DNA from: Candidatus Thiodiazotropha endoloripes
GTDB taxonomy: Bacteria > Pseudomonadota > Gammaproteobacteria > Chromatiales > Chromatiaceae
DNA: 64,000 nt
Reading direction: 5' to 3'
Assembly: GCA_001709035.1 (NCBI GenBank)
Contig: LVKA01000008.1
Coordinates: 186,001 to 250,000 of the forward strand
Part shown: positions 1-64,000 of the stretch, piece by piece
Numbering within the stretch: the first letter of the stretch is position 1
Layout of the letters: each line of letters begins with the position of its first letter
Translations under genes and position numbers: made by a program
The notes under the pieces: model-generated
Told to the model about the DNA's origin: nothing
The model's database searches: none
The model's input: only the letters and a program-made list of their open reading frames with translations

Positions 1-1
1 C

Positions 2-1072
2 CGCTTTTCCGTACCGGCGTTCACCCCGGTGCTGCTCAATCTCTCGCTGATCGGTTGTGCTGTATGGCTATCGCCGATGCTGGATGAGCCGGTCAAAGGG
101 CTGGCCTGGGGTGTGTTGATTGCAGGGATTGTTCAGTTCCTCTTTCAGTTGCCCTTTCTTAGGCGGATTAGATTGTTGCCGAGACCCAGGGTGGCTTTCA
201 AGGATCCGGGGGTGAAGCGGGTGATGCGGCTGATGATTCCGGCACTGTTTGGCGTCTCCGTCAGTCAGCTCAATCTGCTGCTCGATACCCTGATCGCCTC
301 CTTTCTGGTTAGTGGCAGTATCTCCTGGCTCTACTATTCCGATCGATTGATGGAGTTTCCTGTCGGGGTATTGGGGGTGGCGCTGGGTACGGTGATTCTG
401 CCCAACCTCTCCCGAAAACACGCCGAGGCATCCGCCACGGAGTTTTCCCGTACGCTGGATTGGGCGCTGCGTCTCAACCTGATTCTGGGGGTGCCGGCTG
501 CGGTTGGTCTGTTTCTGCTGGCCGGTCCGATGCTGGCAACCCTGTTTTTTTCCGACGCCTTCAATCGCCATGATGTGGATATGGCGACGCTGAGTCTGAT
601 GGCCTATACACCCGGTCTGATGGCGATTATGTTGATCAAGATACTGGCGCCGGGTTTTTATGCCCGCCAGGACACCAAGACCCCGGTCAGAATCGGTATC
701 ATTGCGATGGTTGCCAACATGGTTCTCAACCTTATGTTGGTCTTCCCTCTGGCGCATGCCGGTTTGGCCTTGGCCACAACCCTCTCTTCCTGGCTGAATG
801 CCTACCTTCTCTATCGTGCACTGATCAAGCAGGGGATCTATCGGCCCGAGTCCGGTTGGCTGATGCTGCTGGTACGCATCACCCTCTCCGCCCTGGCCAT
901 GGGGTTGATGCTTTGGTGGGGTGCCGGGGCGGTGGATGGCTGGCTGGAAGTGGGTAGTTGGGATCGGATCTGGCGTCTTGCCGGATTGATTGTGATCGCC
1001 ATGCTGCTCTATTTTTCAAGCTTTTTTCTGCTCGGTGGCCGGTTAGCCCACTTTCGCTCCCTGAAAAACTGA
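2..1072 (+). CDS. murJ: Lipid II flippase MurJ (5' end outside window)
   Basis: MurJ/MviN moves lipid II across the inner membrane for peptidoglycan synthesis. The reading frame is open from base 2, so the gene starts upstream of the window; about 356 C-terminal residues are present. The protein is almost entirely hydrophobic helices with the MurJ-type stretches 'SRKHAEAS' and 'GFYARQDTKTPV' (the latter typical of MurJ/MATE-like exporters) and ends in a hydrophobic helix. Family members are about 510 residues, so roughly 150 residues are missing. It lies upstream of ribF, ileS and lspA, the usual gammaproteobacterial order. Identification is by family resemblance and gene order; no oddities are seen. 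Confidence 0.93.
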   Translation, partial: RFSVPAFTPVLLNLSLIGCAVWLSPMLDEPVKGLAWGVLIAGIVQFLFQLPFLRRIRLLPRPRVAFKDPGVKRVMRLMIPALFGVSVSQLNLLLDTLIASFLVSGSISWLYYSDRLMEFPVGVLGVALGTVILPNLSRKHAEASATEFSRTLDWALRLNLILGVPAAVGLFLLAGPMLATLFFSDAFNRHDVDMATLSLMAYTPGLMAIMLIKILAPGFYARQDTKTPVRIGIIAMVANMVLNLMLVFPLAHAGLALATTLSSWLNAYLLYRALIKQGIYRPESGWLMLLVRITLSALAMGLMLWWGAGAVDGWLEVGSWDRIWRLAGLIVIAMLLYFSSFFLLGGRLAHFRSLKN

Positions 1073-1280
1073 ATCCATTCCAGCCGGGCAGGCGTATTCT
1101 CAATAGCGACAGTGATTTTCGTATAGCTGCGTGTTGTCTGCCTGGATAGTGGTGTTTTTACTGTCCAGGGCAGACCTTTTTCCCTCAGGATCCGGATTAA
1201 CCCCATAATCTTTAGAGATAGGGATGCTCAATCGTGCCGCAGGGCCTATAATTGACCGCTTCGTTCAGAGTGGTTTCCCT

Positions 1281-2216
1281 ATGCAACTGGTTCGCGGTCT
1301 ACACAATCTCAGAGCTGATCATCACGGCTGTGTTGCCACTATTGGCAATTTTGACGGGGTACATCTGGGGCATCAGTCGGTCTTCAGTCATCTGCTGGAA
1401 AAGGGCGAATTACTGGGTCTGCCAACCACCGTGGTGACCTTTGAGCCTCAACCCCGTGAATTCTTTCAGGGGGAAAACGCCCCGGCCCGCCTGACCCGTC
1501 TGCGGGAGAAATTGCAGGCAATCGAGGATACCGGGGTCGAGCGGGTGGTGGTGTTGGAGTTTAACCGACGCCTGGCTTCCATGTCGGCCGATGCATTTGT
1601 CGAAGAGCTGTTAGTCAAGGGGCTGGGGGTGCGCTTTCTATCGGTTGGTGACGATTTCCGTTTTGGCCATGGCCGGGAAGGGGACTTCGAGGTGCTCAAA
1701 ACAGCCGGCAGGCAACATGGTTTTGAAGTTGAGAACATGAATACCTATCGCCTGGATGCAGATCGTGTCAGCAGCACCAGAATCCGCGAGCTGCTGACGC
1801 AGGGGGATCTGCAGGGAGCGTCGCTCTGTCTGGGTAGACCCTACCGGATCTGTGGCCGGGTTGGGCATGGCGCCAAGAAGGGCAGAACCATTGGTTTCCC
1901 AACTATGAATATTGATCTGCACCGGCGGGTCAGTCCACTCGATGGTGTGTTCGCGGTGAAGGTAGGCGGGCTTGAAGAGCAGCCTTTGCCCGGTGTGGCG
2001 AACATCGGTGTGCGTCCCATGGTGGCTGGGGATACCCGCTACCTGCTTGAGGTCTTTCTGTTCGAATTTAACCGCTCGGTCTATGGTGAGCATGTCTCGG
2101 TGGAGTTTGTGGAGAAGCTCAGGGATCAGGGGAACTTTGAGTCATTCGAGGCGCTGCGTGAACAGATCCTGCTGGATGTGGACCAGGCCAGAGCCGTATT
2201 GGCCGGTGCGGGCTGA
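1281..2216 (+). CDS. ribF: Bifunctional riboflavin kinase / FAD synthetase
   Basis: RibF phosphorylates riboflavin to FMN and adenylylates FMN to FAD in the cytoplasm. The N-terminal nucleotidyltransferase domain carries 'IGNFDGVHLGH' (about residues 22-32) and the C-terminal flavokinase domain carries 'KGRTIGFPTMN'. The ATG at 1281 gives 311 residues beginning MQLVRGLHNL, matching usual RibF N-termini and length (about 310). An in-frame ATG at 1224 would add 19 unlike residues and is less likely. The gene sits between murJ and ileS, about 200 bp from each, the common gammaproteobacterial arrangement. Confidence 0.95.
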   Translation: MQLVRGLHNLRADHHGCVATIGNFDGVHLGHQSVFSHLLEKGELLGLPTTVVTFEPQPREFFQGENAPARLTRLREKLQAIEDTGVERVVVLEFNRRLASMSADAFVEELLVKGLGVRFLSVGDDFRFGHGREGDFEVLKTAGRQHGFEVENMNTYRLDADRVSSTRIRELLTQGDLQGASLCLGRPYRICGRVGHGAKKGRTIGFPTMNIDLHRRVSPLDGVFAVKVGGLEEQPLPGVANIGVRPMVAGDTRYLLEVFLFEFNRSVYGEHVSVEFVEKLRDQGNFESFEALREQILLDVDQARAVLAGAG

Positions 2217-2415
2217 TCCATAACTTCATCGCCACTTGTTTTCGAGTTACATCCTGACCGACTCTCAGCGAGGCTGTCATGGCATGAAAGGCGGGGATCG
2301 GCGGCTTTCCCGGCTGTGATAGCGTATGTTTGACATTTCTCAGCGGAAACTTTGCGCCAGAGGCGTTTTTAAGTTTCAATATCCTATTTTTTGCACCCCT
2401 GACAGGTAGCACTTA

Positions 2416-5238
2416 GTGAGCGACTACAAGCAGACCCTTAATCTTCCAAAAACCGATTTTCCAATGCGGGGGAATCTGGCTCAGCGCGAGCCTGAAATGT
2501 TGAAAAAATGGCAGCAGCGTGAGCTCTACCAAAAGATCCGCGAGGCCTCGTCGGGCCGGCCGGCTTTTCACCTGCATGATGGGCCTCCCTATGCCAACGG
2601 CGATATTCACATTGGTCATGCGGTTAATAAGATCCTCAAGGATATTATTGTTAAGAGTCGTACCCTGGACGGCTTCGACGCCCCCTATGTGCCGGGGTGG
2701 GACTGTCATGGTCTGCCGATCGAACTGCAGGTCGAGAAGAAGATCGGTAAGCCGGGCAAGAAAATCACCACCGCTCAGTTTCGTAAAGCGTGCCGCGAGT
2801 ATGCCAGCAAGCAGGTGAACGGTCAGCGGGAGGATTTCATCCGTCTCGGGGTGCTGGGTGACTGGGATCACCCCTATCTCACCATGGATCACCAGTTCGA
2901 GGCGGATATCATTCGCTCGCTGGGTAAGATCGTTGCCAATGACCACATTCAGAAGGGCTATAAGCCGGTCCATTGGTGTACCGATTGTGGCTCCGCCCTG
3001 GCCGAGGCCGAGGTTGAGTATCAGGACAAGGACTCTTTCGCGATCGATGTCGCTTTCTCCCTGGTGGATGAGTCTGCGTTGCTGGAGCGCTGCCACCATG
3101 TGCCCGAAGGGGGTGGCGAGGGGCCGATCTCATTTGTCATCTGGACCACCACTCCCTGGACCCTGCCTGCCAACCAGGCGGTGGCGCTGAATCCCTCATA
3201 CGAGTACGCGATGGTTGAGTATGAGGGCGAGCAGGGCAAACGGCGTCTGGTGATTGCCGACGACATGCTCAAGGATGTAATGGATCGTTTCGGGATCGAA
3301 CACTACCATGTGGTGGCCTATGCCAAAGGGGAGGCCTTTGAAGGCCTGATGCTGCAGCATCCCTTTTACGATCGCCAGGTGCCGGTGATTCTGGGCGAGC
3401 ATGTCACTCTGGAGGCGGGTACCGGTGCCGTGCACACGGCCCCAGGCCACGGCCTGGATGACTATTTTGTAGGTATGCGCTACAACCTGCCGGTGGATAA
3501 CCCGGTGGGCGGTAATGGCTGCTTCGTCGAGGGTACCGAACTGTTTGACGGACTGCATGTGCTCTCCGCCAACGAACAGGTGATCGAGGTACTGCAGTCG
3601 CGGGGTGCACTGATGCACGAAGAGCGGCTGCGGCACAGCTACCCACACTGCTGGCGCCATAAAACCCCGATCATCTTTCGTGCCACTCCGCAGTGGTTTG
3701 TCAGCATGGATCAGAGTGGATTGCGGGAACGGGCCCTGCAGGAGATCGAGAAGGTCCGCTGGATGCCCGATTGGGGCAAGGCCCGTATCCAGGGAATGGT
3801 GGAGAATCGCCCCGACTGGTGTATCTCCCGTCAACGTACCTGGGGGGTGCCGATCACCCTGTTCATCCATAAGCAGAGTGGAGAGCTTCACCCAGACACG
3901 CCCGCATTGATTGAAAAGGTCGCTCAGCTGGTTGAGGGGCAGGGTTTTGAAGCCTGGTTCAATCTCGAACTGGATCAGTTCCTCGGTGAGGCGACGGCCG
4001 ACTATGAGCAGGTGACCGATACCCTGGATGTCTGGTTCGATTCCGGTGTCTCTCACCACTGTGTGCTGGATGCCAGAGATAACCTGGCCTTTCCCGCCGA
4101 CCTCTATCTGGAAGGTTCTGACCAGCATCGCGGCTGGTTTCAATCCTCGCTGATGACCTCGGTGGCGATGAACGGCTGTGCCCCCTACAAGGCGGTACTG
4201 ACCCATGGTTTCACCGTGGATGCTCAAGGGCGCAAGATGTCCAAGTCCCTGGGCAACGTGGTAGCGCCGCAGAAGGTGCTGAAGACCCTGGGGGCGGATA
4301 TCATTCGTCTGTGGGTTGCCGCCACGGACTATCGCAATGAGATGACCGTCTCCGACGAGATTCTCAAGCGTACTGCGGATGCCTATCGCAGGATTCGCAA
4401 TACAGCCCGCTTTCTGCTTTCCAATCTGAACGGTTTCGATCCGCAACAGAATCGGGTCGAGCCAGAAGAGATGATCGAGTTGGACCGTTGGGCGGTGGAT
4501 CGAACCCTGCAACTGCAGCAGGAGATCATTGAGGCCTACGCGGACTATCAATTTCATGTCATCTACCAGAAGATTCACAACTTCTGTGTCAATGAAATGG
4601 GTGGTTTCTACCTGGATGTGATCAAGGATCGTCAATACACCACCCAGGCGGACAGCCTGCCCCGTCGTTCCTGTCAGACGGCGATGTACCATATCATCGA
4701 GGCGATGGTGCGCTGGTTGGCACCTATCCTCAGTTTCACCGCCGATGAGATCTGGAAGTCCATGCCGGGTGAGCGCAGTGAGAGTGTGTTTCTGGAGCAG
4801 TGGTATCAAGGTCTGTTTGGCCTGGATCCCAATGATCCCTTCAATGCGGATTATTGGCAGCAGATCATCAACCTGCGGGAAGCGGCAAGCAAGGCGATGG
4901 AGTCATTTCGAGCAGAAGGTAACTCCTCGCTGGATGCGGATGTCACCATCTATGCTGACGATGAGTTGATCGACGCGCTGGCGAAGTTGGAGGATGAACT
5001 GCGCTTCGTATTGATCACCTCGGATGCCAAGGCGTTGCCGATGGCGCAAAAGCCGGATCATGTCGAACTGGATGAGACCCTGGGTGTGGGCGTTCAGGTC
5101 ACCACCTCGCCGCATGCCAAGTGTGTTCGTTGTTGGCACCACAGGGAAGATGTGGGGAGTCATGCGGAGCATCCGGAGCTCTGTGGTCGTTGTGTGGAGA
5201 ATGTCAGCGGAGCTGGTGAAACCCGGCGCTTTGCCTGA
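2416..5238 (+). CDS. ileS: Isoleucyl-tRNA synthetase
   Basis: This class I synthetase charges tRNA-Ile with isoleucine in the cytoplasm. It shows the HIGH motif in '[15 protein letters not shown]' (about residues 57-71), the KMSKS motif in '[10 protein letters not shown]', an editing domain between them, and a C-terminal zinc finger with CVRC and CGRC pairs. At 940 residues it has the normal length of the bacterial enzyme. The start is a GTG at 2416 giving [19 protein letters not shown], a typical IleS N-terminus. lspA follows 23 bp downstream, so the two are very likely co-transcribed. Confidence 0.98.
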
Positions 5239-5261
5239 GACATTTTCAAAGGGATATCGAA

Positions 5262-5729
5262 ATGATCAACTGGTTGTGGCTCTCCTTTGTTGTGATCTTG
5301 CTGGATCAGTTGACCAAGCAGATGGCCGACAGAATGCTGACGCTTTACGAGCCGGTCTATGTGTGGCCGATATTTGATCTGACCCTGCTCTACAACAAGG
5401 GTGCGGCGTTCAGCTTTCTCAGCGATCAGGGGGGCTGGCAGCGCTGGTTTTTTACCGTGCTCGCCATCGTGGTGACCACCGTATTGACCATCTGGCTGTG
5501 GCGTTTGAAGCAGCAGGAGAAGTGGGTGGCCGTCTCCCTCTCGCTGATCATCGGTGGTGCGATTGGCAATGTGATCGACCGTATCCTGTTTGGTCATGTG
5601 ATCGACTTTCTGCACTTTCACTATCAACAGCACTATTGGCCCGCATTCAATATCGCCGACTCAGCCATCACCCTCGGTGTGGGGATTATGTTGTACGATG
5701 CCCTGGTGCTGGCGAAGAAACGCGACTGA
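5262..5729 (+). CDS. lspA: Lipoprotein signal peptidase (signal peptidase II)
   Basis: LspA is an inner-membrane aspartyl protease that removes signal peptides from diacylglyceryl-modified prolipoproteins. The 155-residue protein has four hydrophobic segments and the two family boxes with catalytic aspartates, '[11 protein letters not shown]' and '[11 protein letters not shown]'. The early 'LDQLTKQ' is also typical. It follows ileS by 23 bp, the classic ileS-lspA pair. Its substrates in this window would include the two lipoproteins encoded at 7.2 and 14.9 kb. No unusual features. Confidence 0.97.
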
Positions 5730-5743
5730 AATCGATTGGAGTA

Positions 5744-5760
5744 GTGTTAACAGGCCCTAG
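5744..5760 (+). repeat. Dispersed GTTAAC repeat, right-arm copy
   Basis: This reads GTGTTAACAGGCCCTAG and lies in the 73-bp gap between lspA and the next gene. It is one of seven or eight related copies in the window, all intergenic. Only the right arm of the 33-bp hairpin element seen at 40243-40275 is recognisable here. Confidence 0.6.
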
Positions 5761-5802
5761 CAGGTCAAGCCTCTTATTTCGCTGAGTGAGGATCGTCCCG
5801 GA

Positions 5803-7008
5803 ATGAAGTTCGGAATTGACCGTCTGATCGAGGAAGCTGCACTGCGGCGTCCTTTGGCTGGGAAGCGTATCGCTTTGCTCGCTCATCCAGCCTCAACCAC
5901 TGCTGATCTGACCCATAGCCTGGATGCTCTGGCAGCGCTGCCGGAGTTTGAGTTGACGGCTGCGTTCGGTCCTCAACATGGTCTGCGTGGCGACAAGCAG
6001 GACAACATGGTTGAGAGCGGTGATGAGTATGACGCCCGTCTCGGTATTCCGGTATTCAGTCTGTATGGGGAAGTGCGCCGTCCTACGGCAGAGATGATGG
6101 ATAGCTTCGATCTGCTGCTGGTGGACCTGCAGGATCTTGGCTGTCGCATCTATACCTTCATCACCACCCTGCGTTATATGCTGGAAGCAGCCGCGGATCA
6201 TGGCAAAGCGGTCTGGCTGCTTGATCGCCCCAATCCTGCTGGCCGACCGGTTGAAGGTTTGATGCTGCGTGATGGTTGGGAGAGCTTTGTTGGTGCCGGT
6301 CCGATGCCGATGCGGCATGGTCTCACTCTGGGTGAGATGGCCCTGTGGTTCATCGACCACTTCAAGATCGATGTTGAGTGTGAGGTGATCCGCATGAGCG
6401 GCTGGCAACCGGAATCAGCACCGGGTTACGGCTGGCCACTGGTGGAGCGGACATGGATCAACCCCAGTCCCAATGCGCCCAACCTGTCGATGGCCAGATG
6501 TTATGCGGGGACAGTGATGCTGGAAGGCACAACCCTGTCAGAAGGGCGCGGTACCACCAGACCCTTGGAGCTGTGCGGTGCGCCGGATATCGATGCACCA
6601 GAGTTGATAAAAACCTTGTATGAGTTGAGTCCCGGTTGGCTTGGAGGATGTCGGTTGCGTCCCTGCTGGTTCGAGCCAACCTTCCACAAGCATGCCCATC
6701 AGCTCTGTCAGGGCATTCAGATCCATGTGGACAGTGAAGCGTACTACCGTCATGGCGAATTCAAACCCTGGCGTCTCCAGGCGCTGGTCTTCAAGGCGTT
6801 GCGCCAGTTGCAGCCCGATTATCCCCTATGGCGTGATTTCGCCTATGAGTACGAGTTCGATCGGCTTGCCATCGATCTGATCAATGGTTCCGGTCTGTTA
6901 CGGGAGTGGGTTGATAATCCCGATGCATCGGTTGAAGATCTTGATGCTCTGGCGACGGTGGATGAAACGGCCTGGTATCAGACAACTGAGAGATTCAAGC
7001 TCTATTGA
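5803..7008 (+). CDS. DUF1343 / NamZ-like exo-beta-N-acetylmuramidase family protein
   Basis: DUF1343 proteins (YbbC/NamZ family) include an exo-lytic beta-N-acetylmuramidase that acts on peptidoglycan fragments. The 401-residue protein shows family stretches such as 'FGPQHGLRGDKQDNM', 'LYGEVRRPT', 'DLQDLGCRIYTFITT' and 'LLDRPNPAGR', the last from the conserved core. The length is normal. I see no clear N-terminal signal peptide, which is odd for an enzyme of extracytoplasmic muropeptides and leaves location open. The ATG at 5803 follows a GTGAGGATC stretch. Function is inferred from the family; no direct partner gene is adjacent, though murJ and lspA upstream also concern the envelope. Confidence 0.85.
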   Translation: MKFGIDRLIEEAALRRPLAGKRIALLAHPASTTADLTHSLDALAALPEFELTAAFGPQHGLRGDKQDNMVESGDEYDARLGIPVFSLYGEVRRPTAEMMDSFDLLLVDLQDLGCRIYTFITTLRYMLEAAADHGKAVWLLDRPNPAGRPVEGLMLRDGWESFVGAGPMPMRHGLTLGEMALWFIDHFKIDVECEVIRMSGWQPESAPGYGWPLVERTWINPSPNAPNLSMARCYAGTVMLEGTTLSEGRGTTRPLELCGAPDIDAPELIKTLYELSPGWLGGCRLRPCWFEPTFHKHAHQLCQGIQIHVDSEAYYRHGEFKPWRLQALVFKALRQLQPDYPLWRDFAYEYEFDRLAIDLINGSGLLREWVDNPDASVEDLDALATVDETAWYQTTERFKLY

Positions 7009-7029
7009 ATCAAACGGAAATGGTAATTG

Positions 7030-7045
7030 GTGTTAACAGGCCCTA
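7030..7045 (+). repeat. Dispersed GTTAAC repeat, right-arm copy
   Basis: This reads GTGTTAACAGGCCCTA and lies 21 bp after the NamZ-like gene stop, directly before the inverted repeat at 7057-7141. Confidence 0.6.
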
Positions 7046-7056
7046 AGAGAATTAAC

Positions 7057-7141
7057 CGCAAATTAGCGCCGATCACCTTGAGTCTACGCAAATCGTGTGC
7101 GCAATGTGAAAGTTGTTCGCGGTGATTGGCGTTTATTTGCG
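7057..7141. repeat. Imperfect 21-bp inverted repeat (REP-like)
   Basis: Two 21-bp arms, 7057-7077 (starting CGCAAATTAGCGCC) and 7121-7141 (ending GGCGTTTATTTGCG), are reverse complements with 3 mismatches and a 43-bp spacer. An outer pair ATTAACC (7051-7057) and GGTTAAT (7155-7161) extends the symmetry. It fills the gap before the lipoprotein gene at 7167. It looks like a small intergenic palindromic element or a remnant of one, not a terminator, since no T-run follows. Confidence 0.5.
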
Positions 7142-7166
7142 ATAGATCTTTATTTGGTTAATCTTC

Positions 7167-7775
7167 ATGAAGAACAGTATGTTTTACCTATTTTTGATGG
7201 TCACTGTATCGCTGATGCTTAGCGCCTGCAGTGGTGAGAATCAGCTGGCCGAACAGGGCCCGCCGCCGCAACAGCAAAGCCAATCAGCGCAATCCATATC
7301 ACTGCCATTGAAAAATCCGAGTTTCGAACAGTCGGACCAATTCGTGAAAGGCTGGGGCTTCTCCCAGCATGCGGGTGAGCCAGCCTATGAGGTATCCATC
7401 GACACCTCCGACAGTACCGATGGTAAACACAGCTACCGTATCGAACGCAAGCTGGTTCAGGCCTGGGGAATGATCAATCAATGGTTGCCGCTGGATAGTG
7501 CGGTGGGTAAATCGGTCAAGCTGAGCGCCATGATCAAAAGCGAAGCGCTGGGCGCGAAAGGATTCGACATTAGCCTGGTGTTTCGTAAAGCCAATAAGAA
7601 ATTCATTAGCGAAATCTCTTCAGAGATTGTAACAGGCAGCCATGAGTGGCAACGGATTGAAGTTACCGCGGTTGTCCCGGCCAAGGCGGCTCATTTACAG
7701 ATTACCGCGGTATTGAATGATGCGGGTACGGCCTGGTTGGATGATGTACAGCTTACCCTTTTCGATAAGCAGTGA
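7167..7775 (+). CDS. Outer-membrane-type lipoprotein with carbohydrate-binding-like domain
   Basis: The protein begins with a lipoprotein signal peptide ending in the lipobox LSAC (Cys21), so it should be processed by LspA and anchored in the envelope. A Gln/Pro-rich linker (about residues 22-48) leads to a beta-rich domain of about 150 residues containing 'NPSFEQ...WGFSQH', 'DGKHSYRIERK' and a final 'AWLDDVQLT'. This layout resembles carbohydrate-binding (CBM4/9-like, galactose-binding fold) modules. No catalytic domain is present, so it may bind glycan or protein. The specific ligand cannot be told. The gene stands alone between repeats and a HAD gene. Confidence 0.65.
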   Translation: MKNSMFYLFLMVTVSLMLSACSGENQLAEQGPPPQQQSQSAQSISLPLKNPSFEQSDQFVKGWGFSQHAGEPAYEVSIDTSDSTDGKHSYRIERKLVQAWGMINQWLPLDSAVGKSVKLSAMIKSEALGAKGFDISLVFRKANKKFISEISSEIVTGSHEWQRIEVTAVVPAKAAHLQITAVLNDAGTAWLDDVQLTLFDKQ

Positions 7776-7858
7776 ACTGTAAATAGAGTTTTAGGTTGAG
7801 CATCGGGAGTAGTCAGCGGTAACTCGATGACAGTCCCGCCCAAGGGAGAAGGGGGAAC

Positions 7859-8545
7859 ATGGTGTTCGAATCGAAAAAGGCGATTCTGCTGGATATGAAC
7901 GGTACCTTCATGTTTGGTGAAGACCGGTTCGGTAATAACGAAGACTATTCAGAGTACTACCACGAAATCGGTGGCAAACTGGAGAAGCATTCGATCAATC
8001 GTCTGATTGCAACGATCTATGCCTATTTGGATGTGCGCTATTCTGATGAACGTTACAGGGATAACTTTCCAACCGTAAAAGAGGCCATTTCTGCGGTGGC
8101 TGATTCTTACCTGTCCCGTTCGGAGGTCGACAGAATCATCAGCACATTCTCATTTCATGAGCATGGTCATATACCGGATCAGTATGTTGAGGCGCTGCTG
8201 GCGCTTGCAGGCAAGTTCACGCTTGCCGCAGTGATCGATATCTGGGCGCCGAAGGAGAGGTGGCTAAGAACCTTTAGTGACAGGGGGATTGACGACCTGT
8301 TCAAGGCGATCTCTTTTTCATCGGATCATGGCATGGTGAAACCCTCACCAAAGCCCTTCAGGCGCATTGTGAAAGCAATGGGTTGTCGTGAACAGGATTG
8401 CCTGGTTATCGGTGATTCGATCCGGCGTGATCTTGGGGGTGCAAGCGCTGCTGGAGTGGATTGCGTGCTTGTGGGTGGAGTTGATGACAGCAGGGCAGTA
8501 GCCTGTTATCCCAGCCTGCTGGCCTTCAAAGATGATTGTTGCTGA
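7859..8545 (+). CDS. HAD-superfamily hydrolase-like protein
   Basis: HAD enzymes are mostly phosphatases using an Asp nucleophile. Motif I here reads 'ILLDMNGT' (residues about 10-17); the usual DxDGT has its second Asp replaced by Asn. Motif III Lys is likely in 'GMVKPSPKPF' and motif IV is 'VIGDSIRRDLGGA', all in the expected order over 228 residues. The Asp nucleophile is kept, but loss of the second Asp removes the usual general acid, so ordinary phosphatase activity is uncertain. It is preceded by a strong ribosome-binding site (AAGGGAGAAGGGGGAAC). Substrate unknown. Confidence 0.75.
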   Translation: MVFESKKAILLDMNGTFMFGEDRFGNNEDYSEYYHEIGGKLEKHSINRLIATIYAYLDVRYSDERYRDNFPTVKEAISAVADSYLSRSEVDRIISTFSFHEHGHIPDQYVEALLALAGKFTLAAVIDIWAPKERWLRTFSDRGIDDLFKAISFSSDHGMVKPSPKPFRRIVKAMGCREQDCLVIGDSIRRDLGGASAAGVDCVLVGGVDDSRAVACYPSLLAFKDDCC

Positions 8546-8588
8546 GCTGGTATTATCTCGGAAAATCAAAAGGGCAGGGATATTCGCT

Positions 8589-8762
8589 CCCCTCTCCTCT
8601 TGTGGGAGAGGGGCTGGGGGAGAGGGAGAGAATGAGCGCCTTAGTCTTCATAAGAATTCAAAGTGATAAAGATGAAGGTCCAATGAGTTTTTTATCTTAT
8701 CTTCAGGTGAAACGCTTCGCGTACACCCTCTCCCCAACCCCTCTCCCATCAAGGGAGAGGGG
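8589..8762. repeat. 174-bp inverted-repeat element (MITE-like), copy A
   Basis: Ends are about 37-bp inverted repeats built from CCCCTCTCC / GGGAGAGGGG blocks; each arm is itself a hairpin (CCCCTCTCC..GGGAGAGGGG). The interior includes a stretch shared with copy B (13946-14117), notably AGGTGAAACGCTTCGCGTAC at 8705-8724. There is no transposase and no credible coding capacity. Structure fits a non-autonomous element or a large intergenic repeat that can fold into a cruciform RNA/DNA. Confidence 0.75.
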
Positions 8763-8791
8763 CTTTCAGTCTAGCTGCTGGGTAGATTGAA

Positions 8792-8806
8792 AGTTAACAG
8801 GCCCAA
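8792..8806 (+). repeat. Dispersed GTTAAC repeat, degenerate copy
   Basis: This reads AGTTAACAGGCCCAA, 30 bp after the end of the inverted-repeat element A. A second copy lies near element B at 13.8 kb, so the two repeat families are neighbours at both places. Confidence 0.45.
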
Positions 8807-8819
8807 ACATAAAAAGCAT

Positions 8820-8838
8820 CATGAACAGTCTGTTCATG
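8820..8838. promoter_or_regulatory. Perfect 19-bp palindrome before GFA gene (candidate operator)
   Basis: CATGAACAGTCTGTTCATG is a perfect palindrome around a central T. It ends 23 bp before the ATG at 8862, just upstream of the ribosome-binding site AAAAGGAGATAGAG, a position expected to block transcription of the GFA gene when bound. The form is typical of a dimeric TetR-type operator; no such regulator gene is in the window. Confidence 0.45.
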
Positions 8839-8861
8839 GCAAGTGATAAAAGGAGATAGAG

Positions 8862-9257
8862 ATGGTAATCAGAGGTTCATGTGCCTGTGGTGAAGTGACC
8901 TATGAGGTTGATGGTGGCTTGCATGATGCGGCTTCCTGTCACTGTTCCATGTGCAGGAAGGCCAACGGCGCCCAGTCCTCCGCATTTGCACTGATTGAAC
9001 CGGGTAAGCTGTCGTGGCTGAGCGGCGAAGAGCTGCTGACTCACTATCAATCTTCCGAAGACATGGGGAGCTTTTTCTGTAGCAGATGTGGTTCCCCATT
9101 GGCTGGAACCTATCAGGGTGCGATCGGCTGGGTTACCCTGGGATGTGTCGATGGAGAGCCGGGGGTAAGGGTGGAGAAACACGTATTCATGGGGAGTAAA
9201 GCATCTTGGGAAACCAATCCGGGAGATGTGCTTCAGTTTGATGAGTTTGCCGATTGA
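8862..9257 (+). CDS. GFA / Mss4-like zinc-binding family protein
   Basis: The family is named after glutathione-dependent formaldehyde-activating enzyme and has a Cys-rich zinc fold. The 131-residue protein shows the expected cysteine pattern: 'GSCACGEVTYEV' near the N-terminus, 'CHCSMCRKANG' around residues 27-37 and 'FFCSRCGSPL' near residue 72. Length and motif order are normal. Most family members have no proven substrate, so formaldehyde handling is only a possibility. A 19-bp palindrome sits directly upstream, suggesting ligand-responsive repression. It converges on the gene at 9274 with a 16-bp gap. Confidence 0.85.
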   Translation: MVIRGSCACGEVTYEVDGGLHDAASCHCSMCRKANGAQSSAFALIEPGKLSWLSGEELLTHYQSSEDMGSFFCSRCGSPLAGTYQGAIGWVTLGCVDGEPGVRVEKHVFMGSKASWETNPGDVLQFDEFAD

Positions 9258-9273
9258 TCGATGTGCCGCTGGC

Positions 9274-9855
9274 CTATTTGCAGAATGCCGATACCCGCAT
9301 GTCATCCTGTGGATCAACGATCCTCCAGTCATCCAGAGGCTTGATGCAATAGGTATAACCCTGTTCAGTGACCACTCTGGTTGTGCCATCGGCCAATGTG
9401 GAAATATTCGGTGCTTCCCTTTTTGGATTTAACGCCTGATCGAGGATTGCCGATACTGAGTTTTTATTCTCAATGGTTTCCGCTTGTTCCTCGTCAATGG
9501 CTATATCGCGGCTGATCGCTTTGGATGATGAGAGAATCCTGGCAGAGGTGATTTTCGACGCTTTCGATTCTAATGCTGAGTTCTGCTGTTGGTTGAGTGG
9601 TGGCGTATTGTTATGGTGTTCAGATTCCGCTGTCGGAGTTGGAGTCCACTGCTGTTTCGGCATCAAGCCCCGTTGATGGTTGTCGTGTGGCTTGCTGGTC
9701 CTGACAGGTGACTCAATGGTGATCCGAATAAGGGATGGTCGGTCGTGTGAGGGCGGCTCTGACAGGTAACGCCACAATCTGTCACCCAGATACCAGGTCA
9801 GCAGAAAATGCATCGCAACCGATAGGATGAGTGCTGATGCGAATGTTCTGCTCAT
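9274..9855 (-). CDS. TonB-like / membrane-anchored periplasmic protein of unknown function
   Basis: The ATG at 9855 gives 193 residues: a short N-terminal hydrophobic anchor ('FASALILSVAMHFLLTWYL'), then a polar, Gln/Asn/Ser-rich low-complexity middle part, and a C-terminal segment 'TRVVTEQGYTYCIKPLDDWRIVDPQDDMRVSAFC' region with two cysteines. The single-helix anchor plus long flexible stretch resembles TonB N-terminal organisation, but the C-terminal TonB fold is not evident. It starts 28 bp after the gor stop on the same strand, so it is probably co-transcribed with gor. A longer in-frame start would overlap gor and is rejected. No function is assigned. Confidence 0.6.
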   Translation of the reverse strand: MSRTFASALILSVAMHFLLTWYLGDRLWRYLSEPPSHDRPSLIRITIESPVRTSKPHDNHQRGLMPKQQWTPTPTAESEHHNNTPPLNQQQNSALESKASKITSARILSSSKAISRDIAIDEEQAETIENKNSVSAILDQALNPKREAPNISTLADGTTRVVTEQGYTYCIKPLDDWRIVDPQDDMRVSAFCK

Positions 9856-9883
9856 TGAATCTTCCCTGAGTCGCCGGGTTGCC

Positions 9884-11236
9884 CTAGCGCATGGTGACCA
9901 ACTCTTCAGCAGCGCTTGGGTGAATCGCAATGGTGTCGTCGAAATCCTTCTTTGTTGCACCCATGCGCATAGCCACCGCGAAGCCCTGCAGCATCTCATC
10001 GGCACCGATACCGATCACATGACAGCCGACCACTTTCTCTCGGGCGCCAACCGTAACCAGTTTCATCGCCATTTTGCTCTGATGTTTGGTGAAGGCGTGA
10101 TACATCGGTGTAAATCTGGATTGGTAGATCTTCACGGCATCCCCATGAATCTCACGGGCTTCACTTTCGGTCAGGCCAACGGTGGCAATTGGCGGGTGAC
10201 TGAAGACAACGGTCGGGATCAGGTCATAGTCGAGTTTTCGCTCATGCATGCCGCCAAACAGCCGATCACCAAGGCGTCGCCCTGCTGCGATGGCCACCGG
10301 TGTCAGTTGAGCCCGGCCGGTGACATCACCGATCGCATAGACACCGGGCAGATTGGTGTTCTGCCATTCATCGGTAGGGATGTAGCCCTGCTCATCCGTC
10401 GCAATACCGGCCTTCTCCAGTTTCATCTCGGCGGAAGCCGGTGCCCTTCCGATGGCCCACAGCAGCTGATCGAATCGGCCCAGCTGATGTCCGGTATCGG
10501 CACAAATCAGTTCAAGCTCCCCATCCTCCTGTTTGATCACTTCACCGATGCGGGAAGAGGTGATGATGTTGACGCCGGCGTCCACCATCTCCTCCATCAG
10601 ACACTCCCGCAACATGGCGTCGAAGGGTCTGAGCAGGTGCTCTCTTCTCAACAGCAGTGTGACATCGCTGCCCAGGGCATTGAGCAGGCCGGCGATCTCC
10701 ACGGCAATATAGCCACTGCCTACCACGGCTACCCGGCGGGGCAATGTTTCCAGCTCAAAAAAGCCATCTGAGGTAATGCCGTGTTCCGCACCCGGTATCG
10801 AAGGCACGACCGGATAGGCGCCCGGGGCGATGACAATGTGCTCGGCCTGCAACTGTTCTCCGTTCACCTCCAGGGTGTGCGGATCGACAAAGCGGGCGTA
10901 ACCGGTAATCTCATCGATTTCAGAATCTTTCAGATAGGTGTGATACCAGCTGTTGATCCCGGCCACATACTCATCCCGATGTCGCTTCAGGGTTTCCCAG
11001 GAGAAACCATTGACAGCAATCTCAAAACCGTAATCTGAAGCGTCGTGAAGGGTATGGGCGATACCGGCTCCGTACCACATGACCTTTTTCGGCACACACC
11101 CCAGGTTCACACAGGTGCCTCCGATTCGCTTGGCTTCGATAACCGCGCATTTTGCACCATATTTGGCGGCGCGTTCCGCGACTGAGAGACCGCCACTACC
11201 GGCTCCGATGGCGATCAGGTCATATTTTTTTCGCAT
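9884..11236 (-). CDS. gor: Glutathione-disulfide reductase, NADPH type
   Basis: This flavoprotein reduces oxidised glutathione. The FAD motif is '[16 protein letters not shown]', the redox-active disulfide is C42/C47 in '[13 protein letters not shown]', and the C-terminus keeps the catalytic His-Glu pair in 'HPSAAEELV'. The NAD(P)H-binding segment reads 'GSGYIAVE...[14 protein letters not shown]', with arginines where E. coli Gor uses them to bind the NADPH phosphate. The ATG at 11236 gives 450 residues, the usual length; the longer frame to 11299 adds an unlike N-terminus. A second, different paralogue lies at 12396. The gene is divergent from the peroxiredoxin-glutaredoxin gene. Confidence 0.93.
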
Positions 11237-11568
11237 TGTTCTACCTCGGTTACGGGCCATGGATCTGTTCGCACTATGATAGAGCGCTTGTGCAGGCATA
11301 GGACAGATTTAAATGGTCAAAGTGCCTGATTGTTACAATTTGGACAGGCCCACAAGAGAGTCTGACAGGTCGGTTCCCTGTCCATTGGTCTGGCTGTAAT
11401 CGGCTTGAATAGGGATCGCCTGCAGTCAGGCGGGTGGTTGTAAGTTGGGGAAAACTAAAGATAGGAAAAACTTATCATATAGATTGTAATATACGATTTT
11501 ATCAATTTACGGTTTTTCCGTAGAGTGCGCTTCAAGCTTATTCGAACCACACTTTTCTGGAGATAAAG
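11237..11568. other. Intergenic region between gor and garA-like gene
   Basis: This 332-bp stretch separates divergent genes and must hold both promoters. The part nearest garA (11460-11530) is AT-rich. ATAGATTGTAATATA at 11479-11493 matches the first half of an OxyR-type site (ATAGnTnnnAn) but the second half is poor. No coding capacity or RNA gene is seen. Confidence 0.4.
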
Positions 11569-12318
11569 ATGTTAGAGAACCGTGAAAATCAGAGCGTCCC
11601 TCAGGTTACTTTCCGTACCCGTCGTGAGCATGAGTGGGTGGATGTCAGCAGTGATGAAATTTTCAAAGGCAAAACCGTCGTGGTATTTGCCCTGCCCGGT
11701 GCATTCACCCCCACCTGTTCATCCACTCACGTCCCTCGTTACAACCAGCTGACGCCCCTGCTCAAGCGTCATGGCGTTGACGAGGTGGTCTGTATCTCAG
11801 TCAACGACGCCTTCGTGATGAACGAATGGAAACTGGAACAGCAGGCCGACCGAATCCGTTTTCTGCCTGATGGTAATGGTGATTTCACCCGGGGCATGGG
11901 GATGTTGGTGTCGAAACAGGAGCTTGGTTTTGGCGAGCGCTCCTGGCGCTACTCGATGCTGGTGAAGGATGGCGTCATCGAGAAGATGTTCATCGAGCCG
12001 GATCTGCCTGGAGACCCTTTTGAGGTTTCGGATGCGGATCACATGCTGGCCTACATTGCGCCCAATGAACAGCAGCCAATGGATGCCACCCTGTTCACCC
12101 GCGAGGGTTGTCCTTTCTGTGTCCGGGCCAAGGGACTGATGCGGGATGCGGGCATTGAGTTTGAAGAGCTGGTACTGAACAGGAACTACAGTGAAAGCAG
12201 TCTGCGTGCGGTGGCCGGTATCTCGATGGTGCCCCAGATATTCATCAATGGCGAACGCATCGGCGGTTCGGACGATCTGGAGCAGTTTCTGGCAGCGCGG
12301 CAGAGATCGGCAGCCTAG
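11569..12318 (+). CDS. garA: Chimeric peroxiredoxin-glutaredoxin (GarA / PGdx type)
   Basis: This hybrid peroxidase reduces hydroperoxides using (amidated) glutathione, with its own glutaredoxin domain recycling the peroxidatic cysteine. Residues 1-165 form a Prx5-type peroxiredoxin with peroxidatic C50 in '[16 protein letters not shown]'; residues about 172-249 form a glutaredoxin with C181PFC184 and the glutathione-binding '[15 protein letters not shown]'. At 249 residues it matches known hybrids from Haemophilus and Marichromatium. It is followed, 77 bp downstream, by a glutathione-reductase paralogue with NADH-type residues, the arrangement described for the glutathione amide system of Marichromatium gracile. 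Assignment to glutathione amide rather than glutathione is inference. Confidence 0.88.
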
Positions 12319-12342
12319 TGGTGCAGTAGGTCTCATTCACAA

Positions 12343-12365
12343 CATCCAGCCATTCCGGCTGGATG
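12343..12365 (+). other. Intercistronic hairpin between garA- and garB-like genes
   Basis: CATCCAGCC and GGCTGGATG form a 9-bp stem with a 5-base loop. No T-run follows, so it is not a standard terminator; it may set relative expression or mRNA stability of the two genes. Confidence 0.4.
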
Positions 12366-12395
12366 GATTCTCTAAGCAGGATATTGGTGAGCAGT

Positions 12396-13787
12396 ATGAA
12401 CAGACATTTCGATTTGATTACTATCGGTGGTGGCAGTGGTGGCTTGGCCGTGGCTGAACGGGCGGTGCAGCATGGCAGAAGTGTGGCCGTGGTCGACCCG
12501 GGTAAGTTGGGTGGTACCTGCGTGAACAACGGTTGTGTGCCGAAAAAAGTCATGTGGACGGCGGCTGAACTGGCGCATGCGGTTGATGATGCTGCAGGCT
12601 ACGGCGTGACGGCCCAGCGGGGTCGAACCAACTGGGCGAAACTGGTCGCGGGTAGACAAAGTTATGTTGAGCGTATCAATCGCTATTGGGATGACTATGT
12701 TGAACAGCTTGGTGTGACCCATCTGCCGGGTTATGCCCGCCTGATCGGTCCTGGAGAAATCGAGGTCGATGGGGAGATCTATGCCGCGGATCATATTGTG
12801 ATTGCAACCGGTGGACAACCGATCGTGCCGCCACTGCCCGGTGCTGAGCTCGGGATCACCTCTGACGGTTTTTTTGCCCTGCAGGAGCAGCCTGAAAAAG
12901 TGGCGGTTATCGGTGGTGGCTATATCGGTGTTGAACTTGCCGGGGTACTTTCGGCCCTGGGCTCCCAGGTGACTCTGGTCGCTCTTGAATCACGTCTGCT
13001 TGAAATGTTCGATCCTATGCTCAGCCAGGTATTGATGAGCGAAATGGCCAAGCAGGGTGTGGCGCAAAAGCTCTCTTTTCAGGTCAGTGCTCTAATTGAA
13101 GGTGAGGATGGCATTACCCTTCAGGGAAGCCAGGGTGAGCAGTTATGCGGTTTCGACAAAGTGATCTGGGCGGTTGGACGCAAACCCAATACGGCAAAAC
13201 TGAATCTTGCTGAAATCGGTGTTGAGATGCTCAATAACGGTATTGTGGTGACAGACGATTACCAGAACACCAATATTCCCGGTATCTATGCCATTGGCGA
13301 TATCACTGGCCGGACGCCTTTGACTCCGGTTGCGATTGCTGCCGGGCGTCGACTGGCGGATCGTCTGTTCGATCATCAAACGAACAGTCGGGTTGATTTC
13401 GACAATATACCCAGTGTGGTGTTTTCGCATCCGCCGGTAGCCACGGTCGGTCTGACTGAAACTCAGGCGCGGGCCTGGCATGAGAAGGTCAGGGTCTATC
13501 AGACTGAGTTCACACCGATGCGTCACGCCCTCTCATCGAGGGATACGACAACAGCAATGAAGTTGATCTGTAGTGGTGATCAGGAGCGAGTGGTCGGTAT
13601 CCATCTGATTGGCGATCATGTGGATGAGATGATGCAGGGTTTTGCGGTGGCGGTGAAGATGGGCGCGACCAAGGCCGATCTGGATAACACCATCCCGATA
13701 CATCCGGTCAGTGCCGAGGAGTTGGTAACGATGAAAGTGCCACAAGCTGAATCCGTTGAGGATGATCCGATAACACAGGCTTCTTAG
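12396..13787 (+). CDS. garB: Glutathione (amide) reductase paralogue, predicted NADH type
   Basis: This is a 463-residue FAD disulfide reductase with the FAD motif '[16 protein letters not shown]', redox C42/C47 in '[13 protein letters not shown]' and C-terminal '[11 protein letters not shown]'. The cofactor segment reads '[14 protein letters not shown]'. Compared with the NADPH-type paralogue at 9884 ([14 protein letters not shown]), the arginines are gone and Glu is present at the end of the second strand, a mark of NADH use as in dihydrolipoamide dehydrogenase and in glutathione amide reductase of Marichromatium gracile. With the upstream Prx-Grx hybrid it forms a likely garA-garB pair. 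The ATG at 12396 follows GGTGAGC; the upstream frame start at 12363 is unlikely. Confidence 0.75.
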
Positions 13788-13824
13788 TGTAAGCTGATGC
13801 GATGAGGTAAGCAGGACGTATGGG

Positions 13825-13845
13825 GTTAGTGTTAACAGGGCCTGG
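13825..13845 (+). repeat. Dispersed GTTAAC repeat copy
   Basis: This reads GTTAGTGTTAACAGGGCCTGG with one transposition relative to the consensus right arm. The upstream AGGACGTAT resembles the sequence before the copy at 28755, suggesting a shared variant left arm. Confidence 0.5.
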
Positions 13846-13945
13846 CCTATCGAGAATTGTGACAAGAAAAGAGATAATCAAACAGAAGTTGAGGGTTAGA
13901 AAAGGTACCAATCATCAATGTGCGAACTATAGTGAGAGAGTAGCT

Positions 13946-14117
13946 CCCCTCTCCCCTTGCGGGAGAGGGGCCGGGGGAGAGGGGGAGAATTGGCACTCAG
14001 TCTTTATAACAAATCAACGTGAAAAGAATGAAGTCTCAATGAGTTTTTATCTTTTAGTCAGGTGAAACGCTTCGCGTACACCCTCTCCCCAACCCCTCTC
14101 CCATCAAGGGAGAGGGG
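13946..14117. repeat. 172-bp inverted-repeat element (MITE-like), copy B
   Basis: This second copy has the same hairpin-type ends (CCCCTCTCC...GGGAGAGGGG) as 8589-8762. The right ends are nearly identical for about 65 bp, including AGGTGAAACGCTTCGCGTAC, while the interior differs more. It lies 160 bp after the garB-like gene. No transposase is present. Confidence 0.75.
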
Positions 14118-14132
14118 CTATTATCTATCTTC

Positions 14133-14270
14133 TTGGTTAATTTTGATAACGGCACAGCTGTGAAATTGATTGAAGGATATCAAGCCCGAAAAGATGGTTG
14201 GATACCCTTTGTATATAGCGAAATTGAAACTGCGCTAAAACAGTTTGAGAATGAAGCCTCTATTTTTTTA
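14133..14270 (+). pseudogene. Possible eroded coding fragment
   Basis: An AT-richer stretch after repeat element B stays open for about 46 residues with a protein-like composition ('FDNGTAVKLIEGYQARKDGW'), then runs antisense into the end of the GlsB-family gene. It has no ribosome-binding site and no recognisable family. It may be the relic of a gene cut by rearrangement at the repeat, or chance. Confidence 0.2.
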
Positions 14271-14508
14271 TCAGGCCGACAACAAACAACAGAATGGCAG
14301 CGCCGGCAACCGCCGTGATCAGTGAGCCGAGTAGACCACTTGCTGAGATTCCCACAATATTGAAAACAAAGCCGCCGATAAAGGCACCAATCACACCGAC
14401 AATGATGTTGCCCAGCAGGCCAAACCCGCCACCTTTCATCAGGGTGCCGGCGAGCCAGCCGGCGACTGCGCCAATTGCCAGAAAAATTAAAAGGGAGGTC
14501 AAATCCAT
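14260..14508 (-). CDS. GlsB/YeaQ/YmgE family stress-response membrane protein
   Basis: This small inner-membrane protein (82 residues) has three hydrophobic segments rich in glycine and the family pattern 'GAVAGWLAGTLMKGGGFGLLGNIIVGVIGAFIGG', spread over the first 45 residues. Members are often induced by general stress; the molecular role is unknown. A good ribosome-binding site (TAAGGAGACCATC) precedes the ATG at 14508. The gene stands alone. Confidence 0.88.
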   Translation of the reverse strand: MDLTSLLIFLAIGAVAGWLAGTLMKGGGFGLLGNIIVGVIGAFIGGFVFNIVGISASGLLGSLITAVAGAAILLFVVGLIKK

Positions 14509-14890
14509 GATGGTCTCCTTAACATGATTACAGGGAGTGAAACGGCCGTGAAAAGGTTCGCTGACTGACCGGTTTCAGCAGTTTACAAGTTTGTCCGCTG
14601 GGAAAAAGGGCTACATTGACAACGATTGTAAACACTAGGTTCTGTGATCGTTGTACGCTGTTTTCTCTGCTTTGAAATGTTGCTTCATTCATTCGTCTGG
14701 GAATCTGGATTCTAATTTCTCAACTCAATTCAAGTTTTGAGTTTGACGGTATCGATTTGCTGATCAGTGGTGCTTCCTGGGGATGCCATTTTGCCTCTCG
14801 CCACTTAATCTATAGAGAGATGAGGTGTTTGTTTAAGGGGTTACGGATGTTGAAGTTGTTGGTGACTCAGGTCGGATCAGGAGATACTCA
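14509..14890. other. Intergenic region upstream of GlsB-family and beta-helix genes
   Basis: 382 bp between divergent genes. It must carry promoters in both directions, but I see no convincing operator, repeat or RNA gene. Confidence 0.4.
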
Positions 14891-16810
14891 ATGAGCCGGG
14901 CAAGGCAGATGATCATCCTGTTGTCGTTCTCATTGATGTCGGCATGTGGCGGTGGTGGTGGAGAGAGTGACAGTGACGCAGGTGGGGGTGAAGGAACTGA
15001 TGAACCCACGCCGGTGATCAATTCACCACCTGAGGTTGATGCAGGTTCAGATCAGACGGTTACTGCAGGTCAAAGCGTCACACTTGCCGGTAGCGGCAGC
15101 GATAGTGACGGCACAGTAATTGACTACCAATGGATACAACACAGTGGATCGGCCATAGACCTGACCAATGCTGATCAGGCGGTGGCCAGCTTTACAGCCC
15201 CATCAGTATTGAGCTTTGAAAACCTGGAGTTCTCTCTAACGATTACCGACGATGCAGGGGTGATGGTGAGTGATCGCGTGATCATTACGGTCAATCCTCA
15301 GCAGCTCGCAGCACTTCCGGATTACGGGCCGGACCTTGATCTCTGTCCGGCTACTGTCAGTGATAGGGGCGATAGGGTGATTCATCTCTGTGATTGCCAG
15401 AGTGGCGCTGGTACGGATTGCACGCCCGGAGATGATGCCAATCTCGGCAGTGCCTTATCACCCAAGCGTTCCATCACGGCAGCGATAGCCGCCTTCAATG
15501 CCGGACGTGATCTGGCCTTCTGTCGTGGTGGCGTCTGGCATAGTGACACGGCTCTGCAGTTGAGTGCTTCAGGCTGCCGCAGTGATACACCCTGCACGCT
15601 GCAGGACTATGGCGATTCGGTCCAGGCCAGACCAACGATCAGGATTGCTCAGGCGGGAAACGTCAATGGTATGGTTTTCGATCCGAGCGATGATCAGCTC
15701 AGTTGGCAAGGTATCCAGATCCATAACCTTCAATTATCCAAACAGAGCCGGGATGGCGAGGGGTTCGGATTGTTTCTGTTTCGTAATCTCAACCAGGTTG
15801 TGATGCAGTGTCTGGAAGTGGATGGCTTTGGCATTGGTGTCTATCTCAACAGCAACGACCTGGAGAGTGGTGATATCACTCTCAGTGACTCGTATATTCA
15901 TGACAATGGGGTAATGGGCTGGTTGGGTGGTACCCATCGTACCCGGCTGGAGCGCAACCGTTTTCATAACAACGGCTGGTTGAATGCCAGTGCACTGCAA
16001 CACAACGTCTATCTCAGTCAAATGAAAAGCGATGGGATCGTGCGGGGTAACTGGTTGAGTGATTCGGCACTGGATATGAATGATCAGTGTGTCGGTACCA
16101 GTCTGGTGGCACACAATGACAACACGGTTGATCTGCTGATCGAAAACAATCTGATCGAGGAGCGTAATCCCTCGCCAGGGTGTTGGGGGTTGACGGTGGA
16201 CGCAGCGGGATCAACCACGGAAAGCCATCAGAGGGCAGTCATCCGTGGCAATCTGGTGCGCAATGTGGGCAATCTCGCGATCGGTGTCGCCAGCTGTGTC
16301 GACTGCATCATCGAAAACAATATTGTGGTTCAGACCCTGATTGGCGGTGCGACCGGTATTGCCTCACCCAACCGGTCGACTGCGGCGCCTGATCTGGATG
16401 TCAGCGGTACAGTGGTGCGTAACAACAGTGTCTACTTCGGCGGTGCAGCGAGTGGACGAGCCTACTATGTTGGTGAGCGGGGTGGGGATTATGTGGTGAC
16501 CAACAACATCGGTTACTTCGCCAACCCACAATCAGGGGACAGCTGCTACGATTTCGATCTGAATGCCGATGCCTATCAGCTGGTCAACAGCAATCTCTGT
16601 TTCGGTGCAAGCTTCGACAGTGGAACCAGCGGTCTGGATGGCATGGCTTCAAGTGCTGATCCCGGCTTTCTCGATGCGCCTGACGATCTGCGTCTCGAAA
16701 GTGACTCTGCGGCCAGGGACAGGGGTACGACCCTCTCTGTCCCCACGACAGACATGCTGGGTAATCCACGGGATGCAACCCCCGACCTCGGCGCCTATGA
16801 GACGCCTTGA
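14891..16810 (+). CDS. Lipoprotein with PKD-like domain and parallel beta-helix
   Basis: The 639-residue protein begins with a lipoprotein signal ending in LMSAC (Cys20) followed by a Gly/Ser/Asp-rich linker. Residues about 46-140 form a PKD/REJ-like Ig domain ('AGSDQTVTAGQSVTLAGSGS', 'YQWIQHSGS'). The rest, from about residue 255, has repeated short strands and Asn ladders ('ENNLIEE', 'RGNLVRN', 'ENNIVVQ', 'RNNSVYF', 'TNNIGYF') typical of right-handed parallel beta-helices seen in surface polysaccharide lyases and adhesins. The final 'DMLGNPRDATPDLGAYE' is a common ending of such proteins. Likely a surface or periplasmic polysaccharide-binding or -cleaving protein; no substrate can be named. 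It ends 5 bp from convergent uvrA. Confidence 0.8.
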   Translation: MSRARQMIILLSFSLMSACGGGGGESDSDAGGGEGTDEPTPVINSPPEVDAGSDQTVTAGQSVTLAGSGSDSDGTVIDYQWIQHSGSAIDLTNADQAVASFTAPSVLSFENLEFSLTITDDAGVMVSDRVIITVNPQQLAALPDYGPDLDLCPATVSDRGDRVIHLCDCQSGAGTDCTPGDDANLGSALSPKRSITAAIAAFNAGRDLAFCRGGVWHSDTALQLSASGCRSDTPCTLQDYGDSVQARPTIRIAQAGNVNGMVFDPSDDQLSWQGIQIHNLQLSKQSRDGEGFGLFLFRNLNQVVMQCLEVDGFGIGVYLNSNDLESGDITLSDSYIHDNGVMGWLGGTHRTRLERNRFHNNGWLNASALQHNVYLSQMKSDGIVRGNWLSDSALDMNDQCVGTSLVAHNDNTVDLLIENNLIEERNPSPGCWGLTVDAAGSTTESHQRAVIRGNLVRNVGNLAIGVASCVDCIIENNIVVQTLIGGATGIASPNRSTAAPDLDVSGTVVRNNSVYFGGAASGRAYYVGERGGDYVVTNNIGYFANPQSGDSCYDFDLNADAYQLVNSNLCFGASFDSGTSGLDGMASSADPGFLDAPDDLRLESDSAARDRGTTLSVPTTDMLGNPRDATPDLGAYETP

Positions 16811-16815
16811 CCGGA

Positions 16816-19638
16816 CTACTTGGCCAGCAGCTTTTTGAGAAACTTTCCTGTGTGGGAGCCCCGTGTTTTGGCCAGCTGTTGAGGTGTGCCCTGGGCTACG
16901 ATCTCACCACCTTTGTCGCCTCCTTCGGGCCCCAGGTCAATGATCCAGTCCGCTGTCTTGATGACATCCAGGTTGTGTTCGATCACCACCACCGTATTGC
17001 CATGGTTGCGCAGACGGTGCAGCACCTCAAGCAGGTGGTTGACGTCATGGAAGTGCAGGCCGGTGGTCGGTTCGTCGAGGATGTAGAGGGTGTTGCCGGT
17101 ATCCCGCTTGGAGAGCTCCCGGGAGAGTTTCACCCGCTGGGCCTCACCGCCGGAGAGGGTGGTGGCGTTCTGTCCCAGGGAGATGTAGGAGAGTCCCACA
17201 TCCATCAGGGTCTGCAGTTTGCGTTTGATCGCCGGCACCGCATCGAAAAAGTCCAGCGCCTCTTCCACGGTCATGTTGAGCACTTCGTCGATGGTCTTGC
17301 CCTTGTAGTGGATCTCCAGGGTCTCCCGGTTATAGCGTTTGCCTTTACACACATCGCACTGCACATAGATGTCGGGGAGAAAGTGCATCTCTACTTTAAT
17401 CACCCCATCGCCGCTGCATGACTCGCAACGTCCACCCTTCACATTGAAACTGAATCGACCCGGGGTATAGCCACGGGAGCGGGCTTCCGGGGTGCCGGCA
17501 AACAGCTCCCGGATCGGTGTGAAGAGACCGGTATAGGTGGCTGGATTGGATCTGGGCGTGCGCCCGATCGGGCTCTGATCGATATCCACCACCTTGTCGT
17601 AGTGCTCCAGGCCGTTGATGGTTTTGTAGGGGGAGGGGCTGGTATTGGCTTTATTCAGGGCAGCGGCGGAGATCGGGTAGAGGGTGTCGTTGATCAGGGT
17701 CGATTTGCCGGAGCCGGATACTCCGGTGATGCAGCAGAAACTGCCCACAGGAATCACCAGATCCACCGATTTGAGGTTGTTGCCGGTGGCGCCCAGGAGT
17801 TCCAGGGTGCGCAGCTCATCGATCTCAGTGGTGCGTTCCGGAATCTCGATGCAACGTTTGCCGCTCAGATACTCACCGGTGAGTGAACCCTTACTTTTTG
17901 CAATTTGATTGGCCGTACCCTGGGCAATGATCTTGCCGCCATGGACCCCGGCGCCGGGGCCGATATCCACTACATGATCCGCACTGCGGATCGCCTCCTC
18001 GTCATGCTCGACCACGATCACGGTGTTACCCAGGTCCCTCAGATAGGTCAGGGTGTCGAGCAGGCGCTGGTTGTCCCGTTGGTGGAGGCCGATCGAGGGT
18101 TCGTCCAGCACGTACATGACTCCGACCAGTCCGGCGCCGATCTGGCTGGCCAGACGGATCCGCTGGGCCTCACCCCCGGAGAGGGTTTCGGCGCTACGGT
18201 CGAGGGTCAGATAGTCCAGCCCCACATTGACCAGAAAGTGGAGACGTTGGTCGATCTCCTTGAGAATCTTGGCGGCGATCTTGCCCCGCTTGCCCGGCAG
18301 CTTGAGCGTTGCGAAGCTCTTTTTCACCTGGCCGATCGGCATCCGCGTGAGTTCCGGCAGGGTATGCGCCTTGATGAAGACATGCCGTGCCGCCTGATTC
18401 AGCCGGGTACCTTCGCAATCGGGGCAGGGCTGGCTAGAGATATAGCGGGTCAGCTCCTCGCGCACCGCATTCGATTCGGTCTCCCGATAGCGGCGCTGCA
18501 TGTTGGGTATGATGCCCTCGAAGGGGTGACGCTTCTTGACCGACCGCCCCCGCTCGTTGTGGTAGCTGAATTCGATCGCCTCGCTGCCGCTGCCGTGGAG
18601 GATGACTTTCTGAATCCGTTTGGGCAGCTTTTTCCAGGGGGTTTCCGGATCGAATTTCAGATGCCGGCCCAGTGAGGAGATCATCTGGAAGTAGTAGGCG
18701 TTTCGTCTGTCCCAGCTGCGTACCGCGCCACCCGCCAGGGAGAGTTCCGGATGAGCGACCACCTTTTCCGGATCGAAGAACTGTTCGATGCCCAGACCGT
18801 CGCAGGTTGGACAGGCACCAACCGGATTGTTGAACGAGAATAATCTGGGTTCCAGTTCGGTCAGGCTGTAGCCGCAGTGGGGGCAGGCGAACCGGGAGGA
18901 GAACACCAATTCCGGCTGGCTGCCGTTCATCCAGGCGACCCGCACCAGACCGTCCGCCAGGTTGAGTGCGGTCTCAAAGGACTCGGCCAGGCGGGTTTTC
19001 AGATCCGGCCGCACCTTGAAGCGGTCCACCACCACCTCGATGGTGTGTTTCTTATGCAGCTCCAGGGTTGGGGCATCGTCGAGTTCGAACACCTCGCCGT
19101 CGATACGGGCGCGGATGAATCCCTGGGTGTGCAGCTCCTGCAGCAGTTTGTGGTGCTCACCCTTGCGTTCCTGGATCACCGGCGCCAGCAACATCAACCG
19201 CTCCCCCTCGGGCAGGGCCACCACCTGGTCGACCATCTGGCTGATGCTCTGGGCCTCCAGGGTGGTGTCGTGCTCGGGGCATCTGGGTGTACCGACACGG
19301 GCGAACAGCAGCCGCAGATAGTCGTAGATCTCGGTGATCGTTCCCACCGTGGAGCGGGGGTTGTGTGAGGTGGTCTTCTGTTCGATGGAGATGGCCGGGG
19401 AGAGTCCCTCGATATGGTCCACATCCGGTTTCTCCATCAATGAGAGAAACTGTCTGGCGTAGGCGGAGAGGGATTCCACATAGCGACGTTGACCTTCGGC
19501 GTAGATGGTGTCGAAAGCCAGCGAGGATTTACCGGAACCGGAGAGTCCGGTGAACACGATCAATTTGTCTCGTGGCAGATCCAGGTCGATATTTTGTAAG
19601 TTGTGGGTGCGGGCGCCGCGAATACTGATGGTGTCCAT
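16816..19638 (-). CDS. uvrA: Excinuclease ABC subunit A
   Basis: UvrA recognises bulky DNA lesions and loads UvrB in nucleotide excision repair. It has two ABC ATPase modules: Walker A '[14 protein letters not shown]' near residue 31 and '[12 protein letters not shown]' near residue 640, two signature motifs 'LSGGEAQR', and zinc-binding Cys pairs including 'CPHC...CPTC'. The ATG at 19638 gives 940 residues starting [17 protein letters not shown], the standard UvrA N-terminus; the frame extends 96 bp further upstream but that part is unlike UvrA. It is divergent from the MFS gene with an 85-bp gap. No clear LexA box was found there. Confidence 0.98.
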
Positions 19639-19723
19639 AATCTTGTCGTGGTAGTACTGCATTGAATTGAGCGAACCTGATACTATACGCGCTCTTTTTA
19701 TTGACTGGCAAAGTGACTTAGCG

Positions 19724-21112
19724 ATGAGTAACAAGCGGGGGAATGGCTCAGGCCTGAATGCAATTGAACGACGAGCCGCCTACTCCCTCTCCGGTCTCTT
19801 TTCCCTGCGAATGCTGGGGTTGTTTCTCATCTTGCCTGTTTTCGCCCTGTATGCGGAGGGGCTGCCGGATGTGACGCCTCTGTTGGTCGGCATCGCCATC
19901 GGCATCTATGGACTCACCCAGGCGCTGTTGCAGATCCCCTTCGGTATGCTTTCCGATCGGATCGGCCGCAAACCGGTTCTGGTCGGTGGTCTACTGGTGT
20001 TTGCTCTGGGTAGTGTGGTTGCCGCCACCTCGGAAACCATCTACGGCATCATTCTCGGGCGCGCCCTACAGGGCAGTGGTGCGATCGCGGCAGTGATCAT
20101 GGCGCTGGCAGCGGATCTCAGTCGTGAGCAGCGACGCCTGCGTATGATGGCAATCATTGGTATCAGTATCGGGTTCGCTTTCGCGGTTGCGCTGATTCTT
20201 GGGCCGATCCTCAATAGCTGGATCGGTGTGCCCGGTATCTTCTGGCTGACAGCGGTTCTGGCATTGGGCGGTATCGCCATTGTGCTGTTCGTGGTGCCGA
20301 CACCAAGCGAGAGTCATTTCCATCGGGATGCGGAAGCGGTGCCGAGTCAGTTCGGCAAGGTGTTGGCCGACCCGGAACTGCTGCGTCTCGATCTGGGTAT
20401 TCTGACCCTGCATATGACCCTTACCGCCATGTTTCTCGCCTACCCGCTGTCGTTGCGGGATCTGGGGATGGCCAGTGAATCCCATTGGCAGATCTATCTG
20501 CCGGTGATGCTGCTGTCGATGGTGATGATGGTGCCCTTCGTGATCATTGCCGAGAGTCGCCGGCGGATGCGCCCGGTGTTTCTTGGCGGTATTGCCGCCT
20601 TGGCCCTGGCTGCGGTGCTGCTCTACGGCTTCAGTCATCAGTTGCTGGTGCTGGTTGTCGGTCTGTTCATCTTTTTCACCGCCTTCAATCTGCTTGAAGC
20701 GACCCTGCCCTCGCTGATTGCCAAAGCAGCACCGGGTGAGCGCAAAGGCACCGCCATGGGAGTCTACTCCAGCTCCCAGTTCATCGGTGCCTTTCTCGGT
20801 GGCGCCCTGGGGGGCTGGATACATACCCACTACGGTAACGAGGGGGTGTTTCTGCTGTGCGGTGCGATGGCGCTGGTCTGGTTGCTGATCGCCCGCGGCA
20901 TGCCCAATCCGAGCTACCTGAGTAACTACCTGATACCGGTGGGCAAGCTGGATGAGTCGGAGGTTGCCAGCCTGGCGGCCAAATTGATGGCCATCGACGG
21001 GGTCGATGATGCGGTAATCATCGCCGAGGATGAGGTCGCCTATCTGAAAGTCGATCTGCAGGTGGTCGACCAGCAGGTTCTGGATGACTATGCGGTGGGT
21101 GAGGTACACTAG
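19724..21112 (+). CDS. MFS transporter, YajR-like
   Basis: A 12-helix major facilitator protein of 462 residues. The signature between helices 2 and 3 reads '[16 protein letters not shown]' and helix 4 region '[20 protein letters not shown]' is typical of drug:H+ antiporters. About 65 residues after the last helix ('[34 protein letters not shown]', in two parts) form a small alpha/beta domain as in E. coli YajR. Substrate unknown. The ATG at 19724 is chosen because the longer frame start at 19667 lies in the uvrA promoter region. The uvrA-MFS-ssb order is common in gammaproteobacteria, and ssb begins 51 bp downstream. Confidence 0.9.
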
Positions 21113-21163
21113 CCGGATTTGGCTCCAGCGGAAGGAGCTGTAACCTGCTGTGGAGATAATTAA

Positions 21164-21619
21164 ATGGCACGAGGAATCAACAAAGTAATACTCATCGGTA
21201 ACCTGGGCAAGGATCCGGAGACCCGCTATATGCCGAGCGGTGGTGCGGTCACCAATGTCACCCTGGCCACCTCCGAGAGCTGGAAGGACAAGAACAGCGG
21301 CGAGCAGCAGGAGCGGACCGAGTGGCACCGGGTGGTGTTTTTCAATCGTCTGGGTGAGATTGCCGGTGAGTATCTGAAGAAGGGTTCCAAGGTCTACGTG
21401 GAGGGAAGCCTGCGTACCCGCAAGTGGCAGGGACAGGATGGCCAGGATCGCTACACTACGGAGATCGTCGCCAGCGAGATGCAGATGCTCGACAGTCGTG
21501 GCGGCAGCGCCTCCTTCGACGCACCCCAGTCCCAGGGGGTGTCGCGGCCACAGTCGGCACCGGCGCCTGCTCCAAGTTCCATGCCTGACAACGATTTCGA
21601 CGACGATATTCCGTTCTGA
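21164..21619 (+). CDS. ssb: Single-stranded DNA-binding protein
   Basis: Ssb coats single-stranded DNA in replication, repair and recombination. The 151-residue protein has an N-terminal OB fold beginning [19 protein letters not shown], a Gly/Pro/Ser-rich linker and the acidic tail [10 protein letters not shown] that recruits partner proteins. Length is slightly shorter than E. coli Ssb (178) because of a shorter linker. It lies next to uvrA/MFS as in many gammaproteobacteria and is followed by a rho-independent terminator. Confidence 0.98.
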
Positions 21620-21652
21620 AGAGCACCAAGGTTTATACAGAAATTCATCCTG

Positions 21653-21676
21653 AAAGCCCCATTTCTGGGGCTTTTT
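21653..21676. terminator. Bidirectional rho-independent terminator (ssb / GGDEF-EAL gene)
   Basis: AAAGCCCC and GGGGCTTT form an 8-bp stem with the loop ATTTCT, followed by T's on the plus strand and preceded by A's. It sits between the convergent ends of ssb (21619) and the gene ending at 21692. Confidence 0.85.
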
Positions 21677-21691
21677 CAGTTTTTACCTGGC

Positions 21692-24600
21692 TCAGGAATC
21701 TACCTGAACCGAAGTCATGTATCGGTCCAGATCCTCAGAATTCATCGGTTTGGCATAGAGAAATCCCTGCGCCAGGTAACAGCCTTCATGTTTCAGGAAG
21801 TCAGCCTGGGCCTCGGTCTCCACCCCTTCGGCGATCACCTGCATCTGCAGACTCTCACCCAGGGCGATGATGGCCCGGGTAATCGCCATGTCATCCGCAT
21901 CGGAGGGAATATCCCGTACAAAGGATTGGTCGATCTTCAGTTTGGAGATCGGCAGGGCTTTCAGATAGGAGAGGGATGAGTAGCCGGTACCGAAGTCGTC
22001 AATCGCCAGTCTGATGCCGATATCCCGCAGACGGTTGAGAATTTCCGACATGTGCACGGGATCGTTCATGATGGTGGTTTCCGTAATCTCGAGTTCCAGC
22101 AGATCGGCGTTGATCCCGGCCTCTGCAAGAATAGTCTGAATACCGCTAATAAAGTTATCGCTGTTCAACTGACCCGCAGACAGATTGCAGTTGACTGAGA
22201 TGCGCTCCGGGCTGAAACCCTGATCGCGCCACTTGCTTGCCTGCTGACAGGCCTGGCGAAGAATCCATTCGCCAATGGGACGGATCAGCCCTGACTCCTC
22301 GGCGAGTGGAATGAACTTGGCAGGTGGCAGCAGACCCAGCTCCGGATGTTGCCAACGGACCAGGGCTTCGACACCGATTACTCGGCCACTGCGGATATCG
22401 ATCTGCGGCTGGTAGTGGAGAACCAGCTCATTCATGGTCAGGGCTTTACGCAGACTGTTCTCCATCATCAGTCTCTCAAACGCCAATGTTGTCATCTCTG
22501 CTGTATAGAAACTGTAGGCGTTTCTACCCAGCTCCTTGGCCTTGTACATGGCGGAGTCCGCATTACGTATCAGGGTGTTCGGGTCGTCACTGTCCTGGGG
22601 GTAGATACTGATGCCGATGCTGCTGGAGAGGAACAGCTCCTTATCCAGGATCTTGAAACCCTGGGTAAAAGCACCGAGCAGCTTCTCAGCAATCTTTACG
22701 ATGTCCTGAGTCTGCTCGATCTGATCGAGGATAACGGTGAACTCATCACCACCGATTCGGGCGATGGTGTCGACTTCCCGGATCATCGCTTTGAGACGGA
22801 TTGCCGCCTCTTTCAGGATCAGATCCCCGGTCGGGTGGCCGAAGCTGTCATTGATCTGTTTGAAGCGATCCAGATCGATGAACAACAGGGCGACCATGCT
22901 TTCATTGCGCTTGGCTTTAAAGATGGCTTGTTGCAGGCGATCCACAAACAGCAGCCGATTGGGCATGCCGGTCAACGGATCGTGATGGGCGATGTGGTCG
23001 AGACGGTGCTGATTTTTTCTGAGTTGATCAACGACGCTCAGGTAGTCGGTAATATCTCTACCCGATTCGATGATGCCGGTAACTTTGCCTTGCTTGTCAA
23101 ACAGGGGGTTGGCCAGCAGTTCGAAGGTACGTGTCGTGCCATCCTGTAGCGGGTGGTTGTGAACCACTTTAACGGTTTTTTCTCTCTTTAGAACCTGTTC
23201 CAGCGGGCATGGGTGATCTTCTCCCTGACAGGGCTGGTCGATGTGGTGTGAAATGGCATAGCATTTCGGCTGGGCAGACGCCAGTGCCTTGGCCGGGGCG
23301 GCTGTCCGCGCGGCATGGTTCATCAGTTGTACGGTGTAGTCTGAGTCGATCATAAGGATAGGGTCACTGACCCCGTCGATGACTTGCTGCAACAGAGCGT
23401 GTTGGCGCTCGATCTCCTGCTGCGCTGATTTGATCTCACTGATGTCACGGGCGATGGCAAAGGAGAGTTCTTCATCCTCGAACGTGATGTGGTTGGCTAC
23501 GATCTCCACCGGAATCGTATGGCCGTCGCGATGTTGGTGGGTGGTTTCGAAGCGTAGTGATCCGGTTTCTTCGAGTTTCCTGTCAACCTCCAGAAACCGC
23601 TCGGTTGAGTAAGTGGGATCGATATCCATCACCGATTTTTTCAATAGCTCCTCTTTTGTGTAACCCAACGTTTCACAAGCGGCAGGATTGACGTACCTGA
23701 AGTGGCCATCGGGCATGATCAGATAGGCCGCTTCTGAGATATGGTCCAGAGCATGCTGGGTCAAGGCCAGCTGGCGCTCGGCCGCTTTGTGCTCCGTAAT
23801 GTCCTGAACTGTGCCACGGGAGATGATCGGTAGCCCATGACTGTCAAACTGGGTTTCACACTGCTCTTTCACCCATTTTATTCTGCCGTCGGCAAACAGC
23901 AGGCGGTGCTCTATCTCATAATCTTGCTGCTCTTCCAATGAGCTTAGGTAAGCGTTATTAACTCTTTCCCGGTCGTCAGGGTGAACGGTCTCGAGAAATT
24001 TTTCATAGGTGGCGGCAAAGCGCTTCGGGTCAATCTCAAAGATGCGGAAAGTCTCATCAGACCACTCCAGAGAGTCCAGCTGCAGGTTGAGCACCCAGCT
24101 GCCCATCTTGCTCATGCGTTGCGCCTCGGCCAGCCCCTCCGTCTGGCGGCGCACAGTCTCCTCGAGGTCGGCGTTGAGCAGCTGCAGTTGGCTCTCAGCG
24201 TCGCGACGCATCTCGGTTTCAGCGGTTAGGCGCCGGTTGAGTTGTTGCAGACTGCGAAAGCGCCAGACCAACATGCCGGTAGCGACCAGCATCAACAGCA
24301 GCGACATTACGAGCAGTGTTCTTTGGGTATTCCAGTACGGGGCGGGTGTGGCATACCAGCGGGAGTAGATATCCTTGAATCTATCACTCTGGATGAAGGT
24401 ATCGACGGCTTGATTCAACTGTTTCACAAGCTGAGGCTCACCTTTGCGTACAGCAATGGCGCGTTTGATCTCTACCAGCGAAGGGCTGAGCTTGCGGATA
24501 TGGTCATCCAGGCCAAGTTGCTGGGTATAGCGCCAGACAACCGGGTCCGGGTAGGCGAGGGCGTCGATCTGACCACTCAACAGCGCAAGCAGGGCCTCGG

Positions 24601-25126
24601 ATAACTGATCAAAATGTTCGAGTCTCAGTGCTTTGTCTACAAGCAGCTTGATGGCCACATTACCTTTGATCACCCCGACATGGTGGCCAACCAGATCTTC
24701 TAACGAGCTAATCGTCTCAGTCTCTGCCCGCACGAACAGTGATACGGAGAAGGTCTCAAGCGGTGCGGTGAAATCCGCATAAGCCTGTCGATCAGCCGTT
24801 ATCCCCATATTGGGGATCAGTACAGCCTGTCCTGATTTTATGGCCTGATGGACACCCTGCCAGGTCTCATGGATCTGGTACTCCACGGTCAATCCCGCCT
24901 GTTCGGCCAAGGCGTTCATCACATCGATGGCAAATCCATAGGGTCTGCCCTGTGCATTGACAGCATACTGGGGGGGGAAGGCGCGGGGGACAGCCGCAAT
25001 CAGATGGGATGGCTGCGACTCCTGAAGCTCGTTTTCAGCTTCAAGATTCCACCCTCTCTGGCCGGATGATATGGACAGAGCAAGAACAAATACAACTGCT
25101 ATGAATGTAGGCTTTTTGTTGTTCAT
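21692..25126 (-). CDS. Membrane sensor with SBP3, PAS, GGDEF and EAL domains
   Basis: This 1144-residue protein should make or degrade cyclic di-GMP in response to a periplasmic ligand. In order: a signal/anchor segment, a periplasmic solute-binding family 3 domain (about 40-265, amino-acid-binding fold), one transmembrane helix (about 272-292), a coiled coil, three PAS domains (about 340-710), GGDEF with intact 'IGGDEF' (about 725-885) and EAL with intact 'VEALVRW' and 'DDFGTGYSS' (about 890-1140). Both catalytic signatures are complete, so it could be bifunctional. No chemoreceptor or transporter partner is adjacent. It converges on ssb. Confidence 0.92.
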   Translation of the reverse strand: MNNKKPTFIAVVFVLALSISSGQRGWNLEAENELQESQPSHLIAAVPRAFPPQYAVNAQGRPYGFAIDVMNALAEQAGLTVEYQIHETWQGVHQAIKSGQAVLIPNMGITADRQAYADFTAPLETFSVSLFVRAETETISSLEDLVGHHVGVIKGNVAIKLLVDKALRLEHFDQLSEALLALLSGQIDALAYPDPVVWRYTQQLGLDDHIRKLSPSLVEIKRAIAVRKGEPQLVKQLNQAVDTFIQSDRFKDIYSRWYATPAPYWNTQRTLLVMSLLLMLVATGMLVWRFRSLQQLNRRLTAETEMRRDAESQLQLLNADLEETVRRQTEGLAEAQRMSKMGSWVLNLQLDSLEWSDETFRIFEIDPKRFAATYEKFLETVHPDDRERVNNAYLSSLEEQQDYEIEHRLLFADGRIKWVKEQCETQFDSHGLPIISRGTVQDITEHKAAERQLALTQHALDHISEAAYLIMPDGHFRYVNPAACETLGYTKEELLKKSVMDIDPTYSTERFLEVDRKLEETGSLRFETTHQHRDGHTIPVEIVANHITFEDEELSFAIARDISEIKSAQQEIERQHALLQQVIDGVSDPILMIDSDYTVQLMNHAARTAAPAKALASAQPKCYAISHHIDQPCQGEDHPCPLEQVLKREKTVKVVHNHPLQDGTTRTFELLANPLFDKQGKVTGIIESGRDITDYLSVVDQLRKNQHRLDHIAHHDPLTGMPNRLLFVDRLQQAIFKAKRNESMVALLFIDLDRFKQINDSFGHPTGDLILKEAAIRLKAMIREVDTIARIGGDEFTVILDQIEQTQDIVKIAEKLLGAFTQGFKILDKELFLSSSIGISIYPQDSDDPNTLIRNADSAMYKAKELGRNAYSFYTAEMTTLAFERLMMENSLRKALTMNELVLHYQPQIDIRSGRVIGVEALVRWQHPELGLLPPAKFIPLAEESGLIRPIGEWILRQACQQASKWRDQGFSPERISVNCNLSAGQLNSDNFISGIQTILAEAGINADLLELEITETTIMNDPVHMSEILNRLRDIGIRLAIDDFGTGYSSLSYLKALPISKLKIDQSFVRDIPSDADDMAITRAIIALGESLQMQVIAEGVETEAQADFLKHEGCYLAQGFLYAKPMNSEDLDRYMTSVQVDS

Positions 25127-25259
25127 TGACTCTGTTGGTTGCAGTCGGACAGTGACTGTCCGGATTACTGCAAAATTTTGGACAGAGGGATCAAAGCCGA
25201 TATTACCGTCTATTTAATTATATGTCGGCAGTACAAGCTCTTTTTTAACACTGTATGCA

Positions 25260-25273
25260 CTGATCTGGATCAA
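25260..25273 (+). promoter_or_regulatory. Candidate FNR/Dnr box before TauE/SafE gene
   Basis: CTGATCTGGATCAA matches the FNR/Dnr consensus TTGATnnnnATCAA with one change. It lies 48 bp upstream of the GTG start at 25322. Better palindromes of the same family precede nnrS and norC. Confidence 0.45.
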
Positions 25274-25321
25274 GTCTGTTAGTCTGATAGGCGGATAAAA
25301 AAGATACGCAGGGGTGGTTTT

Positions 25322-26068
25322 GTGGAAATCTGGCAGATTCTGCTGCTTGCCATGGTTGGTGTTGCTGCCGGCTGGCTGAATGTGATGGCTGGAGGGGGGT
25401 CGTTACTGACCATACCGGTGATGCTGTTCATGGGGATCCCGGGACCGGTGGCTAACGGTACCAATCGGATCGCCATACTGGCTCAGAACATCACCGCTGT
25501 GACCGCATTCAGGCGTCGTGGCTACTCCGATTTCAAGCTGGGTTTCAGTCTTGCGGCGATGGCTTCCCTGGGGGCGATTGGTGGCGCAATGGTTGGGGTG
25601 AAACTCGACGGAGTATGGTTCGACCGGGTTTTGGCACTGGTGATGGTGGGTGTGATGCTATTGATGGCCACCGGTCACGATAAAATCAAACCGACAGGGG
25701 GCGATAGCAAGCCTAAGAATCTGTTTGCCGGGCATCTGTTGATGGTTGCTGCCGGATTCTGGGGGGGCTTCATTCAGATTGGTGTCGGTTTCATACTGAT
25801 GCCGATACTGCACAAGGTGCTGGGGCTCGATCTGGTTCGGGTGAATATGCACAAGGTCCTGATTGTGCTGGTCTATACCATTCTCGCGCTGGGGATCTTC
25901 GCTTCGAATCTGGAGCTTATGTGGTGGGTCGGAATCAGCCTGGCCATCGGCAATTCAATTGGAGGCTGGTTGGGCGCCCATACCACCATCACTCATGGGG
26001 AGGCGCTGATTCGCCGGGTGCTCTACCTGGCGTTATCAGCTTTTATCATCAAGCTGCTGTTCTTCTGA
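25322..26068 (+). CDS. TauE/SafE family sulfite/organosulfonate exporter-like protein
   Basis: The 248-residue protein has seven or eight hydrophobic helices and the family pattern 'GWLNVMAGGGSLLTIPVMLFMG' spread over residues 17-40, and 'GGFIQIGVGFILMPIL' in the second half (two-fold pseudo-repeat). Members are proposed to move sulfite, sulfoacetate or similar anions across the inner membrane; the substrate here is inferred only. The start is a GTG preceded by AGGGGTGG. A candidate FNR/Dnr box lies upstream and a strong shared terminator downstream. In a sulfur oxidizer a sulfite exporter role would be sensible. Confidence 0.85.
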   Translation: MEIWQILLLAMVGVAAGWLNVMAGGGSLLTIPVMLFMGIPGPVANGTNRIAILAQNITAVTAFRRRGYSDFKLGFSLAAMASLGAIGGAMVGVKLDGVWFDRVLALVMVGVMLLMATGHDKIKPTGGDSKPKNLFAGHLLMVAAGFWGGFIQIGVGFILMPILHKVLGLDLVRVNMHKVLIVLVYTILALGIFASNLELMWWVGISLAIGNSIGGWLGAHTTITHGEALIRRVLYLALSAFIIKLLFF

Positions 26069-26083
26069 TTTGTTTGAGGGATA

Positions 26084-26114
26084 AAAAAAGGCGGGCCCAA
26101 GGCCCGCCTTTTTT
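26084..26114. terminator. Strong bidirectional terminator
   Basis: GGCGGGCC and GGCCCGCC form a GC-rich stem around loop CAA, extended by A6/T6 tracts to 14 bp. It serves the TauE gene ending at 26068 and, on the minus strand, the sulfur-globule-like gene ending at 26161. Confidence 0.92.
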
Positions 26115-26119
26115 AGGCT

Positions 26120-26141
26120 GAAACTTGCCTGGGCAAGTTTC
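26120..26141 (-). other. Additional hairpin downstream of sulfur-globule-like gene
   Basis: GAAACTTGCC and GGCAAGTTTC form a 10-bp perfect stem with a 2-base centre, located between the stop codon at 26161 and the terminator. With no T-run of its own it may protect a highly expressed mRNA from 3' decay. Confidence 0.4.
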
Positions 26142-26160
26142 CAAGTGTCATCAAAGATGA

Positions 26161-26493
26161 TTACTTGGCAGCAGGAGCCTGAGCCTGAGGAGCAGCAGGA
26201 GCGCCGTAAGGAGCTACAGGAGCGCCGTAAGGAGCACCATAAGGAGCGCCGTAAGGAGCGTAACCGTAGTAAGGACGGTTGTAGTAGTTGTTGTAACCAC
26301 GACCATAACCGTTGCCGGCGCCACGAGCGTTACCGCTCATGTTGAAAGAGAAGTCACCGTCGCCGAAGCCGTCGCCCATGAAGTCATTGCCGTTGCCCCA
26401 GCCGTTGTTCCAAGGGTTGCCCCACCATGCAGAAGCGGAAGCAGAAGCGGCGATCAGAGCAGCAGCGGCTGCGATTTTAACGATTTTGGACAT
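26161..26493 (-). CDS. Sulfur-globule-protein-like small secreted Gly/Tyr/Pro-rich protein
   Basis: The 110-residue protein starts with a Sec signal peptide ([22 protein letters not shown]) cut near residue 22 and continues as a low-complexity chain rich in Gly, Asn, Tyr and Trp ('[16 protein letters not shown]') then YGAP repeats ('[12 protein letters not shown]') and an Ala/Gln/Pro tail. The composition and layout resemble the sulfur globule envelope proteins SgpA/SgpB of Allochromatium vinosum, which coat periplasmic sulfur globules. Similar low-complexity proteins exist without that role, so the call is tentative. Tandem 15-bp repeats encode the YGAPx units. A strong terminator and extra hairpin follow, suggesting high expression. 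Confidence 0.6.
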
Positions 26494-26651
26494 GAGATAT
26501 TCCTCAAATTTTTAAGTGTTAGAAAGTGAACGAGTAAGTACTGCGTTACTCATGGAGCGAAAGAATATTAGTAATTACTAAAATAATCAAAGACTATTTA
26601 TCTATTGAGCGTTCAATTTTTATAGTTATGCTCTATGGGTGGTGTCTGAAG

Positions 26652-27848
26652 CTATCCTGGTCGGCCGTCGATGCGGGGGCGAATCAGTATCGGTAGATAG
26701 ATCATTGAGAACAGCAGATAGCAGATGGACCAGGCAACTGCTGAGAGCATTATACAGGTCTGATAGCTGAGCAGTCCGGTGATCGGAACGAAGACCCGCA
26801 TCACTACGGCGATGTTGATCAATATGAATGCCAGGGCCATAGTTCGATTGGCACCGATCTCCCGGCCGGTATGACCCAGAGCCACCCTGGCCATCATGCC
26901 CAGGGTAGTCACACCGATGGCGCCGGCGGTGAGTGCATGGGTGGCCAGGTTATCTGCAAAGAGTCCAATCTGGGCCATGGCTTTCAGCAGAAAGCCGATC
27001 ACCAGCCAGGCCAGCCCGGCGTAAAGGATCCATAGAATGGGTTTTTTCCATATTTGGGGGTGGTGCCAGTCGTAGAGACGCCAGGCCTGAGTGATGGCGC
27101 CTCCGAGTGCAAACACCATACCTGGCCAGCTGTTCGGCAGCAGCAGGTCGCTTAACGCCCAGAGAAGAAACAGGGCGTAAACGGCCTGCTCCCGCTGTTT
27201 GCTGAAACGGGGCGCGGAGTCTTCAACCGCCTTGTCGGTGAAAAAGGGGAGTACCCTGCCGCCGACGAATATCAACAGTAACAGGATCGAGTTGGTCATC
27301 AGTGAGATGCCGCTTCTGCTTGTCGCCAGAAGGCCCACGGCCTCAAGGTGGTAGAGAAGATTGGCGATGGCCATCACCACCAGCAGAGGTATGAAGAGTC
27401 GGTTGATTCGATTCTCCGCTTTCACCAGGGGTCGGGTAAGGGCCGCAATCAGTGCGGGTAGGAAAAGCAGATCGATCAGCACAAACATCCCCACCAGTGC
27501 GCTCGGCATGAATGGCAATAAACGGCCGGCAAACCAGAGTCCGGCCAGCAGGGCCAACGGCGTACCGGTCGGGGTATCGATACCGGTCCAGTTACGTACG
27601 GCGGTAAGCAGGAACCCGGCAATGATCGCCAGGCTGAATCCGAACAGCATCTCATGGCTGTGCCAGCCGACCAGTGAGTAGTGGCTAAATTGTATCGGGC
27701 TGAGCCAGAACCAGAGCCAGAGCAGCATCAGTGTCAGCCCGGAGATTGCTGCGAGCAGGAAAAACGGACGAAAACCAAGAGCAAACAAGGCATAACCCTT
27801 GGGTGAAGCGTCAGGGGTGCGAGGGTCACCCAATGGAATGATGCTCAA
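26652..27848 (-). CDS. nnrS: NnrS family protein
   Basis: NnrS is a polytopic heme- and copper-containing inner-membrane protein linked to nitric oxide metabolism and protection. The 398-residue protein has about 12 hydrophobic helices and begins with the family pattern 'ALFALGFRPFFLLAA'; 'SLVGWHSHEMLFGFSLAIIAGFLLTAV' (two parts, about residues 58-85) and 'HALTAGAIGVTTLGMMARVALGHTGR' (two parts) hold conserved histidines. A perfect FNR/Dnr palindrome (27907-27920) lies 58 bp upstream of the start, supporting NO-dependent expression with the nor genes at 61.9 kb. Confidence 0.92.
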   Translation of the reverse strand: MSIIPLGDPRTPDASPKGYALFALGFRPFFLLAAISGLTLMLLWLWFWLSPIQFSHYSLVGWHSHEMLFGFSLAIIAGFLLTAVRNWTGIDTPTGTPLALLAGLWFAGRLLPFMPSALVGMFVLIDLLFLPALIAALTRPLVKAENRINRLFIPLLVVMAIANLLYHLEAVGLLATSRSGISLMTNSILLLLIFVGGRVLPFFTDKAVEDSAPRFSKQREQAVYALFLLWALSDLLLPNSWPGMVFALGGAITQAWRLYDWHHPQIWKKPILWILYAGLAWLVIGFLLKAMAQIGLFADNLATHALTAGAIGVTTLGMMARVALGHTGREIGANRTMALAFILINIAVVMRVFVPITGLLSYQTCIMLSAVAWSICYLLFSMIYLPILIRPRIDGRPG

Positions 27849-27906
27849 AGTCGTCCCCTCAAATGGGTAAAGAGGATTACCCTAGAGCTGCTGTTATCGG
27901 CAAGCC

Positions 27907-27920
27907 TTGATGTACATCAA
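27907..27920. promoter_or_regulatory. Perfect FNR/Dnr-type palindrome upstream of nnrS
   Basis: TTGATGTACATCAA is a perfect palindrome fitting TTGATnnnnATCAA. It is centred about 65 bp before the nnrS ATG on the minus strand, suitable for class II activation. Confidence 0.8.
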
Positions 27921-28066
27921 AGCTGGAGTGGGATGGCTCGGTGATATTTCCGGCTATGCCAGGCCGGATCATAGCAAATTGATGATGCCAGCTTGCGGCT
28001 GATTATGATCCGGCAATGAGGGCTAACAATGCACATCGTCATGGGTGAACGGATCGGAAAGAGAGA

Positions 28067-28564
28067 TCAATAGCTCGTTCTGCTGAATGAGTCGGTCTCA
28101 AGCTTGCAGCTGTTTGAGGTGCAATCGAACGCGTTTGACATACCGTTGAAGGAGAACTCCACTCTCTCATAGCTCAGGGTAAGTGTCTCTATGGGGACAG
28201 AGTTATCACTGTTGCTGCCGTGCATGGAGTAGCTCTTGATCATGACGTTTGTCAGTTTCCATTTGTAGTAGGTTTTTTCACTATTGGTCTGTATCAGAAT
28301 ATTGGGAATCAGCTCACTTTTCGAGACACTGTTCTCCATTCTGCGGGCAGCCTCTCTGGCTGCCTGTACGGCGGGTAATAGCAAGGCAGCTTTGGGTTCC
28401 TCACCTTCAAGACCGACGCTGAATCCATCGATTAACGAACGCTGAATGGTGCCGTCAGCATATTCAATGGTGAGTTCAATCAATCCGTTTTGCGCCTTTG
28501 CAGAAAGCGGAAGCACAAGTGCGATAAAGAGTAAATTGATGAGAGTTAGCTTGGCCTTGTTCAT
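28067..28564 (-). CDS. Exported Hcp-like protein
   Basis: The ATG at 28564 follows a good ribosome-binding site (GGAGAAGACT) and gives 165 residues; an in-frame ATG four codons earlier lacks one. Residues 1-25 form a Sec signal peptide ending in 'LSAKAQ'. The C-terminal half ('YYKWKLTNVMIKSYSMHG', '...PIETLTLSYERVEFSFN') resembles the Hcp family of type VI tube proteins, although those normally lack signal peptides and no T6SS genes are nearby. Residues about 60-75 read LLLPAVQAAREAARRM, a helix well known from planctomycete DUF1559 prepilin-like proteins. The C-terminal tail has two cysteines. Function unknown. Confidence 0.6.
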   Translation of the reverse strand: MNKAKLTLINLLFIALVLPLSAKAQNGLIELTIEYADGTIQRSLIDGFSVGLEGEEPKAALLLPAVQAAREAARRMENSVSKSELIPNILIQTNSEKTYYKWKLTNVMIKSYSMHGSNSDNSVPIETLTLSYERVEFSFNGMSNAFDCTSNSCKLETDSFSRTSY

Positions 28565-29105
28565 AGTCTTCTCCATGAAGGTTCACTTCTATAGGTAATC
28601 CAATCGGGTTATCTGTTGAGCCAATCTATAAGCGGAGTCAAAGATGAGATAGGAAATATTGCACAGCTTTGATATTAACGAATTACACCATGACTTCGAT
28701 CAGGATCGCGTTGCTTTGGATTGCAATGGAGGAGAAGCTGGACGTATCGAATTTGTGTTAACAGGCCCTAGATAACGAGCAGGTCAAACTCCGGTTTCAC
28801 CCTAAGTTGGATGTCATCCATCATCAATGGTTACAGCCAGTTATGAACGACCATTTCTGAGCTGGTATGGTGCTCGGATGATCGTGCCCAGTCCGTTACA
28901 CCGGCTGATTGCGACGCACGACCTGTGGATTTAATAGCAATTTGCTATTTCAATACACTTTTGCTTATCGGGATGAGGGCATTATGTGGCTGAATTCCTG
29001 ATAGATGCTCGATTTCTGTGAACTTGTGTATGAGTCGGGGATCCAAAATAGTGTATATTTAAGTAAATTATTATATACTTATATTAAGCAACCAAGGAGT
29101 CAGTC
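28565..29105. other. Intergenic region with dispersed repeat and AT-rich promoter
   Basis: 541 bp without a credible gene. It holds a GTTAAC repeat copy (28755-28770). The last 60 bp before 29106 are strongly AT-rich and probably form the promoter of the small membrane protein. Confidence 0.45.
28755..28770 (+). repeat. Dispersed GTTAAC repeat copy
   Basis: This reads GTGTTAACAGGCCCTA, identical to the copy at 7030-7045. GGACGTAT upstream (28739-28746) matches the sequence before the copy at 13825. Confidence 0.6.
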
Positions 29106-29360
29106 ATGTTACCGATATTCGTTGGATTGATTATGGCCATGCTGTTCGGCCTGTTCTCATTTATGGTCTATGGCCTCGAAGGCCTGATTCACTATGCCTG
29201 GATCGATATCGTATTCTGGTCTCTGATTGTAACCGGGATGATGATCAGCCTGATCAATGAGCTGGGGCGCTGCCTCGCCTGCCGATTGAAAAGCTGGGTT
29301 AAAATTCCCCGCATCGAGTCGTTTTGCAGTGAAGCGGATTGCCGCAGCCTGCTGTCTTGA
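29106..29360 (+). CDS. Small two-helix membrane protein of unknown function
   Basis: The 84-residue product has two hydrophobic helices (about residues 3-25 and 32-50) and a Cys-containing cytoplasmic or periplasmic tail ('RCLACRL...SFCSEADC') with four cysteines. A clear ribosome-binding site (CCAAGGAGTCAGTC) and an AT-rich promoter region support it as a real gene. I do not recognise the family. It converges on lon with a 44-bp gap. Confidence 0.6.
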   Translation: MLPIFVGLIMAMLFGLFSFMVYGLEGLIHYAWIDIVFWSLIVTGMMISLINELGRCLACRLKSWVKIPRIESFCSEADCRSLLS

Positions 29361-29404
29361 GCCTGGGCTGTTCGGTCAGCGGAATCCTATTCTCGATACT
29401 GGCT

Positions 29405-31786
29405 TCAACGAAACAGCAGCGGCACCACGTCTTCAAATACTGAAGCGAAGTGGACCTTGAGTCCTTTCCGGATATGATCCGGTACCTCTTCATAGTCGCT
29501 GCGATTATCCTCCGGTAGGATCAGCTCCCTGATCCCGGCGCGCCTGGCGGCAATCACCTTTTCGCGTATTCCGCCGACCGGGAAGACCTGTCCTGTGAGG
29601 GTGAGTTCACCGGTCATGGCAATGTTGCGCACCGGTTTGCTTCTCGCCAGAGAGAGCAGGGCAGAAGCCATGGTGATACCGGCAGAGGGGCCATCCTTTG
29701 GGGTGGCGCCGGCTGGCACATGAAGATGAATAAAGGCTTTTTGAAAGAAGCTTTGATCCACCTCGAAATGTTCGGCTTGGCTGACGACGTAGCCATAGGC
29801 GATCTCAGCCGATTCACGCATCACGTCGCCAAGCTGTCCGGTCAGTTTGAAACCCCGGTTGAATTCATGTGTGGCAACCGCCTCGATGTTCAGCGTCGCA
29901 CCACCCATGGCGGTCCAGGCAAGCCCGGTCACAACACCGGCGCCACTCAGGTTTCGCTCATCTTTGAACAGTGGACCACCCAGATAGTCCTTGAGATTGT
30001 CTAGGGTTACGTCGATAGGCTTTTTTGCCCCCTCGAGTATTTTTACCACCGCCTTGCGGACAATCTTGCCAATCTGTTTTTCCAGTCTGCGGACCCCCGC
30101 ATCCCGGGCATAACCTTCGATAATGGCCCGCAGCAGCGGACTGTTGAGTTTAATATCCCGACGTTTCAGGCCGGCCCTTTCAAGTTGGCGCGGCACCAGG
30201 TATTTACGTGCAATCTGTAACTTCTCACTGGCAATATAGCCCGACAGGGAGATGGTCTCCATGCGGTCGAGCAGCGGGCGTGGAATGGTATCGAGTTGAT
30301 TGGCCGTACAGATGAACAGCACTTTCGAGAGATCGAAGCGCAGGTCGAGATAGTGATCGAGAAAGTCACTGTTCTGTTCCGGGTCGAGTACCTCGAGCAG
30401 GGCCGAGGCTGGATCGCCATGGTAGGAGGCGCCGATCTTATCGATCTCATCGAGCATGATCACCGGGTTTTCGGTACCGGCATCTTTCATTGCCTGGATG
30501 AATTTCCCGGGCATTGCGCCGATGTAGGTGCGCCGATGACCCTTGATCTCGGCTTCATCACGAATACCGCCGACAGAGAAGCGATAGAATTTTCGGCCCA
30601 GGGCTTCGGCGATGGAGTGGCCGATGGAGGTTTTTCCGACACCGGGAGGGCCAACCAGCAGGATGATCGATCCGGCAATCTGGCCTTTCATGATACCGAG
30701 CGCGAGAAACTCCAGAATGCGCTCTTTCACATCCTCCAGTCCGTAGTGATCCTTATCCAGGGTTTTGCGGGCAAACTGCAGATCGAGTTTGTCTTCTGAA
30801 TCGATCCCCCAGGGGAGCAGGGTGATCCAATCCAGATAGTTTCTGGTGACGGAATATTCGGGTGAGCCCGGTTCGAGCACCGCCAGTTTGCCCATCTCCT
30901 CATCGACCCTCGCCTGAGCCTGTTCGGAGAGTGTCAGTTTTTCCAGGCGCTCTTTGAACTTGTCCAGTTCCGCGGTACGGTCATCCTTTTCAATCCCCAG
31001 TTCCTGCTGGATCGCCTTCAGCTGCTCCCTCAACAGAAAATCACGCTGCTGTTTTTCCATCCGCTCTTCGACGGTCTTACGGATTGAGGCCTGGGCCTTG
31101 ACCACCTCAAGCTCACGATGCAGCAGTTCGAGGACTTTCTCCATCCGTGGCAGCAGCTCGACGGTTTCCAGCACCGCCTGCAGCTGAAATTTGTCTGAAG
31201 TGGTCAGGCTGGCGGCGAAATCGGTTAGATGGGAAGGGTCATCCGGGCCGAACCGGTCGAGGAACATGCGCAGCTCCTCGGCATAGAGAGGATTCAGCGG
31301 CAGCAGCTCCTTGATGGTGTTGATGATCGCCACCGCATAGGGTTTGATCTCTTTGCTGTCACTGGCGGGCTCCGGAAGATACTCGACACTGGCGGTAAAT
31401 GGGGTATTCCCATGGACCACCTTTTTGATGCGAAACCGCTGCAGGCACTCAACCAGAACCTGCAGTCTGCCTTCTGATCGTTGAATGCGATGAACCCGGC
31501 AGACGGTTCCGATCTGTTTGAAACTCTGTGGCGTTGCAGACTCAGCGCTTTCCGATGAAGAGAGGACCACACCAAGCAGCATGTGTGTGGAGTTGGCCAC
31601 CTCTTCCATGGTTGCATCCCAATGCTCCTGTTCCATCAGCAGTGGCACCGCCTGGCCGGGAAAGAAGGGACGTGCGGAGACAGGCAGGAGGTGGATCAGG
31701 CCCGGTAACACCTCATTGGGGCGTGCCAGGGTATTGCCGCTGATGACTTCGACGTTTTCGTCTTGGGTGTATTCTTCTTCTGACAT
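29405..31786 (-). CDS. lon: ATP-dependent protease La
   Basis: Lon degrades misfolded and regulatory proteins in the cytoplasm. The 793-residue protein has the N-terminal substrate-binding domain ('LIHLLPVSARPFFPGQAVPL'), a coiled region, an AAA+ module with Walker A 'GPPGVGKTS' and Walker B 'IMLDEIDK', and a C-terminal serine-lysine protease domain with Ser in 'KDGPSAGITMA' and Lys in 'REKVIAARRAG'. Length and motifs are normal for LonA. The ATG at 31786 follows GAAGG. No sigma-32 promoter could be identified with confidence. Confidence 0.97.
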   Translation of the reverse strand: MSEEEYTQDENVEVISGNTLARPNEVLPGLIHLLPVSARPFFPGQAVPLLMEQEHWDATMEEVANSTHMLLGVVLSSSESAESATPQSFKQIGTVCRVHRIQRSEGRLQVLVECLQRFRIKKVVHGNTPFTASVEYLPEPASDSKEIKPYAVAIINTIKELLPLNPLYAEELRMFLDRFGPDDPSHLTDFAASLTTSDKFQLQAVLETVELLPRMEKVLELLHRELEVVKAQASIRKTVEERMEKQQRDFLLREQLKAIQQELGIEKDDRTAELDKFKERLEKLTLSEQAQARVDEEMGKLAVLEPGSPEYSVTRNYLDWITLLPWGIDSEDKLDLQFARKTLDKDHYGLEDVKERILEFLALGIMKGQIAGSIILLVGPPGVGKTSIGHSIAEALGRKFYRFSVGGIRDEAEIKGHRRTYIGAMPGKFIQAMKDAGTENPVIMLDEIDKIGASYHGDPASALLEVLDPEQNSDFLDHYLDLRFDLSKVLFICTANQLDTIPRPLLDRMETISLSGYIASEKLQIARKYLVPRQLERAGLKRRDIKLNSPLLRAIIEGYARDAGVRRLEKQIGKIVRKAVVKILEGAKKPIDVTLDNLKDYLGGPLFKDERNLSGAGVVTGLAWTAMGGATLNIEAVATHEFNRGFKLTGQLGDVMRESAEIAYGYVVSQAEHFEVDQSFFQKAFIHLHVPAGATPKDGPSAGITMASALLSLARSKPVRNIAMTGELTLTGQVFPVGGIREKVIAARRAGIRELILPEDNRSDYEEVPDHIRKGLKVHFASVFEDVVPLLFR

Positions 31787-32276
31787 CTTGCTACCTTCAG
31801 TTTGCAGTTGCTCTGCGTGATTGGTCTGACCTGAAAAAATCGTAACAGAGACTTATTCGGTGCGGCTCTCGGTGGTTTGTTTATGCTCAGTTTATCGGAT
31901 CATTTTCCACCATTTTGCATTAACAATCGGACAATGTCTCAGCTGACTGTTGATCACCACAGAGATTATCTCTCAGAGTCTGCCGGTGGTCAGTGAGATA
32001 TGGGGACGGTTGCCTCAGTTGCAAGTCCCTCGGGTCAGACTGGATACAGACAGTGGTTTCCTGGGGAGTCTGGAGCCGGTTACTGCCGGGAGTTGATCAT
32101 TCAAGCGCCAGCTTACGAACCGCTGAGATCTTGGATGTTGGTTTAAGACCGCTTCGCTTGCCGTGGATGGCAACACAGCGATTAGTCGATTGCTGTTTAT
32201 TTACTGAACCGGTTTTTCTCTGCAAACGAAACCGATCATTTATAACTTACCGTTTCTCTTGGTTTTTTGTTTGGTT

Positions 32277-32291
32277 GGAACGGTTTATTCA
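32277..32291. promoter_or_regulatory. Degenerate distal dyad site (second enhancer site)
   Basis: GGAACGGTTTATTCA matches TGAAC-N5-GTTCA at 8 of 10 defined bases. Its centre (32284) lies exactly 32 bp, three helical turns, upstream of the perfect palindrome centre (32316), the same spacing as at 42.1 kb. Confidence 0.45.
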
Positions 32292-32306
32292 CCTGAAGGG
32301 AAGGTG

Positions 32307-32325
32307 ATTGAACGATTCGTTCAAT
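32307..32325. promoter_or_regulatory. Perfect 19-bp palindrome, candidate sigma-54 enhancer site
   Basis: ATTGAACGATTCGTTCAAT is a perfect dyad around one base. The same palindrome, with only the central base changed, occurs at 42068-42086. It is centred 213 bp upstream of the start predicted from the -24/-12 element at 32503-32517, a typical position for an enhancer-binding activator. Confidence 0.65.
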
Positions 32326-32502
32326 AGGTTGCTACCTCACTGTGCCCCAGGTCCCCCATTCCATTTGTGAGTAGCCCAAAATAGCTACAAATAGGTAGTC
32401 ATCTATAACCCTTTGAAAGCCCCGGTTTATCTGCCTGTCACTCAAAAATAATCCACAGCTTGAACGGGCTTTTATCTCACTCTGAATCATATCCGGCGGC
32501 CT

Positions 32503-32517
32503 TGGTACAGATCTTGC
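32503..32517 (+). promoter_or_regulatory. Sigma-54 (-24/-12) promoter match
   Basis: TGGTACAGATCTTGC has the invariant GG and GC separated by 10 bp and fits TGGYACRNNNNTTGC. The predicted start is near 32529, giving a 129-nt leader before the 12-heme cytochrome ATG at 32658. Confidence 0.65.
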
Positions 32518-32657
32518 GCTTCTGTTGTGTGCGTTATGCGCATTTGCATTGCAGGGGAGAGCGATGCTGAGGAAGAAAAATTGATGGGGCAGTTGCCCGT
32601 GTTCGTCGCTTCCGCTGGTCGGATGCATTTTTTAACCATTATATTGGGAGTCTGATA

Positions 32658-35009
32658 ATGAAACGCCTAGCACTACTTGCAGTAGTGGCGTTGGTTGCTT
32701 GGGGAAGCGGAGGCAATACGCTGACCCCTGTAGCTGAGGCCCAAGGCAAAGCCTGTTTGGCATGTCACGACGGCATAGAACGCTTTAGTGATGGTGTGAT
32801 GCAGGAAGACATTGAAAAGATGGGTGCAGAATTGGGAGACCCGGCCGGCTGTGTGGTCTGTCATGGTGGTAACCCGAAAGAAGAAAAAGATAAAATGAAA
32901 GCCCATATGGGCTCCCCCGCCGGACTAGCGAAAAAGGGTGGACCTAAAAACTTCCTGCCCGATCCTGGCGCCATGCCAGTTAACGACCAAGCCTGTGGCC
33001 AGTGCCACTCTGGATACTATGACCGTCTGAATAAATCCCTGATGAATACTGAGGCAGGTAAACTGCAGGGTAACATGTGGTCATGGGGTTACCAGAAAGA
33101 CATGAAGGTTGTCTGGGGCAACTATGATGTGATGGACGACGATGGTCCTGTACCTCTGGTTGGTACCAAGGCCTACAAGAAGTACATGAAGGACTTCGTC
33201 AAGAAGCATCCGGATCAGATGCCGAAGCGTCTGAAACAGCTGCCACAGGTTGATCTGGAGAAACTGACCGACAATCCCAACCATGCGGGTCTGACCTACT
33301 CCCGTCATGATTGTCAGCGTTGTCATGTTGGTGTGACCGGTCGCGATAAGCGTGGTGACTACCGTGGTTCCGGCTGTTCCGCCTGTCACGTGCCTTACTC
33401 CAATGATGGCTACTATGAAGGTGGCGATCCAACCATCAAGAAGGATGAAGCGGGCCATATCCTGACTCACCGCATGCAGGGCACCCGTAAGACCAAGGTT
33501 AAGGTTGGTGATGTTGAGTTCTCCGGTATTCCGGTTGAAACCTGTGTCTCCTGTCATAACCGCGGTAAGCGTGTCGGCGTGAGTTATCAGGGCATCATGG
33601 AAGCGCCTTACGGTTCTCCTTTCAATGAAAAGGGTAAGAAGCAGCCTAAGATGCACACCAAACGTTACCTGTTCATCAAGGAAGATCTGCACCATGAGAT
33701 GAACTCGATTGCCGGTAATCCTCAGGGTGGCATGCTCTGTCAGGACTGTCATACCACCATCGATCTGCATGGTGATGGCAATATCCCGGGTACCACCCTG
33801 GCTCAGGTCGAGGTCGAGTGTGAAGACTGCCACGGCACCTTCAACAAACTGCCTTGGGATCTGCCGTTGGGTCGTGGCGAAGAGTTTGGTGAGATGAAAG
33901 ACGGTCTACCGACCGCCTACACCAAGCCTCGCGGTCTCGGCAAGAAATGGCCTGAGTACATGAAAGACGCCACTCAGTATGAACCTCAAGATGGCTACCT
34001 GCTGACTGCTCGCGGTAACCCGCTGGGTAATGTGGTGAAGAAGGGTAAGGACGTTATCGTCCACTCCGCCAACGGTCTGGACTTCAGAGTACCTCTGCTG
34101 AAACAGATCGGAGACGAAGGCACCTTCAAGTCGACCCTGGCGAAAGTTTCCATGTTCCTGATCCCTCAACATCAGAACAACATGGAGTGCTACGCCTGTC
34201 ACGCTGACTGGGTACCACAATGTTACGGTTGTCACGTCACCGTCGACTACTCGAAAGGCAATGAGGGTACCGACTGGCTGGTCAACGCCAGTAATCGTGA
34301 TCCCAAGACCGGTCTGACTCCGGATGCGCCTCCTGGCACCAACGGCATGAAGAGCCCTGGTAAAGTCATGGAGACCCGCTCCTACCTGCGTTGGGAGACT
34401 CCGGTACTCGGTATCAATGGTGAAGGTCGCGTCAGCCCGATGATGCCTGGTTGTCAGGTAACCACGACGGTTATCGACAAAGATGGCAAGACCCTGGTCA
34501 ACAACAAGATCTGGGAAACACCTGAAGGTCCCGGTATCGATACCGCCGCTGTACAGCCTCACACCGCTGGCCGTAGTGCCCGTAGCTGTGAGTCCTGTCA
34601 CGACAATCCAAAGGCATTGGGCTACGGTGTAGAAGGCGGTCGCTTCCTGTTGGGTGCCGATAAGGACTTCGTCCTGGATCTGAAGGACTCCGCCACGGGC
34701 AAGATCATTCCTCAGAAGACCCAGGTCCAGATCCCCGGTATCCCCGGTCTGACCTACGATTGGTCTGCGATTGTTACTGAGGATGGCGAACAGCTGAGTT
34801 CCGTAGGTTCTCACTGGCCGCTGACTGGTCCGCTGCCTGACGAGAAGCGTGACGCCATCGAGAAGACCGGTGTCTGCCTCGGTTGTCACGAAGAGCGCTT
34901 CAATCCTGACTTCTGGCAGAAGGTATCCGAACCTGGCGTTATGGATAGCTTCGAGCACCAGCAGTTCATGAAGAAAGCGCTGAAAGCGATTGCTGCCCAG
35001 AAGAAGTAA
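32658..35009 (+). CDS. Periplasmic 12-heme cytochrome c (candidate terminal reductase)
   Basis: The 783-residue protein has a Sec signal peptide (cut near residue 28) and twelve CXXCH heme motifs starting at residues 33, 65, 113, 219, 240, 296, 361, 388, 511, 522, 644 and 740. No CX15CH or CXXCK variant was seen. The stretch around heme 11 (SCHDNPKALGYG) is reminiscent of long multiheme cytochromes of metal-reducing bacteria, but I do not recognise a named family. A NapC/TorC-type quinol-oxidising cytochrome follows, so this is probably the periplasmic electron acceptor or reductase of a respiratory chain. A good ribosome-binding site (TTGGGAGTCTGATA) precedes the ATG. Promoter: sigma-54 type with palindromic enhancer sites. 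Substrate unknown; sulfur oxyanions, metals or metalloids are possible. Confidence 0.85.
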   Translation: MKRLALLAVVALVAWGSGGNTLTPVAEAQGKACLACHDGIERFSDGVMQEDIEKMGAELGDPAGCVVCHGGNPKEEKDKMKAHMGSPAGLAKKGGPKNFLPDPGAMPVNDQACGQCHSGYYDRLNKSLMNTEAGKLQGNMWSWGYQKDMKVVWGNYDVMDDDGPVPLVGTKAYKKYMKDFVKKHPDQMPKRLKQLPQVDLEKLTDNPNHAGLTYSRHDCQRCHVGVTGRDKRGDYRGSGCSACHVPYSNDGYYEGGDPTIKKDEAGHILTHRMQGTRKTKVKVGDVEFSGIPVETCVSCHNRGKRVGVSYQGIMEAPYGSPFNEKGKKQPKMHTKRYLFIKEDLHHEMNSIAGNPQGGMLCQDCHTTIDLHGDGNIPGTTLAQVEVECEDCHGTFNKLPWDLPLGRGEEFGEMKDGLPTAYTKPRGLGKKWPEYMKDATQYEPQDGYLLTARGNPLGNVVKKGKDVIVHSANGLDFRVPLLKQIGDEGTFKSTLAKVSMFLIPQHQNNMECYACHADWVPQCYGCHVTVDYSKGNEGTDWLVNASNRDPKTGLTPDAPPGTNGMKSPGKVMETRSYLRWETPVLGINGEGRVSPMMPGCQVTTTVIDKDGKTLVNNKIWETPEGPGIDTAAVQPHTAGRSARSCESCHDNPKALGYGVEGGRFLLGADKDFVLDLKDSATGKIIPQKTQVQIPGIPGLTYDWSAIVTEDGEQLSSVGSHWPLTGPLPDEKRDAIEKTGVCLGCHEERFNPDFWQKVSEPGVMDSFEHQQFMKKALKAIAAQKK

Positions 35010-35048
35010 GGGCGGTGTAGTAAACAGGTGATTACCACCTGAATGGAT

Positions 35049-35082
35049 GGAGCCAGTCCTCTGGACTGGCTCCACTTTTTCC
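35049..35082 (+). terminator. Rho-independent terminator after 12-heme cytochrome gene
   Basis: GGAGCCAGTCC and GGACTGGCTCC form an 11-bp stem with loop TCT, followed by ACTTTTTCC. It lies 40 bp after the stop and before the pentaheme gene, so it may give partial termination and a higher level of the 12-heme mRNA. Confidence 0.85.
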
Positions 35083-35241
35083 TTCCCCCTCGATTTGAGC
35101 GCTATGATCATCATCGATGCCGGTGTTGATCAGAGAGGCTGCATGCTTTACAGCGTCCAGCCTTTGGCCGACAAGAGGTCTTGATGACAAAGTGAATGAC
35201 AATTCTCGTGTTGATTGGCGGAACTAATTGGTAGGAATGTG

Positions 35242-36360
35242 ATGAAAATGAAAGCTTTCAGTTGGTTGACGCTGAGTGTCGGTATCATCGCCGGCATAGT
35301 TCTATGGGGTGGTTTCAACACCTTCATGGAATATACAAATAGTTATGAATTCTGTACTTCCTGCCACGAAATGAATGTTGTGCAGGGAGAGTATGAGCAG
35401 TCGGCTCATGCCCATAATCCCTCAGGGGTTCCGGCAATCTGTTCAGACTGTCATGTACCAAAACCCTGGGGTGCCAAACTGGTGCGTAAAATCCAGGCGA
35501 CGAAAGAGCTCTACCATTGGGCGCTGGGTACCATCGATACTCCGGAGAAGTTTGAAGTATACCGTCTGCAGCTGGCACAGAATGTCTGGTCGACCATGGA
35601 ACAGAGTGACTCCCGTGAGTGCCGCAACTGTCATACCAATGAAACCATGCTGACTGAAAAGCAGACTTCACTGGCGCAAAAGATGCACAAAAAGCTGCTG
35701 AGCGGTGAGCAGACCTGTATCAACTGTCATAAAGGCATTGCTCACAAACTGCCGAACATGGAGAAGCTCTACGGGGATATGGAGGCCGAATATCTGGCTG
35801 AGGCGCACAGTGCTCAACTGGCTGATCAAGCCGTGGTAGTACCCCATGAAGTGGCATTGACCGCAACCCCGGGTGGCGACGATCCTCTGGCAACGTTATA
35901 TGGCGGTACGCCATTGGTGGTTGTTAAACAGGAGGGGGATTGGGTTCAGGTATCAAGCGAAGGTTGGGACAGGGAAGAGGGTAGCCAGATCTTCATCGAC
36001 TTCAATCGGGCTGTCGCTCTGGCTAAGATGAGTTTTGACGGCATGGATCGGGTAGAGAAAATCGAGAGCAAGCTGGAGCCTGAGTATGAGTTGACGTGGA
36101 ACCGGATCAAACTCACCGGATGGGTGCCCCGTAGTGCGATTGGACCAAGCGAGGAGCGCTACTGGGAGTATGTGACCGATCTCCATGAGCTGGACTGCAA
36201 CTTGTGCCATAAAACCTATCCGCGGGATAAGTGGATCATGTTTGATTGGCGCAATAACCTGAAGGAGATGCGCCGTTACACCAAGTTGAGCCAGGAGCAG
36301 TTACAATTGGTCAGTAATTGGGTGCTGCGTGGCGCACGTAACGATTCGGAGGCAGATTGA
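35242..36360 (+). CDS. NapC/NirT-TorC-type pentaheme membrane cytochrome with SH3-like segment
   Basis: The ATG at 35242 (after TAGGAATGTG) gives 372 residues. An N-terminal helix (about residues 7-24) anchors a NapC/NirT tetraheme domain with CXXCH at about residues 38, 67, 127 and 149. After a linker, a segment 'GTPLVVVKQEGDWVQVSSEGW' region (in two parts) resembles an SH3-like fold, and a fifth CNLCH lies near residue 319. This layout resembles TorC. Such proteins oxidise menaquinol/ubiquinol and pass electrons to a periplasmic reductase, here presumably the 12-heme protein encoded 232 bp upstream. The next gene overlaps the stop by one base (TGATG), so they are translationally coupled. 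Confidence 0.85.
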   Translation: MKMKAFSWLTLSVGIIAGIVLWGGFNTFMEYTNSYEFCTSCHEMNVVQGEYEQSAHAHNPSGVPAICSDCHVPKPWGAKLVRKIQATKELYHWALGTIDTPEKFEVYRLQLAQNVWSTMEQSDSRECRNCHTNETMLTEKQTSLAQKMHKKLLSGEQTCINCHKGIAHKLPNMEKLYGDMEAEYLAEAHSAQLADQAVVVPHEVALTATPGGDDPLATLYGGTPLVVVKQEGDWVQVSSEGWDREEGSQIFIDFNRAVALAKMSFDGMDRVEKIESKLEPEYELTWNRIKLTGWVPRSAIGPSEERYWEYVTDLHELDCNLCHKTYPRDKWIMFDWRNNLKEMRRYTKLSQEQLQLVSNWVLRGARNDSEAD

Positions 36361-36935
36361 TGAACAAGCCTGTTGCAACGGCTCTGTTACTCTCGATGAT
36401 TGGATTCGGAGTTGCTCCTGCGTTGGCCAAAGCGGCCGATGAGCCCGGCATGCAGGCGCAGCAGACGCCGATGAAACGGGATCACCTGTTCGAAGAGCGG
36501 GCGGGAACCTGGAAGGCGACTTGCGATGAGATGGAGCAGAGCAAGGTCTACTGCCGTATGTTTCATATCGAGCAGTTCGGTGAGTGGAAAGCGAAGAATT
36601 TTATCCAGCTGGGGCCTGCATGGACGCCCGATTCGGTTGGTTTTGTGGTTGCCACCTATCAGGGTTTCAAGGCCGGAACAACGGTTACCATCGGTATCGA
36701 TAAACAGAGTCGGCATAAGATCACGGCACCGAAAGGCAACAATCTGATGATCTCTCCCGATATCGCTGCGAAAATCCTCAAGGAGATGGAGCAGGGACAC
36801 AAGATCGTGGTGACCTTCAACTCTCACAGTGGCGTGCGCCATCTCACCCTGGCTGAGTTGGGACCCTATCAAGCGTTGTTGAGCAAAGTGAAAGGTCAAT
36901 TGGCCAAAAACAGTCAGTCAGCGAGTGCTGAATAG
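36360..36935 (+). CDS. Periplasmic IalB-like protein
   Basis: The 191-residue product has a Sec signal peptide (cut near 'ALAKAA') followed by a compact beta-rich domain containing 'GTWKATCDEMEQSKVYCRMFH' region (split, two cysteines about eleven residues apart) and a hydrophobic C-terminal part ending 'LGPYQALLSKVKGQL'. This resembles invasion-associated locus B (IalB) family proteins, small periplasmic proteins of unknown biochemical role often found near cytochrome or copper genes. The family call is by general pattern. Start ATG overlaps the preceding stop and has GGAGG eight bases upstream. The next gene starts 23 bp downstream. Confidence 0.55.
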   Translation: MNKPVATALLLSMIGFGVAPALAKAADEPGMQAQQTPMKRDHLFEERAGTWKATCDEMEQSKVYCRMFHIEQFGEWKAKNFIQLGPAWTPDSVGFVVATYQGFKAGTTVTIGIDKQSRHKITAPKGNNLMISPDIAAKILKEMEQGHKIVVTFNSHSGVRHLTLAELGPYQALLSKVKGQLAKNSQSASAE

Positions 36936-36958
36936 GCATGGATGGGAGAGGAGGCGTT

Positions 36959-37888
36959 ATGGCTAAATTCTTCGTAACAGTCATTGCACTCTGCCTGGGC
37001 GTAATGACGCCGCTGGTTGCCGGTGAAATGAACGGCGAACAGACTTCACAAAAGAGTTTTCGCGTGGGGGTTACCCAACCGCCCATGTTTACACTGGCAT
37101 CTGCCCTGGCCTGGGGCAGTCCGGTGGAGGTTGTGTTGGTGGAGCGGGACCAGAGTGGGGATTGGAAGATCCCCACCGGTCTTACCGTACTCTTCTGGAG
37201 TGGTGCGACACTCGAGCCCGAACTTGGTAGACAGTTGAGTGAATCCGGTCAGGCGGCTGTCTCGCTGATCGATGCGGCAGGTGTGCATCAGCTGGCCAAG
37301 CGGACCCCGGCAGACTGGAAGGGTCCGAATGAAGATGAAGATCCGCACATGGAGTCTCTGGGCAAGGGCTATGGCATGGTGCAGACGATTCGGCCGGAAG
37401 GCATGATCGACACCATGTACTGGCTCGATCCATTAAACGCGATGGCGGCCCTGGAAGCGATCACCATGGTCTATCAGGGATTGGATCAACGCAACCACTG
37501 GGCTTATCAAGGTAACTCGGATCAGATTATTCAGGCCCTGTGGGAGTTGGATATCCGGGTTAACAAGCTTCTGCATGAAGCCAGCAGTCAGCCGTTTGTG
37601 GTCCTGCAGGATGAGTTTCAATACCTTGAACAGCGCTATAAGCTGCATACGGTCCCTGCCGGTGGAACGGCCCAGGATATCGTCGATAAAGCCAAGGCCA
37701 GAGGGGCTAAGTGTGTGGTGGCGGCAGAACCTTTTGATCAGCATCTTATGTCGGTGCTGGATCAGGCCGGTTTGAACCGGGTGGTTTTGGATCCCGCCGG
37801 TCAACAGATGCCGAAAACCACGGGTGGCTACTTTCAGTGGTTTGGCAATCTGGCCTCCAAACTGAATGATTGTGTGATCCGCTCCTGA
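36959..37888 (+). CDS. ZnuA/TroA-fold periplasmic protein with altered metal-site residues
   Basis: The 309-residue protein has a Sec signal peptide and the general sequence of a cluster A-I metal-binding protein (ZnuA/TroA): 'GLTVLFWSGATLEPELGRQL', '...DTMYWLDPLNAMAALEAI...', 'VVLQDEFQYLEQRYKL' and 'CVVAAEPFDQHLM'. At the three positions where such proteins usually place metal-binding His residues, I read Met43 (in TQPPMFTL), Met153 (in DTMYWLDP) and Gln217 (in VLQDEFQYL). That predicts loss of zinc binding and possibly a Met-based copper or heme site. No ABC permease is nearby; it is inside a cytochrome operon. The ATG at 36959 has an ideal GGAGAGGAGG site. The rhodanese gene overlaps its stop. 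Confidence 0.65.
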   Translation: MAKFFVTVIALCLGVMTPLVAGEMNGEQTSQKSFRVGVTQPPMFTLASALAWGSPVEVVLVERDQSGDWKIPTGLTVLFWSGATLEPELGRQLSESGQAAVSLIDAAGVHQLAKRTPADWKGPNEDEDPHMESLGKGYGMVQTIRPEGMIDTMYWLDPLNAMAALEAITMVYQGLDQRNHWAYQGNSDQIIQALWELDIRVNKLLHEASSQPFVVLQDEFQYLEQRYKLHTVPAGGTAQDIVDKAKARGAKCVVAAEPFDQHLMSVLDQAGLNRVVLDPAGQQMPKTTGGYFQWFGNLASKLNDCVIRS

Positions 37889-38796
37889 TGGATTCGCTGT
37901 TACGCATCCTGGCGCTGCTGGGATGTCTCGGGCCACTGGATCTTTTGTCTGCCTCGTTACCGGTACTGGTGAATGGAGCCTGGCTCTCCGAGAACCGACA
38001 TGAGGTTGTTGTGCTTGATGTCAGATCCCGTGCCGAATTCATGGCAGGTCATTGGCCGCAATCCCGCTGGGCCGGTTTCAATGAGCTCGATTGGCAGGTT
38101 GAGCGTTACGGACTGCCCGGGTACCTGCCCGGTGAGAATGGACTGGCAGCTCTATTGGGCAGTCTCGGATTGGCGGGGCAGGAGTCTGTGATTGTCGTCG
38201 GATCCGCCAGAGGTCCCAGGCAGATTGCAGAGGCATCGCGTGTTGTCTGGAGCCTGATGATGGCTGGTTTTCAGCAGGTGGCGCTGTTGGATGGAGGTAT
38301 TGAGTCTCTCTCCAGTGATGATCTGCAACAGGGTATCTCATCCATTGAGGCGAAGCGGTGCACCATCAATTGGCAGCCTGATCTTTTGGCCGACAGCAAT
38401 CGGGTGGAGGATCTGCTGGACAACAACAGACCGGTAATTGATTTCCGTCCAAGCCTCTATTTTGATGGCTACAAGCGTGATCCGCAGGTAGCTGAAGGGG
38501 GCACGATTTACGATGGTGTGGGGATACCGCCTGTGCGTCTGCTGGATAAGAATACCGGGCGGTTCCTACCAGTGGAGAGACTGCAGCAGGAGTTTCAGCG
38601 TTATGACATCCAGACAACAGGGTCAGTTGCCGCATTCAGCGATACCGGTGTCTGGGCCGCATTGGGTTGGTTTGTGCTGCACCAGATTCTGCAAAACCCG
38701 AATGCCCGGCTCTATGATGGCTCCCTGGTGGAGTGGATAGACTGGGGTGGCGAGATGCATGACAGTACCGATGATATGGGTGGCCCAATCGGTTAA
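37888..38796 (+). CDS. Periplasmic tandem rhodanese-like protein lacking catalytic Cys
   Basis: The ATG at 37888 overlaps the preceding stop (TGATG). The 302-residue product has a signal peptide (about 20 residues) and two rhodanese domains: the first with 'VVLDVRSRAEFMAGHWPQS' and 'VVGSARGPRQIAEASRV', the second with 'VIDFRPSLYFDGYKRD' and 'AAFSDTGVWAALGWF'. The sulfur-carrying Cys normally found in the CxxGxR/T loop is replaced by Ser in both. It therefore probably binds a sulfur or oxyanion ligand or acts as a structural partner rather than transferring sulfane sulfur. It resembles rhodanese-like proteins found beside multiheme cytochromes in Geobacter ext clusters only in general layout. 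Confidence 0.8.
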   Translation: MDSLLRILALLGCLGPLDLLSASLPVLVNGAWLSENRHEVVVLDVRSRAEFMAGHWPQSRWAGFNELDWQVERYGLPGYLPGENGLAALLGSLGLAGQESVIVVGSARGPRQIAEASRVVWSLMMAGFQQVALLDGGIESLSSDDLQQGISSIEAKRCTINWQPDLLADSNRVEDLLDNNRPVIDFRPSLYFDGYKRDPQVAEGGTIYDGVGIPPVRLLDKNTGRFLPVERLQQEFQRYDIQTTGSVAAFSDTGVWAALGWFVLHQILQNPNARLYDGSLVEWIDWGGEMHDSTDDMGGPIG

Positions 38797-38832
38797 GTTT
38801 TTTAACTCAATTCAGATCTGTAGGTAATCAAA

Positions 38833-39621
38833 ATGCAACAGGATTACAGCTTGAATGGAAAAAACATCAAACAAATGATTCTCCCACTCTTGGGCCTGCT
38901 TGTTCTGCCTCTCCTGGCAATCGCGGAAGGGACGCCTTTCGGTTGGCAGAGAGAGGTTACTGCGCTTGTTTCTCAGCTGCAGTACAAAGAGGCAGGAGAG
39001 AAGTTGAAAAGCTACTGTGTGGATGAGAAAAGTGGTGAGCTTTGCCTGGTTCTGGCCTCTGCCTATTTTGAAGGTGAGATCAAGTTCGGTATTGAAACAA
39101 AAGATATCGTTGAAGCCTACAAATATACCAAGCTTGCCTGTGACTATGGTTCCGAGTCCGGATGTGAGGCCTATAAAGGGGCTGTTGAGAAGGGGGAGCT
39201 GCTTCAATTGGTGCTGTATGAACCTGGCATTGTGGATCGGGGTGCACAACTGAAAAAGGCGATCCAACAGGGATTGGATCTGAATGTGACAACCATGTTC
39301 AGCAGGACGCTTCTGCAAGAGGCTGTCAGTGAGGAGAAGGGGGAAGCGGTCAAGTTATTGCTGGAGAATGGCGTGGACGTCAACTATCGGGTCAGTGAAG
39401 AGGATCTGACACCGCTCATGTATGCCATCAATACAGGCAATCAGGAGTTGGTCAAGCAGCTGCTCGAGTATGGTGCTGATGTGAAACAGACGATGATCGC
39501 GCCAGACTATCTGAAAATGGAGAAGGACGTTGTGGATGCCTGCGATTTTGCCAACAAACTGGAAAAGCGCGAAATGTCAGTGTTGTTGAAGTGTGGCGAT
39601 AGAACCGTAGCCCAGGAGTAG
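38833..39621 (+). CDS. Exported Sel1-like/ankyrin repeat protein
   Basis: The 262-residue product has an N-terminal signal peptide (hydrophobic 'ILPLLGLLVLPLLAIAEG' near residues 16-33). Residues about 40-125 contain a Sel1-like Cys-containing helical repeat ('CVDEKSGELCLVLASAYFEG...ACDYGSESGCEAY', split), and about 130-235 ankyrin repeats ('RTLLQEAVSEEKGEAVKLLLENGVDVN', 'TPLMYAINTGNQELVKQLLEYGADV', each partly shown). It lies 36 bp after the rhodanese gene and is probably the last gene of the multiheme unit. Such repeats mediate protein-protein contact; a scaffold role for the cytochromes is only a guess. Confidence 0.75.
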   Translation: MQQDYSLNGKNIKQMILPLLGLLVLPLLAIAEGTPFGWQREVTALVSQLQYKEAGEKLKSYCVDEKSGELCLVLASAYFEGEIKFGIETKDIVEAYKYTKLACDYGSESGCEAYKGAVEKGELLQLVLYEPGIVDRGAQLKKAIQQGLDLNVTTMFSRTLLQEAVSEEKGEAVKLLLENGVDVNYRVSEEDLTPLMYAINTGNQELVKQLLEYGADVKQTMIAPDYLKMEKDVVDACDFANKLEKREMSVLLKCGDRTVAQE

Positions 39622-39760
39622 GCGAAAATTTCTTCATAAAAATAGTGAAGGATTACTCACTCATAAGGTAGTCAATCATTACGTTTCATATATTCAGGTA
39701 TGACAGGGATTGGAATCATCTGTCTAATTGTTGATTGTTGTCTATTGGCGCCATCAGTGT

Positions 39761-40198
39761 TCATCGCTCTCTGAAATAGTAGTGACAGTCACCACAACTC
39801 ATGCGCACATCGTTGACAGCTCGTTTCATTGTTTTCATATCACTTGGGTCGACCGTTTTAAGCGCCATGATCTTACGGCGATTGTGCTGTATGGCGCTTT
39901 GAAACCCTCGTGGATCGCTCCAGATCAGGGCCAGTGCCTCTGACTCCGGGTGTTGATCCCCGGCCGGGAATAGATCCTGGTAGATATCATTGAGGTTCAA
40001 CAATGCATCCACATGGGTTGGGATGTGGTTTTCGATCGACAGTTCACCCTTTACATAACCTTGCAGAGCTTTCAGATGATTGGAGGCATTTTCCATGATT
40101 CTTGAGCGATAGTGATAGATCTCCTCCACACTGTCATCCGTGGTGGCGGTGGCTGGCAGCAGCATTAAAATCAAACTGAGACTGGCAAGAAGTTTCAT
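39761..40198 (-). CDS. Cytochrome c'-like (class II) periplasmic protein
   Basis: The 145-residue product has a Sec signal peptide (cut after 'LLPATAT') and a helical body with a single heme motif CGDCH close to the C-terminus, the arrangement of class II cytochromes (c' / c556). These bind NO or CO or carry electrons. It is the last gene of a minus-strand unit starting at 41769; the dispersed hairpin at 40243-40275 lies between it and the TlpA gene. Ribosome-binding site AGAGGAAAC precedes the ATG. Confidence 0.8.
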   Translation of the reverse strand: MKLLASLSLILMLLPATATTDDSVEEIYHYRSRIMENASNHLKALQGYVKGELSIENHIPTHVDALLNLNDIYQDLFPAGDQHPESEALALIWSDPRGFQSAIQHNRRKIMALKTVDPSDMKTMKRAVNDVRMSCGDCHYYFRER

Positions 40199-40242
40199 GT
40201 TTCCTCTTACTGGTTAAGTGCAGTAATCAATTGGATCAGTAC

Positions 40243-40275
40243 TAGGGGCTGTTGGATTAGGGTTAACAGGCCCTA
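40243..40275 (+). repeat. Dispersed GTTAAC repeat, full-length hairpin copy
   Basis: Arms TAGGGGCTGTT and AACAGGCCCTA are inverted repeats with one mismatch around GGATTAGGGTT. This is the complete form of the element whose right arm recurs across the window. It sits within a minus-strand operon and may act as an mRNA processing or stability hairpin. Confidence 0.65.
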
Positions 40276-40869
40276 ACGCAAACTAGCTTCGTTTAAACTC
40301 ACATCGAGGCAGTTGCTCAGCAACTGCAGGACTGGCTTGCTTTCCCAATCCACCGCACCGATCAGCATCCCTTTTACCATACCCTGCTGATCGACAAACA
40401 GGGTCTGGGGCAGGGCGCCGATCCTGTGGTCGTAGGAGATTTTACCAAACCGGTCAGCTGCAACCGGCAGATGGGTGATTTCATGGGTTCGATAGAATCG
40501 GTTTGCTTCCGAGACACCCTTCCCGTCCCGGACCAGAGGGAGGATCATCAATTGGTCCGGTGAGATGCGAGCCTGAAGCCGATCCATGGATGGCATCTCC
40601 TCTCGGCAAGGGGTACACCAGGTAGTCCAGAAATTGACCAGTAACGCACGTGGGCCTGGGAGCGTATCAAGAGGGACCTTTTGCCCTTCGCTGTTATAAA
40701 ACGCGTTTCTGGAAACCGGTTTAGGGTCGGCATAAGCACGGAAATGACCGCTTCCGAATGCCTGGCTTTGGCATCCTTGCGGAGCCTGCGGCTCTGCTGC
40801 CACAGGCCCCGAGATGAGGATAAGTCCAAGCAGGAGCAGCTGAGTGCTGCGAGGTTTGAAATAAGTCAC
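40273..40869 (-). CDS. TlpA/ResA-like periplasmic thioredoxin
   Basis: The 198-residue product has a signal peptide (cut after 'SGPVAA') and a thioredoxin fold with active site WCTPC in 'FWTTWCTPCREEMPSM' and cis-Pro loop 'GALPQTLFVDQ'. TlpA/ResA proteins reduce disulfides in apocytochromes or oxidised periplasmic partners. It overlaps the DUF302 gene stop by four bases, showing translational coupling. In a block of c-type cytochromes it could keep heme-binding Cys reduced, or handle sulfur substrates. The stop overlaps the end of the dispersed repeat at 40243-40275. Confidence 0.87.
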   Translation of the reverse strand: MTYFKPRSTQLLLLGLILISGPVAAEPQAPQGCQSQAFGSGHFRAYADPKPVSRNAFYNSEGQKVPLDTLPGPRALLVNFWTTWCTPCREEMPSMDRLQARISPDQLMILPLVRDGKGVSEANRFYRTHEITHLPVAADRFGKISYDHRIGALPQTLFVDQQGMVKGMLIGAVDWESKPVLQLLSNCLDVSLNEASLR

Positions 40870-41303
40870 TGGACGGCTTGCTGTGCCAGCTGCGCGAATA
40901 CCTGGTCCAGGTCATCCAGCAGGCGGCAATCCTCCAGGCTGTAGGTGCTGCGCAGAGAGCTGGGTTTGCGGTAGATCACCCGGGTGCCCACATCATCCTG
41001 GAATACTGCAATTTTAAGCGGTAACTCCAATCCGGCGGCGGGATCGTGCCACATGATGCGCGCATTCTGGTTTGATTTGCCGAATGCGATCACCTTTTTC
41101 ACAGAGTTTGCATCACCGTGGTCGTAGACAGAAAAGACTTTGAAACGCTGTTCTGCGAGCTGCTTTTTCAAGCTTTCCACGATCTCGTTGGCAGAGGCCT
41201 TGGCTTCGATTTTTACCAGATCACCATCGGCTGCCAGTAGTGGGGTAATCATTAACAGGGTTAACAATGGGAGTAGGGTAATACCCCTTAGTAAACGGCT
41301 CAT
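40866..41303 (-). CDS. DUF302 family periplasmic protein
   Basis: The 145-residue product has a signal peptide (cut near 'TPLLAA') and a DUF302 domain with 'RFKVFSVYDHGDAN' and 'GLELPLKIAVFQDD..TRVIYRKP' patterns, a small fold of unknown role often beside cytochromes, copper or sulfur genes. It follows the cytochrome c gene by 43 bp and overlaps tlpA-like by four bases, so it belongs to the same transcript. No metal or catalytic residues can be assigned with confidence. Confidence 0.82.
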   Translation of the reverse strand: MSRLLRGITLLPLLTLLMITPLLAADGDLVKIEAKASANEIVESLKKQLAEQRFKVFSVYDHGDANSVKKVIAFGKSNQNARIMWHDPAAGLELPLKIAVFQDDVGTRVIYRKPSSLRSTYSLEDCRLLDDLDQVFAQLAQQAVQ

Positions 41304-41346
41304 GATTAATGATCTCCTGACTGCTGGATCTTAAAAATACGGACGA

Positions 41347-41769
41347 TTACTTTAACGACTTCAAGAACTCGATTACGTTCTTGCGTTGCTTATCCGACAT
41401 CGGTTTCACGCCGACAACAGGAAACGCCATTTTATTGTCCGGGATGAGCGCTTTGGGATCCTGCAGATAGGCGTCGAGCGTTGCTTCATCCCAGACGATG
41501 GAATCCGCTTTGCTGAGATGTGCAGCAGAGTATTCATAGCCTTCCACTGAACCGGCAGATTTTCCATACACCCCCCAGAGTGGTGGGCCAACCCTGTTTT
41601 GTTTTTCTGCCGTGATGTCATGGCAGGCAAAGCACTGCTTAATGGCGACTTTCTTCCCCTTTTTCACCATCTTTTTAATCTTTTTGGCATCATCCATCGC
41701 CATCACTTCAACGCTGGCCAGCGGTAGGGCAATGACAATAGCCAGGGCAATCAGAGCAAACTTCTTCAT
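41347..41769 (-). CDS. Class I monoheme cytochrome c
   Basis: The ATG at 41769 (AGGAG seven bases upstream) gives 140 residues with a Sec signal peptide and one CFACH motif followed by a class I cytochrome body: 'RVGPPLWGVYGKSAGSVEGYEYSAA', split, and an axial Met probably in 'DNKMAFPVVG'. The C-terminal helix 'KQRKNVIEFLKSLK' is typical. This is a soluble periplasmic electron carrier of the c2/c552 type. It is first in the unit cyt c - DUF302 - TlpA - cyt c'. A sigma-54-type promoter and enhancer-like palindromes lie upstream. Confidence 0.88.
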   Translation of the reverse strand: MKKFALIALAIVIALPLASVEVMAMDDAKKIKKMVKKGKKVAIKQCFACHDITAEKQNRVGPPLWGVYGKSAGSVEGYEYSAAHLSKADSIVWDEATLDAYLQDPKALIPDNKMAFPVVGVKPMSDKQRKNVIEFLKSLK

Positions 41770-41880
41770 CAAAAAACTCCTAAAAACTGGAAACCTGCTG
41801 AAGTAGAAACAGAAGTTTCTACTGAGAGAGTTCCGCGTATGTGTTTAATACAGCATGGGTTTTGCTAACTTGAGTATGTC

Positions 41881-41895
41881 GCAATATCCATGCCA
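41881..41895 (-). promoter_or_regulatory. Sigma-54 (-24/-12) promoter match, minus strand
   Basis: On the minus strand TGGCATGGATATTGC has GG and GC separated by exactly 10 bp, fitting TGGCAYRNNNNTTGC. The predicted start is near 41869, 100 nt before the cytochrome c ATG at 41769. Confidence 0.7.
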
Positions 41896-42067
41896 GTCGA
41901 AGTGGGTTTTGTCGGTTTCCCTTTGCAGGAATTGACCGGTAACGGTAAGGGGCCGATATATGTTTGAAAGTTGGGGAATCATCGGCCTAAGGCGTCTCCA
42001 GTCTGAATCCTTCCGAGATCGTTTACAGTTGATCCTTGGCTTGTTGATTGCCTGTAAAGGCTGTGAA

Positions 42068-42086
42068 ATTGAACGAATCGTTCAAT
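42068..42086. promoter_or_regulatory. Perfect 19-bp palindrome, candidate sigma-54 enhancer site
   Basis: ATTGAACGAATCGTTCAAT equals the palindrome at 32307-32325 apart from the central base (A here, T there). Its centre is 208 bp upstream of the predicted minus-strand start at 41869. Confidence 0.68.
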
Positions 42087-42101
42087 CGAAAAACATGGAT
42101 A

Positions 42102-42116
42102 TGAACAGACCGTTCC
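42102..42116. promoter_or_regulatory. Near-perfect distal dyad site (second enhancer site)
   Basis: TGAACAGACCGTTCC matches TGAAC-N5-GTTCA at 9 of 10 defined bases. Its centre is 32 bp further from the promoter than the perfect palindrome, repeating the geometry at 32284/32316. Confidence 0.55.
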
Positions 42117-42260
42117 AGAGATTCCGAAGTCAGCAGTTAAAGAGACAGTTCCTGGATCACTAGGTTTACCCTTCGGAACAGACATCGTATTATCCCAGCA
42201 GCTTGAGGAAGTACCGGTAATGGGGCTCCGGGCTGCTGATTATTCATCGGGAGGCAAGGT

Positions 42261-42680
42261 GTGAAGCTGTTTCATCAAACACGATTTCAGAGACGCTGGT
42301 TGGCGGCGTTACTGACACTTTTTGTACTCCTCTCGGGTAAGGATTTGCTCGCGGAAGCGGCTCAGACTGATGCGACCCAACAGCCTGTTGGTCTGATCGG
42401 GGACTGGTGTCGGGAGAAGAAGCGCATGATCACCCACTATGCGGTCAAGCAGGGAAGTCTATTTATCCGTGGCGGTCGAAGCGGACGGACCCACAGGGCC
42501 GATCTCAACTGCAATGACGACTATACCGAGTGCGAGGCCCAGACCATTCGTGGTTGGGGGACACCGGTGACTGAAATTCTGCGCCTGGAAGGTGAGGAGA
42601 TGCATCTTACCCGGATCTGGGGTGGGGCCTGGAAAGATAAAACCTATCAATTCATCTTTACCCGTTGTCCCAAGTGGTGA
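42261..42680 (+). CDS. Exported small protein of unknown function
   Basis: The 139-residue product starts at a GTG with GGGAGGCAAG just upstream. It has a signal peptide (hydrophobic 'WLAALLTLFVLLSG') and a compact beta-rich domain with 'GDWCREKKRMITHYAVKQGSLF', partly shown, and paired cysteines ('DLNCNDDYTEC', 'FTRCPKW'). The pattern suggests a disulfide-bonded periplasmic lipocalin- or barrel-like domain; no family is recognised. It converges on the cytochrome b/c fusion gene with a 25-bp gap. Confidence 0.6.
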   Translation: MKLFHQTRFQRRWLAALLTLFVLLSGKDLLAEAAQTDATQQPVGLIGDWCREKKRMITHYAVKQGSLFIRGGRSGRTHRADLNCNDDYTECEAQTIRGWGTPVTEILRLEGEEMHLTRIWGGAWKDKTYQFIFTRCPKW

Positions 42681-42705
42681 GTGCCTGGTGTAGGCAGTCA
42701 CTGCC

Positions 42706-44178
42706 TTAGAAACTCAAATCCACTGCAAACAGCAGCATGCCCAGTAGCAGCAGCAGACCCAGGGCAACCATACTCAAACCAAATCCAAAGAAAGCGATCT
42801 GTACCGCGCGGGGTGGCTGGGTAATGATGCGTTGTTGTAGATTGCCTTCGTTCTGCATGCGTTCGATCCAGGCGGGATGCTCCTGCTCCAATGCCTGAAG
42901 TTCGGCTGCGCCATGGAAAATATGTGCATTCAACGGGAAGGCGCTGGGGCGATAACTCTCGATAAAAAAGTGCACCACAAAAATGTGAGCCATCGCCAAG
43001 ATGGCCTCCACCTTGTGGATCCAGCGGGCCACATTCATCATCCATCCAGGCAATACTGATGTGGTGAGCACTGAATCAAACATCACCAGACCGGTTGTGC
43101 CAACGATCACCAGTCCCCACCAAACCGCCCAGTAGTCGAACTTCTGCCACCAGGACCAACGGTCGAATACCGGATGCTCTCTTCGACCAAACAGCCAGGC
43201 CATATGCTGATGAATCGCCTTGAAATCATTCCAGGTCCAGACCAGGCTGTCCGGTCCTCTGAGAAAGCCAGGTTTGCCGATCACCGCAGAGCGAATCAGG
43301 TAGATGATATGTGCGCTGAATATTCCCAGCAGCATCAGACCGAAAAGTCGGTGAACCCATACCGCACCTTCGGCACCGGCGAATGGAAGTGCCAGCAACT
43401 TGCCGAATTCGGTTTCGATGGTCATCCATGCCACACCGGTCAGAGAGAGCAGCATGAAACAGACGATAAGGCCTGTGTGCAGCCAACGTTCACCCGGGGA
43501 AAATCGTTCTATCAGAAGACTCTGGCTATCGGCTTGAGTGGTTTCCCCCCGCTGTATCCAGTGTTGTCTGATTTCACGCCAGGCCCAGACTGAGGTGTAG
43601 GGCATGAAGAACAGAAACACCCCAAACGCCAAAGCGAGAATCGCCATGGTTGACCAATAGAGGGCGGGGAATCCTTCCCGGGTCTGTCTCGACCAGGGGG
43701 GCTTCTCATGGATTAGATAGCTGCCCATGCCGGGGCCGGCGTTTTCGTGACATTTGGCGCAGACCTTCTCGTAACGGTGTTCCGCAAAGGCCGCCGCGTT
43801 TGGGTTGTTTATGCCGGCCACAGGTTTCGAGATGTGGCAGTCCCGGCAGACCAGTTCGGTACGGGCATAGTGCAGATTTTTCTGCTGCCCTTCGTGGCAG
43901 CTGAGACAGTAGCGGGCGTGGTAAAAGGATTTTACATTTTCATGAGCATCCGCGTTGACGGAGTTGCGTCTTACCGGCCCCTGTCCTGGGCCAATGGACT
44001 CTAGCCAGCTGCTGTGTTGTTTGTCAGCAGGCATGAACAGAGTGGGATCGTTGGGATCCTCAAAGCCCCTGTCTGCCAAGGCTGAGTGGCTGAACAGAGC
44101 CATCAGGCAGACTAGACAGCCGGCAATGCCCAACCTGCGAATCAGGTGGTAGCGACAGGGAAAGGGGTATTGCGCCAT
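42706..44178 (-). CDS. Fusion of triheme cytochrome c and cytochrome b561-type membrane domain
   Basis: The ATG at 44178 gives 490 residues. After a signal/anchor segment, a periplasmic domain has three heme motifs: CLSCH (91-95), CRDCH (111-115) and CAKCH (140-144). From about residue 165 there are five or six membrane helices with the FdhI/NarI-like cytochrome b pattern 'ERWLHTGLIVCFMLLSLTG', 'VWVHRLFGLMLLGIFSAHIIYL' (split) and 'VARWIHKVEAILAMAHIFVVHF' (split), giving several histidines for b-hemes. The protein could exchange electrons between quinone and periplasmic c-type carriers without a separate subunit. No molybdoenzyme partner is nearby; the neighbours are soluble cytochromes and the 12-heme system. 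Confidence 0.82.
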   Translation of the reverse strand: MAQYPFPCRYHLIRRLGIAGCLVCLMALFSHSALADRGFEDPNDPTLFMPADKQHSSWLESIGPGQGPVRRNSVNADAHENVKSFYHARYCLSCHEGQQKNLHYARTELVCRDCHISKPVAGINNPNAAAFAEHRYEKVCAKCHENAGPGMGSYLIHEKPPWSRQTREGFPALYWSTMAILALAFGVFLFFMPYTSVWAWREIRQHWIQRGETTQADSQSLLIERFSPGERWLHTGLIVCFMLLSLTGVAWMTIETEFGKLLALPFAGAEGAVWVHRLFGLMLLGIFSAHIIYLIRSAVIGKPGFLRGPDSLVWTWNDFKAIHQHMAWLFGRREHPVFDRWSWWQKFDYWAVWWGLVIVGTTGLVMFDSVLTTSVLPGWMMNVARWIHKVEAILAMAHIFVVHFFIESYRPSAFPLNAHIFHGAAELQALEQEHPAWIERMQNEGNLQQRIITQPPRAVQIAFFGFGLSMVALGLLLLLGMLLFAVDLSF

Positions 44179-44656
44179 CTTTAACTCGGGTTCAGCCAAC
44201 CTCTAGGGATTTTCTCAGCCACACTCAACAGATCGGTATAGTGAATGACAGCCTTCCTGTTGATCGATCTGGATCGGTTTACCGGGTAGCCTCCGGAAAC
44301 TGAATATTTAATGTGAGCCTGAAAGTGGTGTTTCAGTTTGTTTGTGCCGAACTATTGTCCCTGGCCTGTAAACAACAATATATATGGCTTGTGCCGATCT
44401 TTCATGCTTTGTATGCTGCGAGAGAGATTATTAATACCTAGTGATATTGGGGTTTTCCCGGTGATGCCGTGTATTTGGTTCATGATGTGGTGTTCAGGTG
44501 GAGTCTGGCTGGTTCTGTTGTGATTCATGCCGTTGTCTGTTAACGGGTGCAACATTGTGACACGACGCTGCCATACTTGACGCAGTTATCTGGTAAGGTG
44601 ATCAGAATGGACTTTCAGAGAATGTTTCGAAGGTCGACAAAATAGAGAAAACTGTT
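44179..44656. other. Intergenic region between divergent genes
   Basis: 478 bp between the cytochrome b/c fusion gene and the NrfJ-like gene. It must hold promoters in both directions. I see no dyad of the TGAAC-N5-GTTCA type, no sigma-54 match with correct spacing and no small gene. Confidence 0.4.
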
Positions 44657-45391
44657 ATGAATAGAACGAGAGTAGTTTCCTGGATTGCATCGATGTTGCT
44701 TCTACTTGGCAGTGGACAAGTCTGTGCTTATGGCAAAACCGGAGCGGCACCGAATCGTGACGCAATTCCCCATACGGGCAGTGTATTGGAGGCAATTTCC
44801 ACGGCCGGTTACACCTATCTCCGGGTGGAGGAGGCAAGCAGCGTTTACTGGATTGCTGTACCGGAGACTCAGGTTGAGGTTGGTGAAAAGATCAGTTTTT
44901 ACGAACAGATGTTGATGGAGAATTTCACCAGTAAGACATTGAACAGAACCTTTGACAGGATCCTGTTTGTCGAGGCGATCAGCAAAGGCGAATCACTTCC
45001 GACCAAAGCCCATGCTCAGCCGTCAAAAAACAAACAGCCGCCAAAACCGATCGCGGCGCCACAGCCACCCGTCGAGCTGGGTGACCCGGTAGGGCGCTTT
45101 ACGGTAGAGCAGATCTTTGAGAAAAAGCAGGAATTGAGTGGCAGTGTGATTGAAGTGAAAGGCAAAGTATCAAAAGTCTCCAGCCAGATCATGGGCCGGG
45201 ATTGGGTGCATCTGGAAGATGGAACCGGTAGCAAACAGACGAAAAATCACAAGATCATTCTGCGTACGACTCAAGCCGGAATCCGTGTCGGAGATGAAGT
45301 TGTTGCGAAAGGCCAATTGTTTACCAATAAGGATTTCGGTTATGGGTACTTCTATCCGGTTATTCTGGAAGATGTGGTATTCAATAAATAA
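44657..45391 (+). CDS. NrfJ-like periplasmic protein with OB-fold domain
   Basis: The 244-residue product has a Sec signal peptide (cut near 'GQVCAYG'), a first domain of about 95 residues ('ISTAGYTYLRVEEASSVYWIAVPE', partly shown), a Pro/Lys-rich linker and a C-terminal OB-fold domain with 'GSVIEVKGKVSKVSSQIMGRDWVHLEDG', partly shown. This two-part layout matches NrfJ-related proteins encoded beside nitrite reductase and other multiheme systems, whose role is not settled. It is transcribed away from the cytochrome b/c fusion gene. The family call is by pattern. Confidence 0.65.
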   Translation: MNRTRVVSWIASMLLLLGSGQVCAYGKTGAAPNRDAIPHTGSVLEAISTAGYTYLRVEEASSVYWIAVPETQVEVGEKISFYEQMLMENFTSKTLNRTFDRILFVEAISKGESLPTKAHAQPSKNKQPPKPIAAPQPPVELGDPVGRFTVEQIFEKKQELSGSVIEVKGKVSKVSSQIMGRDWVHLEDGTGSKQTKNHKIILRTTQAGIRVGDEVVAKGQLFTNKDFGYGYFYPVILEDVVFNK

Positions 45392-45543
45392 AAATATTTG
45401 ATATTCAAAGATTGAAAGGAACCATCCAGAGGGGTTTTTTAATGCGGTCCTGACGATTCTCGCATTCAGCAGGGTCGGTAACTCATACTCTTTGGGATCT
45501 GATCTGAACTGTATCGAGCAAAACGGCTATCCGCAGAGATACT

Positions 45544-46347
45544 TCAGTTGGATTGCGGATTGCTCAACAGTTTTGCCAGCTTGGCAAACTCTTCAATGGC
45601 AAGTGATTCGGCGCGGATACCGGGGTCGATTCCAACAGACTCGATCGCTTCTGTGGTGAGTGTTTTCTTCAGGCAGTTACGCAGCGTTTTTCGACGTTGT
45701 GAAAAGGCATCGGCAACCACCTGGCTGAAGTTATCCCAATTGTCGATCTGGTAAGGCAGGCTGTCATGCGGTACTAAACGGACGAAGGCTGAATCGACTT
45801 TCGGGGGGGGATTGAAGGCCCCGGGACCGATACTGAACAGGGGAGTCACCTCCGCTCTGGACTGCAGCATTACCGACAGACGGCCGTAGCTTTTTGATCC
45901 AGGATCGGCGCCCATCCGCTCTACCACCTCCTTTTGCAACATGAAATGCATATCTTTGATGCAGGCTGACTGATCCAGCAGGTGAAACAGCAAAGGTGTG
46001 GAGATGTTGTAAGGCAGGTTGCCGACTACCCGTAGGGGTCTCTCCGGTACAGCCAGCATGGAGAAGTCGAATTTAAGCGCATCGATGTTATGGATTTGCA
46101 GATTGCCGAGCGTTGCGCAGCGGTGTGCCAATGGCTCGATTAAATCCCGGTCAAGTTCAATGGCATGCATCTGGCTGACCCGAGGCAGGAGTTCTGTTGT
46201 GATTGCTCCCTGTCCAGGACCGATTTCCACCAAATTGTCATCGGTTTGCGGAGTGATGGCATGGACGATACGCTGGATGATGCCCGGATCATGCAGAAAA
46301 TTCTGACCAAACCTCTTTCTGGCTCTGTGTGGTGTAGGATTGCCCAT
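45544..46347 (-). CDS. rsmA: 16S rRNA dimethyladenosine transferase
   Basis: RsmA (KsgA) dimethylates two adjacent adenosines near the 3' end of 16S rRNA during small-subunit assembly. The 267-residue protein begins with 'HRARKRFGQNFLHDPGII', has the SAM-binding motif 'VEIGPGQGAIT', the catalytic 'NLPYNIST' and the C-terminal 'FSQRRKTLRN'. Length is normal. The usual neighbours (pdxA, apaG, surA) are absent in the window; the downstream side is the NrfJ-like gene in convergent orientation. Confidence 0.97.
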   Translation of the reverse strand: MGNPTPHRARKRFGQNFLHDPGIIQRIVHAITPQTDDNLVEIGPGQGAITTELLPRVSQMHAIELDRDLIEPLAHRCATLGNLQIHNIDALKFDFSMLAVPERPLRVVGNLPYNISTPLLFHLLDQSACIKDMHFMLQKEVVERMGADPGSKSYGRLSVMLQSRAEVTPLFSIGPGAFNPPPKVDSAFVRLVPHDSLPYQIDNWDNFSQVVADAFSQRRKTLRNCLKKTLTTEAIESVGIDPGIRAESLAIEEFAKLAKLLSNPQSN

Positions 46348-46353
46348 ATTGAA

Positions 46354-46366
46354 ATTAGTGTTAACA
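46354..46366 (+). repeat. Dispersed GTTAAC repeat, decayed copy
   Basis: ATTAGTGTTAACA matches the middle of the repeat, but the GGCCCTA end is missing. Confidence 0.3.
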
Positions 46367-46449
46367 AGTTGATAGGGATTAATGGATTGAGTTTATCCAC
46401 TAAAACCAGACGCTTATGATATCAGTTGTGAGGTATTGAGTCGCATCGA

Positions 46450-46467
46450 AAATCACGATTGTGATTT
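46450..46467. promoter_or_regulatory. Short palindrome upstream of rsmA
   Basis: AAATCACGATTGTGATTT has perfect 7-bp arms around GATT. It lies about 110 bp upstream of the rsmA start and could be a binding site of an unidentified regulator. Confidence 0.3.
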
Positions 46468-47065
46468 GAGTCAAGCGCCACACTTGCGCACAATGAAAAC
46501 ATTGAAATTTCCAGGTCAAGGGTGGACTTGATACGGTTCTACGAAGTTTTTCCAGCTAACAGCAAATGCCGTATCGATGCGACGTATGCCATGCGTGGCA
46601 AAGGCTTCAGAATCGCAGTCCTTGGCTCTGAGCAAACTCGAATGGAGAGTTTTTTCTACCTGCTTCACGAAAGATTATTGTCAAAAGTGCCTGTTATTTG
46701 GAACAACGGGCCGATTTGGTGTCACCCGTGAAAAAACCGCAATCTCTCATAACTAACTGTAATCATAAAGTTTTCTAAGCTCGACAAATAATTTCTGCCT
46801 TAGAAGTAATTTTTAAACCATTTCTAAATCAACTCTTGTCGAAAATAGATATTTGATGTTCTAACACTTGGTAAGACGCTGTTTTTGAAAAGAGCTTCTC
46901 TGTTCAAATCAACGGATTGAATTCAACTATGCAAAGCCAAATCGGCTTATTCTTCACTCTTAGACTAAACCTTTTTCTTCAACAGTCGCTAAAGTAACAA
47001 TAATAAATAAAGAGTAATGGAGTATCACCCAAACCGTAACCCTAGTTAATCTCGGAGAATCAGAG

Positions 47066-49600
47066 GTGAACCCGACCACATCCGAAGTCAGCAACGATCT
47101 CCAAATCGGTTTCACCTCAGCACTGGGATCTTTGCGAAAGTATACTCTGGTTGCCGCGATAACTTGGACGTTGCTGATCACAGGCGTCTTTGCCTGGACA
47201 GTACATGACCAGGGTAATCGCGAGTTTGCCACCGCACTCAGCGTCGCTCGCGCCTACTTCCAAAAAGATCAGGCAGTGCGCCAGTGGATTGCGGCTCAGG
47301 GTGGTGTCTATGTAAAGATCACAGAACAGACACAGCCTAACCCCCATCTGGCGGACCTGCCACATCGGGATGTCACCACCGATGCGGAGCAACAGCTCAC
47401 CCTGATGAACCCGGCTTATATGATTCGCAAGATCAACGAACGTTTCAGCCGGATGCATAATGATTATATCCACATTACCAGCCTGAAACCGCTGCACGAG
47501 GAGAATGAGCCGGATGAGTGGGAGCGTGGGGTGCTTGAGACCTTTGAGGGGGAGTTGGACGAGGTAGCGAAAATTGTTGATTTTCGTGGTCAACCCACAT
47601 TGCGGATGATGCGCCCGATGGTCGCAAAACGACGCTGCTTGAAGTGTCATGACCGGCACGGATATAAAGTCGGCGACATCCGTGGTGGAGTCTCCATCGC
47701 TATTCCTATGGCCCCCTATCGAAAGGACAGCAGTGAACAGTTGCTGCTGATCGGCACCACCCATGGGGGAATCTGGCTCTGCGGACTGTTGGGTATCGGC
47801 TTTTACACACGGCAGGCTCGCCGTCATCTTGAAGATCGCCAGAATGCCATACACTCGCTGGCCCGTGCCAATAATTACAACCGGTCCGTCATCGGCGCAC
47901 TGGGAGAAGGATTGCTCGGGTTCGATGACAAGGGACGCCTGACCTTCCTCAATCCAGCAGCGGAACAACTGTTGGGTTGGAAAGAAAGCGAACTTCTAGG
48001 TAAATCGATACACGGTTTTATCCACTACTTGAAAACGGACGGATCAACCTGCGGTGAGGATGAGTGTCCCATGTTGGGTGTGCTACAGAGTGGTGAATCA
48101 CACACCAGTCGAGATGACCAGTTCATGAATCGGGAGCGTGAGGCCATACCCATCTCCTACATCACTACACCCCTCTTCGACCAAAATCAAACAGTAGGTG
48201 GCGTGGTGGCCTTTCAGGACATTACCGAGCAAAAACAGAACCTGCAGCGTATTGAATACCTGGCCCATCACGACAGCCTTACAGGCCTTCCCAATCGGGC
48301 CGCATTTCTGGTGGCGGTGGATAATGCGCTGGCCCATGCCAATCGCTACGACCACGGCCTTGCCCTGCTGTTTTTAGACCTGGATAACTTCGGCGTGATC
48401 AATGACAGCGCCGGGCATACAACCGGTGACGAACTATTGAGCCAGGTGGCAAAACGCTTGCGTCCTGAGATTCGCCAGCCTGACTTTGTAGCCCGTCAAG
48501 GTGGTGACGAATTCCTCATTCTGATGATGCCTGATGGAAAAGAGGAGCAGATGGGGGATGCTGCTGGGCATCTGGCTCTAAAAGCCACAACCCTTGCTCA
48601 ACGCATCCTGGATACGATGCACGAACCCTTCCTGTTGGACGGGAAAAGTTACTATATCAAAGCCAGTATCGGCATCAGTCTGTATCCGGAGGACGCCAAG
48701 GATAGAGTTGAATTTTTGAAGAACGCCGATGCCGCGATGTACACCGCTAAAGGAGAGGGACGCGACACCTATGCGCTGTACGCTGGTGATCTAGCCCAGC
48801 GGATCCAACACCGCCACATGTTGGAGACAGGGCTCAACCAGGCAATGATAAAAGAGGAGTTTCACCTGGTATACCAACCCATCGTGGACCTGAATGACGG
48901 CAGAATATTAGCAGTGGAAGCTCTTCTGAGACTGGACTCGGCAACACTTGGTAAAGTCTCGCCCGTAGAGTTCATCCCAGTGGCGGAGGAGTGCGGCCTG
49001 ATACTACCCATCGACCGCTGGGTACTGCAGACTGCCTGCCGGCAGATGGCAGAATGGTATGGCTCGGGCTTGGATCTGAAAATGGCCGTTAATTTGTCGA
49101 CGCTTCAGCTTCAGCGGGAAGATTTGGAAACAACCGTACTCCAGGCCTTGGAAGGCGCACAGGTTCCTGCTTCGAAGCTGATTCTGGAGATCACTGAAGG
49201 TGCCACACTGCATGCCTCTCCTATCGTCATCGAGCGGCTGGAACGGCTGCATAAGCAGGGCATCGGATTGAGTCTTGATGATTTCGGTACTGGCTACTCC
49301 TCTCTCAGTCGCCTTAAGAATCTACCGGTGGATACGTTGAAGATCGATAAATCTTTCGTAAACGGTGTAGTGACAGACCGGGATGATGAACAGATTGTAC
49401 TCACCACCATCGAGTTGGCCAAGAATCTCAATAAACGGGCATTGGCAGAAGGTATTGAGAACAGAGAGCAATGGCAATGTCTCGTGCGTAACGGGTGTCA
49501 GCAGGGGCAGGGGTTCTTTTTCAGTCGACCGGTGGGTGCTGCGGCCATAGAAAAGCTGCTACGCGAGGATGGGCACTGGAATCGTAATCTAACCGACTGA
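47066..49600 (+). CDS. Heme-linked DUF3365 sensor with PAS, GGDEF and EAL domains
   Basis: This 844-residue membrane protein should control cyclic di-GMP. Residues about 29-50 form the first helix; a periplasmic DUF3365 (Tll0287-like) domain follows with the c-type heme motif C191LKCH195 in 'RRCLKCHDRHGYKVGDIRGG'; a second helix lies near residues 227-249. In the cytoplasm come a PAS domain (about 275-390), GGDEF with intact 'QGGDEF' and EAL with intact 'VEALLRL' and 'DDFGTGYSS'. Covalent heme suggests sensing of redox state, NO or O2. The start is a GTG. It stands alone and is probably monocistronic. Confidence 0.9.
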   Translation: MNPTTSEVSNDLQIGFTSALGSLRKYTLVAAITWTLLITGVFAWTVHDQGNREFATALSVARAYFQKDQAVRQWIAAQGGVYVKITEQTQPNPHLADLPHRDVTTDAEQQLTLMNPAYMIRKINERFSRMHNDYIHITSLKPLHEENEPDEWERGVLETFEGELDEVAKIVDFRGQPTLRMMRPMVAKRRCLKCHDRHGYKVGDIRGGVSIAIPMAPYRKDSSEQLLLIGTTHGGIWLCGLLGIGFYTRQARRHLEDRQNAIHSLARANNYNRSVIGALGEGLLGFDDKGRLTFLNPAAEQLLGWKESELLGKSIHGFIHYLKTDGSTCGEDECPMLGVLQSGESHTSRDDQFMNREREAIPISYITTPLFDQNQTVGGVVAFQDITEQKQNLQRIEYLAHHDSLTGLPNRAAFLVAVDNALAHANRYDHGLALLFLDLDNFGVINDSAGHTTGDELLSQVAKRLRPEIRQPDFVARQGGDEFLILMMPDGKEEQMGDAAGHLALKATTLAQRILDTMHEPFLLDGKSYYIKASIGISLYPEDAKDRVEFLKNADAAMYTAKGEGRDTYALYAGDLAQRIQHRHMLETGLNQAMIKEEFHLVYQPIVDLNDGRILAVEALLRLDSATLGKVSPVEFIPVAEECGLILPIDRWVLQTACRQMAEWYGSGLDLKMAVNLSTLQLQREDLETTVLQALEGAQVPASKLILEITEGATLHASPIVIERLERLHKQGIGLSLDDFGTGYSSLSRLKNLPVDTLKIDKSFVNGVVTDRDDEQIVLTTIELAKNLNKRALAEGIENREQWQCLVRNGCQQGQGFFFSRPVGAAAIEKLLREDGHWNRNLTD

Positions 49601-49963
49601 GTCTTTTCAAGAATGATAAATCTTTCCATTTCGTATTTACCGAGTTCATGAATAGAGGGTTTCTTGAGGACACTTTTCGTCCACTTCAGAGAGGAAACTC
49701 TGTGCTGGATAATATGGGTCAGACAGTTATATCCCCTCAGCTTAATCCTCTTCTTGTGAAGGACGGACACTTCAGTTTAAGTGGATGGGAATGCCTAGAG
49801 CCGTGAATCGCTCTTTAACCTTCGTAGTAAACAACCCACCAGTAAACGACTTGCCAGTCGAAATACCAGAATGGGTAAAATTGACTGATTTGTGTCTTAC
49901 GTGACACAGGGCTATGGTACTCTTACGCGAACACGACGAATCAAGTAGGAAACCAGGTGAACT
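49601..49963. other. Intergenic region
   Basis: 363 bp between the GGDEF/EAL gene and the cytochrome c'-like gene. A minus-strand frame across 49772-49969 has some protein-like text but no start signal or recognised family; it may be a relic. The promoter of the next gene must lie near 49890-49950. Confidence 0.35.
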
Positions 49964-50425
49964 ATGCAACTCAAAACGATCTCTATTGCTTTATGCGCTC
50001 TATTAAACTTTAGCCCTTCTCAGGTTTTCAGCCAGGACAGCGTTCTGAATATGAATAATGGGAATTTCAAAGGGACTACTATCTATTTGACAGCTGTCGA
50101 GCGAGAAGCAGTACTTTCGGAGATGCGTGGGTTCGTTAAAAGCACGGCGGGTATCGTCAAAGGCCTCTCAGCTGAAGACATGGAAATGGTGACCGCAAGT
50201 GCCAGAAAGTCTGGAAGAGGAGCAGGTGCCCATATGCCGCACACACTCCATAAAAAACTTCCTGTTTCGTTTAAGAAGCTTGGTTCAGATACACACCGGA
50301 GATTTGATGAGCTGGCGCTTGATGCTGAACAGTTGGGTGATGCTGGGCACTCCCTTTCTCAGCTTGGTGCATTGCTGGACAATTGCGTATCGTGCCATTC
50401 ATCTTTCCGAATTAAAGTGAGATAG
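49964..50425 (+). CDS. Cytochrome c'-like periplasmic protein
   Basis: The 153-residue product has a Sec signal peptide (cut near 'SPSQVFSQ') and a single CVSCH motif near the C-terminus ('LLDNCVSCHSSFRIKVR'), the class II cytochrome layout. The body contains Met-rich helices. It is the second such protein in the window after that at 39761, but the sequences differ clearly. It could bind NO or transfer electrons. It stands alone, downstream of a heme-containing c-di-GMP sensor. Confidence 0.75.
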   Translation: MQLKTISIALCALLNFSPSQVFSQDSVLNMNNGNFKGTTIYLTAVEREAVLSEMRGFVKSTAGIVKGLSAEDMEMVTASARKSGRGAGAHMPHTLHKKLPVSFKKLGSDTHRRFDELALDAEQLGDAGHSLSQLGALLDNCVSCHSSFRIKVR

Positions 50426-51068
50426 TCAAAGTATCACCTGCCCGTACGGGCTGCAATACCGTTGAATGTTTCACCAAATCGGTCGGCTGGCCATTACCGC
50501 CTAAACTGAATCTTGAGAACACAGATATGCTTTTCATGCCGGTACGATCGGCTCTGTTAGAAAGCAATACGATTATTTCCATGGGGTTGTGCTAAAAAAT
50601 TGCCGCTACTGATCGTATAGCCTACACATCAAATAAGCTTTACAGTGGCAGTCAATTACTGATGTCACTCTCAAAACGTTTTTACCGCTACTGGGTGGCC
50701 CCTTCATGCGCTGTGACTTACTTCGTGGTACTGATTATGATGACGGCCCGTTAGTGACAGAGAAGCGCTATGCTGCATTTGCTCTAGTTATTACCGGTAA
50801 CGTCGGTAAGTCAGAATTGCAGAATATGTTGATGATAATTGAACCAAAACTCTATAGGCCAACCCGCAGTCATAAGGTGGCGGTACAACAGACCCAAATA
50901 TTTTTTATCAGACTGTAAAATAGCTCGGTTTTGTTCAAAGCTCATGTTTCTCAGGGCTGTGAATATGTCACATTATTTCAGTAAATAATGGCATAGGAAG
51001 ATAATTCTGCTTATGTGACACTAATAGCACCTCAATAGAAGGAATAACAATCAAGGAGGGAGGTGCTC
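50426..51068. other. Intergenic region before RND transporter gene
   Basis: 643 bp. A frame at 50706-50918 has no ribosome-binding site and no recognised family. The last 40 bp carry an unusually strong ribosome-binding site (AAGGAGGGAGG) for the RND gene. No repeat or RNA gene is seen. Confidence 0.4.
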
Positions 51069-53378
51069 ATGAAACGTATTATCATCTATGCAGCGCATTA
51101 TCCATGGGTTGTTATTGCTGTCCTAAGTGTTATAACACTTGTTGCACTGACACGGCTGCCTGATCTTAATATTGAGATAGCTGCAGAAGGGATGATGGTC
51201 AATGATTCCAAGGCAATGACCTTATACGACTCTACTGTAGAAATCTTTGGCAGTGAGAATGCCACTGTAATTTATCTTGAGGATAAAGATCTTGTAAAAC
51301 CTGATAACTTGGCCGCGATACAAAAAATTGTAAAAGAAATAGAACGCATCCCTCAGGTGTCCCATATCACCAGTCTGTTTTCTTTAAGGTATCTACGAAC
51401 CAAAAATGGTTATATCTTTACTGATCCATATTTTAAATCGATACCTGAAACTGAGTCTTCAGCAATTTCCATTGCCAAAGCTGCACTAGCGAATCCGCTG
51501 GTCGAGAGAAATCTTATCTCCAGGGATGGTACTGTGATGGCACTCAATCTCTATTTCGATGTGCCAGAGTATAAAACAGGATTTGATGAACAGATGGTAA
51601 GCAAGTTGGATGCAGCCTTACTGCCACTGAAGAAGCGCTTTCGTACCGTTTTCCACATTGGGGGGCCATCTATTCGCGCCGGTATTTCTGAGCAAATCCG
51701 AAAAGATCAGAAAATGATTCTGCCATTGGCACTGCTGGTTCTGATCTTAACGCTTGGGTTGATGCTTAGACACCTGACAGCTGCTTTTATACCGTTCTTG
51801 ACTGCCAGTCTAAGTGTTATCTGGGTATTAAGTGTCATGGCAGTACTGGAAATACCGATAAATATCACAACGTCAATCATACCTGCAATACTCATAATTG
51901 CAGGCTCTACAGAAGATATCCATCTCATATCTGAGTATCAGGCTGGTCTATCAGACGGATTGGGGGCTCTAGAAGCCAATCACTTCATGGCTCAACATAT
52001 GGGGATGGCTGTTCTGCTGACATTTATTACCACCTGCCTGGGATTTCTTTCTATTTCACTTAATCAGATCGATTTATTACAACAGTTTGGATTGGTTGCG
52101 GCCATAGGGTTAACACTCAATTTCATCATTACTGTCACTCTGGTTCCTGCTTGCCTTCGGTTGATCACTCAACAGGGGCAAACAGTCGTGACACTGAAAA
52201 GTGCAGGTTTCGACAGGCTTGCATTGCACATATTTGATCACATATCGATGAATCCAAGGCTGTTTATATTCGCTGTCATTATGATTATGGCATTCAGCAG
52301 TTTCTGGGCAACAAAGATTGAAATCAACAACGATACTATGGGGTATTTCGAAGCTTCAGATAAAACACCCTATCATGCCAAGATGTTGCAAAACAAACTA
52401 TCTGGTGTTCATACGCTTTCTATTGTAGTAAGCGGCGAAAAGGAAGCATTTCTGAAAACGCACAACTTATTGGAGTTAAAAAAGCTACAGGGTTACATTG
52501 AAGAGGCAAGGCAGTTTGATAAAAGTTTTTCCTTTGCCGATTATATGGGTGTTGTGCATGGAGGTATCGATGGAGGGCAATCAGGTCAAACCTATCTGCC
52601 TGCAGTTGATGAGCAGATCAGTAGCTACATGGCATTGCTAGGTCATGCAAGTGCAAAATCGTTTGTCTCGCTAGATTATAGTCGTGCCAGAATTCTTGTC
52701 AGACACTCTATCAGCTCATCTAAACAATTGAATCAGGCAATAGAGAATATCCGCAGTTTTGCCAGTAACACTATTGACCCGCGACTTAATATTGAGGTTA
52801 CTGGAGAAAGTTATCTTAATAGCCAGGCTGTGGACTATATGGCCGACGGCCAGTTACGCTCTTTGCTGCTCATGCTGGTTTTCATTTTTATAATCATCAC
52901 ATTGATGTTGATAAATGTGAGAGTTGGCTTGGTTGCTGTCATGGTAAATATCTTCCCTATTACAATTTTGTTTGGTGTGATGGGTTACTTTCATATTGCG
53001 CTGGATACAGGAACAATAATGGTAGCTGCAATTGCACTGGGTATTGGGGTTGATCATACCATGCATTTTATTGTTCGATATCAACGCCTGATTAATGAGG
53101 GGGCGCCACACGTAAAATCAATCATGCAAGTGATTAGAAGCGAATCAGTGCCAATTGTTTCTACTGCAATAGCTCTGGCAATGGGCTTCACCACATTGGC
53201 ATTATCGAGTTTTCCACCTATTGCCTTGTTTGGTCTTTTAAGCGCCATGGTAATGTTGCTTGCTTTGATTGCAACATTCGTGATCACACCATTATTGTTG
53301 AGTAATCCATGGATGGACTATGAACCAGGCAGGTCGGCAGAATTGATTACAGTAATGCGATCAGAACTTCGCTATTAA
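51069..53378 (+). CDS. RND superfamily (MMPL-type) exporter
   Basis: The ATG at 51069 follows AAGGAGGGAGGTGCTC and gives 769 residues. The protein has the RND layout: one helix, a large periplasmic loop (about 35-215), five helices, then the same again. Conserved patterns include 'SIIPAILIIAGSTEDIHLISEY' (split) in the first half and 'AAIALGIGVDHTMHFIVRYQRL' (split) in the second, the positions of the proton-relay residues. Members of the MMPL/HpnN group export lipids, hopanoids or other hydrophobic compounds. There is no adaptor or outer-membrane factor gene next to it. Substrate unknown. Confidence 0.87.
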   Translation: MKRIIIYAAHYPWVVIAVLSVITLVALTRLPDLNIEIAAEGMMVNDSKAMTLYDSTVEIFGSENATVIYLEDKDLVKPDNLAAIQKIVKEIERIPQVSHITSLFSLRYLRTKNGYIFTDPYFKSIPETESSAISIAKAALANPLVERNLISRDGTVMALNLYFDVPEYKTGFDEQMVSKLDAALLPLKKRFRTVFHIGGPSIRAGISEQIRKDQKMILPLALLVLILTLGLMLRHLTAAFIPFLTASLSVIWVLSVMAVLEIPINITTSIIPAILIIAGSTEDIHLISEYQAGLSDGLGALEANHFMAQHMGMAVLLTFITTCLGFLSISLNQIDLLQQFGLVAAIGLTLNFIITVTLVPACLRLITQQGQTVVTLKSAGFDRLALHIFDHISMNPRLFIFAVIMIMAFSSFWATKIEINNDTMGYFEASDKTPYHAKMLQNKLSGVHTLSIVVSGEKEAFLKTHNLLELKKLQGYIEEARQFDKSFSFADYMGVVHGGIDGGQSGQTYLPAVDEQISSYMALLGHASAKSFVSLDYSRARILVRHSISSSKQLNQAIENIRSFASNTIDPRLNIEVTGESYLNSQAVDYMADGQLRSLLLMLVFIFIIITLMLINVRVGLVAVMVNIFPITILFGVMGYFHIALDTGTIMVAAIALGIGVDHTMHFIVRYQRLINEGAPHVKSIMQVIRSESVPIVSTAIALAMGFTTLALSSFPPIALFGLLSAMVMLLALIATFVITPLLLSNPWMDYEPGRSAELITVMRSELRY

Positions 53379-53675
53379 AAGTTGATGCCTCCACTCACGC
53401 TGTTTTGCATAATCCATTTGACTGACATATCCCAAACTTGAATGAAATCTGTTTGCATTATAAAAAATAGTTAGTTTAAGGTCTTTTTCTTTGATTTATT
53501 ATACGATTTGTGTTGCTTTGAATGTTAGTGATCTGACTTCTAGGTCTTTCTTTTTCGACATTTTGTTTAACAGTCCCCGGGCTCTACTATCTTTTCCAGC
53601 GATACAAGGAAATGTGTGAATGTCTTTCTCATTCGCGGTTTCACTGGCCGTGATTCCAGTTAATACCTAAAAAAA
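53379..53675. other. AT-rich intergenic stretch
   Basis: About 300 bp between the RND gene and the porin terminator. Nothing recognisable is seen. Confidence 0.4.
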
Positions 53676-53704
53676 ACCCCACAAATGCTGGGCATTTGTG
53701 GGGT
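53669..53704 (-). terminator. Rho-independent terminator of porin gene
   Basis: On the minus strand ACCCCACAAATGC and GCATTTGTGGGGT form a 13-bp perfect stem with a 3-base loop, followed by a run of T. It lies about 95 bp after the porin stop at 53797. Confidence 0.9.
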
Positions 53705-53796
53705 CTGTGCGTAGCCTGTTAAACAACGCGAAATAACCCATCAGTCTTTTTTACTCCATTACAGCTCTTTGTCTGCTCGATTAGCTCAACTGTTTG

Positions 53797-55137
53797 TCAG
53801 TACTTGTACGATGCGATCACTCTGAAGTGATTCTGGGTCAGATCCTTACCCTCGATACCGTCGTACTCGCTACCCCGGTTTGCCAGGAACGTTTTCAACA
53901 TGACATTCTTCTTTGGCTTGTAGACGAGCACGATATCCGCCTCGTAGGCATCCGTCTGCGGTGCCACCATGCCCGGGCCGCTCAGGCCCAGCACCTTGCG
54001 CGGCGCTGAGGTATCCGACTTGCCGTAATTGGCGTAGCTCACCTTGATTATCAGGTTTTTCATGATCTTGTAAGAGGCACCGATCTTGTAGGCGTCGACA
54101 TTCTTACGGTACTCATTACGGGAGAAGATGGAGCTTGTGTAGGCGGGATCGCCACCCCAGGCGTTGAGCATGGCTGTATCACCACCAGAGCTGTTTACTG
54201 CGGCATAGACTGACCACTTTTTGCTGCCTAAAGCAGCCTTGAGTCCAAACAGGTCGAAGTCAAGGGTGCCGCCCAAATGATCCCCCGTCTCCTGCTGATT
54301 CAGGTATTGCCCCGACAATTTCAGTTTCATCCCTTCGAGGGGAATCATGGTGTCGGCATGCAGATAGACGTTGTTGGCGATGTCATCCACATAGTAGTCC
54401 CAGAGACCGATAGTGGTATTCTCCAAACCTGTATAAGTCGCATTCGCCACCGTGATGCCATTAGTTTCAGCTGCTCCAGAGCCGAATGTGGCTGTGCTGA
54501 TCTCGTGAAATTCCGCCTGTCCGATTAAGCTGGAATTGATCGCGGCACCGGCAGTTTTTGTCGCTTCGCCAATCAGTCCAAAGTCAGTCATGGCACGGGC
54601 GCCGAATGACATCTCGGTAATTTGTGCCGCACCCAGCTTAAGACCATCAATCGCAGTCGTCGATGCGCCATAGGCCCTGTAGAAATTCGGCATATTGCTA
54701 TAGGCGATGGTGGTCAATGGGGTTGCATAGCGCTGATTACCGCCGTGGAGCGTAAATTTTTCTGCGTTATATTTAAGGTAGAGTTCACCCAGCTGTGATT
54801 TTGTGGAGCCGTCGTCGGTCACAAACATGCCTCGGGCTACTCGTTCGGTCTCAAAATCGGTGATACCGAAGATATCGCCATTGGCATAGAAACCGGCACC
54901 CGCTTTCAGATTGTTCCATGCCTGACTCTCATACTTCAGCTTGAGCAGGTAAGAGGTGCCATTATTTGGGTCATAGCCGTTATCCTCTGCGTAAAGGATG
55001 GACATACCCTTGATCAAGACATCGAGATTCCCGAGGTCTTTGCCATCTGACGAGATACTCACCGCCATGGCCGAATTCACACAGAGTCCCAGTACTGCCG
55101 TCGATGCACACGCCAGTTTCTTCATAGATAACTTCAT
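53797..55137 (-). CDS. Outer-membrane porin (OprD / major outer membrane protein type)
   Basis: The ATG at 55137 (GGGAGGAGTA directly upstream) gives 446 residues with a signal peptide cut after 'CVNSAMA'. The mature part is a run of amphipathic beta strands with alternating aromatic residues and ends in 'HFRVIASYKY', with a terminal aromatic residue as required for outer-membrane insertion. Patterns such as 'RGMFVTDDGSTKSQLGELYLKY', partly shown, and 'LHGGNQRYATPL' resemble OprD/MOMP porins. It likely admits small organic acids or anions. The gene is alone, with a strong terminator and an unusual TTCGTACG repeat upstream. Confidence 0.8.
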   Translation of the reverse strand: MKLSMKKLACASTAVLGLCVNSAMAVSISSDGKDLGNLDVLIKGMSILYAEDNGYDPNNGTSYLLKLKYESQAWNNLKAGAGFYANGDIFGITDFETERVARGMFVTDDGSTKSQLGELYLKYNAEKFTLHGGNQRYATPLTTIAYSNMPNFYRAYGASTTAIDGLKLGAAQITEMSFGARAMTDFGLIGEATKTAGAAINSSLIGQAEFHEISTATFGSGAAETNGITVANATYTGLENTTIGLWDYYVDDIANNVYLHADTMIPLEGMKLKLSGQYLNQQETGDHLGGTLDFDLFGLKAALGSKKWSVYAAVNSSGGDTAMLNAWGGDPAYTSSIFSRNEYRKNVDAYKIGASYKIMKNLIIKVSYANYGKSDTSAPRKVLGLSGPGMVAPQTDAYEADIVLVYKPKKNVMLKTFLANRGSEYDGIEGKDLTQNHFRVIASYKY

Positions 55138-55504
55138 TACTCCTCCCATCATTGATTTCAGAAACCCTTGAGGCTTCTGCCCAGTCATCAGCATTTATTA
55201 GTATTTTTGAATGGCTGGACGCCAAAACTTGTCACCCACTGTTAGCGCGATAAGCGAACCGCCCTTACGAGTGGATCAGTGGATGTTGCCTCCCCAGGCA
55301 GATACACAAGCTACCGGTATTAATATGGCTGGACAAAGGGTTTTTTCGTACGATTTCGTACGTTTTTTTCTACTGGCTTAGTCCCATATATTCAATCACT
55401 TACAAAGCGCAGTCACTGCGTATCAACGAAATCTAACGTGATTTTGGAATAGGGTGCGAAGTGGTTTCCTGCAGATAGGCGGGATAGACAAGAGTGTGGG
55501 GTTA
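55138..55504. other. Porin upstream region
   Basis: 367 bp between the sensor gene end and the porin start, holding the porin promoter and the TTCGTACG direct repeats (55345-55362). No gene is seen. Confidence 0.4.
55345..55362. promoter_or_regulatory. Tandem TTCGTACG repeats upstream of porin gene
   Basis: Two TTCGTACG units, each containing the palindrome CGTACG, repeat at 10-bp spacing and are flanked by T-runs. Being one helical turn apart they could bind a regulator on one face. They lie about 210 bp before the porin ATG. Confidence 0.4.
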
Positions 55505-57361
55505 TTATCGCTTATCGTTCAGGCCAGAGAGCAAGAGTCGGAGCTCCTCCAACGCTTGTTGCAGCTGTGTGCGTTGGGGAGTGACTTTTCGATTCACGCA
55601 CTGAAGTACAAATTCGGCTGTCGCAATAACCCTGTTGCTTCGAGGGTTGTTAGGGCAGCTCTCTATGTGGAGGTATCTATCCAGCGTACGAGTTGTGGGT
55701 GTGGATTTATCGATATAGACAGGCCAGATCCCACTCTCTTCAGCCAACGCTAATTTGTTTTTTCCAAGGTCGTGTTCCCAGCATGTGAGGGCTGCGTGCA
55801 TCACCAATACAACCCTCTCTTTCAGTAACTGTTTCTCAGTCTCGCGATCAGATCCGTTGTTCAAGGACGCATCGCTATCACTTCCCGCTAGTTGGCTTGG
55901 GCTGACACGTGCAATTTCTAGAATTGATTCCAGTGACGCCTCTACTGCCTGCAGACGTTGCTCATTCTGCTCCATACTGTTTACAAGCAATTCCGTTAGC
56001 TTTTCATCCTCATCTCCGGATATCGGCTGCATGACGATCGTCTGCCTGATGCCATCGGATAATTTCACTGGGTTGATGGCGGCATCAGCGACAAATTGAC
56101 GCCCATTCTTTGCCAGACACTCCAACTGTTGATGTTGCACCTGGTCTGGTAATGCGTGCTGAGTCAGATCACTGATCGTCTCAGCACCTGGAAAGAGGTC
56201 GTCTAGATCGAGCTGGCCGATTTCTTCCTGTGAATAGTGAAAGAGTTTTAATGCCGCTCTATTGAAGTAGATGGCTTCACCATCCTCGCCAAAACAGAGG
56301 ATAGCGCTCTCATCAAGATCTAGAAGACGCTCCAGCTCGCTGTTACGGACCCGAATCTGTCCTGCCATTTTTTCGAAGCCATTCGCGAGAGTTGCGAATT
56401 CTCGCAATCCCCGCTTGTTGACATGAAAATCCTGATTCCAGTCAGTCATCTGTTGCATTCCATCCACGAGTCTGTCCATTGGTATAAATAGAAATCGATA
56501 GAACAACCAGAGTGCTAGCGACAGGATGCTCAGCGTAATCAGAATGTATCCACCAGTGGTTACCATCTGCGTAAACTCCATCTCCTCAAGCAGCACACTG
56601 ACATCCTCATAACCGACTATCCTGAATACAGGTCTTCCTGCTGATGTATGAAGTGTATAGGTCACAGGAAGGTGAATTTCGTCCTCCACAGTCATCTCTG
56701 TGTCGAGGTGACTACCGGTGATAGTGAATATCTTCACAGGTGTTTTTGTGATACGGCTGATGTCAGGAAGGTTAAACGATGGATCGACGACAACTTCGAG
56801 ATATCCCACGGCATGCAGTCCTCCTACCGGCACCAGGGTTGAATAAAGAGAGCCAGTGGGTGAATGCCAAAGCGCATCAATGGCCTTAAGCCGATCGATT
56901 TTCTTTCGCTGCGCGATTTTAGCCGCCAAATAGGATGGGAGATGATTCTCCAGCTGTTTCTCACCCGATTCACTTTGCACCAGGAGTTCCAAATCTGGAG
57001 TGTAGAGTCTTAACTTAACCAGATCGATTTCTGCGAATCCAGGAAATCCATTTATAAACGGGTCATTCAGAATCTCGACGATTCTTGGTAGCAGCTCTTT
57101 GTCATGTGGCTGTTTCAGCACATTGATCAAGTGGGTGTTATGACCCAGCTTCATGCCCAATTCAAAATTGTGCTCACTGATCTCTCTGATCACCTCCTGT
57201 GCGGCCACTTCCATCACGCGTGACAGACTCTTGATCTGAGCATCCAGTGCTGACTGTTTGAAATAGTACCCTGCCAATAACGAGAGCAGTACAGACGAGA
57301 TGCCGACCATTGCATAGATGGAGACTGTTAGCGTCTTGATGGATAAGCGTTCTATACGCAT
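55505..57361 (-). CDS. Membrane sensor with HAMP and PAS domains and an unassigned C-terminal domain
   Basis: The 618-residue protein has an N-terminal helix (about 13-30), a periplasmic sensor region (about 30-265, Cache-like), a second helix (about 268-290), a HAMP linker, a coiled coil and one PAS domain (about 345-450). The output part is neither kinase, GGDEF, EAL nor methyl-accepting. The last 110 residues contain 'ALTCWEHDLGKNKLALAEESGIW' (split) and 'TRTLDRYLHIESCPNNPR'. I have a memory of similar C-termini in regulators of other sulfur-oxidising gammaproteobacteria, but the function is not known. It starts 34 bp after a rhodanese gene, so the two form an operon. Confidence 0.75.
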   Translation of the reverse strand: MRIERLSIKTLTVSIYAMVGISSVLLSLLAGYYFKQSALDAQIKSLSRVMEVAAQEVIREISEHNFELGMKLGHNTHLINVLKQPHDKELLPRIVEILNDPFINGFPGFAEIDLVKLRLYTPDLELLVQSESGEKQLENHLPSYLAAKIAQRKKIDRLKAIDALWHSPTGSLYSTLVPVGGLHAVGYLEVVVDPSFNLPDISRITKTPVKIFTITGSHLDTEMTVEDEIHLPVTYTLHTSAGRPVFRIVGYEDVSVLLEEMEFTQMVTTGGYILITLSILSLALWLFYRFLFIPMDRLVDGMQQMTDWNQDFHVNKRGLREFATLANGFEKMAGQIRVRNSELERLLDLDESAILCFGEDGEAIYFNRAALKLFHYSQEEIGQLDLDDLFPGAETISDLTQHALPDQVQHQQLECLAKNGRQFVADAAINPVKLSDGIRQTIVMQPISGDEDEKLTELLVNSMEQNEQRLQAVEASLESILEIARVSPSQLAGSDSDASLNNGSDRETEKQLLKERVVLVMHAALTCWEHDLGKNKLALAEESGIWPVYIDKSTPTTRTLDRYLHIESCPNNPRSNRVIATAEFVLQCVNRKVTPQRTQLQQALEELRLLLSGLNDKR

Positions 57362-57395
57362 TCTAATGGCCGTTTATAGTTTGTTATCTCTTGCA

Positions 57396-57812
57396 CTATT
57401 CAGTGACTGCCGGTAACCGTTTTTCCTGCCACTCCTTCCATCCACCCCTAAACCAATAGATCGTCGAATAGCCCCAATCGATCGCCTTCGAAATGGCATC
57501 GGAACTCCTTTGACAGCGAATGCCATTACAGTAGAAAAGCAGTGATGTTGATTTGTCAGGAGTGATCGCCATAAGAAGTGCGGGCGTGAGAGTGGTGTTA
57601 AGGATATTGTGGGCTCCCTCGATATGGCCCTTGACATATTCTGATTTTTTTCTTGCATCAATCACAACAAGATCTGAATTGTTAAGAATTAACTCAATCG
57701 TCTCCTCAGCGCTGACGATGGTCGCTCCCGGCAGACTTTCCGGTACATAGGGCTTATCACTGGCGGATGCGACTGAAACAATCCAAAATAACAAAAATGC
57801 GAAGAATCTCAC
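57396..57812 (-). CDS. Periplasmic single-domain rhodanese
   Basis: The 138-residue product has a signal peptide (cut near 'VSVASA') and one rhodanese domain with 'VVIDARKKSEYVKGHIEGAHN', split, and the active loop 'FYCNGIRCQRSSDAI' containing the catalytic Cys. It should carry sulfane sulfur in the periplasm. Unlike the tandem rhodanese at 37888 it keeps the active cysteine. It is the first gene of a two-gene unit with the sensor at 55505, suggesting that sulfur state and sensing are linked. Confidence 0.85.
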   Translation of the reverse strand: MRFFAFLLFWIVSVASASDKPYVPESLPGATIVSAEETIELILNNSDLVVIDARKKSEYVKGHIEGAHNILNTTLTPALLMAITPDKSTSLLFYCNGIRCQRSSDAISKAIDWGYSTIYWFRGGWKEWQEKRLPAVTE

Positions 57813-58480
57813 TTGACTAAGCTCTGTTAATTAACAATCCGAAAGCGCCAACTACCGATCTACTCCATAGGGTAGGATAAGATCCGTTGAAACAAGTTAT
57901 ATAAAGCAGAATAACAGATCACAGCAGTGTATATGTCGACTGCTGAATAGTGACACTTTGAATCTTCGACCACTGACAGCAAGGCATACTGTGATCAACT
58001 CCGCACGCATCTCATTAATTTATATAAGAATCTATGGATAGGTCAAACGATTTCAAACAATAACAGAGATAACACAGGAAATTGGCTCACCCAAGACCCG
58101 TGTGCCAAACGCTACCGCTTTTAAATCGTCTTTCTTTCTACTTATAAAAAGAAAGGAATTTATAACCTCAGTTGAGGTGATTTTTAGAGGTAAAAAAGAT
58201 TCTATATAATAAAAACATTATATATCTATTAAAAACAACCGGTTAGGCTGTATAGGATGCAAATGTAAGATCTATGTCTCTGTGATTTCGGGGTTTTTAT
58301 CCAGGTGACTGTAAATACAAACGTGATGCCATAGAACGAGAGCGAATTGAGTATCTATTAAATCGGCGATTAAGGTTGTTGTGTTTAACCGGCCTGCCAG
58401 GTTTGTCTGATTTCAAATCAGCTATCATGCTTGCGTCTTCACTAAGAAGTGATAATTTTCGCATTCCTTCCCATAAGAAA
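57813..58480. other. AT-rich intergenic region
   Basis: About 670 bp upstream of the rhodanese gene and downstream of nhaD. It is markedly AT-rich around 58000-58300. No open frame with a ribosome-binding site, repeat or RNA gene is seen. Confidence 0.4.
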
Positions 58481-58500
58481 AGCCGGGCATTGCCCGGCTA
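58476..58500 (-). terminator. Rho-independent terminator of nhaD
   Basis: On the minus strand AGCCGGGCA and TGCCCGGCT form a 9-bp stem, followed by TTTTC. It lies 20 bp after the nhaD stop at 58520. Confidence 0.88.
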
Positions 58501-58519
58501 GATCATAAAAACAAGGTTC

Positions 58520-60052
58520 TTAATGGGCGCCAACAGCTTTTGCAGCCGCTCCGGCAGGTACACTGAATGCGGAAGCGTTGACCAGGAAGTGTACCCAGAT
58601 ACTGGCCGCATAGCCGAGTGCAATCGCCCAGCTCCACTTCAGGTGGGCCATGAAAGTGTAGACACCGCGGGCGGTACCCATGACTGCCACGCCTGCGGCT
58701 GAACCAATCGCAAGCATTGAGCCGCCAACACCGGCTGTCAAGGTAACCAGCAGCCACTGGCCATGAGACATATCAGGCATCATGGCAAGTACAGCAAACA
58801 TAACCGGAATGTTATCAATGATCGCAGAGAGAAAACCAACCAGGATGTTGGCATTGGTTGTGCCCAGATCGACATACATCATTTGAGAAACCAACGAGAG
58901 GTAACCGAGAGTTCCCAGGCCGCCAACACAGAGGATAATGCCGTAGAAGAACATTAACGTATCCCATTCGGCGCGTTCCAGTGATTTGAAGATATTGTAA
59001 TGGTTGCTGCCATGGCCATGGTCATCCTGAGCACCACGCTGTTGTGTGGCATTATCCTCCAATGCCAACTGGTGTTCGCCAAGGTTGAGGTTGTCATCGG
59101 CCACCGCTTCATTTTTCGCTGCAGTATTAGTGGCATCCCGGCGCTTCAAATAGTATCCATAGAACTTAAGCAGGCCCAGACCTGTCATCATGCCGACAAC
59201 TGGAGGCAGGTGCAAAAAGTTGTGTGCTGAAACTGCCATGATGATGGTCAGAATAAACAGCCCGACAACGATCCATGCACCATGTCGCAATCTGAATTCA
59301 CCGGACTCAACCGGTTCCGGTTTCTCATTGGATACAGCCATTGACATGATGACAGCAGGTACCAGCCAGTTGACCAGGGAGGGGAAAAACAAAACAAAGA
59401 ACTCCTGAAACTGAACAATACCTTTTTGCCAGACCATCAGTGTGGTGATATCGCCGAATGGAGAAAATGCTCCTCCGGCATTCGCTGCGACCACAATATT
59501 GATACATGCAATGGCAACAAAGGTTGTATTGGCGCCACCTACGGCCATTGCGACGGTTGCCATCAGCAGGGCAGTTGTCAGATTATCGGCAATTGGTGAT
59601 ATGACAAAGGCCAGAACACCGGTTAGCCAGTAGATAGTTTTTAGTGAAAATCCACGGGAAACAAGCCAAATACGCAACAGATCGAAAACCCCCCGTTCTT
59701 CCATGGTGTTGATATAGGTCATGGCTGCTAACAGGAAGAGGAAGAGTTCAGCAAACTCCAGCAGGTTATGCCGAACAGCTGCTTCTGCCGTATGCGTATC
59801 CCCTGAATTGACATAGACAATGGCCACAATCATCCAGATGACACCGGCAGCCACCATTACAGGCTTTGACTTACGTAGATGCAGAGCTTCTTCAGCAATG
59901 ACAAGTGAATAGGCCATAACGAAGATAATGACACAGGCTATGCCTGCCCAATGAGAGGTGAAGTCCTGAAGCTGGATGCCATCACCAGCTGCCATTACCA
60001 ATCCCGGTAGGGCAAAGAGCAAAAGTGCGATCAAACACTTTGGAATATTCAT
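58520..60052 (-). CDS. nhaD: Na+/H+ antiporter NhaD
   Basis: NhaD exchanges sodium for protons across the inner membrane and is common in marine and halophilic bacteria. The ATG at 60052, after AAGGGAGATACCA, gives 510 residues with a cleavable-looking N-terminal segment and about 12 helices. Conserved patterns include 'SPIADNLTTALLMATVAMAVGG', split, 'NAGGAFSPFGDITTLMVW' (split) and 'SAIIDNIPVMFAVLAMM', with the ion-binding Asp/Thr residues. A hydrophilic insertion of about 45 residues ('NEAVADDNLNLGEHQLALEDN', split) lies in the middle. A terminator follows. The longer frame to 60106 lacks a good ribosome-binding site. Confidence 0.92.
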   Translation of the reverse strand: MNIPKCLIALLLFALPGLVMAAGDGIQLQDFTSHWAGIACVIIFVMAYSLVIAEEALHLRKSKPVMVAAGVIWMIVAIVYVNSGDTHTAEAAVRHNLLEFAELFLFLLAAMTYINTMEERGVFDLLRIWLVSRGFSLKTIYWLTGVLAFVISPIADNLTTALLMATVAMAVGGANTTFVAIACINIVVAANAGGAFSPFGDITTLMVWQKGIVQFQEFFVLFFPSLVNWLVPAVIMSMAVSNEKPEPVESGEFRLRHGAWIVVGLFILTIIMAVSAHNFLHLPPVVGMMTGLGLLKFYGYYLKRRDATNTAAKNEAVADDNLNLGEHQLALEDNATQQRGAQDDHGHGSNHYNIFKSLERAEWDTLMFFYGIILCVGGLGTLGYLSLVSQMMYVDLGTTNANILVGFLSAIIDNIPVMFAVLAMMPDMSHGQWLLVTLTAGVGGSMLAIGSAAGVAVMGTARGVYTFMAHLKWSWAIALGYAASIWVHFLVNASAFSVPAGAAAKAVGAH

Positions 60053-60841
60053 TGGTATCTCCCTTATCGATTCTGAGCTCATTTTTTTTAATACTGCTTT
60101 ATTCAATTAACGGCAGAAAACCCCGGTAATTTATTATTTTTTCGTTAAATATAGTGCATTAAGGCTCAACATGGCGTTGATTGAATCTGACTTTAGCTCT
60201 TACTGCATCGATGACGACGCCATATCTATCCGATGAGATCTTGAATCAGGTCGGATTCGGAAGCTTTGCAGTTTTCATTTGCTGACCATGTTATCTCCAC
60301 TTCCGAGTTTTACCTTTAATCTGATAACCACGTCTACAGTCGTGGAGTGTCAAATAATCAACTTCGTAACCTGTTGAATAGTTGAGGAAAATAGATTGAG
60401 GAAGGTTTCAGATTAATCCTTTTTCCGGGATTGCAGCTGGGGCCTGTTAACACTAATCCAATAGGCCCTAGCCTGGTTAGGTCTTAAGCCTGTGCTGTCA
60501 TGTCCCTATTTGGTTCTGAATTATGAATGGTGGCACCAAGTGGTTTTCAATCTTGCATGTACTTTGGTCAGGAACTCATCATTTTCAGGTAAGAACAATC
60601 CGTGCCGCTTTTTTTCTACCCGGTGATCGGGTAGTCTGCCTGCGGCTGCCGGATTAATCTCTCTTGTCTCTATCATGCGTCTGGTATAGACAGAATATTT
60701 CAGTTGGCACTAGACTGCTGTAAAGGGTCAATGATCTGCCGCAGCGTTTCTGACGTTTCGGTCGTGCTATTGTCCAGAATCGAAATGGTGATCTGTTGAA
60801 ACCATAAGTCACCGCAAATCATTTCAATCGTGATTAGAAAA
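60053..60841. other. Intergenic region between nhaD and Dnr-like regulator
   Basis: 789 bp between divergent genes. It holds a full-length GTTAAC hairpin repeat (60439-60470). No credible gene or operator of the TTGAT-N4-ATCAA type was found. Confidence 0.4.
60439..60470 (-). repeat. Dispersed GTTAAC repeat, full-length hairpin copy
   Basis: Read on the minus strand, arms TAGGGCCTATT and AACAGGCCCC enclose GGATTAGTGTT. This is the complete form seen at 40243-40275, in the opposite orientation, and its middle matches the other copies best. Confidence 0.65.
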
Positions 60842-61585
60842 ATGACTGCCAACATACGATTAGCCAATCTCTTCTCCGCCCTCAATGATGAGCAGGTGAA
60901 ACAGATACTGGAGAATAGCAATACATTGAAGCTGCTGGATGGCGAATCCCTGTTTGAGAGTGGTGACAAAGCCGAACGGTTCTATCTCGTGATTGGTGGT
61001 CAGATCAAGCTGTTTCGGGGCTCGCCCAGTGGCGATGAGAAGATTATCGACATCGTTCAACCCGGCAATACCTTTGCCGAAGCAGTCATGTTCATGAACA
61101 ATCCGGTCTATCCGGTCAGTGCTCAGGCACTGGGCCCGGCCCGGGTGATGTCTTTCGACAACAAGCGCTTTCTGGATATTCTGAGTCATTCCAATGAGAC
61201 CAGCTTCAGGATCATGGGGACCATGAGTCAACGGCTGCGCGGCCTGATCCGACAGATCGATGAGTTGACGCTGCAGAGCGCCACCACCCGGCTCTGTGCC
61301 ACCCTGTTGCGCTATATGGAGGAGGCTGGGAGTGAGGTGTTCAAACTGCCGGCCGCCAAGGGTGTGCTGGCGGCGCGCCTCTCCATGAAGCCGGAGACCT
61401 TTTCCAGAATTCTACATAACCTGAGCAGTAAACAGATCATCAAGGTGACCAGCAATGAGGTCTCGGTATTGGATGTTGAGCAGCTCAAACAGCAGGCCCA
61501 TACTGAGGCTATTGTCGGCCTTGAGCCCGATGGTTCTGCGGTGACACCCCATCATCCCTGTATTTCACACAAGGATCTTGAGTAA
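60842..61585 (+). CDS. dnr: Crp/Fnr family regulator, Dnr/NnrR type
   Basis: The 247-residue protein has a cyclic-nucleotide-binding-like sensor domain (about residues 10-125: 'LLDGESLFESGDKAERFYLVIGG', split) and a winged helix-turn-helix (about 165-225) with 'LAARLSMKPETFSRILHNL'; the E..SR residues match those that read TTGAT half-sites. No N-terminal iron-sulfur Cys cluster is present, unlike Fnr, so it fits the NO-sensing Dnr/NnrR branch, which binds heme. It lies directly upstream of the nor genes and is expected to act on the boxes before norC and nnrS. An upstream GTG at 60830 is an alternative start. Confidence 0.87.
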   Translation: MTANIRLANLFSALNDEQVKQILENSNTLKLLDGESLFESGDKAERFYLVIGGQIKLFRGSPSGDEKIIDIVQPGNTFAEAVMFMNNPVYPVSAQALGPARVMSFDNKRFLDILSHSNETSFRIMGTMSQRLRGLIRQIDELTLQSATTRLCATLLRYMEEAGSEVFKLPAAKGVLAARLSMKPETFSRILHNLSSKQIIKVTSNEVSVLDVEQLKQQAHTEAIVGLEPDGSAVTPHHPCISHKDLE

Positions 61586-61596
61586 GGGGGCGATGT

Positions 61597-61785
61597 ATGG
61601 CTGAGGTGAGGTGTCTCTATTGCGGTAAAAAGATCGCCGATGATCAAGCCGAATGTCCCCACTGCGGTGCCGTTTCACACTACCAGAAACGTGGTTTCCG
61701 TTCTGGGGCAAGAAAAAAATTCATCATATTTTTCATCGGCTTGGTTGTCTTCTGTGGTTTTTTTATTTACTGGCTGCCACGTTAG
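61597..61785 (+). CDS. Small membrane-anchored zinc-ribbon protein
   Basis: The 62-residue protein has a double CXXC zinc ribbon ('CLYCGKKIADDQAECPHCG', residues 6-24) and a C-terminal membrane helix ('FIIFFIGLVVFCGFFIYWL'). It starts 11 bp after the regulator stop and is thus co-transcribed with it, just before norC. Its role is unknown; similar small zinc ribbons often accompany membrane respiratory genes. The ATG follows GGGGGCGAT. Confidence 0.7.
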   Translation: MAEVRCLYCGKKIADDQAECPHCGAVSHYQKRGFRSGARKKFIIFFIGLVVFCGFFIYWLPR

Positions 61786-61812
61786 TCCGGACACCCTGCG
61801 ACAAAATGCAAA

Positions 61813-61826
61813 TTGACCAAGGTCAA
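61813..61826. promoter_or_regulatory. Dnr/FNR-type palindrome upstream of norC
   Basis: TTGACCAAGGTCAA has perfect TTGACC/GGTCAA arms. It is centred 68 bp before the norC ATG, fitting activation by a Dnr-type regulator. Confidence 0.8.
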
Positions 61827-61887
61827 AGCCACAATCTGCACCTGTTGATATCAATCTAACTCACGACAGTATTCAGGAGATATTCCG

Positions 61888-63737
<1,850 letters not shown>

Positions 63738-63773
63738 CAATACCCTCTGAAGGATTGATTCCTTCATTCCTGC

Positions 63774-63802
63774 GGCCGGCACTGAAGTGCCGGCCTTTTT
63801 TT
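63774..63802 (+). terminator. Rho-independent terminator after norB
   Basis: GGCCGGCAC and GTGCCGGCC form a 9-bp stem with loop TGAA, followed by seven T's. It separates norCB from the norE-like gene. Confidence 0.92.
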
Positions 63803-63821
63803 GACAGGTCTTTGAGTGGCC

Positions 63822-64000
63822 ATGACGGCAGATCGATCAGTTTTACAGAGTAACTACCCGCCGGGTGATTTGGCGATATGGATCTTCATCCTGGCGGAGC
63901 TGACGGTATTTGCCGTCTTCTTTGCCGCCTATGCATTTACCCGCCTGCAGCACGTGGAGTTGTTCAATGAGTACCAGCTGACATTGGACCGGGAGGCGGC
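63822..64000 (+). CDS. NorE-like cytochrome c oxidase subunit III family protein (3' end outside window)
   Basis: The ATG at 63822 opens a frame that runs to the window end (about 59 residues): 'YPPGDLAIWIFILAELTVFAVFFAAYAF', split, then 'LQHVELFNEYQLTLDRE'. This matches the N-terminal helix of the COX3/NorE family, small membrane proteins that accompany nitric oxide reductase in many denitrifiers and aid its activity. The gene is cut by the window edge. A terminator separates it from norB, so it may have its own weak promoter or rely on readthrough. Confidence 0.75.
   Translation, partial: MTADRSVLQSNYPPGDLAIWIFILAELTVFAVFFAAYAFTRLQHVELFNEYQLTLDREA

Follow-up and report, generated by a model that had tools for sequence, protein, structure and literature searches.

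We asked whether two promoters that face each other from about 10 kb apart in Candidatus Thiodiazotropha endoloripes, which groups with symbionts of lucinid clams, are controlled together and, if so, by which regulator. Both lie in the window (the whole stretch of 64,000 nucleotides that was analysed). The explanation that we favour, and hold to be very probable, is that one sigma-54-dependent two-component system, whose genes lie on another contig, has its only strong sigma-54-linked sites of this genome at these two promoters, and that its kinase and activator would switch both operons on together.

Sites and genes of the two operons

The sigma-54 -24/-12 element of operon 2, TGGCATGGATATTGC, was found with correct spacing on the minus strand at 41881-41895, just as the initial annotation had it. 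Operon 1 carries its own element, TGGTACAGATCTTGC, on the plus strand at 32503-32517. The -24 GG and -12 GC that characterize sigma-54 promoters are present at both in the TGGCAYRNNNNTTGC spacing, and each scores 11 of the 13 positions that were counted. Upstream of each element we observed a predicted activator site A, which is a perfect palindrome of 19 bp with the exception of its central base (ATTGAACGAATCGTTCAAT at 42068-42086 in operon 2, and ATTGAACGATTCGTTCAAT at 32307-32325 in operon 1). The distance from the palindrome to the -24/-12 element is about 190 bp at both promoters. When the start site was placed 12 nt past the -12 GC (an inferred start), we could reproduce the centres of -208 and -213 that had been annotated for this common palindrome. 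The second site that had been proposed 32 bp further upstream is real at both loci. This predicted site B (TGGAACGGTCTGTTCAT at 42101-42117 on the minus strand for operon 2, and TGGAACGGTTTATTCAC at 32276-32292 on the plus strand for operon 1) has its centre exactly 32 bp upstream of the palindrome. It is weaker than site A and asymmetric (TGGAACGGTYTRTTCAY), and agrees with TTGAACGANTCGTTCAA at 11 of 16 positions in each operon.

Operon 1, on the plus strand, begins with a 12-CXXCH cytochrome, DHC (32658-35009), that is distantly ExtM-like (NCBIfam NF040943). DHC looks secreted, with a signal-peptide-like start, and the number of CXXCH motifs is 11 in some relatives. A PDB sequence search with DHC gave no convincing solved relative (best E 0.04), and the mean pLDDT of its predicted structure was 27. 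The next gene encodes a TorC/NapC-like pentaheme cytochrome (35215-36360; PF03264), a probable quinol dehydrogenase that scores over the Pfam NapC/NirT cut-off and reaches 279.2 bits with TorC (TIGR02162), below the cut-off of 478.2. It is followed by a 192-aa protein with no family match (36357-36935), a ZnuA-like periplasmic metal-binding protein (36938-37888; PF01297), a rhodanese-type sulfurtransferase (37870-38796; PF00581) and, as the last gene, an ankyrin-repeat protein (38833-39621; PF12796).

Operon 2, on the minus strand, encodes a class I cytochrome c (41347-41772; Pfam PF00034), a DUF302 protein (40866-41303; PF03625), a TlpA/ResA-like thioredoxin (40273-40869; PF00578) and a cytochrome c' (39761-40198; PF01322). 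The two operons are arranged tail to tail, with 140 bp between them. No terminator-like site was found between these convergent operons, and this is a point against the explanation that we favour. Adjoining operon 2 is a gene for a cytochrome b561-type membrane protein with CXXCH motifs (42706-44199, minus strand), and an NnrS protein is encoded 4-5 kb before operon 1 (26652-27848, minus strand). The NnrS family is linked to nitric oxide stress.

Rarity and conservation of the sites

The initial annotation considered the sharing of these sites very unlikely by chance, and the counts in the genome bear this out. The 18 fixed bases of the palindrome occur perfectly at just two places in the 4,870,787-base genome, both of them in the window, against about 7e-5 exact matches expected (by our own arithmetic). 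Two further places match with 3 mismatches, and a control with the reversed pattern gave none. With the looser pattern TTGAACN5GTTCAA and up to one mismatch, we observed 28 places in the genome versus 8 for the control. This excess of looser sites in the organism's own genome counts against an explanation by a regulon of two promoters. A frequent palindrome without linkage to -24/-12 elements had been named as the result that would speak against co-regulation. This is not what was found, since among the 28 looser places the window sites are the only ones with an 11/13 sigma-54 match within about 350 bp. A 10/13 match occurs at three others, beside palindromes of 11-14/16, and the site at C24:105249 has a 15/16 palindrome without a sigma-54 match.

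We also scanned the contigs of genomes described as 84,980 species for the exact palindrome. The scan returned 27 stretches, with a chance estimate of about 4 for the scan as a whole; 15 of them fall among the predicted targets treated below and 12 do not. Four of these 12 represent one shared locus, in two Desulforhopalus genomes, a Desulfofustis and a Desulfobulbaceae genome (L062:5246, L073:2875, L076:5962 and L083:4897). It has no sigma-54 sites and, judged from gene lengths and order alone, looks like a ribosomal-protein operon. Of the remaining eight, five lie inside open reading frames. In a Planctomycetota MAG (L084:4825), an exact palindrome is seen near the gene of an activator that is 44% identical over 297 aa to EBP_L018. 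No sigma-54 match was found near this palindrome, which is either a chance occurrence or a site of another regulator.

Conservation of the motif in relatives was a check that the initial annotation had suggested. DUF302 orthologues with at least 69% identity were present in 7 of the 210 genomes of the order, our own included. In all seven, the palindrome of the operon 2 promoter is complete (16/16), site B (10-12/16) lies at -32 and, counted from the start of the palindrome, a -24/-12 match is present at +189 to +193. Conservation was then counted by column, with six genomes for each operon. Site A is invariant at 18 of 19 columns in operon 1 and likewise in operon 2, site B at 14/16 and 13/16, and the -24/-12 element at 12/15 and 10/15, respectively. 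The corresponding figures for the spacer between site A and the -24 element are 29/177 and 15/172. Sites A and B and the -24/-12 element are thus kept, while the spacers drift.

A candidate two-component regulator

The regulator of both promoters is most likely a histidine kinase together with an NtrC-type activator, encoded at G000:C10:732459-736559. The kinase (G000:C10:732459-735059), with a PF21623 sensor, two PAS domains, HisKA and HATPase, is encoded directly upstream of the response regulator EBP_L021 (G000:C10:735186-736559), which has a receiver domain (PF00072), an AAA+ domain (PF00158) and a Fis-type HTH (PF02954). This domain make-up and the adjoining partner kinase are those of an NtrC-type enhancer-binding response regulator, and GAFTGA, presumably the sigma-54 contact loop, could be read in the sequence. 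Among the best 25 of 110 NCBIfam families, EBP_L021 remains below the cut-offs of the equivalogs ntrC (400.1 against 558.6), AtoC (397.8 against 714), ZraR (383 against 760) and PEP_resp_reg (357.6 against 502.6). Sigma-54 itself is encoded by rpoN, with one PF04552 match in the genome (C10:211559). There are 26 matches to PF00158 in the genome, 20 of them strong (E of about 1e-48 or better) and 6 weak, and none of the 26 lies within the window. The kinase-activator pair is on a different contig from the operons and is unlinked to them in this genome, and this non-linkage counts against the assignment.

In relatives, the activator gene is found beside the sites. At L068, an activator 63% identical to EBP_L021 is encoded directly upstream of a palindrome pair and DHC, and at L078 and L080 an orthologue of EBP_L021 (78%) is directly upstream of a further palindrome pair. 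The HTH contains the stretch SRPRLRR, which is identical in 12 of 12 aligned activators, taken from both the DHC set and the HEAT-cluster set (the HEAT cluster is described below).

We evaluated the association of activator and palindrome across the 210 genomes of the order, using cut-offs of E < 1e-100 for DHC orthologues and E <= 1e-150 for the activator. DHC orthologues were present in 36 genomes, the activator in 51, and both in 18. (DHC matches at E <= 0.001 occur in 44 genomes; the 8 weak ones, with E > 1e-100, were not counted as DHC.) The promoter comparison covered those DHC genomes that offer 300 bp or more upstream, 33 in all, so that G185 (gene at the contig edge), G189 (fragmentary) and G164 (180 bp upstream, scored) were left out of the 36. 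We observed a palindrome of at least 14/16 upstream of DHC in 16 of the 17 activator-positive genomes, and in none of the 16 activator-negative genomes, where the best palindromes were 8-11/16. The association gave a Fisher value of 1.5e-8 with kinship ignored; since the genomes are related, p-values such as this overstate the evidence. The exception was G039, which has both the activator and DHC, with a palindrome of 12/16 (a score reached by 6 of 200 shuffles). The G039 activator groups with the HEAT-cluster activators in the tree. In 6 of the 17 genomes (G016, G030, G044, G128, G190 and G192), the activator gene and the DHC promoter are no more than about 5 kb apart.

Co-regulation of the operon pair, under one sigma-54 activator, is therefore supported as a prediction: in this genome no promoters but these two carry the palindrome, 7 of 7 operon 2 genomes keep the sites, and the presence of the palindrome at DHC follows one activator.

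It could also be that a different sigma-54 activator binds the palindrome. The genome has 20 strong matches to such activators, and the sites are like the upstream activating sequences of XylR/DmpR, in which TTGA...TCAA palindromes come in pairs, with about three turns between them, before sigma-54 promoters. By eye, two genes of this genome (G000:C10:30872 and C7:604627, or L009 and L013) look XylR/DmpR-type (V4R). As regulators of the two operons these were dropped, because the promoter-adjacent gene in relatives is an orthologue of EBP_L021. The implicated activator is a response regulator and not a V4R-domain protein. Furthermore, the presence or absence of the palindrome agrees with EBP_L021 in 32 of the 33 DHC genomes, an agreement computed for EBP_L021 alone of the 20 activators. 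We consider a different activator, be it one of these look-alikes or another, to be unlikely.

If EBP_L021 and its kinase are the regulator, general knowledge of NtrC-type activators suggests how control would be exerted. The kinase would phosphorylate the activator upon a signal, and the activator may then bind as a higher oligomer to site A (ATTGAACGANTCGTTCAAT) and to site B, the weaker of the two, on one face of the helix, the sites being 32 bp (three helical turns) apart. From there the bound activator would loop over about 185 bp to the -24/-12 elements, and the sigma-54 polymerase would be opened there in an ATP-driven manner. Both operons would then be turned on together: the one that encodes the 12-heme cytochrome and the TorC-like quinol dehydrogenase, and the one opposite it, for cytochrome c, DUF302, TlpA and cytochrome c'. 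Electrons from quinol may pass through the TorC-like protein to DHC and on to an acceptor, with operon 2 possibly providing helper or detoxifying electron carriers. We infer a role in periplasmic respiration or detoxification.

Traces of turnover were seen in close relatives, among which G124, G127, G130, G131 and G142 are genomes of the same genus. In G124, G127 and G129, the region that follows the activator gene is drifting, except for the palindrome pair and the -24/-12 element, which are conserved as blocks. The promoters at L078:3960-4522, L080:923-1490 and L212:7200-7696 are followed by a remnant of DHC. In a search of five loci, this remnant of the DHC C-terminus was detected in G124, G127 and G129 with E values of 5e-13, 1e-12 and 5e-6, the last with internal stops; G128 still has the DHC gene where these three have the remnant. 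We take the L078, L080 and L212 sites to be an old promoter, retained after loss of the gene for the 12-heme cytochrome. The search for DHC gave no match in G142 (loci L199:7759-11730 and L200:5388-7963). The sigma-54 promoter is kept in this genome, where the gene that now follows it is, by eye, a homologue of window gene 44657; both operons are thus missing here. The G142 kinase gene is split into two frames, which encode 328 and 547 aa. Missing targets alongside a damaged kinase fit a functional link, as a single case.

A second module and the relation to known systems

A further set of genes, which we refer to as the HEAT cluster, was observed in G123 (L198:2552-16067), with related loci at L202-L210 and L218-L235. 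The order in G123 is HEAT-repeat protein, CARB (a small, exported-looking, CarboxypepD_reg-like protein), UspA/PCP_red, AhbD/NirJ-like radical SAM/PCP_red, protoporphyrinogen oxidase, a 110-aa protein, kinase and activator. In other genomes, part of the HEAT-cluster genes were placed, by homology. The cluster has tetrapyrrole-related domains, and no function for it was found in the open-access literature searched.

We examined the HEAT promoters at 24 loci, 20 of which have a readable HEAT frame (L220, L236, L237 and L070 are without one). The activator is downstream of the HEAT gene, on the same contig and strand, in 18 of these 20; the L074 and L075 stretches are too short. A -24/-12 match of at least 10/13 was present in all 20, and in 18 it lies at -51 to -68 from the called start. 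The best palindrome in the 400 bp upstream of HEAT scored 12-16/16 in every one of the 20 (the shuffle mean was about 9.7), and in 17 it beat all 200 shuffles. Summed over the promoters, the palindrome scores came to 274, whereas the shuffles and a reversed control motif each came to 194. At 10 of the 20, a pair of palindromes that each score at least 11/16 was seen with a spacing of 41-43 bp (about four turns). The HEAT cluster is probably under the same kind of regulator.

The HEAT promoters also bear on the question of whether the palindrome might be the operator of an ordinary repressor or activator, with the -24/-12 matches being accidental. Operators are typically perfect inverted repeats, and TGGYAN6TTGC by itself occurs 4 times in the window against 1.37 expected. 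However, in both operons the -24/-12 element lies at a nearly constant distance and its columns are far better kept than those of the spacer; palindrome and -24/-12 element are again present at 20 of 20 readable HEAT-cluster promoters; and a sigma-54 activator is encoded next to the promoter in relatives. We regard an ordinary operator as very unlikely. A recent duplication or repeat, with the sequence shared through ancestry and not through shared control, would suit two neighbouring loci with two sequence blocks in common, but it is scarcely credible here, as the operon 1 and operon 2 promoters of this genome are alike (by eye) at sites A and B alone, and both have retained these sites while their spacers drifted.

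CARB was used as the marker of the HEAT cluster, with a cut-off of E <= 1e-20. It was present in 43 of the 210 genomes, and 31 of those have the activator. CARB and a DHC orthologue (E < 1e-100) were never found together (0/210; hypergeometric 1.1e-4, kinship ignored), and G029 has CARB with a distant DHC-like protein (E 6e-27, 33% identity). In a tree built with the activators of 38 genomes out of the 51, the HEAT-cluster activators and that of G039 form one group with a support of 0.989, and support for the branching order among the rest is weak. Neither module always accompanies the activator, since 18 of the 36 DHC genomes and 12 of the 43 HEAT-cluster genomes are without it at the cut-off used. 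We put forward, tentatively and with more doubt than confidence, that one kinase/activator family may drive two unrelated and mutually exclusive modules, the 12-heme cytochrome operon and the HEAT cluster, through the same motif, as alternative answers to the same signal.

Three known systems can be compared with the favoured regulator and its operons. The part of PMC6335251 that we drew on describes TspS/TspR of Acidithiobacillus caldus as a sigma-54-dependent two-component system with a palindromic site, TGTCCCAAATGGGACA, and the sox cluster as its target, thiosulfate being the potential signal. Common to both cases are a sigma-54 two-component system in a sulfur oxidiser, a periplasmic redox cluster and a palindromic upstream site, but the site sequence and the target genes are different here. 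In Desulfovibrio, according to the portion of PMC4641369 used, the gene of the sigma-54 activator DVU3142 is beside the ohc octaheme operon, which has predicted sites, and one species keeps a regulated remnant of the ohc operon. Relatives studied here likewise have the gene of a sigma-54 activator close to a multiheme cytochrome operon that carries predicted sites; however, ohc is an octaheme complex in Desulfovibrionales, and the likeness is one of gene arrangement. ExtM is a cytochrome of the Geobacter ext selenite/tellurite cluster (PMC5877670, in part). Its family, NF040943, is the best NCBIfam match of DHC, but at 227 bits against a curated cut-off of 800, and there was no match to a porin family among the six operon 1 proteins. 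ExtH of the ext cluster is rhodanese-like, and its match to the operon 1 rhodanese is weak (27 of 200 bits).

From the parts of these sources cited, it is already known that sigma-54 two-component systems control redox genes in sulfur oxidisers, and that the gene of a sigma-54 activator can adjoin a multiheme cytochrome operon. No earlier description of this regulator with its motif and gene set was found in the open-access literature searched (mostly titles and the starts of abstracts), and the portion of the Thiodiazotropha paper PMC6712303 that was consulted has nothing on these operons. The predicted regulon is a new sigma-54 two-component regulon of a known type.

What was an anonymous pair of promoters can now be described as a predicted regulon, for which a candidate trans-acting regulator, a predicted binding motif and a testable set of genes are named. 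Both operons hold proteins of unassigned role, such as the 12-heme cytochrome and the DUF302 protein. The predicted shared control suggests that operons 1 and 2 act together, and so a phenotype for one operon would be informative about its partner. Through the same motif, the conserved HEAT cluster came to light in related genomes as well. If one regulator family does serve both modules, it would be a handle on an undescribed electron-acceptor pathway as well as on an undescribed tetrapyrrole-related pathway.
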